Positions 1 through 32,443 of a DNA stretch of 32,443 nucleotides are shown piece after piece (position 1 is the first letter of the stretch; every line of letters starts with the position of its first letter). The translations under genes were made by a program, and so were the position numbers. Origin of the DNA: Candidatus Magasanikiibacteriota bacterium (GTDB taxonomy: Bacteria; Patescibacteriota; Patescibacteriia; Magasanikbacterales; UBA922); the NCBI GenBank assembly GCA_016182415.1, contig JACPGR010000028.1, positions 1 to 32,443 on the forward strand, read 5' to 3'. Below the pieces are notes generated by a model. The model was not told where the DNA came from. It searched no databases and saw only the letters and a program-made list of their open reading frames with translations.

Positions 1-1
1 C

Positions 2-462
2 TTTATCATGTTTTATACACTCTATTATTTTTTCAAAGATGGCGCCTAAATGCTCCATCGCATCATGCAACTATCTCCACTCGGGGCTGACTACGAGGAA
101 ATGCTCTATCATCGTTTTACTTCCACGACTCGCGCAACACTCAAAAGCACACTTATTGTCGGCAGTGTCCAAGGTATATTCAGTGGGTTATTATTTTGGA
201 TTGCAGGTATTGAGGGTGCATTTATTTGGGGGGTTATCATGACCATTATTGCCATCATCCCTGCGATTGGCACACCAATTATCCTTATCCCTGCCGGTCT
301 AGTAATGCTTATCATGGGTAATTTTTGGCAAGGAATTCTCATACTTATTGGATCAGCGGTGGTCAGTATATTGGATAATATCATCCGCCCGCCACTTATT
401 GGAAAAGATATACAGATGCACCCGCTCGTGGTATTTTTTTCCACACTTGGCGGTATTATTGA
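2..462 (+). pseudogene. AI-2E family transporter, degenerate fragment
   Basis: This is the C-terminal part of an AI-2E/YdiK-type polytopic permease. The frame enters from outside the window as FIMFYTLYYFFKDGA, then meets TAA at 47-49, and continues in the same frame as MLHRIMQLSPLGADYEEML, which is what normally follows FKDG in this family. Three or four hydrophobic segments follow (SGLLFWIAGIEGAFIWG, TIIAIIPAIGTPIIL, GILILIGSAVVSI), with the family-typical DNIIRPPLIG and HPLVVFFSTLGG. After GGI at about 462 the reading leaves the family, so the last membrane segments are lost. A rho-independent hairpin at 495-518 follows. A nonsense codon plus a missing 3' end argue for a pseudogene. A restart at ATG 50 would give only a soluble-tail/half-channel product. 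A sequencing error at 47 is possible, but it would not explain the lost end. Confidence 0.75.
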
Positions 463-494
463 AAATAGGATTCAAGATACACATAATGAAATAC

Positions 495-522
495 AAAAAC
501 TCCTGAAAGGGAGTTTTTGTTT
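495..522 (+). terminator. Rho-independent terminator after the AI-2E fragment
   Basis: The stem AAAAACTCC (495-503) pairs with GGAGTTTTT (510-518) and is followed by a T-rich tail. It closes the transcript of the decayed transporter gene. The complementary strand also gives a T tract, so it may act in both directions. Confidence 0.7.
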
Positions 523-538
523 TTATACATGGCTATCC

Positions 539-629
539 ACGAAATGGCGCTCAGTTGATACACGTCTGCCACGTAAAGCTCACACACGTTCGCCACGTGG
601 CCATTCAAAATGGCTAGCGCCATTTTTCG
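539..629. repeat. Imperfect inverted repeat with internal CACGT repeats
   Basis: CGAAATGGCGCT (about 540-551) is repeated inverted as AGCGCCATTTTTCG (616-629). The interior carries several CACGT/CCACGT copies, including the palindrome CCACGTGG. It lies between the transporter remnant and the tRNA-Leu 3' end and could fold as a long hairpin downstream of the tRNA. No coding function is seen. Confidence 0.45.
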
Positions 630-716
630 TGGTGCCCGGAGCGGGAATCGAACCCGCACGACCTTTCGGCCACAAGATTTTAAGTCTTGCGTGGCTACCA
701 GTTACACCATCCGGAC
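630..716 (-). tRNA. tRNA-Leu (anticodon UAA)
   Basis: Read on the minus strand, this is a class II tRNA. The acceptor strands GTCCGGA and TCCGGGC pair over seven bases. The anticodon stem CAAGA/TCTTG encloses loop CTTAAAA, giving anticodon TAA (plus-strand 680-682). A long variable arm (GGCCGAAAGGTC) marks leucine, and the T arm is GCGGG-TTCGATT-CCCGC. The CCA end is encoded (630-632). An extended -10 box (TGGTATATT on the minus strand, hexamer 733-738) lies about 17 nt upstream of the 5' end. Confidence 0.95.
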
Positions 717-732
717 ATCTATAAACGCAAAA

Positions 733-741
733 AATATACCA
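733..741 (-). promoter_or_regulatory. Extended -10 of the tRNA-Leu promoter
   Basis: On the minus strand TGG-TATATT (hexamer 733-738) ends about 17 nt before the tRNA 5' nucleotide. The -35 region (TTGTTT at 18-bp spacing) is weak, as expected for an extended -10 promoter. The same TGTGGTATA context precedes the DUF1003 gene. Confidence 0.45.
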
Positions 742-831
742 CAATCTGCTCAAAAAAACAAGCATCAACTCCTTATCCACCTGTTTTCCACCTCTTATCC
801 TCAAAAATACCAATTTGCCTTACTTTTTCCT

Positions 832-1084
832 TTGACATCAATATTTTATGGGTTCATACTGGATATATGAAGACTACACATCTTCGGTACCACATTGCAC
901 GAGGTACATATACCTTGTGTAATTCATTCACCACGCTAATCAGATGGAGGTGAACACATATGTGAAAAAAACACAACACACACAATCAAAATGGCATGGG
1001 ATATTTTTTTACTTATTTTTTTACAACAATTTAATGAAGATCATACATAACAGACCATCTTAAATTATCTATGATGGTCTTTTG
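832..1084 (+). other. Orphan mini transcription unit: promoter, hairpin, SD, start-stop codon, terminator
   Basis: This stretch has no normal-sized gene but holds an ordered set of signals. There is a promoter (TTGACA 832-837, 17-bp spacer, CATACT 855-860), a 9-bp hairpin CACGAGGTA/TACCTTGTG (about 898-919), a strong Shine-Dalgarno GGAGGTG (946-952), then ATG immediately followed by TGA (960-965). A GTG overlapping that ATG at 962 opens a 33-codon frame to 1063 (VKKTQHTQSKWHG...). A terminator (AGACCATC 1052-1059 / GATGGTCT 1073-1080, then TTTTG) closes the unit. It could be a small RNA, a leader/small-peptide gene, or the shell left by a lost gene. I see no way to choose from sequence alone. 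Confidence 0.4.
1052..1084 (+). terminator. Rho-independent terminator
   Basis: An 8-bp stem AGACCATC / GATGGTCT is followed by TTTTGTTTC on the plus strand. It ends the orphan unit that starts near 860. On the minus strand the stem is not followed by a T run, so it is not the terminator of the adenosyltransferase gene. Confidence 0.65.
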
Positions 1085-1088
1085 TTTC

Positions 1089-1646
1089 TTAGACAATGTC
1101 TTTAACCCATACCACATCTGCGTTTCCATTTTTCATATTGATAAATCTACCAAGTGTAAATAACACATCACTTAACCGATTTATATATTGTAAAATACAT
1201 ATATTCAATTCCTGATGATCCATCAAACCCACCAAAAATCGCTCGGCTCGTCGACATACTGCTCGCGCCAAAAAACTTTGTGCCGATGCCCTATCTCCAC
1301 CCGGTAAAATAAACTGTGTAAGCACTTCTAGATCTTTGTCCATTTCGTCAATCCAGTGTTCAAGCATGATCACATCTTGATTGGTCGTCTGTGGGATTTG
1401 AGTGATGAGATCTGTCTGCACAGCCGCGAGCTGTGAACCAATATTGAAAAGCTGATGTTGTACTATCTCCAATTTTTGTATAGTTTCTTTGAAATGCGGA
1501 TCGAGCTCGCAGATAAGTAACCCAAGCGATGCATTAAGCTCATCAATTTCGCCAATCACCTCCATCTCAATACAACTTTTTTTGACACGTTTTCCACCAA
1601 GGAGTGATGTCTCCCCGTTATCCCCTGTTTTGGTATATATACGCAT
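1089..1646 (-). CDS. PduO-type ATP:cob(I)alamin adenosyltransferase
   Basis: The product (185 aa from the chosen start) transfers the adenosyl group of ATP to the reduced cobalt of cobalamin, forming adenosylcobalamin in the cytoplasm. It begins with the family signature MRIYTKTGDNGETSLLGGKRV, an ATP-binding loop, followed by the EIDELNASLG helix and, near the C-terminus, FILPGGDRASAQSFLARAVCRRAERF, the classic PduO active-site helix with its arginines. Upstream in-frame codons back to 1685 add a hydrophobic MCIVKYFLILGKP stretch not typical of the family, so the ATG at 1646 is preferred. The gene is divergent from uppS with about 60 bp between them. Its likely customer is the adenosylcobalamin-dependent reductase at 3160-6663. 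No cobalamin riboswitch is visible upstream. Confidence 0.93.
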   Translation of the reverse strand: MRIYTKTGDNGETSLLGGKRVKKSCIEMEVIGEIDELNASLGLLICELDPHFKETIQKLEIVQHQLFNIGSQLAAVQTDLITQIPQTTNQDVIMLEHWIDEMDKDLEVLTQFILPGGDRASAQSFLARAVCRRAERFLVGLMDHQELNICILQYINRLSDVLFTLGRFINMKNGNADVVWVKDIV

Positions 1647-1687
1647 AGGCTTGCCTAAAATTAGAAAATATTTTACAATACACATTC

Positions 1688-1693
1688 TATACT
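1688..1693 (+). promoter_or_regulatory. Candidate -10 box of uppS
   Basis: TATACT ends 13 nt before the uppS ATG, which would leave a very short leader. No convincing -35 element is seen at 16-18 bp. The assignment rests on the hexamer and its position only. Confidence 0.35.
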
Positions 1694-1706
1694 CAGTATA
1701 TCTAAT

Positions 1707-2396
1707 ATGTCAGACAAACACAAACCTACACATGTCGCAATTATTACCGACGGCAATCGTCGCTGGGCTACAAATCAAGGTCTACCAAAATTTGTCGGTC
1801 ACACCCAAGGCGCAAAAAACTTGAAGCATCTTGCTCTTTGTGCAATCAAACATAATATTCCCTACCTCACGCTGTGGGGTATGTCTACTGAAAATTTGAA
1901 ACGGGATGCAGATGAAGTCGCATATTTATTTAATCTTTTTGGAAAAGTTATTGAATATCTACCGGATTTTGAAATGTATAATGTGAAACTCAATATTATT
2001 GGTGATATGAGTAGATTACCACAAGATGTACAGAAACGTATTCAAACGGTAGTAGAAAAAACAAAAAATTATTCAAAACTTATGTTGACTATTGCGCTTG
2101 TATATGGGGGACGAGATGAAATTGTACGTGCGACAAAAAAAATTATTAAGGCAGGTTTGAAACCTGAAGATTTGAATGAGACATCTTTTGCACAATTCTT
2201 AGATACAGCCGGATTGCCCGACGTCGATCTCACAATTCGCACAGGAGGCCAACAGCGCCTTTCAGGATATCTGCCGTGGCAAACGACGTATGCAGAATTA
2301 TATTTTACTGATGTATTTTTCCCTGCGTTTGATGAAACTGAATTTGAAAAATCTATAAATTGGTTTGAGGAACAGAAGAGGAATTTTGGGAAATAA
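1707..2396 (+). CDS. uppS: Isoprenyl (undecaprenyl) diphosphate synthase
   Basis: The product (229 aa) is a cis-prenyltransferase that condenses isopentenyl diphosphate units onto farnesyl diphosphate to make the C55 lipid carrier for peptidoglycan and other envelope glycans. Family motifs appear in order: TDGNRRWA (residues 14-21, catalytic Asp15), STENLKR, YGGRDEI, and DLTIRTGGQQRLSGYLPWQTTYAELYF near residues 175-205, which carries the substrate-binding arginines. Length is close to the usual 230-250 aa. The usual MDGNRRWA has Thr in place of Met, a mild change. There is no Shine-Dalgarno sequence before the ATG. A strong terminator at 2420-2449 follows, so the gene is probably monocistronic. 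Confidence 0.95.
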   Translation: MSDKHKPTHVAIITDGNRRWATNQGLPKFVGHTQGAKNLKHLALCAIKHNIPYLTLWGMSTENLKRDADEVAYLFNLFGKVIEYLPDFEMYNVKLNIIGDMSRLPQDVQKRIQTVVEKTKNYSKLMLTIALVYGGRDEIVRATKKIIKAGLKPEDLNETSFAQFLDTAGLPDVDLTIRTGGQQRLSGYLPWQTTYAELYFTDVFFPAFDETEFEKSINWFEEQKRNFGK

Positions 2397-2419
2397 ATTT
2401 AAGGTCGTACATGACATAC

Positions 2420-2449
2420 AAACGTCTGTGGTTACACAGACGTTTTTCA
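2420..2449 (+). terminator. Rho-independent terminator of uppS
   Basis: AAACGTCTGTG (2420-2430), loop GTTA, CACAGACGTTT (2435-2445) and further T residues form a perfect 11-bp stem. It lies 24 bp past the uppS stop and also separates it from the convergent transposase gene. Confidence 0.85.
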
Positions 2450-2453
2450 TTTT

Positions 2454-3086
2454 TCAAAAAATATTATTTCTATCCTGTGACCATTTTATCGGATTATTCC
2501 AAATATATTCCCGTATGCGATCCAGTCCAAATTCGTTTCGCGCAATTGAATCATAAAATCGTTCCTGCCATACAAATTTTTGTGAAATATTGTGTTCGAC
2601 AAACATTTTGTTGATTGATTTGGTGACAATCGATTTATATGAACCAACGACGTCACCAACGGTGACAGAAACCGTAGAGACGGGGCAGTGCCCCGTCTCA
2701 TCCTGTGTATGCAAATCAATATTCCAATCTGCCACGGTTATGCGTTTTTTACGCCGTTCCCTGTACCATTCCTGGCATTCCAAACAGGTACCAAACCGCA
2801 ACGCACCACCATGATCAATCCGAATAATCCCATGTATATGATTTGGCATTACCACAAATGCATCTATATACACGTGATGAAAATGTTGTGGAATTTCCTG
2901 CCAGTATTGCCATGCAATCGAACCGGTTTTATACAAACACATCATGCCATGTTTAATTTTACCAAAATAATGTTCTTTATCTTTAGTGCAAATTGTAATA
3001 AAATAATATGCGCTTGCAGAATAATCCCATCCAAACAATCTCGCCGAACGAATTCGATATATATTTTTGAATTTTTTATCAAACAT
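2454..3086 (-). CDS. REP-associated tyrosine transposase (Y1/IS200-like), copy 1
   Basis: This 210-aa protein belongs to the single-strand HUH transposase group related to IS200/IS605 TnpA and RAYTs. The N-terminal FGWDYSASAYYFITICTKD and VVMPNHIHGIIRI (HUH histidines near residues 83 and 85) are typical. The C-terminal ERFYDSIARNEFGLDRIREYIWNNPIKW carries the presumed catalytic Tyr178. Between them lies a variable segment containing DETGHCPVS, encoded by an almost perfect 23-bp palindrome (2677-2699), next to a second small palindrome (2652-2666). Such enzymes usually act on REP-type palindromes scattered in the host genome and are often single-copy genes without flanking IS ends. No IS ends were seen here. 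Related to copy 2 at 23528-24166. Confidence 0.9.
   Translation of the reverse strand: MFDKKFKNIYRIRSARLFGWDYSASAYYFITICTKDKEHYFGKIKHGMMCLYKTGSIAWQYWQEIPQHFHHVYIDAFVVMPNHIHGIIRIDHGGALRFGTCLECQEWYRERRKKRITVADWNIDLHTQDETGHCPVSTVSVTVGDVVGSYKSIVTKSINKMFVEHNISQKFVWQERFYDSIARNEFGLDRIREYIWNNPIKWSQDRNNIF
2677..2699. repeat. REP-like palindrome inside transposase copy 1
   Basis: The half-site GAGACGGGGCA is mirrored with only the central base unpaired. It lies in-frame in the transposase and encodes part of ETGHCPVST. A 6-bp-arm palindrome GTCACC-AAC-GGTGAC (2652-2666) sits next to it. The position in the protein matches the place where copy 2 carries its own palindrome. Confidence 0.7.
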
Positions 3087-3116
3087 ATCTCATAGTATAC
3101 TACAAAATATGCGATA

Positions 3117-3151
3117 AAAAAACCGTTTGATATTTCACAAACGATTTTTTG
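3117..3151 (-). terminator. Terminator downstream of nrdJ
   Basis: CCGTTTG (3123-3129) and CAAACG (3138-3143) form the stem, flanked by A and T runs on both sides, so a U tract follows on either strand. It lies 9 bp beyond the nrdJ stop and probably ends nrdJ transcription before the transposase gene. Confidence 0.7.
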
Positions 3152-3159
3152 TTATATGC

Positions 3160-6100
3160 TTAAGAACATCCAAGCGAATCCCCGCAATTCAAACATTTAT
3201 AACAACTCCCATTTCGAATGGTGATATGTCCGCAGGTCGGACAAGCAGGCGCGTCACCCATCATGTTTGATAAAGTTGCATCCGATGCATTTACCGACTC
3301 TTCGTGTTCAAGTATCGGGAGTACTGCTTGAGCTGCATCTATTGTTTCGTCGAGTATAGGTGCAACAAGCGTGTCAAGTTTCATCGTTTCTTGCGGTCGA
3401 TGGGTCTCTGCCAATTTTGCAAGATTTTCAAATTTCTTTTTTTGAATTCCTTTGGGTAGAACTTGTACAAAATCAGTTCGTCCCAGATATTCCATACCGA
3501 GAACACGAAATACAAAATCTATAATGGACGTACAATTTTTTACATTAGGATGATCGGTAAATCCTGAAGGCTCAAATCGGGTAAACACAAAATTCTCAAC
3601 ATATTTTTCAAGAGGTACGCCATACTGCAAACCCATCGATACTGAAATCGCAAACATATTAAGCAGTCCTCGAACCGCAGCGCCTTCTTTATACATATCC
3701 ACAAAAATTTCAGCAAGTTGTCCATTGGGATACTCACCGGTGCGAAGCCAAATCTGTTGATTATTTATTTTTGCTGCAATTGTAATGCCGCTGCGTTTTG
3801 CAGGCAATCTTCTTTTTTCACCATGCAGGTATACTCGACGCTCAGCCACTTCTCCATCTTTGGTGTATGATTCCATGGGCGTTTTGAAACCTACGTGTTG
3901 ACTCAAAATTTGGCTTGCATGAAAAATTGCATCATCTATTTGTTCGGCATTGAACATTTTTGAAATCTGGATTACTTCCTCTGTGTGTTCTTCAATAATC
4001 TGTTCTTCAATTTTTACTTCAACAGCTGTATCCTCTGTTGTTTCATCACGTGTTGATGTGGTAGATAATGGCTGGCTCAATTTGCATCCATCACGATACA
4101 GTGCAACAGCTTTAAGACCGAGTTTCCATGATTCTTCATAGGCATGGGTAATGTCGTCTATCGTTGCTTCATGCGGCATATTTATTGTCTTTGAAATTGC
4201 TCCTGACAAAAATGGTTGAACTGACGCCATCATTCTGATATGGCCAAGATAATGAATGTATCGCTGTCCTTTTTTGCCATTTTTATTTGCAGTATCAAAC
4301 ACTGGATAGTCTTCAGGCTTAAGATATGGAGCATCTTCAATAGTCATCGTACCGCAGACATAATCGTTTGCCGCTGCAATTTGTTCATCACTAAATCCAA
4401 GACCGGCGAGTAAATTGAAATTCGGGTGATTATATTCTTCAGAACTGAAACCAACTCGTTTGAGCGTCTCCTCTCCAAGAGTCCATACATTGAAGACAAA
4501 TTTGATATCAAATGCTCCGTCAAGAGCCGTATTGACTACCTCTATATCAGTTTCAGTAAATCCTTTTAATTTGAGAGTCTGTCTATTGATGTGGGGGGCA
4601 GTGCTAATATCCGCGGTTCCACGCATATAATTTACAATATCAGTAATCTGCGCATCTGTGTATTTCAAATTTTTAAGCGCAGTCGGCACTGCTTCGTTGA
4701 CAATACGGAAATATCCTCCGCCGGCAAGTTTTTTGAATTTGACAAGTGCAAAATCAGGCTCTACGCCGGTTGTTGCACAATCCATAAGCAATCCAATAGT
4801 TCCAGTAGGCGCAAGCAGTGTAGTCTGTGCGTTTCGATAACCATACTGTTCTCCCATTTCGACAGCCTGGTTCCAACTCTCGCGTGCGGCTGCGACCAAA
4901 TATGCTGGCGCGTATTTTGGATCAATGCCTGCCGGTTTAATCACCAATTTTTCATAAGTGTCCGGACCTGCATTGAAGGCAGCCCGTTTATGGTTTCTCA
5001 TGACGCGTAGCATGTCGTCACGATTAAATTCATATTTTGGAAATGTACCCTTGAACTTCGCCATCTCTGCACTTGCTTTGTAGCTCTCAGCAGTCATAAG
5101 CGCGGTCACAGATGCGGCAAATGCATAGGCTTCCGGTGATTCATATGAAATTCCTGCAGTCATAAGTACTGACCCGATATTTGCATATCCGAGTCCCAAA
5201 GTTCGAAAATCATAACTGCCTTGTGCGATTTCTTTACTGGGAAATTGCGCCATAAGCACACTTATCTCGAGCACCACAGTCCATATACGAACCGCGTGTT
5301 TGAAATTTTCCACTTCAAATGAATTATGTGACGTGTCGAAAAAATGTGCAAGATTAAGAGATGCGAGATTACAAGCCGTATTATCAATAAACATGTATTC
5401 AGAACATGGATTAGATCCGTTAATTTTATCTGATTTTGGACAGGTATGCCATTCATTAATAGTTCCATCATACTGAATACCCGGATCTGCACATGCCCAC
5501 GCAGCAAACGCAATTTTATTCCACAATTGGCGAGCCTTGAGGGTCTTACACACACTCCCATCTGTTCTCCATGTGAGATTCCATGAACCATCATGCGCAA
5601 TCGCTTCCATAAATTTGTGCGGCACACGAACGGAATTATTTGAATTTTGTCCTGATACGGTATTGTAGGCTTCACCCTCATAATCTGAGGGATAACCAGC
5701 TGCAATAAGCGCGGCTACTTTCTTTTCTTCTTCTACTTTCCAATTGATAAATACTTCAATATCTGGATGATCCAAATCAAGTGTTACCATTTTTGCAGCT
5801 CGTCGTGTCGTACCGCCGGATTTGATAGCACCCGCAGCTCGGTCTCCAATGCGAAGCCAACTCATGAGTCCGCTTGATTTACCGCCACCTGACAATGGCT
5901 CTCCGGATCCGCGTAATTTTGAAAAATTTGTACCCGTACCTGATCCATATTTGAAGAGTCGAGCTTCCCTGACCCACAAATCCATAATACCACCTTCGTT
6001 GACGAGATCATCTTTGATAGACTGAATGAAACATGCATGCGGTTGCGGATGTGTATACGCATCTGTTGCTTTAGTCATAATACCGGTATCAGGACTGATA

Positions 6101-6663
6101 TAATAATGTCCTTGCGCTTCGCTATTAATGCCATACGCCCAGTTAAGCCCTGTATTGAACCATTGGGGTGAATTTGGTGCAGCCATTTGTCGAAGCAACA
6201 TGACGACAAGTTCATCATAAAAAATCTCTGCGTCTTGTACCGTCGCAAAATAGCCATATTTTTGAGCCCAATATCGCCAGGTGCCTGCAAGACGGTGCAC
6301 AGTCTGCTTCACGCTCGTCTCAGCTCCACGCACGGGAGAGCCGTCAGTGTGTAGCTTTGGTGTACCGCTTGCATCTTGTTGTGGTACGCCTGTTTTTCTA
6401 AAATATTTTTGTGCGATAATATCTGTCGCAACCTGAGACCATTGTTTGGGGATTTCTATATCTTTCATTTCAAACACAACAGTGCCGTCTGGTTCACGAA
6501 TTACAGAACTACGCCGTTCATATTCAACCATGTCAAACGGACTTCTGCCTGCTTCACTAAATACACGCTTAACCCGTAATCCATTTTCAGGATAGACAAA
6601 ATGAATATTTGTTTCTTGACCGAGCGCAAGACCTTCGAATGTCTGATGATGTATAGAACCCAT
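3160..6663 (-). CDS. nrdJ: Vitamin B12-dependent (class II) ribonucleoside-diphosphate reductase
   Basis: This large cytoplasmic enzyme (1167 aa) reduces ribonucleotides to deoxyribonucleotides with a thiyl radical made from adenosylcobalamin. Visible family features are NSPQWFNTGLNWAYG (about 164-178), the redox cysteine in HACFIQSIKDD (C211), FKYGSGTGTNFSKLRG, the catalytic NPCSEY (418-423) followed by FIDNTACNLASLNL, and LLMDCATTGVEPDFALVKFKKLAGGGYF. The C-terminus ends in a zinc-ribbon-like CPTCGHITIRNGSCYKCLNCGDSLGC, the cysteine-rich tail that re-reduces the active site. Length fits the long NrdJ type. It has its own promoter (6697-6725) divergent from ruvB. No other reductase class is seen in the window, so it may be the cell's main dNTP source under any oxygen tension. 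The adenosyltransferase at 1089-1646 would supply its cofactor. Confidence 0.97.
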   Translation of the reverse strand: MGSIHHQTFEGLALGQETNIHFVYPENGLRVKRVFSEAGRSPFDMVEYERRSSVIREPDGTVVFEMKDIEIPKQWSQVATDIIAQKYFRKTGVPQQDASGTPKLHTDGSPVRGAETSVKQTVHRLAGTWRYWAQKYGYFATVQDAEIFYDELVVMLLRQMAAPNSPQWFNTGLNWAYGINSEAQGHYYISPDTGIMTKATDAYTHPQPHACFIQSIKDDLVNEGGIMDLWVREARLFKYGSGTGTNFSKLRGSGEPLSGGGKSSGLMSWLRIGDRAAGAIKSGGTTRRAAKMVTLDLDHPDIEVFINWKVEEEKKVAALIAAGYPSDYEGEAYNTVSGQNSNNSVRVPHKFMEAIAHDGSWNLTWRTDGSVCKTLKARQLWNKIAFAAWACADPGIQYDGTINEWHTCPKSDKINGSNPCSEYMFIDNTACNLASLNLAHFFDTSHNSFEVENFKHAVRIWTVVLEISVLMAQFPSKEIAQGSYDFRTLGLGYANIGSVLMTAGISYESPEAYAFAASVTALMTAESYKASAEMAKFKGTFPKYEFNRDDMLRVMRNHKRAAFNAGPDTYEKLVIKPAGIDPKYAPAYLVAAARESWNQAVEMGEQYGYRNAQTTLLAPTGTIGLLMDCATTGVEPDFALVKFKKLAGGGYFRIVNEAVPTALKNLKYTDAQITDIVNYMRGTADISTAPHINRQTLKLKGFTETDIEVVNTALDGAFDIKFVFNVWTLGEETLKRVGFSSEEYNHPNFNLLAGLGFSDEQIAAANDYVCGTMTIEDAPYLKPEDYPVFDTANKNGKKGQRYIHYLGHIRMMASVQPFLSGAISKTINMPHEATIDDITHAYEESWKLGLKAVALYRDGCKLSQPLSTTSTRDETTEDTAVEVKIEEQIIEEHTEEVIQISKMFNAEQIDDAIFHASQILSQHVGFKTPMESYTKDGEVAERRVYLHGEKRRLPAKRSGITIAAKINNQQIWLRTGEYPNGQLAEIFVDMYKEGAAVRGLLNMFAISVSMGLQYGVPLEKYVENFVFTRFEPSGFTDHPNVKNCTSIIDFVFRVLGMEYLGRTDFVQVLPKGIQKKKFENLAKLAETHRPQETMKLDTLVAPILDETIDAAQAVLPILEHEESVNASDATLSNMMGDAPACPTCGHITIRNGSCYKCLNCGDSLGCS

Positions 6664-6696
6664 ATAATTAAGAAAAAATTAATGTATTGAAGTACT

Positions 6697-6725
6697 AGTA
6701 TAACACAACAAAATTAACCGGCCAA
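6697..6725 (-). promoter_or_regulatory. nrdJ promoter
   Basis: On the minus strand TTGGCC (6720-6725) and TATACT (6697-6702) are spaced 17 bp, placing the start of transcription about 25-30 nt before the nrdJ ATG. A dyad TATACA-AAGC-TGTATA lies just upstream (about 6753-6770) and could be an operator. It does not match an NrdR box convincingly, and no cobalamin riboswitch is seen. Confidence 0.5.
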
Positions 6726-6842
6726 ATCCCAAATCTTCAGCTATTTTTTGCTATACAAAGCTGTATAACATACACAGTGTCGCATAATGAAAAACTTATC
6801 CACATGAACAAATTTATTTTACGGGATAAATTGTATATAAAA

Positions 6843-6871
6843 TTGATAAATGAAGTAAAATGACGTACAAT
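6843..6871 (+). promoter_or_regulatory. ruvB promoter
   Basis: TTGATA (6843-6848) and TACAAT (6866-6871) are 17 bp apart. Transcription would start about 10 nt before the ATG at 6889, leaving a leader too short for a Shine-Dalgarno site, and none is present. Confidence 0.6.
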
Positions 6872-6888
6872 AGAACACACAGAAATCT

Positions 6889-7938
6889 ATGGAAGAAACC
6901 ATCTACAACCTAGACGAACACTTCGAACCTCGGTTTATCGCGCCAAATGCAATTGACGTGGAAGAAGAAAAAGTAGAGATCACACTGCGTCCACAATCAC
7001 TTGCAAATTTTGTCGGCCAAGCACATATCAAAGAACCGCTCTCTATTTCAATTGAGGCCTCAAAAAAACGAGAGGAACCTATGGAGCACGTCCTCTTATA
7101 TGGCAACCCGGGGCTTGGCAAAACGACGCTTGCCAATATCATTGCACATGAAATGGGGGTCAATATCAAAATAACTGCAGGACCTGCTCTTGAACGTGTA
7201 GGAGATCTTGCGGCAATACTTTCAAACCTTGCCAAAGGCGATATTTTATTTATCGACGAAATTCATCGGGTCAACAAATCCGTTGAAGAAGTATTATATT
7301 CAGCCATGGAAGACTATGCGCTTGACATTATTATTGGTAAAGGCCCTGCGGCAAGAACCTTACGTATGCCACTTGAAAAATTTACACTGATTGGCGCGAC
7401 AACAAAATTAAATTTACTTTCATCCCCGCTTCGAGACCGATTTGGACACGTCTATCATCTCAATTTTTACGAACATAGTGATATTGAACAAATTGTACAT
7501 CGCAATGCAAAACTACTTGAAGTAGATATGGACGATGAGGCGGCAATCAGTATCTCTGTACGCGCAAGACGCACTCCTCGCGTCGCAAATAGACTTCTCA
7601 AACGTGTCCGAGATTTTGCGCAAGTCAGATATGATGGCATAATTTCACAACGCATTGCCGAAGATGCACTTCTCATGCTCAGCGTCGACGCCTATGGTCT
7701 TGATGAAGTGGACAGAAAAATTCTCAAAAATATTATTCACAAATTCAATGGCGGTCCGGTTGGTTTAAACACGCTTGCCGCAACTACGGGCGAAGATATT
7801 GATACGATTGAAACGATTTATGAGCCATATCTTTTGCAAATCGGCATGATCGAACGAACTCCGCGTGGCCGACGCGTGACGAAACTTGGGTATGAACATG
7901 TGGGGGAAAAGTGGATAGAGCAAGGGGAAATAATATAA
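6889..7938 (+). CDS. ruvB: Holliday junction branch migration helicase RuvB
   Basis: RuvB (349 aa) is the AAA+ motor that drives branch migration of Holliday junctions together with RuvA. The protein has the RuvB N-terminus ([19 protein letters not shown]), Walker [10 protein letters not shown] (72-80), Walker B FIDEIHR (121-127), the sensor region [18 protein letters not shown], the arginine-finger segment, and the C-terminal winged helix ([40 protein letters not shown] in pieces). The usual GPPGLGKT has Asn for the first Pro, and GATTRAGLL reads GATTKLNLL, both conservative drift. ruvA and ruvC are not adjacent, as is common in this lineage. Translation probably starts from a near-leaderless mRNA. 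It is followed directly by a hairpin repeat at 7941-8052. Confidence 0.97.
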
Positions 7939-7940
7939 TT

Positions 7941-8052
7941 GGATACGAAATACGAAAGATACGAAATTACGAACACAACAATCACTTTCGTAATTTCGTA
8001 TCTTTCGTATTTCGTATCCCACATAATTTCGTATCTTTCGTATTTCGTATCC
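7941..8052. repeat. Perfect 33-bp inverted repeat plus a third arm
   Basis: The arm starting GGATACGAAATACGAAAG (7941-7973) is repeated as its exact reverse complement at 7987-8019 with a 13-nt loop. A third copy of 29 bp in the second orientation follows at 8024-8052. The arms are themselves built of ATACGAAA-like units. The element sits just after the ruvB stop, could end ruvB transcription as a long hairpin, and is not coding. Confidence 0.85.
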
Positions 8053-8064
8053 AATATATTACAT

Positions 8065-8310
8065 ATGATTTCTATTCCTCTCTACATTTTCCTCTTCCTC
8101 TACCTCATTTTTCTCTGCATATTTTTAGTTTTTTCTGCAGTCAATTTTTATCACGTAATTTCTACTGCATCTTTTACGACCGTAAGTTTTACCATGAGTG
8201 TAGTGGTATTTATTTTGACGATACTCACCTTATTTATCACCTGGCACTATATCGCTGATATTGATTGGAGACAAAGTCTCATAGTGTTTGATTCAAATTG
8301 GTTCAACTAA
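8065..8310 (+). CDS. Small two-helix membrane protein
   Basis: An 81-aa protein beginning MISIPLYIFLFLYLIFLC. Two hydrophobic segments (about residues 3-24 and 35-60) suggest an integral membrane protein with a short polar tail (DWRQSLIVFDSNWFN). In-frame codons upstream run through the hairpin repeat and are not taken as part of the gene. It ends 11 bp before the PH-domain-like membrane protein gene, so the two are probably co-transcribed. No family is recognised; its context with a bPH2 protein suggests a membrane role. Confidence 0.55.
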   Translation: MISIPLYIFLFLYLIFLCIFLVFSAVNFYHVISTASFTTVSFTMSVVVFILTILTLFITWHYIADIDWRQSLIVFDSNWFN

Positions 8311-8321
8311 CCTATACACGT

Positions 8322-8864
8322 ATGCACATGTCTGATGTTATCAAACAAAAAAGTTACGAACACATCGTGTTTGTACTGCGCCGACACTGGATCACCTTTA
8401 TTCCAATTGCATTTTTATTTATTATACTGTCGCTTGCGCCTGTCATAGTATATGTACTTATTGGCAACTTATTTCCGGATATTTTATTTAGTTCCACCAT
8501 ACAGCCACTCGCCATTCTATTCGGCAGTGCATTTTATTTATCGCTCTATTTATTTTTCTATGGACATTTTATCGATTTTTATCTGGATTTGTGGGTGGTA
8601 ACCAATGATATAATTGTAGATATCGAACAACATAATCTATTTCATCGTATTATTACCGAGCTTGATTTATTTCGCATTCAAGATGTGACGACACATGTCA
8701 AAGGTGTTTTTCCAACCTTGTTTGGATATGGAAATGTAGATATCAAAACCGCATCAAATAATTCGCATATTGTATTTTATAATGTAAAACATCCCAATCA
8801 TATTCGTGAACAGCTCATCCGACTTGCGGACGAAGATAGGAAGTTTCATCAGGGACAGGAATAA
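8322..8864 (+). CDS. Bacterial PH-domain (YdbS/YdbT-like) membrane protein
   Basis: A 180-aa protein starting MHMSDVIKQKSYEHIVFVLRRHW. Two transmembrane helices follow (about residues 25-50 and 60-85), then a soluble part WVVTNDIIVDIEQHNLFHRIITELDLFRIQDVTTHVKG and FGYGNVDIKTA, the repeated beta-strand pattern of the bacterial PH-like (bPH_2) domain found in YdbS/YdbT proteins. A TTG at 8298 would extend the frame into the upstream gene; the ATG at 8322 (or 8328) is preferred. It probably sits at the cytoplasmic membrane. The biochemical function of the family is poorly known. Confidence 0.75.
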   Translation: MHMSDVIKQKSYEHIVFVLRRHWITFIPIAFLFIILSLAPVIVYVLIGNLFPDILFSSTIQPLAILFGSAFYLSLYLFFYGHFIDFYLDLWVVTNDIIVDIEQHNLFHRIITELDLFRIQDVTTHVKGVFPTLFGYGNVDIKTASNNSHIVFYNVKHPNHIREQLIRLADEDRKFHQGQE

Positions 8865-8911
8865 AACTAAAAAATGTAACTCAAAGCTTTAGCTTTGACC
8901 ACAATACACAT

Positions 8912-9208
8912 ATGAATTGGTTTTTGTCCCTCACCTTTTATTCTCAAATAATTTCATTGTACTTAATTGCAATAAATCTTATTGCCTTTTTCGTCTACGG
9001 CATTGATAAAGCAAAATCACAACTTAGTTCTTCTCGTCGTATTTCTGAAAAAATGCTCTGGCTTCTCGCACTCATCGGCGGATCACTTGGAAGTCTGCTT
9101 GCCATGAAATTATTTCGACATAAGACGAAAAAACTTTCGTTTCAGGCGATGATGGCGGTGATACTTGCGATACAATTGGTTGGGGTGTTGATTGTGTTGT
9201 CTGTATAA
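8912..9208 (+). CDS. DUF1294 family membrane protein
   Basis: A 98-aa membrane protein. It shows the family pattern: first helix (SLYLIAINLIAFFVYG), then GIDKAKSQLSSSRRISEKMLWLLALIGGSLGSLLAMKLFRHKTKKLSF and a final helix (MAVILAIQLVGVLIVLSV). GIDK, the RI-E-LW segment and FRHKTKK are diagnostic. Function is unknown for the family. It is the last gene of a run of three small membrane proteins after ruvB and is followed at once by a complex inverted repeat (9211-9334). Confidence 0.85.
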   Translation: MNWFLSLTFYSQIISLYLIAINLIAFFVYGIDKAKSQLSSSRRISEKMLWLLALIGGSLGSLLAMKLFRHKTKKLSFQAMMAVILAIQLVGVLIVLSV

Positions 9209-9210
9209 CG

Positions 9211-9334
9211 ATGCAACTCTCCCCTCACCCCTCTCTTACGGAAGAGAGGGGAAACACATAAACCCGTGTCTCCTTTCTCTGTTCGGCTGAGCTCACAGCG
9301 AAGCTTCGGAAGAGAAAGGCGGGGATAGAGTTGC
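9211..9334. repeat. Compound inverted repeat, copy R1 (about 124 bp)
   Basis: The outer arms are GCAACTCTCCCC and GGGGATAGAGTTGC. Inside are two hairpins, one around CCCTCTCTTACGGAAGAGAGGG and one around CCTTTCTCT...AGAGAAAGG, giving a cloverleaf-like fold. Related copies lie at 18567-18697, 19806-19882 (half) and 21301-21457. This copy has an extra insert between the arms of the second hairpin. It begins 2 bp past the DUF1294 stop codon. Confidence 0.8.
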
Positions 9335-9361
9335 TTCACCTAAAGGTGAGTTGCGTGAATC

Positions 9362-9394
9362 AAAAAACCATTCGAAATTCTCGAATGGTTTTTT
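9362..9394. terminator. Bidirectional terminator
   Basis: A perfect 14-bp stem AAAAAACCATTCGA (9362-9375) / TCGAATGGTTTTTT (9381-9394) with loop AATTC. Both strands end in a T run, so it can stop the plus-strand membrane protein unit and the minus-strand hydrolase-like gene. Confidence 0.85.
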
Positions 9395-9431
9395 GATAGG
9401 CTCTAAATCTGATATATCTCAGACCCATAGT

Positions 9432-9487
9432 GTCGAGCCCTCCTTGTTTTTTCTCCTTGGGTTGTTGTGTGCTTTGTAAGGCTCGAC
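9432..9487. repeat. Inverted repeat downstream of the GC-rich hydrolase-like gene
   Basis: GTCGAGCC (9432-9439) is repeated inverted as GGCTCGAC (9480-9487), about 10 bp beyond the stop of the minus-strand gene. The 40-nt loop contains a shorter CCTCCTTG/CCTTGGG repeat. No T tract follows, so it is not a classic terminator, and integron attC core sequences were not found in it. Confidence 0.45.
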
Positions 9488-9497
9488 GGGGTATGGC

Positions 9498-10334
9498 TTA
9501 GCTCAGCCCGAGGATCTGCTTGAGCTTGGCCACGTCTGCATCGTGGGGCTCCAAGGTCTCCGGCTGTACCATGCAGTGAGTCGTCTTCGGCCCCGGAAGA
9601 TGGATGATGACCTTGTCAGGATCTCCACCCACCTCCTCAACCGCCTCACGCAACTTGCCGTAGGGGATAAGCCGATCGTCTCTCGAGACGATGATTCGGA
9701 ATCGATCTCCGAACCAATCGTGGACGAAGTCCAGATCGTCCATGTAGCCACCCCCCAGCAAGAACTGCAGTAGAAGCAAAGACGAATCAGGTGTGAGGAA
9801 TCGTCTCTTGTATATCCTACCTACATGGCACGTCTGAGAATTCGCGAATGCCGTGGTCGCCACCCACGACGAGACGATCGTGCCGAAGAACGGAATGACC
9901 AGCCCGAGTACACAGAGTGGTGTGATCCGCCCTGCACCATTCTTCCAGAACGGTATGTATTTTGCCTGCCCCCACCTCTGAGGGGCCACTGGCCCGAGGG
10001 GACAGACAAACCTAATCCGGTCTCGCTCATTGTCAGTGAGCCTGGCGATGGCCCACATCTGCGAGGGGGTGCCGATGCTATGGCTAGTGCTGATGAAGTC
10101 GTACTGTGGATACTTCTTCATCAACCACTTGATCCATGCAAGGGTCGCCCGTCTGTGCATTCCGAGTGAGACCCACCCGAGCAGACACCGCCAAACCGGC
10201 ATGATGAACATGTTCTGTCCCGGGCGACGCACATCGAATACCTCCACTCCCAGCATCTTTAGGATGGGGAGGAAGAGGTGCGCGAAGCCAAGGACATTAA
10301 TGATCGCGATCTGACGACCATTTTTACTCTCCAT
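9498..10334 (-). CDS. Alpha/beta-hydrolase-like protein of unknown role, GC-rich
   Basis: A 278-aa protein not assigned to a named family. A possible Ser-His-Asp hydrolase core can be traced: a nucleophile-elbow-like STSHSIGTP in the first third, an acidic turn RIIVSRDDRLIPYGKL, and a late GPKTTHCMV histidine. This matches the alpha/beta-hydrolase order but has Ser rather than Gly at the first position of the elbow. Hydrophobic stretches (about 135-165) may be buried or membrane-associated. The gene is visibly richer in G and C than its neighbours and has a clear Shine-Dalgarno AGGAG (10343-10347) 8 nt before the ATG, unlike most host genes here. It shares a palindromic promoter region with the secreted-protein gene on the other side of the IS982 copy. 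Horizontal acquisition is inferred. Confidence 0.6.
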   Translation of the reverse strand: MESKNGRQIAIINVLGFAHLFLPILKMLGVEVFDVRRPGQNMFIMPVWRCLLGWVSLGMHRRATLAWIKWLMKKYPQYDFISTSHSIGTPSQMWAIARLTDNERDRIRFVCPLGPVAPQRWGQAKYIPFWKNGAGRITPLCVLGLVIPFFGTIVSSWVATTAFANSQTCHVGRIYKRRFLTPDSSLLLLQFLLGGGYMDDLDFVHDWFGDRFRIIVSRDDRLIPYGKLREAVEEVGGDPDKVIIHLPGPKTTHCMVQPETLEPHDADVAKLKQILGLS

Positions 10335-10426
10335 TTGTACGTCTCCTTTTGACCCGTCTCCGCAGGTCGGTTAATGAACTTCCTCGCGCCAAAACAAAGC
10401 CCGTCACCTTAACACAATATCCACAG

Positions 10427-10472
10427 ATTTGTCAAGACTAGTGTTGACAAATTAGTCATACTGCTTTAGTGT
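10427..10472. promoter_or_regulatory. Back-to-back promoters over a 26-bp palindrome
   Basis: ATTTGTCAA (10427-10435) and TTGACAAAT (10444-10452) form a perfect 9-bp inverted repeat with an 8-bp centre, and each arm contains a TTGACA -35 box. On the plus strand a TAGTGT -10 (10467-10472) follows at 17 bp. On the minus strand the -10 candidate (TTAAGG, 10407-10412) is weak. The arrangement would let one dimeric regulator control the hydrolase-like gene and the secreted-protein gene together. Confidence 0.5.
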
Positions 10473-10487
10473 GCAATTAACTCAAGC

Positions 10488-10494
10488 CACCAAG
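10488..10494. repeat. Left target-site duplication of the IS982-like element
   Basis: CACCAAG directly before the left terminal repeat is repeated exactly at 11551-11557 after the right terminal repeat. Joining the two flanks gives an unbroken promoter, Shine-Dalgarno and ATG for the gene at 11569. Confidence 0.8.
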
Positions 10495-10540
10495 CTTTGA
10501 ATTACGAAACTCCCCCAAATACCCAAAATCTGCTATACTA

Positions 10541-10566
10541 AAAAAGACACCGCTAGGTGTCTTTTT
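10541..10566 (+). terminator. Hairpin terminator inside the left end of the IS
   Basis: AAAAAGACACC (10541-10551), loop GCTA, GGTGTCTTTTT (10556-10566) form a perfect 11-bp stem ending in T residues. A TATACT hexamer lies at 10534-10539. It would stop readthrough from the plus-strand promoter at 10444 into the transposase. Confidence 0.75.
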
Positions 10567-10592
10567 ATTATCAACTGCCTGTCAAGGAGTGT

Positions 10593-11427
10593 ATGCAATC
10601 TGCTACATTCATCCAAATTCAGACGGTTGTTACAGCGTCAATTTAGTCTGGTCAACAGTAGTGAAACTCCGACCAGTGGTCGACCGAGGAAAATACCTCA
10701 GATTGATGCAATTACTTTTGCATTGTACCAACATACCAGCACCCGCGCAACTAAGAAATCAGTATATCTGGATTTTAAAGATGAGCTCGGTTGTTCATAC
10801 AAAACTTTTGTCGTGTCAGTTAATGCTGCGATGGAAATTTCTGTACGTATCTTGTTTCTTATCATGATGATAAACAAACATCATCAACATCTCATCAAAT
10901 ACACGGATGCAACTGATATTCCGGTATGTCTCAAAAAGAACGCGGATTCACACAAAACTATGGCCGCTTTCGCACAACTCGGGAGGAGTACCAAAGGATG
11001 GTTTTTTGGCTTAAAATTAACGTTTACGAGAGATTCGGAGGGGAGATTATTAGCATTAAAATTTACGAGTGCCAATGCCAACGATCGAGAGATATTTCGA
11101 GAAATTAATCAAGATATTTATGGCATTATCGTGGCTGACGCCGGCTATGTATCCAAACAATTGGAACAAGACATGAATGTAGATAAGAAAAGATGGGTAC
11201 TAATTCGACCATTCAAAACTATGAAAAAGATGATGACACCATAGCAAGAACAACTATACAAAGGACGATTTCAAATTGAATTTGATTTCCGTTCACTTAA
11301 GATGTTTCATGGTCTTATTACCTCATTACCACGATCCGTCAATGGCTATCTTGCAAACTATATTCATGCCATTACCTCATTTGTTTTAGGACAAATCATC
11401 TGCAGAACACAAATTCAATCTGCATAA
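10593..11427 (+). pseudogene. IS982-type DDE transposase, broken
   Basis: A Shine-Dalgarno GGAG precedes ATG 10593 (MQSATFIQIQTV...), but that frame stops at 10644. The conserved protein continues in another frame from about 10627 (GRPRKIPQIDAITFALYQ, then the DDE core). The first Asp lies in TDATDIPVC, followed by STKGWFFGLKLTF, and the second in IIVADAGYVS. The frame meets TAG at 11242-11244 and resumes as LYKGRFQIEFDFRSLKMF, carrying the catalytic Glu, to TAA at 11425-11427. One frameshift plus one nonsense codon make an active enzyme unlikely, though programmed frameshifting or readthrough cannot be excluded. Combined length, about 280 aa, is normal for the family. Confidence 0.85.
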
Positions 11428-11568
11428 GCATATACACAAACACGGAGTTTCACATATGTAACAATACGTTTCATACACAAAACCTCACTGACGTGAGGTA
11501 TCTTTGGTTTGGGTTGAAAAAAGTGAGTTAATGAATTTCGTAATTCAAAGCACCAAGGAGGTGGAATC

Positions 11569-11949
11569 ATGAGAAGGGCATTCACGCCCATCGTGGTCCT
11601 CGTGACGCTGGCACTGTTCGCCAGCACCGCGTGGGCCGAGTCCCCCGTCCAGACCCGCGCCGGGTCGAAAACGGGCGTCAACCACAACTCGGACACCAAG
11701 ACCCCAGCGGTCAAGGTGTCCACCAACAAGTTCGCCGGCAAGATGGCCATCGCGAACATCCTGTCGTCGAATACGAGTGGCTTCACGAACAAGATCGCCA
11801 TCGCCATTCCGGCGAAGTCGACCAAGTTCGTCATGGGCCACGGCTCGGGCGGGATGGGCTTCAAGGGCACGGGCACCACCGGCGAGGTCCACAAGACCAA
11901 GCCGAAGGCGCGCCCGACGCGACGCTGCCCCACGCCACTCCGGGAGTAG
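11569..11949 (+). CDS. Small secreted protein, GC-rich
   Basis: A 126-aa protein with a clear Sec signal peptide: MRRAFTPIVVLVTLALFASTAWA, cleavage likely after AWA near residue 23. The mature part is Thr/Lys/Ala/Gly-rich and low in aromatic residues (KTGVNHNSDTKTPAVKVSTNK, GHGSGGMGFKGTGTTGEVHK), with a basic Pro-rich tail. No family is recognised. The Shine-Dalgarno AAGGAGGTGG is 4-5 nt from the ATG and among the strongest in the window. GC content and codon use clearly differ from the flanks, suggesting transfer. An IS982 copy ends 18 bp upstream and separates the gene from the promoter at 10444, so expression may be reduced. Two GC-rich hairpins follow the stop (about 11975-12016). Confidence 0.65.
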   Translation: MRRAFTPIVVLVTLALFASTAWAESPVQTRAGSKTGVNHNSDTKTPAVKVSTNKFAGKMAIANILSSNTSGFTNKIAIAIPAKSTKFVMGHGSGGMGFKGTGTTGEVHKTKPKARPTRRCPTPLRE

Positions 11950-11974
11950 ACGTCACTCTGACGCCTAGCTCCCA

Positions 11975-12016
11975 CGCGTCCTTCGGACGCGCCTCATTCG
12001 ACCTTCGGGTCGGGTG
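11975..12016. repeat. Two tandem UUCG hairpins
   Basis: GCGTCC-TTCG-GGACGC-like and CGACC-TTCG-GGTCG hairpins follow the secreted-protein gene. They are GC-rich like that gene and lack a T tract. They may protect the 3' end of the mRNA. Confidence 0.5.
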
Positions 12017-12056
12017 TGGCGCTCCAGAGGACGCGCACACATCACTTTTTTACAAA

Positions 12057-12090
12057 AAAATAATGCTTTTCCAAGCATTATTTTATTTTT
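12057..12090. terminator. Bidirectional terminator
   Basis: AAAATAATGCTT (12057-12068), loop TTCC, AAGCATTATTTT (12073-12084), then ATTTTT. It separates the plus-strand GC-rich gene from the convergent methyltransferase fragment. Confidence 0.85.
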
Positions 12091-12099
12091 AGTACATTC

Positions 12100-12618
12100 C
12101 TATTTCTTCCTCGCCCAAACGTATATTGTATCTTTATACCTGCGAGATTTTTTATTTTCTTTTGTTACGATAGTCCGCACATCAAAATCCACAAAACCAT
12201 TTCTACTCAATTCCTCAACAATAATTTTTTCATCCACAGGCGTTGCCGAAATCTTTTTTTCCCCAGAACGATAAAACATTGCGTTTTTGAGAGAACAAAG
12301 ATAAATGAATTTTTCCGAATCAACTAAATTGGAAATATTTTTGATATATTTTTTGTATTGACTAAGACTGTTGGTAATTGACTCCGGACAAAACGGTACA
12401 AACACAATATCGGGACGCATGTTTTTCACATTATCCGGATTTGGATCGACCGCAAGTGGGTTTTCTTGTCCCACGTCTATCTCAACTGGCTCAGTAGATT
12501 TTATCGACACCGTTTCTTCAACAGAAAAAAATCCGTACCTCGCACCAGTATGCTGTTCAAACAGATAATATACAAAATCAGAAAATTCTTCATAGTATTT
12601 TGTTTTTCGGGTTAACAC
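12100..12618 (-). pseudogene. NNMT/NAS-like methyltransferase, 3' fragment
   Basis: This 172-codon frame (GTG at 12618 is merely the first possible start) is the C-terminal part of a methyltransferase whose N-terminal part is at 12769-13596. It starts VLTRKTKYYEEFSDFVYYLFEQHTG, matching the helix that follows motif I in NNMT-type enzymes. It then has RPDIVFVPFCPESITNSLSQYKKYIKNI, a motif IV-like region, and ends KFIYLCSLKNAMFYRSGEKKISATPVDEKIIVEELSRNGFVDFDVRTI...YVWARKK, which resembles the closing strands of NNMT/PNMT/TEMT proteins. A 127-bp MITE separates the two parts. Without it the frame is continuous and 453 codons long. Independent translation of this piece would lack the SAM site. Confidence 0.75.
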
Positions 12619-12637
12619 ATTATTTTTACAACCCGTA

Positions 12638-12645
12638 AATTGTTT
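12638..12645. repeat. Left target-site duplication of MITE-1
   Basis: AATTGTTT at 12638-12645 is repeated exactly at 12773-12780 on the other side of the element. The pair marks the insertion point in the methyltransferase gene. Confidence 0.85.
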
Positions 12646-12772
12646 GTAACTACTCAGCCCCTCAAATTACTTGGCTAATATAAGCAAAATTTAAGTATTC
12701 AATGGCTTCGTATAAAACAATATAATCTGCTTAAATAAGCCAAAATACTTGTCAAGGGTGGTGAGTAGTTAC
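12646..12772. mobile_element. MITE-1, 127-bp non-autonomous element
   Basis: The termini are GTAACTACTCA and TGAGTAGTTAC. The inverted homology continues imperfectly for about 40 bp on each side (TTGGCTAATATAAGCA against TGCTTAAATAAGCCAA). There is no coding capacity. It is flanked by exact 8-bp duplications AATTGTTT. The same GTAACTACTCACC terminus occurs on the larger compound repeat at 19806, and a related one on the copy at 21301-21457, suggesting a shared mobilising transposase that is not in this window. Confidence 0.85.
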
Positions 12773-13596
12773 AATTGTTTCATGATTTCATTGTTTCGCT
12801 CATCATAATCAGCTGGAACAATAGTCTTTATTTCTGGAATCATCGACCACACAAATGCTTCATACGGAATTGGTCCATTACCAACAATGAGAACGGTACT
12901 ATTTTTTGGTAAATATGCACGTTTTGCACAGAGAGTTTCGTAGTAATTTATTGTTACAGTAAGATCTTCTGTACTAATAGCCGAATAATAATAATTTGTA
13001 TATTCCACGGGATTAAAATCCTTGAATCTACCAAGCTCAGATACTGTGTTACGCAATGCCTCGCGTATTCCAATATCATGAGGTAAATATGGTTTTTCTG
13101 TACCGGTCCCGATTAAATAGTATAATTCAAGCGTTGGTGGAACTTTTCCAGGCGGTAAATTTTTTAGTTCCTCATAAATCTGCATCAAATCCACAGGTGA
13201 GACCGATCGATAAATTGAACGGATCCAATGCCCCACATCAAAGCGGACTTCCAGATATGCATACGCCCATCGCAAAAATGCACTGGATAAGGGATAGCCC
13301 TGATTAACAATATAATCAATAATTTCAAGTGGATGTGTGGGAATAAAATGAAAAAGGCTCCGCCCTCTTCGGTACGGATCCTTATTTTGAAATGCATTTA
13401 CCACAATACTACGAATAAAATTTGCTTGTGTTTTGTTGAAAATTGGTGATACAAATTTTGTGTCAATATATACTTCCCGTAGACTATTTCCAGAAAATTC
13501 TTCTTGAAAGGCATTAAGAAGATATTCATAATATGCTTCAACCTCAGTAGAAGAAATCAAATCCACACGACAAAAAGTTGCTTTGTTTTCGACCAT
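12769..13596 (-). pseudogene. NNMT/NAS-like methyltransferase, 5' fragment
   Basis: The N-terminal 275 codons of the same gene as 12100-12618. Residues 200-235 (FNPVEYTNYYYSAISTEDLTVTINYYETLC) resemble the region before the SAM site in NNMT-type enzymes. STVLIVGNGPIPYEAF is motif I with the GxGP loop shared with nicotianamine-synthase-like enzymes, and TIVPADYDERNNEIMKQ is the acidic motif II. The frame stops right where MITE-1 begins. The start lies 10 bp after the ychF stop, so the gene was probably co-transcribed with ychF. The N-terminal 190 residues are of unknown fold. The substrate of the intact enzyme cannot be named. The fragment keeps the SAM site but loses the rest of the catalytic fold. 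Confidence 0.75.
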
Positions 13597-13606
13597 ATCT
13601 CAATCA

Positions 13607-14710
13607 CTAAGTCGCCACATGAAAATAACACACATCCCCATCTTGCACGATATAATCCTTCCCAACAAGCTTCATCTTCCCTTGCTCTTTGACACCACTC
13701 CACCCACCCGCTTCGACAAAATCTTTCCAATTTGCAATGTCCGCTTTGATATAGCCTTTGATAAAATCCGTGTGGATAACTCCGGCAGCGTCTGGACCCA
13801 ATGTCCCTGCAGGACAGGTCCACGCCCGTGTTTCCGGTACTCCAGATGTAAGAAACGTAATCAAATCAAGCAAGGTATATCCCGCAAGAATAACTTTATC
13901 CAGTCCAGACTGTTCCATCCCCAAATCTTTCATAAATTCTTTCGCATCTTCAATCGATAATTCCCCAAGCTCTGCTTCAATTTTAGCATTGATATACACA
14001 TGTGGTATGTCATATTCAATCACAAATGCTTCGCCCGCCGTAGCTTTAGCGGAGGAGGGTTCCTTGTTACTTGTATCTTGGTCATTATTCACGACGTACA
14101 TCATCGGCTTCATCGTCAACAAATGCAAATCTCGTACAACAAGTACTTCATCTTTAGTAAATTCTAATTGTCGCGCAGGCTTTCCGGTCTGTAAATGTGC
14201 GTCAATCCGTGTAAGCACATCAAGTTCAAGCTGTATTTCTTTGGGGATGACACCTTTTGCTTTTCCGTGTGCAGTCTTGAGTCGCTTGCTTACGGTCTGC
14301 CAATCAGCAAGAACAAGTTCAAGATTGATGATATCGGCATCATCTTTTGGATCAATTCTATTTTGTACATGTGTCACATTTCCATCAGAAAATGATCGAA
14401 CAACCTGCACAATCGCATCTACTTCGCGAATATGAGACAAAAATTTGTTTCCAAGCCCCTCTCCCTCGCTTGCGCCTTTCACAATTCCGGCAATGTCAAT
14501 AAATTCAATTGCAGTCGGAATAATTTTCGCCGCCTTCGACACTTCCGCAAGTGGCGCAAGCCGTGCATCAGGCACTTCAACAATACCGACATTGGGTTCA
14601 ATGGTACAAAACGGATAATTCTGTGCGTCAGCCTGCTTGCTTCGCGTCAGGGCGTTAAAAAGTGTAGATTTCCCAACATTAGGGAGTCCGACGATACCGA
14701 GTGAGAGCAT
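13607..14710 (-). CDS. ychF: Ribosome-associated ATPase YchF (Obg family)
   Basis: YchF/OLA1 (367 aa) is a P-loop NTPase of the Obg group that binds ribosomes and prefers ATP. It starts MLSLGIVGLPNVGKSTLFNAL (P-loop GLPNVGKS, 8-15). NYPFCTIEPN is the switch I signature, DIAGIVKGASEGEGLGNKFL the G3 region, and the C-terminal TGS-like domain ends IVQDGDVCYFHVAT. Upstream in-frame codons to 14812 are derived from an intergenic repeat and were left out. The protein carries an unusual loop SSAKATAGE at about 219-227, encoded by a hairpin-type repeat (14027-14062), inserted just after the NTPase specificity region (MMYVVNNDQD). Length is near the usual 363 aa. The split methyltransferase gene lies directly downstream. 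Confidence 0.96.
   Translation of the reverse strand: MLSLGIVGLPNVGKSTLFNALTRSKQADAQNYPFCTIEPNVGIVEVPDARLAPLAEVSKAAKIIPTAIEFIDIAGIVKGASEGEGLGNKFLSHIREVDAIVQVVRSFSDGNVTHVQNRIDPKDDADIINLELVLADWQTVSKRLKTAHGKAKGVIPKEIQLELDVLTRIDAHLQTGKPARQLEFTKDEVLVVRDLHLLTMKPMMYVVNNDQDTSNKEPSSAKATAGEAFVIEYDIPHVYINAKIEAELGELSIEDAKEFMKDLGMEQSGLDKVILAGYTLLDLITFLTSGVPETRAWTCPAGTLGPDAAGVIHTDFIKGYIKADIANWKDFVEAGGWSGVKEQGKMKLVGKDYIVQDGDVCYFHVAT
14027..14062. repeat. Repeat unit inserted in-frame in ychF
   Basis: The plus-strand core CCGCCGTAGCTTTAGCGGAG forms a hairpin-like sequence (CCGC...GCGG) and encodes SSAKATAGEAF on the minus strand. I know this peptide from insertions in proteins of parcubacterial genomes; that recollection should be checked. 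It falls in a surface loop and keeps the frame. Confidence 0.55.
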
Positions 14711-14715
14711 AAGGA

Positions 14716-14771
14716 GCCTGTCATTCCGAACGAAGTGAGGAATCCCTGTCTGCCGACAGGCAGGTTTCCTA
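14716..14771. repeat. Intergenic repeat upstream of ychF
   Basis: GTCATTCCGAACGAAGTGAG, then a palindromic CCTGTCTGCCGACAGGCAGG. It has the look of the dispersed repeat that yields HFVRND peptides when translated. It supplies the false N-terminal extension of ychF and probably forms part of its 5' leader or ends the region. Confidence 0.5.
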
Positions 14772-14861
14772 CCTCGAACTTTTTTAAATAAAAATCTTTT
14801 TGAATTATTCAAAGTCTATTACAAAACACCCCAAAAGTCAATCACCATACTCAAATACTAG

Positions 14862-14973
14862 ACAGATATTAAGCGAATATTAAACGTATATTATATATAC
14901 ACATCAGAAAAATTCGACAAAATATTTGTTTAATATTCGTCTAATATATGTCAAATATTCGTTTCATATCTGT
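14862..14973. repeat. AT-rich inverted repeat with AATATTCG units
   Basis: ACAGATAT (14862-14869) and ATATCTGT (14966-14973) bound an imperfect inverted repeat. AATATTCG occurs at 14932-14939 and 14954-14961 and inverted (CGAATATT) at 14874-14881. It lies in the gap between ychF and the Tic20-like gene. It could be a promoter/operator region or a decayed element; no function is assigned. Confidence 0.4.
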
Positions 14974-14979
14974 AATAAT

Positions 14980-15005
14980 TAAAAGCCCGACCAAACAGCC
15001 GAGCT
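14980..15005 (-). terminator. Terminator of the Tic20-like gene
   Basis: On the minus strand AGCTCGGC-TGTTT-GGTCGGGCT is followed by TTTT. The stem has two G-T pairs. It lies about 40 bp past the stop codon of the gene at 15043. Confidence 0.65.
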
Positions 15006-15042
15006 CCTAAACATTCTAAATTCTTCATGCTATATTCCAAAA

Positions 15043-15408
15043 TCATTTCGCCCACTTCTCCGCCAATTCACCAATAATTGGAAGTTTAAATCGTTCACCT
15101 TTGTGTGCTTTGACCATAAGCACTACCCACAAGACAAACACAGCCAATTGTATCAGTGACAATACACCACCATACATCATATACCCAAACGATGACCATA
15201 ATACAATCTGCAACACATGCAATCCACCAAATAATATAATAGACTGCATCGCATGAAACCGCACAAATTCATCTTTTTTCACGAGAAATAAAATAAGTCC
15301 AGTAACCCACCCAAACAAATACGCAACCCATGCGATTTTTTTGTCATCTGATGCCGGAGCCGATGATGTCTGTGGTGCCATAGGCGATTGTGGTGTTTGT
15401 TCTTCCAT
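15043..15408 (-). CDS. Tic20-like/DUF4870 membrane protein
   Basis: A 121-aa protein with a Pro/Gln/Ser-rich N-terminus (MEEQTPQSPMAPQTSSAPASDDKK) and then the family core AWVAYLFGWVTGLILFLVKKDEFVRFHAMQSIILFGGLHVLQ, with two further hydrophobic segments and the tail GERFKLPIIGELAEKW. FVRFHAMQS and the final IG-LAEK match the Tic20-like (PF09685) family of small bacterial membrane proteins. Three or four transmembrane helices are expected. The physiological role in bacteria is unknown. It is transcribed alone, with a terminator downstream and a 83-bp gap to the next gene. Confidence 0.85.
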   Translation of the reverse strand: MEEQTPQSPMAPQTSSAPASDDKKIAWVAYLFGWVTGLILFLVKKDEFVRFHAMQSIILFGGLHVLQIVLWSSFGYMMYGGVLSLIQLAVFVLWVVLMVKAHKGERFKLPIIGELAEKWAK

Positions 15409-15491
15409 ATGATTTTTTATGTTTAAAATAATACGTGCAGTATATCATGTCATACTATATTTTCCAATCATATCCGCATCCATCCGCGTCG

Positions 15492-15995
15492 CTATCTGCG
15501 ACTTCTGCGAATCCTCCAGTATCCAAAATAAAACAAATATACACTAACAAGCAAAATAAGATTCGGAAAGAAGATATACGGATGCACCCAACTAACTCCA
15601 TCTATTCGAAAATTAGAAACTGGCCATAAAAATGGCGTTGGAAAAAATGCACTCGAATGAGTCGGGATGTCCATGATGATATGCAGACCCCATGCAAGAA
15701 GTGGTACAAATGGCTTTCGTCGAATCATAAAAACCAATAAAAACACTACTACAAATACCACCAAACTGTGTGTTATATTATATAAATGCGTTACATATTC
15801 AGGCACAATTTCCAAATTGTCCGGTCCGGCATGCCAAGCGATGTCGGGTGTAATTCGAAAAATAGTTGCAAGAAAAAAAATCCCGAATGAAAAAAAATCC
15901 GGTAAAATTCCTATCAAAAAAGCAGTCCAATATGTTCTTCGATTTTTTTTACCTGCGACAATCCCACCCCATAGACCATGAGATACAATATCCAT
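15492..15995 (-). CDS. YdjM/DUF457-like membrane-bound metal-dependent hydrolase homologue
   Basis: A 167-aa polytopic membrane protein. MDIVSHGLWGGIVAG, AFLIGILPDFFSFGIFF, NITHSLVVFVVVF and LLAWGLHIIMDIPTHSS place His and Asp residues (H6, the LPD Asp, TH, LH-IMD) in the same order as the YdjM (PF04307) family of putative inner-membrane metal-dependent hydrolases. Four hydrophobic segments are visible. The start lies 1 bp past the mntP stop, so translation is probably coupled to mntP. The substrate is unknown. Confidence 0.7.
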   Translation of the reverse strand: MDIVSHGLWGGIVAGKKNRRTYWTAFLIGILPDFFSFGIFFLATIFRITPDIAWHAGPDNLEIVPEYVTHLYNITHSLVVFVVVFLLVFMIRRKPFVPLLAWGLHIIMDIPTHSSAFFPTPFLWPVSNFRIDGVSWVHPYIFFPNLILLVSVYLFYFGYWRIRRSRR

Positions 15996-15996
15996 A

Positions 15997-16554
15997 TTAA
16001 GAAAATAAATGTGTGACCAAAATTTTGAATCCTATGGTAATAAGAATAACCCCACCGATTATTTCACTTTTCTTCACACACAGACTTCCGAGTTTTTTAC
16101 CGATGTATATTGATACAAAAGATAACATAAACGTAACAAAACCAATAACCAAACTATTATAAAATACATTCGTTTCAATAAATGCAAAGCTAATCCCAAT
16201 TACCAACGCATCAATACTTGTGACGACCGCAAGTAAAAACAACACAAAAAAATTAGCAATATCAATTTTCTTTTCTTCCACAGTTTTGAAAGACTCGAAA
16301 ATCATCCGCACCCCAATACCACAGAGCAAAATAAACGCAATCCAATTACCAAACTTCATCAAAAAATCTACCACTCCATTTCCCAAATACCAACCCACGA
16401 GTGGCATGATGAATTGGAAAAATCCAAAAAATAATGCAATGTACATGACTCGTATATGCGACATTTGATGATGGCGCGCGCCATTTACTGCGCCGACTGC
16501 CATGGCATCAAATGATAATGCAATTGCAATAAGTAAAATTTGGATGAAAGACAT
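15997..16554 (-). CDS. mntP: Manganese efflux pump MntP
   Basis: MntP (185 aa) exports Mn(II) across the cytoplasmic membrane. The protein has six hydrophobic segments arranged as two repeats, each with the characteristic acidic motif in a helix: IALSFDAMAVGAVNG (first repeat) and VTSIDALVIGISFAF (second repeat). Length matches the 180-190 aa family norm. The gene overlaps closely with the downstream YdjM-like gene (1-bp gap), forming a two-gene unit. No Mn-sensing yybP-ykoY riboswitch is evident in the short upstream gap. Confidence 0.93.
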   Translation of the reverse strand: MSFIQILLIAIALSFDAMAVGAVNGARHHQMSHIRVMYIALFFGFFQFIMPLVGWYLGNGVVDFLMKFGNWIAFILLCGIGVRMIFESFKTVEEKKIDIANFFVLFLLAVVTSIDALVIGISFAFIETNVFYNSLVIGFVTFMLSFVSIYIGKKLGSLCVKKSEIIGGVILITIGFKILVTHLFS

Positions 16555-16647
16555 ACTCTACAAAATATTAACTCAATGTATCTCTACCATATCTCCATGT
16601 ATTTCAATACATCTTAATTTTAATTTAAGACCTATCTATCATACATT

Positions 16648-17616
16648 TCATTTCACCAATCGCTTAAATTCTTCCACCATAGGTACTGATTCTGGATCGA
16701 TACCATATTCAAGAGCCAAATGTACCGATGCCCAATCAGCAATTAGTAACGCACGTATAGTTTTTTCCATGATATTTTTTCCTTTCAATTCTATCTCATG
16801 CACCGGAAATCCTCGCGCTTCATAAAGTGTTTTGAGTATACGCATTCTCGTCTTATTTTTTGGATGATCATCTTTGTCAACCAAAAATACAAACGCAAAC
16901 TTCTCTGAGAGATGGCGTGTGGAATCCACATGATCAAATCCATTCATTTCATTATGATTTAATTCTGGAACATAATTACAAAACGCAGGAATTTTTGTAT
17001 TTTCATTGAATTTTATTTTCCAATTATATGCGACTGAAGCGTGACTTCGTGATGTATAGATGACAGGAATATGTCCCACCAATGACGTGGCCAACTTTTT
17101 TCCTATTTCTTCAAACGCAGATGGTTTTATGGTGCGTGATAATTGTGTGATTTCTTTTAGCAACGTGATTTGATTGGTAAGCCGTAACATCGCCATGAGA
17201 CTAAATCCCAATGCCAAACGAGGTTGAATACCGGTATTAGGTAATTGGATATATGGTATTTGGTGTTGAATCGCAAGGTCAATCAATTTTCCACCCACCG
17301 CAATTACGGCTATATCCAATTTTTTTTGTTGTGCCTCAAGAAAACCGGAAATAACTTCCTGCGTATTACCTGAATATGAACTCGCAATAATCAAACTGTC
17401 TTGCAATACTTTTTTGTCGAGTCTAGGTAATCCATAATCAGAAAAAATAATCAACGGAAGTGCAGGTGCCACTTCGCGCAACAAATCTGCCGCAAGATGT
17501 GAGCCACCCATACCAAGAACAATAAAATATTTTTTCTTTTGTAATATTTTTTTATTTTTTATCACAGGTAGATAGGCAAATTGCTTGGCACTATCAAGAA
17601 TTGCTGTTTGCATCAT
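16648..17616 (-). CDS. Bifunctional phosphoglucose/phosphomannose isomerase
   Basis: This cytoplasmic SIS-fold enzyme (322 aa) interconverts fructose 6-phosphate with glucose 6-phosphate and mannose 6-phosphate. The sugar-isomerase domain shows FIVLGMGGSHLAADLL (about 32-47), IIASSYSGNTQEVISG, the phosphate-binding loop, and AVIAVGGKLIDLA. The C-terminal PGI/PMI domain (PF10432) has FCNYVPELNHNEMNGF with the catalytic Glu and His, and ends ADWASVHLALEYGIDPESVPMVEEFKRLV. This archaeal/bacterial type replaces classical Pgi in many reduced genomes. Start MMQTAILDSAKQ has two adjacent ATGs. It links sugar breakdown to nucleotide-sugar synthesis. Confidence 0.92.
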   Translation of the reverse strand: MMQTAILDSAKQFAYLPVIKNKKILQKKKYFIVLGMGGSHLAADLLREVAPALPLIIFSDYGLPRLDKKVLQDSLIIASSYSGNTQEVISGFLEAQQKKLDIAVIAVGGKLIDLAIQHQIPYIQLPNTGIQPRLALGFSLMAMLRLTNQITLLKEITQLSRTIKPSAFEEIGKKLATSLVGHIPVIYTSRSHASVAYNWKIKFNENTKIPAFCNYVPELNHNEMNGFDHVDSTRHLSEKFAFVFLVDKDDHPKNKTRMRILKTLYEARGFPVHEIELKGKNIMEKTIRALLIADWASVHLALEYGIDPESVPMVEEFKRLVK

Positions 17617-17678
17617 AGTATTAAAAACAAAAAATTAAAATTGAAAAATTATTTCTTTAAGCTTTTTTTAGTTTTCCC

Positions 17679-18485
17679 TTATCTCAAAAAATTCTTATAA
17701 GACACAATACTTCTTCCGAGACGTTTCTCCAATTTTTTACGGGCTCCTCCTGCAATATCACCACCTGCTTGTGCATCACTTTGTAATTTACGCATTCCTT
17801 GTGAATCTTCAGTTCGGTGAATTTCTGTAGTCGCCCGCTCACCCAACATATTAAAAATGAGTTCAAAATCGTCCATATGGTCACGCAAATTTTGTCGTTT
17901 TAAACCTTTCAACTTTTTATATTGGCTTGGAGTTACTCCAAAAGTTGCTTTGGAAATTTCTGCAGTCAAAATTTCATAATCTCTTTTTTCTTGTGCACCC
18001 CGTTTTTGCCATTCATCTGTCAATTCTTCCCGAATTACAATCCCGCGCATTCGTTTTTCTATCCAATCATCATTATATCCTTTGAGCTTATAAAGCATTC
18101 TTGTCCGTTTGGTCGCCAATTCTGGATTTTCTATTTCCTGAACTCGTTCATAACCGACTTTTGCAAGCCAACGTTTGAAAGGTTCGGCTTTGGACGATGG
18201 AATAGATTGAATAATGCGAAAAATACCTTCAGTGTTTGCACAATCGGTTTCACGCATCTTTCCATCAGAAGCAAGTAACTTCAACCGGTGACAATTTGTC
18301 ACCACTTCACTCCCTTCCACTTTGAGACGTTGGGATAATTTATTCCAATACTTTCTGGCGGTATAATCGTCTGACTGATCTGTTAAAGCCTGAACCACGT
18401 CAACAACAGAAAACCACCATTCATTTTGAAAAATTATTTTTCTAATTTGTTTACCCCTAAACAAAGCTATTTTTGATTCCTCCAT
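17679..18485 (-). CDS. BRO-N/DinD-like protein (phage antirepressor type)
   Basis: A 268-aa DNA-binding-type protein. The N-terminal BRO domain is recognisable: ESKIALFRGKQIRKIIFQNEWWFSVVDVVQALTDQSD...YWNKLSQRLKVEG...TNCHRLKLLASDGKMRETDCANTEGIFRIIQSIPSSKAEPFKRWLAKVGYERVQE. The C-terminal half (KRTRMLYKLKGYNDDWIEKRMRGIVIREELTDEW...ATFGVTPSQYKKLKGLKRQNLRDHM) is like DinD and related antirepressors. Such proteins occur in phages and as stand-alone chromosomal genes. A TATAAC -10 box (18494-18499) ends about 8 nt before the ATG, implying a leaderless mRNA. There are no other prophage genes nearby. The exact role in this host is unknown. Confidence 0.85.
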   Translation of the reverse strand: MEESKIALFRGKQIRKIIFQNEWWFSVVDVVQALTDQSDDYTARKYWNKLSQRLKVEGSEVVTNCHRLKLLASDGKMRETDCANTEGIFRIIQSIPSSKAEPFKRWLAKVGYERVQEIENPELATKRTRMLYKLKGYNDDWIEKRMRGIVIREELTDEWQKRGAQEKRDYEILTAEISKATFGVTPSQYKKLKGLKRQNLRDHMDDFELIFNMLGERATTEIHRTEDSQGMRKLQSDAQAGGDIAGGARKKLEKRLGRSIVSYKNFLR

Positions 18486-18493
18486 ATATACAT

Positions 18494-18499
18494 GTTATA
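18494..18499 (-). promoter_or_regulatory. Candidate -10 box of the BRO-type gene
   Basis: TATAAC on the minus strand ends about 8 nt upstream of the ATG at 18485. It overlaps the outer arm of the inverted repeat 18497-18754, so that repeat may affect expression of the gene. Confidence 0.35.
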
Positions 18500-18754
18500 C
18501 TATCTTGCTTTAATAATTCCTAAATAATCTCAAATTTTGAAATCTTTTTTAATCTACTGACATCCGCTCGTGAACGCAACTCTCCCCTCGCCCCTCTCTT
18601 ACGAAAGAGAGGGGAAAACACACGTTCACGTGCACACGTTCACGTGTCTCCTTTCTCTTTCGTAAGAGAAAGGCGGGGATAGAGTTGCGTTCACGAGTAA
18701 AGCGGGGGGTGAATAATTACAGGTTATTTAGGAATTATTAAAGCAAGTTAGTAT
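18497..18754. repeat. 31-bp outer inverted arms around compound repeat R2
   Basis: The arms 18497-18527 and 18724-18754 share the inverted core TTGCTTTAATAATTCC/GGAATTATTAAAGCAA plus CTAAATAA. Repeat R2 lies off-centre between them. The gap between gene 17679-18485 and the DUF1622 gene (about 630 bp) is thus almost filled by nested repeats and MITE-2. Confidence 0.65.
18567..18697. repeat. Compound inverted repeat, copy R2 (about 131 bp)
   Basis: The outer arms are CTCGTGAACGCAACTCT and AGAGTTGCGTTCACGAG, a perfect 17-bp pair. Two inner hairpins (CCCTCTCTTACGAAAGAGAGGG; CCTTTCTCTTTCGTAAGAGAAAGG shortened) and a central CACGTTCACGTG repeat fill the interior. The right side continues as AAAGCGGGGGGTGAATAATTAC, which matches the terminus of MITE-1-type ends. 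This is the best-preserved core of the family. Confidence 0.85.
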
Positions 18755-18763
18755 GTGTTATAC

Positions 18764-18898
18764 CTGAACTTTGGCAAATTTTTAGCATGAAAAGTATAAT
18801 TTAGCTAAAATAAGCGAAATCATATTTTTATTTTTCAATTTTAGTGAGTTAAAAATCATATAAATTAAGCTAAATCATAAAAATTTGCCAAAGTTCAG
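18764..18898. mobile_element. MITE-2, 135-bp non-autonomous element
   Basis: The terminal inverted repeats are CTGAACTTTGGCAAATTTTT at the left and its exact inverse (AAAAATTTGCCAAAGTTCAG) at the right. Exact 6-bp duplications TTATAC lie at 18758-18763 and 18899-18904. The interior is AT-rich with imperfect inverted segments (TTTAGCTAAAATAAGCGAAAT; TTAAGCTAAATCAT) that resemble the inside of MITE-1. It has no coding capacity. Confidence 0.85.
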
Positions 18899-18986
18899 TT
18901 ATACTTTAATTACCAAAACCTGTATCTTGAACTGTCACCGGACGGTGGCGTGGCTGAGACACTCAGTCTAGAGACGTGGTTGGAGA

Positions 18987-19009
18987 TGACCCCTATGGGG
19001 TTGTTTTTT
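18987..19009 (+). terminator. Orphan terminator-like hairpin
   Basis: ACCCC-TAT-GGGGT followed by TGTTTTTTA on the plus strand. No plus-strand gene precedes it within 600 bp. It may end transcripts from the repeat region or be a remnant. Confidence 0.4.
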
Positions 19010-19120
19010 ATTTCAGAAGCTTTTTTATTTTTGGACAATTTTATCTCAATTTTATCTCTACCTATCTCAACGTATCGCAACCTTATTTTCAATCCAATTA
19101 ATCAATGTAATCTAAAATAA

Positions 19121-19444
19121 TCAGTGTATTATTTCAGCCACCTCTTTCCTCAGTGCATACCCAAGCATAATCCTAATAAGTACAATAGCCCCGAGCTGAA
19201 TTATTTCATCAAAACTCTTAGCTACAGTAACTAAAAGTACATCTGCCGCGATAATGAGTTCAAGCCCAAAAATAAGCTTTCGAGCCAAACCACGCCGTAC
19301 TGATTCAGTCGTATATTTTTTCATCGGTAACTTGCCAAGCGCAATCAACACTGAAATCACAATAAATCCGATCGCAATATATTCGATCAGCAGTCCAAAA
19401 TTCAATACAAACCCTGCCATTGTCTCTACTAGATTTTTGAACAT
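19121..19444 (-). CDS. DUF1622 family membrane protein
   Basis: A 107-aa protein with three hydrophobic segments (FGLLIEYIAIGFIVISVLIALG; FGLELIIAADVLLVTV; IIQLGAIVLIRIMLGYAL). The central ARKLIFGLELIIAADVLLVTVAKSFDEIIQLGAIVLIRIMLGY region matches the DUF1622 pattern, ending near a short polar tail. The family has no established function. The gene stands alone between repeat-filled gaps. Confidence 0.85.
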   Translation of the reverse strand: MFKNLVETMAGFVLNFGLLIEYIAIGFIVISVLIALGKLPMKKYTTESVRRGLARKLIFGLELIIAADVLLVTVAKSFDEIIQLGAIVLIRIMLGYALRKEVAEIIH

Positions 19445-19696
19445 ATAAATATATCTATAGTATGTAATAATAAACCCAAGTATAACACATTTAAAGCGAA
19501 GTGAAAAGTATTATAGTTTTTGAGTATATTATATTGTACGACATCATAATATATATTATTGTAGCAAAATAATATATAATTTATTATATAATTTGTAAAT
19601 TCCCTTTACTTCCACTTGCTTCATAGACACCACATTTTCTGAGACATACCCCATTTATCCATCAACACGTTAACCAACTTATAAATACTACACAAA
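19445..19696. other. AT-rich gap without genes
   Basis: This stretch holds runs of TA-rich sequence (about 19505-19600, including ATAATATATAATTTATTATATAAT in pieces) and no supported gene. It lies next to the parS-like cluster. Easily melted DNA of this kind can be part of a replication origin, but no DnaA-box cluster is seen here. Confidence 0.5.
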
Positions 19697-19712
19697 TGTT
19701 TCACGTAGAACA
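19697..19712 (+). promoter_or_regulatory. parS-like site 1
   Basis: TGTTTCACGTAGAACA matches the ParB-binding palindrome TGTTTCACGTGAAACA at 14 of 16 positions. The left half is perfect. It is the first of three such sites within 655 bp. Confidence 0.6.
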
Positions 19713-19805
19713 ACTGACTTTTTTTAAACATGATAATAAACGAATTTCAAAAACAGCCACAGGTTAATCTGTTCAAATCCGTTTAATCAGTGTTCTATCT
19801 AAATC

Positions 19806-19882
19806 GTAACTACTCACCCCGCTTTACTCGTGAACGCAACTCACCCCTCGCCCCTCTCTTGATAGAGAGGGGAAACACGTGA
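19806..19882. repeat. Compound repeat, half copy R3
   Basis: It starts with GTAACTACTCACCCC, the MITE-1-like terminus, followed by GCTTTACTCGTGAACGCAACTC and the first hairpin CCCTCTCTTGATAGAGAGGG, then breaks off. The right half is absent, so this copy is truncated. Confidence 0.75.
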
Positions 19883-19963
19883 GTCTTCAAAGTACTTATT
19901 TTTTCAACCCAACATTTTAATATCCAAATCAGTGTAATCAAAAATAATCAGCGAAATCAATGT

Positions 19964-19979
19964 TGTTTCACGTAAAACA
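19964..19979 (+). promoter_or_regulatory. parS-like site 2
   Basis: TGTTTCACGTAAAACA matches the parS consensus TGTTTCACGTGAAACA at 15 of 16 positions, the best of the three. It abuts the terminator hairpin at 19978-20010. Confidence 0.7.
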
Positions 19980-20010
19980 AAAACGCCTACAAACATGTAG
20001 GACGTTTTTG
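19978..20010 (-). terminator. Terminator after the tRNA-Arg region
   Basis: AAAACGCCTACA and TGTAGGACGTTTT form an imperfect stem with A/T runs on both sides. On the minus strand it would end a transcript running from the TrmB gene through the two tRNA-Arg-like genes. Confidence 0.5.
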
Positions 20011-20070
20011 TATAAATTTGTATAGATTATTGTATACAAACGACGTTTATTGAAAACGTTTACAGATTAT

Positions 20071-20100
20071 TATGTAGGGGGCATGCCTGCCCCCTACATA
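20071..20100. repeat. REP-like palindrome P5
   Basis: TATGTAGGGGGC and GCCCCCTACATA are mirrored around ATGCCT. It is the same type as the palindromes inside transposase copy 2, but with three bases lost from the left centre. Confidence 0.75.
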
Positions 20101-20149
20101 TATCATAATCATTCAGATACCTAGAATCAAACACCAAAAAAAATCTACA

Positions 20150-20246
20150 GTAGCCCCAGCACGAATCGAACGCACATCTCTCCCTTAGGACGGGACTGTT
20201 CTATCCATTGTCAGCCAAAGGCTGATCAGCCTTTGGCTAAAACTAC
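20150..20246 (-). pseudogene. tRNA-Arg(CCU)-like gene broken by a 26-bp palindrome
   Basis: On the minus strand the sequence contains AATGGATAGAACAG, anticodon arm GTCCC-GTCCTAA-GGGAG (anticodon CCT) and T arm GTGCG-TTCGATT-CGTGC, nearly identical to the intact copy next to it. The 3' strand GGGGCTAC can pair (with G-T pairs) with GTAGTTTT, which lies upstream of a perfect 26-bp palindrome (20213-20238). The palindrome thus sits between the acceptor and D arms. The D stem no longer pairs, and no CCA is encoded. I therefore call it a pseudogene, though processing of such an insert has not been tested. Confidence 0.55.
20213..20238. repeat. 26-bp perfect palindrome in a tRNA-Arg copy
   Basis: The half-site AGCCAAAGGCTGA is exactly mirrored. 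It is absent at the same place in the neighbouring tRNA-Arg copy, so it is best read as an insertion. Confidence 0.85.
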
Positions 20247-20254
20247 TCCAATTG

Positions 20255-20326
20255 TGCCCTCAGTACGAATCGAACGTACATTTTATCCTTAGGACGGATC
20301 TATTCTATCCATTGAATTATGAAGGC
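20255..20326 (-). tRNA. tRNA-Arg (anticodon CCU)
   Basis: On the minus strand the acceptor GCCTTCA pairs with TGAGGGC over seven bases (one G-T). The D arm is ATTC-AATGGATA-GAAT, the anticodon arm ATCC-GTCCTAA-GGAT gives anticodon CCT (fifth stem pair is a mismatch), and the T arm is GTACG-TTCGATT-CGTAC. The discriminator is A and no CCA is encoded. At 72 nt it is complete. It lies between the TrmB gene and a near-duplicate broken copy. Confidence 0.85.
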
Positions 20327-20335
20327 GTTATTCAA

Positions 20336-20351
20336 TGTTCTATGTGAAACA
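20336..20351 (-). promoter_or_regulatory. parS-like site 3
   Basis: Read on the minus strand, TGTTTCACATAGAACA matches the parS consensus at 13 of 16 positions. It lies just past the stop of the TrmB gene. On its own it would be weak; it is listed because of the two better sites nearby. Confidence 0.45.
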
Positions 20352-20354
20352 ATC

Positions 20355-21104
20355 TTACGCTATATCCAAAGTTTTATCAAGACCCACAGTATCCCACAGC
20401 ATATCAAACATCGCTTTAAATATATCATACATTGCGGGAATCTGAATCACGATCGCAAGTGAGCTCAGTTCAGGACTAACCACCAAAATTTGATCTTCAA
20501 ATATATCAATGGTGCTTCGAAATTGATATTGCGAAGGTACATACCGAAAATCCCGAAGCAATTTTTCTTCTACCGGATTAATCTCACGCGAATCCTCTGT
20601 GAGAAGCAATTTTGTCTTGATATTATTTCTACCTCGATCATATCGAAACTGCCGAAACCATTCCATATCGAGATCTTCCCAACCTTGGGCGCTCCCGATA
20701 ATACAATATTGTTTGTCTCGATATTCATCGAGCACCCCTGTATAAAACTGCTTAAGTTCATCAAGCGTCTCAATAAATCGTAAACCGGACATTTGAACAT
20801 CTTTTTTTTCAAGAGATTCAAGCAACGGGATCATGGCATAAAACGAATCAAGTTTTTTGCCAAACAATGAAGCGACCCGTTGTGGTTTTTGGGCATAATA
20901 ATAGCGTCGATTTTTTCGAAAATAGACTGTGACAAAACCACTATCCGCGAGCTTTTTTAAGATTGGGTATACAGTCGTACGCTTGATCCCCATAGATTTG
21001 GCAAGCTTACTCGCCTGAGTTCCTCCCAATTTCAACAGTTCAAGATATATTAGAGCTTCTTGATCTGATAATCCAAGATTTTTTAATGTTGATACGTTAT
21101 TCAT
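20355..21104 (-). CDS. TrmB family transcriptional regulator 1
   Basis: A 249-aa regulator of the TrmB type. The N-terminal winged helix is clear: LKNLGLSDQEALIYLELLKLGGTQASKLAKSMGIKRTTVYPILKKLADSGFVTVYFRKNRRYYYAQ (residues 7-72). A coiled linker follows, then a C-terminal effector-like domain (YCIIGSAQGWEDLDMEWFRQFRYDRGRNNIKTKLLLTED, then IDIFEDQILVVSP) as in TrmB-like proteins of archaea and Patescibacteria. It is transcribed away from the methyltransferase-desulfurase fusion gene, about 370 bp apart, making that gene a natural candidate target. The effector is unknown. Confidence 0.85.
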   Translation of the reverse strand: MNNVSTLKNLGLSDQEALIYLELLKLGGTQASKLAKSMGIKRTTVYPILKKLADSGFVTVYFRKNRRYYYAQKPQRVASLFGKKLDSFYAMIPLLESLEKKDVQMSGLRFIETLDELKQFYTGVLDEYRDKQYCIIGSAQGWEDLDMEWFRQFRYDRGRNNIKTKLLLTEDSREINPVEEKLLRDFRYVPSQYQFRSTIDIFEDQILVVSPELSSLAIVIQIPAMYDIFKAMFDMLWDTVGLDKTLDIA

Positions 21105-21246
21105 ATATTATTAATAGTTTATAGGGCGTAGCCCACAGGCGAAGACCTATCCACATTTTTTGTGTCAAAATTTTACGACAATTTATAAATATATGTATAT
21201 TATATGTTATGTTAGGTAAATTGTAAATGGTTGGTGTTGATAATTG

Positions 21247-21275
21247 TTGACTATTAAATACATTTGACCTAGACT
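21247..21275 (+). promoter_or_regulatory. Candidate promoter of the fusion gene
   Basis: TTGACT (21247-21252), a 17-bp spacer and TAGACT (21270-21275). The compound repeat R4 lies between this promoter and the gene at 21474, so the repeat would form most of the 5' leader. Confidence 0.45.
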
Positions 21276-21300
21276 GTATGGTTATTCATTAATATATCTT

Positions 21301-21457
21301 GTAGCCACCCATTTTATTTTATTTGTGAACGCAACTCTATCCCCGCCTTTCTCTTACCGAAGAGAAAGGAGACACAAAGTCGGGTGTTTCCCCTCTCTTC
21401 GGTAAGAGAGGGGCGAGGGGAGAGTTGCATTCACAAAACGCAAAGCTGAGTAGCTAC
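21301..21457. mobile_element. Compound repeat R4, full-length MITE-like copy (157 bp)
   Basis: The outer ends are GTAGCCACCCA and TGAGTAGCTAC. Inside come TTGTGAACGCAACTCT and AGAGTTGCATTCACAA, then the two inner hairpins (CCTTTCTCTTACCGAAGAGAAAGG shortened; CCCTCTCTTCGGTAAGAGAGGG). The flanks ATATATCTT (21292-21300) and AGATATCTT (21458-21466) agree at 8 of 9 positions and look like a target duplication. It ends 16 bp before the fusion gene start. Confidence 0.75.
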
Positions 21458-21473
21458 AGATATCTTTATTTAT

Positions 21474-23477
21474 ATGAACACCACAAATGTAAACCCAGAC
21501 AATCTAAACTACAATTCATACACAGGCGAGAAATATGATATGGACATCTTTCGTGTCATTCCGTATTATCAAGAACTCAACGATATAATTTCTGAATTTG
21601 TTAACACAAAATTTGAAAAGGGTAGACAATATCATATTTTAGATCTTGGGGCAGGAACGGGACTTACGAGCAAACTACTGCGAGATTTACTCCCACAAAC
21701 AAAATTGGATATTGTAGATTTTTCTGCACCCATGCTAGAGTCTGCCCGAATGAGACTTAGTGAAAATCAGGTGAATTACATTTGCACTGATTATTCAGAA
21801 ATGGAATTTGAACCAAACAAATACGACATCATTGTGTCCGTTATTGGATTACACCATCAAAACCATAAAGGAAAGAAAAAAGTTTTACAAAAAATTTATC
21901 ACAGCCTAAAGCCCGGCGGATGGTTTATTTTAGGAGACTTGGTTACTCACGCAGACAAAACCGAGTCATCACTAAATGATGCAAAACACTTTCATCACAT
22001 GGTAGAACATGCCACAGATGAAAAAACTCTAGCAGAATGGGCATATCACCATACATATCTCAATGATCTAGCTCCAAAAGAAGATTTGACACAATGGATT
22101 CAAGATTTAGGATTTGAATCAAAAATCTTACTTCAAAAAATAAACACACTTTTGCTTATAGCGAGAAAACCAACCGAGATACACACAGAAAACTACGCTG
22201 ATTTGTTTTCATCAGGTATTCAAAACTTTCCGATACAAACTAACAAACTTGGCGAAACATCATACATAAATTTTGATAATGCTGCGACCACACCACCGTT
22301 TCTCGTAGTTGAACAAGCAGTAAAAGAATTTATGAATCAATATGGTTCTGTACATCGTGGCGCTGGAATAAAATCTCAATTGTCTACTGACTGGTATGAA
22401 GAAAGTAGAAAAATAATAAAAGAATTTGTACATGCACCACAGGATGCATACGTCATTTTTTCAAACAACACAACAGGTGGCATCAATATGCTCTCTCATT
22501 TTTTTTCTTTTCTACCCGGAAAAATAGCTGTATCCTCAATAGAACACAGCTCTTCGTGGCTACCATGGATCAAAGCTGAAGGCATAAAACAACTCGGCAT
22601 ACATCGTTTTGAACATGAAAAAAATAATAACACTTCACAAGACATCCAAACACACGGTAAAAAATATGTACTCCTGTATGATGTGGACAAAAATCTCGAA
22701 TTTGATTTATTGGATATTGAACATATTCTGTCGGAACACAAGATTAAGGCTCTCGTAGTTACTGCATCTTCAAATGTAACCGGTTATTGCCCAGATTTAC
22801 GTTCCATCGGAAATCTCTGTAAAAAATACAACACATACTTTATAGTTGACGCATGCCAATACATACAACACAAAAAAATTAACATGTCCGAATTGGGTAT
22901 TGATTTCTTGGTAGCATCCGGACATAAATTTTATGCGCCGTATGGATCCGGTTTTGTTATTGGACCAAAAGATTTTTTTAACAATTTTTTGCCATACCAA
23001 ATTGGGGGTGGAAATATTGAATATATCGATGAATCCGGAACTTTTTACTATGGGAAGACCAATCTGTTACATGATCCGGGAACCCCCAACGCCGTAGGAG
23101 CCATAGCGATGTCAACCGCATTACAAAAATTGACAGAATTAGGTTTGAAAAATATTCATACACATGAATATAAAATTACCAAAAAAATATTTGATTATTT
23201 GAAAACTAATCCACAAGTAACTGTATATACAAAAGAAGAACACCTAAATAGTATTATAACATTCAACATCAAAGATTTGTCAGCTAACGAAACGGCAAAA
23301 ATATTAAATGATGACTATGGTATAGGTGTACGGGCAGGAAGTTTTTGTGTGTATCAGGTGATAAGAAAACTAACAGGTACAAAAGAAGGTGTGGTACGAG
23401 TTTCTGTAAGCCTTTGTAACACTGTTGAACACGCGGACAGATTTATTCAAGCTATTCAAGAAATTACTAAGGACTAA
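21474..23477 (+). CDS. Fusion of a SAM-dependent methyltransferase and a SufS-like cysteine desulfurase/class V aminotransferase
   Basis: A 667-aa cytoplasmic protein with two enzyme domains. Residues 1-230 are a class I methyltransferase: ILDLGAGTGLTSKLL (55-69) is motif I, DIVDFSAPMLESA motif II, YDIIVSVIGLHH motif IV and LKPGGWFILGD motif V. Residues 262-667 are a class V aminotransferase fold: INFDNAATTPP (265-275), SSIEHSSSWLPW (H358), FIVDACQY (D459), the PLP lysine in ASGHKFYAPYGSG (K485), DPGTPN, and the loop VRAGSFCVY with Cys625 where SufS/CsdA carry the persulfide cysteine; VRVSVSLCNTVEHADRF closes the family pattern. Both active sites look complete. The fusion suggests coupling of sulfur (or selenium/amine) transfer with methylation, but the product cannot be named. 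TrmB regulator 1 is divergent upstream. Confidence 0.85.
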   Translation: MNTTNVNPDNLNYNSYTGEKYDMDIFRVIPYYQELNDIISEFVNTKFEKGRQYHILDLGAGTGLTSKLLRDLLPQTKLDIVDFSAPMLESARMRLSENQVNYICTDYSEMEFEPNKYDIIVSVIGLHHQNHKGKKKVLQKIYHSLKPGGWFILGDLVTHADKTESSLNDAKHFHHMVEHATDEKTLAEWAYHHTYLNDLAPKEDLTQWIQDLGFESKILLQKINTLLLIARKPTEIHTENYADLFSSGIQNFPIQTNKLGETSYINFDNAATTPPFLVVEQAVKEFMNQYGSVHRGAGIKSQLSTDWYEESRKIIKEFVHAPQDAYVIFSNNTTGGINMLSHFFSFLPGKIAVSSIEHSSSWLPWIKAEGIKQLGIHRFEHEKNNNTSQDIQTHGKKYVLLYDVDKNLEFDLLDIEHILSEHKIKALVVTASSNVTGYCPDLRSIGNLCKKYNTYFIVDACQYIQHKKINMSELGIDFLVASGHKFYAPYGSGFVIGPKDFFNNFLPYQIGGGNIEYIDESGTFYYGKTNLLHDPGTPNAVGAIAMSTALQKLTELGLKNIHTHEYKITKKIFDYLKTNPQVTVYTKEEHLNSIITFNIKDLSANETAKILNDDYGIGVRAGSFCVYQVIRKLTGTKEGVVRVSVSLCNTVEHADRFIQAIQEITKD

Positions 23478-23491
23478 TAAATTTGCAATAC

Positions 23492-23526
23492 AAAAATTCC
23501 ACAATTATTTTGCGGACTTTTTTGTG
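23492..23526. terminator. Terminator between convergent genes
   Basis: TCCACAA-TTATT-TTGCGGA with one internal mismatch, flanked by AAAAAT and CTTTTTTG. It lies between the fusion gene stop and the end of transposase copy 2. Confidence 0.5.
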
Positions 23527-23527
23527 T

Positions 23528-24166
23528 TTATTTTCTATAATTTGTATCCACCACCCAATTCGTTGGATTATTTTTGATATAGGCACGAATACGATGCAAT
23601 GACATTTCATCACGAATAATGGAATCGTAATAGGATCGTTGCCAACCAAATTGCGTCGTTCGTATCCGTGATATTGGTAGGGGACAGGCATGCCTGTCCC
23701 CTACGGTGGAATATTTCAAATCCATTTGATTTACATCTGATAATCTATGTATCAATTTCGTCACCGCCGATTTGTATGAACCGATGACGACGGGTAATAA
23801 TTCATGGGGACGTGTGATAGATATAGGTTTATTGTTTTGCATTGATGATTGTAGGGGGCAGGCATGCCTGCCCCCTACAATCACGTCGCAATTTTGGTTA
23901 TAATTATTTTCAATCACCACAATCCCATGTACATGATTTGGCATTATTACAAATTCATCCAATGTAATATTTTCAAAATGTTTTGGAATTTCATTCCAAC
24001 AATCAAACGCAATTTTTCCCATTTCATTTAATATTATTTCATCATATACTACATTTCCAAAAAATAATTCTCGATCCTGTGTGCAAATTGTCACAAAATA
24101 ATAACCCATTGAATTATAATCAAAATTAATCATTCTATTTTGTCTTCTGTTTTTCATATTTATCAA
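23528..24166 (-). CDS. REP-associated tyrosine transposase (Y1/IS200-like), copy 2
   Basis: A 212-aa HUH transposase of the RAYT type. YNSMGYYFVTICTQDRELFFG and EFVIMPNHVHGIVVI (HUH histidines 78 and 80) open it. GSYKSAVTKLIH and WQRSYYDSIIRDEMSLHRIRAYIKNNPTNW (catalytic Tyr near 180) close it. The variable region holds two copies of an RHACPL peptide (GGRHACPLQ at 98-106, GDRHACPLP at 156-164), each encoded by a perfect palindrome of at least 28 bp (23847-23882 and 23677-23704). Similar palindromes occur outside the gene at 20071-20100 and 24370-24399. The family normally processes such palindromes as single strands, so the gene appears to carry its own target-like sequence. The HUH and Tyr motifs are intact, so activity is plausible. 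Confidence 0.9.
   Translation of the reverse strand: MINMKNRRQNRMINFDYNSMGYYFVTICTQDRELFFGNVVYDEIILNEMGKIAFDCWNEIPKHFENITLDEFVIMPNHVHGIVVIENNYNQNCDVIVGGRHACPLQSSMQNNKPISITRPHELLPVVIGSYKSAVTKLIHRLSDVNQMDLKYSTVGDRHACPLPISRIRTTQFGWQRSYYDSIIRDEMSLHRIRAYIKNNPTNWVVDTNYRK
23677..23704. repeat. REP-like palindrome P2 inside transposase copy 2
   Basis: The half-site GTAGGGGACAGGCA is exactly mirrored (28 bp). On the minus strand it encodes VGDRHACPLP within the transposase. Confidence 0.9.
23847..23882. repeat. REP-like palindrome P3 inside transposase copy 2
   Basis: The half-site GATTGTAGGGGGCAGGCA is exactly mirrored (36 bp). It encodes VGGRHACPLQ within the transposase. P2 and P3 differ by compensating changes in both arms. 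Confidence 0.9.
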
Positions 24167-24241
24167 GTATAAAAACTTTTCTAAATTATAACAAATTATG
24201 TACTAAAACATAAGACGTTTGTCATTTATCAAAAAGATATA

Positions 24242-24247
24242 TATACT
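24242..24247 (+). promoter_or_regulatory. Candidate -10 box of the small membrane peptide gene
   Basis: TATACT ends 8 nt before the ATG at 24256, consistent with a leaderless transcript. No good -35 is seen. Confidence 0.3.
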
Positions 24248-24255
24248 ATAGATCT

Positions 24256-24345
24256 ATGGACGCTACCCTCGCCACAATCATCGCACTCACCGGCGCAATC
24301 ATCCTCGGAATCGTGATGTTTTTCTTTGGACGATTTAAAAAATAA
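24256..24345 (+). CDS. 29-residue single-helix membrane peptide
   Basis: A short frame beginning MDATLATIIALTGAIILGIV, continuing MFFFGRFKK and ending at TAA. The middle 20 residues form one hydrophobic helix with a GxxxxG-like pattern and a positively charged C-terminus, suggesting insertion with the tail in the cytoplasm. A TATACT box lies just upstream. The gap to rmuC contains palindrome P4. No family is recognised. The case rests on composition and the clean start and stop. Confidence 0.45.
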   Translation: MDATLATIIALTGAIILGIVMFFFGRFKK

Positions 24346-24369
24346 TAATATTGATAAATTATGAAAACC

Positions 24370-24399
24370 CGTAGGGTGCAGGCATGCCTGCACCCTACG
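24370..24399. repeat. REP-like palindrome P4
   Basis: The half-site CGTAGGGTGCAGGCA is exactly mirrored (30 bp). It lies 20 bp upstream of the rmuC start. It belongs to the same sequence type as P2, P3 and P5. Confidence 0.9.
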
Positions 24400-24419
24400 A
24401 TATTGGTCATATTCAACAT

Positions 24420-25538
24420 ATGCAAACAACTCTCCTCATCATCCTCCTCATTACAACCCTCGTCGCGATATTTTTCCTCTACAAAAAATTACAAGATTCC
24501 CAAAAACCAAAAGAAGGGGATCAACATCTGTTCATGATGCTCCAGCAACAAATACAAGAACTCAACAAAACCATGGATACAAAAATGTCTGAAACACACA
24601 AAGCAATGGGGGACACGACCAGAGATCTCAATCGCACCTTTCAAGATCAATTTGGACAAAATGCCAAAATTATTCAAGCAATCAGTGGACAAAGCAACAA
24701 AATGATTGCCGAAATTACTGAAAAATTAACCAGTCTTGATAAAACCAATCAACAAGTCATCGGATTTAGTGAACAATTATCAAATCTCGAAAAAGTACTC
24801 AAACATCAAAAACAACGAGGGAACTTGGGAGAAGCAGGCCTGCAATTGGTGCTTGAAAATATTTTGCCACCAACTGCATTTACCTTGCAATATCGATTTG
24901 ACGATGGGGATGTGGTGGATGCGGCGATTCATACCAAAGATGGCATCATTCCGGTCGACGCCAAATTTTCTCTTGATAATTATGAACGACTGATTCACGA
25001 AGAACAAGATGACAAACGTGTTGAACTTGAAAAACAATTTAAAAATGATTTGAAAAAACGAATTGATGAAACTGCAAAATATATCAAACCAAAAGAAAAG
25101 ACCCTTGATTTTGCATTCATGTTTATCCCCTCTGAGGCAATCTATTATGATCTACTTGTCAACGATGTCAAAAGTGTAATCAAAGTAAATACTCGTAATT
25201 TGATTGATTATGCATTTGTCGAACGACATGTGATCATCGTCTCACCGACGACCTTTGCGGCATACTTACAAACCGTCATGCAAGGATTGCGAGCTATGCG
25301 AATCGAAGAAAGTGCCGTTGCAATTCGCAAAAATGTAGAAGGTCTACAAAAACATATACAAGCCTATGAGGCATATATGAAAAAACTTGGGATGAGTCTG
25401 TCGACAACTGTCGGACACTACAATACTGCTTCTACCGAACTGGCAAAAATAGACAAAGATGTAGTACGAATTACGGAGGGAGAGCGGTCTATAGAGCCAC
25501 TGATGCTTGATAAACCTATTTTGACGACTGAAGAGTAA
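24420..25538 (+). CDS. rmuC: DNA recombination protein RmuC homologue
   Basis: RmuC proteins are membrane-anchored, nuclease-fold proteins that limit recombination at inverted repeats. This one (372 aa) has an N-terminal transmembrane anchor MQTTLLIILLITTLVAIFFLYKK, a long coiled-coil region (about 30-130), then the RmuC domain: QRGNLGEAGLQLVLENILPP, YRFDDGDVVDAAIHTKDGIIPVDAKFSLDNYERL (nuclease-like D...DAK), FMFIPSEAIYYDLL and HVIIVSPTTFAAYLQTV. The ATG at 24420 is chosen because the earlier in-frame start reads through palindrome P4. A role in handling hairpins fits a genome rich in palindromes, but this link is inference. Its transcript probably ends at the perfect inverted repeat 25544-25600. 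Confidence 0.92.
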   Translation: MQTTLLIILLITTLVAIFFLYKKLQDSQKPKEGDQHLFMMLQQQIQELNKTMDTKMSETHKAMGDTTRDLNRTFQDQFGQNAKIIQAISGQSNKMIAEITEKLTSLDKTNQQVIGFSEQLSNLEKVLKHQKQRGNLGEAGLQLVLENILPPTAFTLQYRFDDGDVVDAAIHTKDGIIPVDAKFSLDNYERLIHEEQDDKRVELEKQFKNDLKKRIDETAKYIKPKEKTLDFAFMFIPSEAIYYDLLVNDVKSVIKVNTRNLIDYAFVERHVIIVSPTTFAAYLQTVMQGLRAMRIEESAVAIRKNVEGLQKHIQAYEAYMKKLGMSLSTTVGHYNTASTELAKIDKDVVRITEGERSIEPLMLDKPILTTEE

Positions 25539-25543
25539 GGTAA

Positions 25544-25600
25544 AGAAGCTAGAAGCTGGATGCAAGAGGCGAGAAATCCCGCATCCAGCTTCTAGCTTCT
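25544..25600. repeat. Perfect 20-bp inverted repeat after rmuC
   Basis: AGAAGCTAGAAGCTGGATGC (25544-25563) and its exact inverse (25581-25600) enclose a 17-nt loop. No T run follows. It may stabilise the rmuC mRNA or end it, and it lies just before the rpsT promoter. Confidence 0.75.
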
Positions 25601-25622
25601 AGCATCCAAACGTACGGTACCC

Positions 25623-25651
25623 TTGACAAAAACCCCATATTGCCCTATACT
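25623..25651 (+). promoter_or_regulatory. rpsT promoter
   Basis: TTGACA (25623-25628), a 17-bp spacer and TATACT (25646-25651) form the best sigma-70-type promoter in the window. The leader to the ATG is about 35 nt and has no Shine-Dalgarno site. Confidence 0.8.
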
Positions 25652-25693
25652 CTCGATACCTTTAATACAATCTAAACTAGTTAATAAAACATT

Positions 25694-25960
25694 ATGCCTA
25701 TCTTAAAAAATGCAAAAAAGGCTTTGAGACAATCTGAAAAGCGTGAAGCTGAGAACAAAGTTGTCAAAAAAGCATACAAAGAAGCCCTCAAAAATGCTAA
25801 AAAAGCAGTAGAAGCAGGGGCACAAGACCTCAGAGAACAAGTCATCCTCGCACAAAAGAAACTTGCAAAAGCAGTAAAAAAAGGTGTCATGGAACCAAAT
25901 ACTGCGGCTCGATATACCTCAAAACTCATGAAAAAGGTGAGTGCGGTTGCAAAAAAATAA
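25694..25960 (+). CDS. rpsT: 30S ribosomal protein S20
   Basis: S20 (88 aa) binds the 5' domain and helix 44 region of 16S rRNA in the small subunit. The sequence starts MPILKNAKKALRQSEKREAENKVVKKAYKEALKNAKKAV and ends NTAARYTSKLMKKVSAVAKK. It is lysine/alanine-rich and almost entirely helical, with the family's N-terminal basic stretch and the late N-AAR-KS-L motif. Length is typical. It has its own strong promoter and a terminator at 25976-26003. It stands near convergent holA, an arrangement common in bacteria, here with one extra gene between them. Confidence 0.96.
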   Translation: MPILKNAKKALRQSEKREAENKVVKKAYKEALKNAKKAVEAGAQDLREQVILAQKKLAKAVKKGVMEPNTAARYTSKLMKKVSAVAKK

Positions 25961-25975
25961 GTGAAGCGATATACT

Positions 25976-26003
25976 AATCCCAGTTTTAATAAACTGGGAT
26001 TTT
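25976..26003 (+). terminator. rpsT terminator
   Basis: AATCCCAGTTT (25976-25986), loop TAAT, AAACTGGGATT and further T residues, 11 bp and perfect. It lies 15 bp past the rpsT stop. Confidence 0.85.
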
Positions 26004-26017
26004 AAATACACAAAAAT

Positions 26018-26527
26018 ATGAAGATCACAAAATTAGTCAGAAAAGCAATTTCTCATTGGTCCGGAAATGAATTTATGGATGCCATAGGAAATATTCCCTT
26101 CGATATCGACGACTACTTAATGGGAACAATAAATAAGATACAACTATTACAATTGATTAAAGAAAAAACTAATAACATCCGAAATATTGAAGGGAGACTA
26201 ACTGATCCAGCAGACCCATTTCTTGAATCCGAGTGTGACGATGAAGCAGAAAAACAAAAATTGCTTGAAGCAATAAAAAATAGAAAAGAACCTATTATAG
26301 ACGAAATGTTAAAAACATGTGAAGAATTATATACTAATTCCAAAAATAAATTAGAAAAAATTCATGCAAATCTATCAACAGATACGACTCTTGTTGAAGA
26401 CGATTTCACTATTGCAGAACAAAAACGAATACTTAGCGAATTACAACAAGAAATAAAAATAATGAGAACTAAACTTCCAACAGAAGCCGACATCGAACGA
26501 TTATATACTGAGGGTTCAAGAATCTAA
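26018..26527 (+). CDS. Hypothetical coiled-coil protein
   Basis: A 169-aa acidic/lysine-rich soluble protein of unknown family: MKITKLVRKAISHWSGNEFMDAIGNIPFDIDDYLM, then long charged helices (LIKEKTNNIRNIEGRL, EAEKQKLLEAIKNRKEPIIDEMLKTCEELYTNSKNKLEKIHANL, IAEQKRILSELQQEIKIMRTKL) that suggest a coiled coil. There is no signal peptide or membrane segment. The ATG follows the rpsT terminator by 14 bp, and a TATACT box at 25970-25975 may drive it through the hairpin. It is convergent with holA (7 bp apart). The even codon use supports a real gene. Confidence 0.7.
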   Translation: MKITKLVRKAISHWSGNEFMDAIGNIPFDIDDYLMGTINKIQLLQLIKEKTNNIRNIEGRLTDPADPFLESECDDEAEKQKLLEAIKNRKEPIIDEMLKTCEELYTNSKNKLEKIHANLSTDTTLVEDDFTIAEQKRILSELQQEIKIMRTKLPTEADIERLYTEGSRI

Positions 26528-26534
26528 AACAAAA

Positions 26535-27500
26535 TCAAGTAATCATCTTCCCCACAAACACATCAAGCAACACCGACTGGTCTCCCTGACCAGTTTTTGT
26601 TTGTATATCAATATCTAGAAGCGACGAATAAATCTGTTTCAATTCTGCAAACGTATATTTTTTTACAAACGGCAAAGATTTTTTGACGACAAAGGGATGG
26701 AGTCCCAGTTGCTTTGCAAGCATATCACCATTTAGATTTCCCTCTCTATCCAGTACATCCCGAAGCTCAAGCAAAATACGAAACTGACGAATCAACATTG
26801 CAAAAATAAACTGTGCATCCTCACCCTTTGCATACTGCTCACGAATCATCTGATATACTTTTTTGGGCTGTTTTGCGACAATTGCATCGACCAAATTGAA
26901 GATATTGTCATCCACTTTTTCTTCGACAAACACCTGAACTGACGAAATAGTAATTGACGGATAATAACTCGCAAGCTGATCAAGCAAGGTACTCAGTCGC
27001 CACATGTCTCCTGCGACATTGAGCACAAGATACTGCAAGGCAGACGCATCAATAGTAGCACCCCGCGCTTCTACTTCAGTCTTGATCCACGCTGAAAGCT
27101 GTGTCCCACGCAACAACTCAAAACTCTGTGCAAACTTTTCTTTTGACAATATCGCAAACAACTCTTTTGCAACTTTTGTCTTCGGTTTTGCACCATCTTC
27201 CCAAAACACCATCACGGTTGAATCAGCAATTGTATGTTCAGTAATACGCTTCAATAATTCTTCTTGCAATTCTTGTTTCTTGACAGCAGTCAGACATCGT
27301 TCGAGTACCACTATTCGACGTTCAGCCAAAAATGGGGTCGCCAAAATTTGCCCCATCACTACGCCAAAATTTTCTTTTTCGCAATCCAGCACCACCGTAT
27401 TCAAACCTTGTGGGTCTCGGTCAATTTTAAACTTCTCAATCATTTTCTTGAGATACTGTCGACTACGAAAGGTGTCTTCTCCGTATAGGAATATGTTCAT
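26535..27500 (-). CDS. holA: DNA polymerase III delta subunit
   Basis: Delta (321 aa) is the clamp-loader subunit that opens the beta ring. The chosen start gives MNIFLYGEDTFRSRQYLKKMIEKF, the family's N-terminal strand-loop (fLYGeD.yr). Further family features are ATPFLAERRIVVLERCL, VMVFWEDGAKPKTKVAKELF and the helical LVLNVAGDMWRLSTLLDQLASY, FNLVDAIVAKQPKKVYQMI, and a C-terminal collar domain ending DIDIQTKTGQGDQSVLLDVFVGKM. In-frame codons upstream to 27566 are not family-like. The gene is convergent with the coiled-coil gene and close to rpsT, a conserved neighbourhood. Confidence 0.93.
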   Translation of the reverse strand: MNIFLYGEDTFRSRQYLKKMIEKFKIDRDPQGLNTVVLDCEKENFGVVMGQILATPFLAERRIVVLERCLTAVKKQELQEELLKRITEHTIADSTVMVFWEDGAKPKTKVAKELFAILSKEKFAQSFELLRGTQLSAWIKTEVEARGATIDASALQYLVLNVAGDMWRLSTLLDQLASYYPSITISSVQVFVEEKVDDNIFNLVDAIVAKQPKKVYQMIREQYAKGEDAQFIFAMLIRQFRILLELRDVLDREGNLNGDMLAKQLGLHPFVVKKSLPFVKKYTFAELKQIYSSLLDIDIQTKTGQGDQSVLLDVFVGKMIT

Positions 27501-27589
27501 AAATAATAGTAACGTAAGCAGATTAGGCAGATTAAGTAATACAATTTCCAAAATACATATCCACAAATATGCACAACCATTGTAACATG

Positions 27590-27598
27590 TGGTATACT
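27590..27598 (+). promoter_or_regulatory. Extended -10 promoter of the DUF1003 gene
   Basis: TGG-TATACT with a weak -35 region. The same TGTGGTATA context precedes tRNA-Leu. Transcription would start near 27605 and include the structured leader. Confidence 0.5.
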
Positions 27599-27607
27599 AA
27601 TTGCACA

Positions 27608-27680
27608 AATGCCAGAAAGGCTTGAAAAGCCTAGAGGGCTATTTTATTATATGCCTTTTAGGCATTTCGAGCTTTTTTAT
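27608..27680 (+). promoter_or_regulatory. Structured leader with alternative hairpins
   Basis: Hairpin AGGCT-TGAAA-AGCCT-type (27618-27632) and hairpin ATGCCT-TTT-AGGCAT (27651-27665), the latter followed by TTTCGAGCTTTTTTA just before the start codon. AAATGCC (27608-27614) can instead pair with GGCATTT (27661-27667), which would break the second hairpin. This looks like an attenuator or a terminator at the gene's front; what it senses is not visible. Confidence 0.45.
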
Positions 27681-27682
27681 TT

Positions 27683-28084
27683 ATGAAACCAACTCAAAAC
27701 ACCACCCCCGACCAACACCCAATCACCGCCCATCACCAAAATCTCACTTTTGGCCAACGGGCATCTGATTATATGAGCACTTTTATGGGAAGCTGGACAT
27801 TTCTTTTTGCATTTGCCGGAATTTTGCTTATTTGGATAGCAGTCAATGTATATGCATACTGGATGCAGTGGGATCCATACCCATTTATTTTACTCAATCT
27901 TGTCCTCTCATGTCTTGCGTCAGTCCAAGCACCCATCATCATGATGAGTGAAAATAGACAAGCTCAACGAGACCGCATGGCAGCGCAGTATGATCACGCG
28001 GTAAATAGAAAGGCTGAGCGTGAAATACAAAATATGCAAAAAGATTTGGAAGAAATAAAAACACTTATCAAGAATTTGAAATAA
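27683..28084 (+). CDS. DUF1003 family membrane protein
   Basis: A 133-aa protein with two transmembrane helices: SWTFLFAFAGILLIWIAVNVYAYW (about 37-60) and DPYPFILLNLVLSCLASVQAPIIMMS (about 64-90). They are followed by the family signature ENRQAQRDRMAAQYDHAVNRKAEREIQNMQKDLEEI, a charged cytoplasmic coiled coil. Function is unproven, though the family has been linked to CorA-like or stress-related membrane roles in annotations. It is 2 bp upstream of the NDH-2 gene and surely co-transcribed with it. Confidence 0.9.
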   Translation: MKPTQNTTPDQHPITAHHQNLTFGQRASDYMSTFMGSWTFLFAFAGILLIWIAVNVYAYWMQWDPYPFILLNLVLSCLASVQAPIIMMSENRQAQRDRMAAQYDHAVNRKAEREIQNMQKDLEEIKTLIKNLK

Positions 28085-28086
28085 GT

Positions 28087-29331
28087 ATGGCTACATTAAA
28101 AACTGATATCTTAATTTTGGGAGCAGGAATTGGAGGTTTTGAGACATTTCGTACACTTTCAAAATTATTGAAACGTCATAATATTAACAAAAAAATCACC
28201 ATTGTTGACGAGAACAATTATTTTACCTTTGTCCCTATGCTTCATGAAGTTGCGACCGGATCGATTGAACCGACTCACTGCGCGATTCCACTGCGTGAGT
28301 TGATTTATAAAACACCACATGAGTTTATCAACGCTCGAGTGGAATATATAAATCCAGAGAAAAAACAAGTTACAACTCATGAAGGAATCATTGATTATGA
28401 ATTTGCCGTGATTGCACTTGGTAGCGTGACCAATTATTTCAATACACCGGGAGCAGAACAATACACACACAATGTCCGCAGTCTCATCAGTGCACTCAAA
28501 CTCAAATATGAGTTACTCGGACAGCTCAACAACACCCACAAAGAAGAACTCAATATATGCATTGTCGGTGGGGGCTATACTGGTGTCGAGATTGCGGGAC
28601 AGCTCTATGATCTTGCCTTGCGTGAAGTGACTCAATTATATCCCCATAAAAAAATGAGCATTACCTTAATTCATTCGGGTGATACTATTTTAAACTACAT
28701 GCCTAAAAAAGTACAAGATAAAGTCGCACGACGACTTGAGAAAAAAGGGGTCGAGATACTGCTCAATGCAAAAGTTTCTAAAGTAAGCAACGATGCCGTC
28801 GTACTCGCAGATGGAAAGACACTAACAAGTGATCTGACCATTTGGACAGCAGGATTTGAAAATATCGGACCACACTATATGGATCCAAAATATTGTTGCC
28901 AAAAATCTCGCATACAAGTTACCGGTGAACTCACGATGCCGGACTTTCCGCACACCTATGCACTCGGGGACAATGCTGAGATTCTTGATCCACACACGCA
29001 TATTGCATATCCTCAACTGGCAGAAGCGGCGCATTTGGAAGGTCGCTACCTCGCACACCATATACTTCGGACAATACACGGCAAAAAAAATACGCGTTTT
29101 GTATTTCATTCCAAAGGTACACTCATGCCGGTCGGGGATTGGTATGGGGTCGCACAGATTGGACCTTTTATTTTATTTGGAAAACTTGCCTGGTGGATAC
29201 GTCGAACCGTCTATGTGATGTTTATGCCCGGATTCTGGCGTAAAATTCGCATTGTGTTTGACTGGACAGTACATAGTTTTGGATTTCGACATTTGATAAA
29301 TCTTAAATCTGACACTGATTACACGGATTAG
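28087..29331 (+). CDS. ndh: Type II NADH dehydrogenase (NDH-2)
   Basis: A 414-aa flavoprotein of the FAD-dependent pyridine nucleotide-disulfide oxidoreductase superfamily that passes electrons from NADH to quinone without pumping protons. The FAD motif is TDILILGAGIGGFETFRTL (6-24), followed by NYFTFVPMLHEVATGSIEP, typical of NDH-2. The NAD motif is NICIVGGGYTGVEIAGQLYDL. TIWTAGF, YALGDNAEI and IAYPQLAEAAHLEGRYLAHHI complete the family order. The C-terminal part (LFGKLAWWIRRTVYVMFMPGFWRKIRIVFDWTVHSFG) is amphipathic and would bind the membrane. No terminal oxidase lies in the window. The gene is in a two-gene unit with the DUF1003 protein. Confidence 0.92.
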   Translation: MATLKTDILILGAGIGGFETFRTLSKLLKRHNINKKITIVDENNYFTFVPMLHEVATGSIEPTHCAIPLRELIYKTPHEFINARVEYINPEKKQVTTHEGIIDYEFAVIALGSVTNYFNTPGAEQYTHNVRSLISALKLKYELLGQLNNTHKEELNICIVGGGYTGVEIAGQLYDLALREVTQLYPHKKMSITLIHSGDTILNYMPKKVQDKVARRLEKKGVEILLNAKVSKVSNDAVVLADGKTLTSDLTIWTAGFENIGPHYMDPKYCCQKSRIQVTGELTMPDFPHTYALGDNAEILDPHTHIAYPQLAEAAHLEGRYLAHHILRTIHGKKNTRFVFHSKGTLMPVGDWYGVAQIGPFILFGKLAWWIRRTVYVMFMPGFWRKIRIVFDWTVHSFGFRHLINLKSDTDYTD

Positions 29332-29345
29332 ATCAAATTTCACAG

Positions 29346-29383
29346 AAAAAAAAGATTACACCGTTCAGTGTAATCTTTTTTTA
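29346..29383. terminator. Bidirectional terminator
   Basis: AAAAAAAGATTACAC (29347-29361), loop CGTTCA, GTGTAATCTTTTTTT (29368-29382), a perfect 15-bp stem between convergent ndh and TrmB 2. The stem is built on the dispersed AATCAGTGTAATC motif. Confidence 0.88.
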
Positions 29384-29399
29384 ATCAGTGAAATCAGTG

Positions 29400-30161
29400 T
29401 TATTTCAATTCAGGACACTGATCCCACATAAATTGAAACCATGTCTTGTAGCTCGTCGCAAGTGGTCGAGAAATATTTACAAAAATAGTGATATCATCTG
29501 ATATTTTACATAATCCCGCACCCGTAAACGACACCACATGATCCCCGAAGATATCTACCATACTTGGCGTTGAATATTTTTTGGGTAAAAATTTGTAAGG
29601 CTTCCCGACAGACTGTGGGACATGTGTTGCACGATCTTTTACTTCATAATCAAACAAATGATAATACCTAATACCTCGTTTTTGTGCGTCCACCAAAAAT
29701 CTGTCCAAAAATGTTTTTAGCCGTGGATCAAACCAGGCGCCTTTTGCCCCGATAAAATATGCGTCTTCTTGCGATGACAACATATCGCGTAAATAATTTT
29801 TAAACCCTTCAATACCTTTGTACATATATGCCGCTTCCAAATGTGGTTTTTTTTCAAACACATCAATCAACTCAGGCATTACGTTTTCGAGCCTCATGCG
29901 TTTTTCATCCACCAACTCCATGAGTTTGTGAGGCTCTACGGGCTTATACAATTTGTCTCCACTCCCGATAACCTGAAACACCAAGCCTTTTTCAATCAGG
30001 CGATTCATAGAATCATAGATGTTGCGACGGTGAATTTTGCTTCTATATGAAATCACAGTCACCGTACTCTCGCCTTCCAAGAGGAGGGTTTCGTATATTT
30101 TTGCCTCGTTTTGAGAAAGTCCGAGGTCTTCGAGAATGTCGAGGTGCATATCAATACTCAC
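29400..30161 (-). CDS. TrmB family transcriptional regulator 2
   Basis: A 253-aa regulator. The N-terminal winged helix MHLDILEDLGLSQNEAKIYETLLLEGESTVTVISYRSKIHRRNIYDSMNRLIEKGLVFQVIGSGDKLYKP is followed by a helical linker and an effector-like domain (AYFIGAKGAWFDPRLKTFLDRFLVDAQKRGIRYYHLFDYEVKDR, then PSMVDIFGDHVVSFTG). The GTG start overlaps the stop of the upstream ATPase gene in a GTGA arrangement, implying translational coupling. An in-frame ATG at 30149 is the alternative start. It shares domain layout with regulator 1 but not close sequence identity by eye. Confidence 0.85.
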   Translation of the reverse strand: MSIDMHLDILEDLGLSQNEAKIYETLLLEGESTVTVISYRSKIHRRNIYDSMNRLIEKGLVFQVIGSGDKLYKPVEPHKLMELVDEKRMRLENVMPELIDVFEKKPHLEAAYMYKGIEGFKNYLRDMLSSQEDAYFIGAKGAWFDPRLKTFLDRFLVDAQKRGIRYYHLFDYEVKDRATHVPQSVGKPYKFLPKKYSTPSMVDIFGDHVVSFTGAGLCKISDDITIFVNISRPLATSYKTWFQFMWDQCPELK

Positions 30162-31321
30162 AAATTTTGTATATATTCAAAAAAATTCTCTGAATTAAGG
30201 ACTAACCCGGTATATGGCAATGGGAATACATCTTTTAAAACTCCATTCATATATTTTATCTCGAGACAAGTATAGTTCTTATAATAATCTTCAAGCACCA
30301 AATCAACCTCCCTACCATCATACTGTCGATAAAAATACATGCTTAATTTTTTATGGTGATTTTTTATTTTTTTATATATTTCAGAAATTACAAAATTCTC
30401 AAAAACTCCGCCTTTGTCTTGACGCAATGCCAATGGTCTAAAATCCCGTATCAAAATATTTCGCACTCCCAAATCAGTGAAGTACAGTTTTTTGTGTTGA
30501 GAAATTGCACGTCGTATATTTGTTTTAAACGGAGAAACCTCAATGAGCACATAATTTTTTATAAAAATTTCAATATAATTGGATACCGTAACTGCAGTAG
30601 ATTTGAGATTATTTGCAAGTTCTCGTATGGATACTTCACTCCCCAACTGAAGTGCAATGCTTATCAATATTTGCTGTGCCAGTTTTGTATCTTTGAGATT
30701 ATATATCTGTATAATATCTTTCAAAATATAGGTATCCAAAATATTTTGCAATGCGTCAATCCGTTTCTCTTCGACCATCGCGCCATCTTCAAATGAAGAC
30801 AATTCAGGATACATACCATATATTTGCGCATATTCACTTGTATGTTTCCACCACTCGGGAACATCATATTTTTTGATATCAGAATTGACATACACCTCTT
30901 CTACCGAAAAAGATAGACAATATCGCTCAATAAATCTACCGGCAAGACTATCGAATTGATTAGATTTTTGTCGTAGCTCGCTACTACCTGTTGCGATTAT
31001 TTTTATATTAAATTCATCATGCAATATTTTGAGTGAGACGGTTGCCTCGGGATAATTTTGCACCTCATCAATCAAAATAACATCATGTTCTTCTGCAATA
31101 CGCGCCAGTATATGTTTGACCGGTTGGAATTTATCACGATCACTAATGAGATCAAAATTAAAACGTGGATAGCCAAAATCAGCTTTGATTTTTTTCAAAA
31201 TTGTAGTTTTACCTGATCTACGAGGACCCCAGATAAAAAAAATCTTGTTGGAATCTTCTGATAGATACTTCTGAATTTCTTCTTCTATATGTCTATGAAG
31301 CATAAAGCGTCTTATATACAC
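30158..31321 (-). CDS. AAA-type ATPase with DUF4143 domain
   Basis: A 387-aa ATPase of the AAA_14/DUF4143 group. Walker A is IFFIWGPRRSGKTTILKK (28-45). Walker B is DVILIDEVQNYPEA, followed by the sensor IIATGSSELRQ. A winged-helix region (VSIRELANNLKSTAVTVSNYIEIFIKNYVLIEVSPF) and the C-terminal DUF4143 part (KKLYFTDLGVRNILI, FENFVISEIYK, YFYRQYDGREVDLVLEDYYKNYTCLEIKY) carry a D-E-K nuclease-like pattern. These proteins are common in archaea and Patescibacteria; their cellular role is not settled. MYIRRFMLHRHIEEE offers two ATGs; the second (31303) starts at the family's usual residue. It is co-transcribed with TrmB regulator 2. Confidence 0.88.
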   Translation of the reverse strand: MYIRRFMLHRHIEEEIQKYLSEDSNKIFFIWGPRRSGKTTILKKIKADFGYPRFNFDLISDRDKFQPVKHILARIAEEHDVILIDEVQNYPEATVSLKILHDEFNIKIIATGSSELRQKSNQFDSLAGRFIERYCLSFSVEEVYVNSDIKKYDVPEWWKHTSEYAQIYGMYPELSSFEDGAMVEEKRIDALQNILDTYILKDIIQIYNLKDTKLAQQILISIALQLGSEVSIRELANNLKSTAVTVSNYIEIFIKNYVLIEVSPFKTNIRRAISQHKKLYFTDLGVRNILIRDFRPLALRQDKGGVFENFVISEIYKKIKNHHKKLSMYFYRQYDGREVDLVLEDYYKNYTCLEIKYMNGVLKDVFPLPYTGLVLNSENFFEYIQNL

Positions 31322-31455
31322 TACTCTATCATTTTAATATAAATATGTCAAGTGCTACTATATATTTTAGTATTATTTTGTCATAGTATACTATCCATTG
31401 ATCTCCAGCTTGGATCTCCAGGCTTGTGGACTGAAGTATATAGATGACCATTAAC

Positions 31456-31527
31456 GCAGGCTAAAGCCTGCCGACCTCCACTAAAGTGGAGTGGATTTGA
31501 ATGGTGGTACTGGCCACCACGTGGTGG
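31456..31527. repeat. Three palindromes upstream of the secreted barrel-like gene
   Basis: GCAGGCT-AA-AGCCTGC (31456-31471), CTCCACT-AA-AGTGGAG (31476-31491) and CCACCAC-GTGGTGG (31514-31527) follow one another. A similar TCAGGCCT-CA-AGGCCTGA palindrome lies downstream of the gene at 32139-32156. Confidence 0.75.
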
Positions 31528-31619
31528 TATTTACCACTCACTATATATTGTATATATTAAGTCGTTCCCTGTCAAGTGGATATGGAACAAACTTCTTTAA
31601 AATGGAAAAGAGGAGAAAA

Positions 31620-32087
31620 ATGAACCGTGTAGCCATACTTTTCGTTGTTCTCACCATCTTTCTTCAAACCCCAAGCACAAACGCCTTAGAACTACATCCA
31701 AACCGTGTACGTCTCCTCATCCATGCCCAGTACGACGTGAACGAACAATTGGATGTCCGAACAACTTTTATTCCCGCTGGCAACCTCCTCGGTGAGCTCG
31801 CGCCGATCATCTACACTGGTGTTGCCTACCAACTGATGAAGTGGTTCGAGCTGGAGATGGATTTCGGCTGGGTCTTCCAGCCGAACGAGCCTCTCATTTC
31901 CATCAAACCCTCATTCAACTTCGGAAACTTCTGGGCTTGGTCTGAACTCGAGGTCCAGTTCCCGGGACCCAACGTGCTTCTCCGTTTCGGCGACCATGTT
32001 GGAACGGATCTCGCCCTTCACTTCCGCAACCTTCCACAAGATGGAGATGGTGTCGAGTTCTTCACTCGATTCCACCTCTTCTTCTAG
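31620..32087 (+). CDS. Secreted, beta-rich protein of unknown function
   Basis: A 155-aa protein with a Sec signal peptide (MNRVAILFVVLTIFLQTPSTNA, cleavage likely after TNA). The mature part has alternating hydrophobic/polar residues and aromatic-rich strands (HAQYDVNEQLDVRTTFIP, GVAYQLMKWFELEMDFGWVFQ, ISIKPSFNFGNFWAWSELEVQF, GVEFFTRFHLFF) and ends in Phe, a pattern seen in small outer-membrane-type barrels. That is odd for a lineage thought to lack an outer membrane, so a soluble lipocalin-like or surface barrel is an alternative. Shine-Dalgarno AGGAG (31611-31615) is well placed. Base composition is GC-richer than the neighbours. The gene is flanked by palindromes on both sides, and transfer is inferred. 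Confidence 0.6.
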   Translation: MNRVAILFVVLTIFLQTPSTNALELHPNRVRLLIHAQYDVNEQLDVRTTFIPAGNLLGELAPIIYTGVAYQLMKWFELEMDFGWVFQPNEPLISIKPSFNFGNFWAWSELEVQFPGPNVLLRFGDHVGTDLALHFRNLPQDGDGVEFFTRFHLFF

Positions 32088-32138
32088 CCTCCCCGACGGC
32101 GTTTCAAATAGTCGGGATCATTCCTTTGTATTCAACAG

Positions 32139-32156
32139 TCAGGCCTCAAGGCCTGA
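32139..32156. repeat. Palindrome downstream of the secreted barrel-like gene
   Basis: TCAGGCCT-CA-AGGCCTGA, an 8-bp stem with a 2-nt loop and no T run. It mirrors the type of palindrome found upstream at 31456-31491. Confidence 0.7.
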
Positions 32157-32190
32157 GTTACATGTGAATATAGAGGAATAAAAATATAAC

Positions 32191-32229
32191 AAAAAAGTCT
32201 TCTCGTTTTGGGAAAGACTTTTTTGTTTT
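32191..32229. terminator. Bidirectional terminator
   Basis: AAAAAAGTCTT (32191-32201) and AAGACTTTTTT (32214-32224) form an 11-bp stem, followed by GTTTT. It separates the secreted-protein gene from the convergent partial gene at the edge. Confidence 0.8.
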
Positions 32230-32265
32230 AAACCACTTAGACTAATTCACCGAATCTCTTTCTCT

Positions 32266-32442
32266 TTATTTTTTCTTTTTAACCTTGTTAATTTCTTTGT
32301 TTAATTTTTTTAAATACTCATCTGTCAGAGATTTCAAGATATCAAAATCAATATACCGATATATGTCATCGTTAAATCTATCTGCAAAGGCATAACGTCT
32401 GCCGGCAGAAACTTCCTTTGCCCATGCAACATGCGCAGAGTG
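32266..32442 (-). CDS. Hypothetical protein, C-terminal part (cut by the window edge)
   Basis: An open minus-strand frame enters from beyond the window end and stops at TAA (32266-32268). The 58 visible residues read HSAHVAWAKEVSAGRRYAF, then DRFNDDIYRYIDFDILKSL, then a lysine-rich tail EYLKKLNKEINKVKKKK. It is a soluble, helical C-terminus. No family is recognised with confidence. The terminator at 32191-32229 lies at the right distance downstream. Confidence 0.6.
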   Translation of the reverse strand, partial: HSAHVAWAKEVSAGRRYAFADRFNDDIYRYIDFDILKSLTDEYLKKLNKEINKVKKKK

Positions 32443-32443
32443 A

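Follow-up and report, generated by a model that had tools for sequence, protein, structure and literature searches.

Does a minus-strand locus that reads as two short frames hold two genes, or one gene that was broken? Automatic annotation would give two unrelated small genes at 12100-13596 of the window (the whole 32,443-nt stretch of DNA analyzed here, from a Candidatus Magasanikiibacteriota bacterium). We consider it highly probable that, instead, a MITE with ISBst12-type ends, moved in trans by an IS66-type transposase, split and inactivated a methyltransferase gene at this place. The genome searched for this purpose is that of the window itself, a draft of 1.11 Mb in 99 contigs that is 92% complete, and the features on which the argument is built are as follows:

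12646..12772, no strand assigned: MITE with ISBst12/IS66-type ends; 7 complete copies genome-wide (0-2 differences)
12646..12661, plus strand: left terminal inverted repeat, first 11 bp perfect, imperfect beyond
12757..12772, minus strand: right terminal inverted repeat
12638..12645 and 12773..12780, no strand assigned: two copies of the target-site duplication AATTGTTT, exact over 8 bp
12769..13596, minus strand: N-terminal part of the putative broken methyltransferase, 275 codons; PF01234 positions 13-95, E 5.7e-4
12100..12637, minus strand: C-terminal part of the same putative methyltransferase; PF01234 positions 140-261, E 3.9e-10

A Multicopy Miniature Element with an Exact Target-Site Duplication

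The element between the two frames is exactly 127 bp long, with GTAACTACTCA at one end (12646-12656) and TGAGTAGTTAC at the other (12762-12772). Its inverted-repeat arms are 89% complementary over 18 nt, and it is non-coding, with stops in all six frames. The reading made beforehand from the sequence only had described it as a 127-bp MITE with an exact 8-bp target duplication, and we could confirm both points: the ends fall where this sequence-only reading had placed them, AATTGTTT is present on both flanks, and the short non-coding sequence with its terminal inverted repeats recurs in several near-identical copies that have target duplications of their own.

As a matter of fact, seven complete copies of the element (with 0-2 differences from the copy at 12646-12772), two divergent ones and several fragments are found in the genome, so that this small bacterial genome has no fewer than nine copies that are complete or almost so; four of the seven complete copies have an identical sequence. 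All but one of these seven are flanked by an exact 8-bp duplication of their own, and the six duplications are mutually different (AATTGTTT, AAAGAAAT, TAAACTTT, AACGTTTA, AGATCAGA, and AATAATTC); the copy on contig C16 has no 8-bp duplication. Because mismatched left and right flanks, paired across copies as a control for chance duplications, never match (0 of 42 pairs), the exact repeats at six of seven complete copies are more than chance would give.

The ends themselves are more widespread than the 127-bp element. The terminal 11-mer GTAACTACTCA occurs at 67 exact sites in the genome, against 3 for the reversed control pattern, and 11-mers of this type are often the ends of other short elements, which measure 47, 78, 83, 88, about 146-161, 182, 196, and 205 bp and many of which are flanked by exact 8-bp duplications as well. 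The 127-bp element was not found in the 143 other genomes searched, which are those of relatives.

Elsewhere in the window, a second pair of the same ends (GTAACTACTCA / TGAGTAGCTAC) encloses 1.65 kb at 19806-21457, including a TrmB-like regulator gene and a tRNA-Arg(CCT); this pair has no matching 8-bp flanks and perhaps represents the ends of two separate elements. Two genes for Y1 transposases of the IS200-like/REP-associated type (PF01797) lie at 2454-3086 and 23528-24166, the second just under the cutoff. In the region 9300-12060, the GC content rises to 0.52-0.57 in two stretches (around 9300-10500 and around 11400-12000), compared with about 0.35-0.40 in the vicinity; between them lies a DDE transposase frame (10627-11244), which by eye looks IS982-like. 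No Pfam match was obtained for frames 9498-10334 and 11569-11949, and the region is possibly acquired DNA or a chimeric joint.

A Single 453-Codon Frame Interrupted by Three Stops

When the element and one duplication are removed, a single frame of 453 codons is obtained. Since the element plus one duplication amounts to 135 bp, or 45 codons, the reading frame is kept across the insert, and what interrupts it is the element's own sequence, which places in-frame stops at three positions, codons 276, 302, and 310; the first of these arises where the duplication meets the terminal repeat (TTG-TAA). The proposal that two frames can be joined into one hence stands as to its outcome, with the small correction that both parts are already in the same frame. 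No further stop or frameshift is present within the 453 codons. The C-terminal part is listed as a 172-codon GTG frame (12100-12618), and the N-terminal part comprises about 190 residues of unknown domain, followed by SAM-binding motif I (VLIVGNGP) and motif II (PADYD).

Another copy of the element (L005 707-833, contig C53), with the duplication AGATCAGA, provides a positive control for this removal on paper. There, the element splits a KilA-N domain gene, and its joined flanks give 277 codons. These match an intact 279-residue orthologue from a relative belonging to the same family, with 57% identity across residues 5-275 and an alignment that spans the junction. Taking out the element and one duplication therefore recovers a real gene in this genome.

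Both Halves Match the NNMT/PNMT/TEMT Family

Judging from profile and structure matches, the product of the joined frame is predicted to be a methyltransferase of the NNMT/PNMT/TEMT family. With regard to the curated cutoff of PF01234 (NNMT_PNMT_TEMT), set at 25 bits, the N-terminal half alone remains under it, the C-terminal half alone exceeds it (39.8 bits), and the joined frame reaches 56.9 bits, matching positions 13-261 in one stretch with an E value of 2.4e-15. Likewise, the C-terminal half matches PNMT in the PDB (E 5e-7), the E value for NNMT among solved structures moves from 4e-3 before joining to 3e-6 for the joined frame, and NNMT structures align across the junction (191-423) only when the joined frame is used. 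The assignment of the halves to different families, which had been named as the result that would overturn a single split NNMT-like gene, was looked for; both halves match PF01234, on which they are collinear, in agreement with the original claim. The accompanying suggestion of a NAS-like character has to be abandoned, as no nicotianamine synthase match was obtained in Pfam (E<=1) or among solved structures (E<=10). A GntF-type N-methyltransferase (NF041360) was also considered and rejected, with 26.9 bits for a cutoff of 60, this match reflecting the shared methyltransferase fold only.

Within the joined frame, the last 260 residues cover nearly the whole PF01234 profile, including both motif I and motif II as well as the C-terminal region, but the frame differs from the enzymes of this family by about 190 extra N-terminal residues, and the animal NNMT/PNMT/TEMT enzymes are distant from it. 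As the sequence-only reading had anticipated, this long N-terminal part is without a known family: no significant match to residues 1-190 turned up in Pfam, in NCBIfam, or among solved structures, and single-sequence structure prediction of the N-terminal part gave a pLDDT of only 39. Elsewhere in the window, a 667-residue protein (21474-23477) combines a SAM methyltransferase domain with a class-V aminotransferase/desulfurase-like domain.

Searches for orthologues covered a wide range of genomes. Across about 460 genomes of the phylum, no orthologue of this methyltransferase, which has a 190-residue N-terminal extension, could be detected. The N-terminal part on its own lacked an orthologue in 95 relatives and in 380 phylum genomes, as well as in the species genome collection (a coarser scan than the searches of the phylum genomes), viral contigs, and plasmids, and for the C-terminal part none was retrieved from the species genome collection or from phages. 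The joined frame had no orthologue in 86 genomes of the order, where the only match, in one relative, was weak (E 0.007) and contained three stops, at a locus where no gene is similar to the N-terminal part. This lack of an uninterrupted orthologue would suit a pair of separate genes, one for a small SAM-binding-like protein and one for a methyltransferase C-terminal protein, between which the element came to lie by chance. We nevertheless regard such a coincidence as very unlikely, given that the two parts share their frame, are separated by an element with an exact duplication, and are collinear on one Pfam family with the joined E value reported above, and that both intact PF01234 members detected in other genomes of the phylum are encoded by one gene each, 265-281 residues in length and lacking the extended N-terminal part.

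Consequences of the Insertion for the Gene

The methyltransferase gene with the element in it is almost certainly inactive, because the stops end translation just after motif II and thereby split the SAM-binding fold. Residual function would have to come either from read-through of the stops, giving a protein with a 45-residue insert, or from two fragments that assemble. The preserved frame and a possible GTG start of the C-terminal part at 12618 would allow for this, but with three stops in the element's frame, motif II parted from the remaining Rossmann fold, and no site resembling a promoter immediately ahead of the C-terminal part on the minus strand, a still-functional gene appears highly improbable.

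The sequence of events that we propose for the inactivated gene is that a non-autonomous miniature element with ends of the ISBst12 group of IS66, moved by an IS66-type transposase in trans, would have inserted into AATTGTTT inside the NNMT/PNMT/TEMT-family methyltransferase gene, and that repair of the staggered cut would have generated the 8-bp duplication. The 45-codon insert would keep the frame, its three stops would terminate translation just past motif II, and the first half of the SAM-binding fold would be cut off from the rest, with loss of function of the gene.

As had been suggested, this insertion is probably recent, given the identity of four of the seven complete copies, an intact duplication, and 453 codons otherwise free of damage. 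The least credible explanation, a misplacement of repeat-element reads into the window contig, could draw on the draft state of the assembly (99 contigs) and on the several element copies that sit close to contig ends, but a misassembly would not yield an exact target duplication at the joint together with in-frame flanks, and the element, being about one short read long, should be easily spanned.

A Likely IS66 Partner

The sole IS66-family transposase gene of the genome (PF03050, E 7.7e-36) lies between the same ends as the MITE, in a 1,414-bp element at C64:49059-50472, whose left end agrees with the right end of the MITE at all but 3 of 24 bp. The MITE thus has its ends in common with a transposase-coding element of the same genome, and its 8-bp target duplication is likewise what derivation from IS66/ISBst12 predicts. 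Since ends and duplication length match, the 127-bp element may well be moved by a transposase of the ISBst12 type. With its frameshift, its TGA stop, and no duplication around it, the C64 copy looks dead; as the only copy found is decayed, an active source would therefore be missing from the 92% complete assembly. The intact IS66 transposases of two relatives are without these ends.

ISDge4, an active IS66-family element (ISBst12 group), has a single transposase gene, ends GTGACTACTCAGCA/GTAACTGCTCAGCA, and an 8-bp duplication (PMC12898284). Its terminal sequence is nearly identical to that of the element described here (GTAACTGCTCAGCA vs. GTAACTACTCAGCC), and both have an 8-bp target duplication and are inserted into a gene, but ISDge4 encodes its own transposase whereas the present element is non-coding and only 127 bp long (PMC12898284). 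In this respect, the element resembles MITEPsy1 of Pseudomonas syringae (PMC3189936) and MITECca01 of Cardinium (PMC9769881), which are also short, non-coding, and multicopy and share their ends with an insertion sequence of the same genome. MITEPsy1 interrupts genes too, but it derives from ISPsy2, with other ends and a 4-bp duplication (PMC3189936), and MITECca01 derives from ISCca4, again with other ends (PMC9769881).

Our literature search retrieved no report of such a pairing of a MITE family and a transposase in this bacterial group. We lean slightly toward the broader view that, in a single small Patescibacteria-like genome, an IS66/ISBst12-type element spawned a whole set of recently moved, gene-inactivating miniature elements with sizes between 47 and about 205 bp, a mobilome expansion that is undescribed for the group. 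The ISBst12 link supplies a testable partner transposase for this MITE family. Taken by itself, the locus is an ordinary if clear instance of a gene inactivated by a miniature transposon, and as such a clean example of how a miniature transposon can cause gene loss in a streamlined genome.
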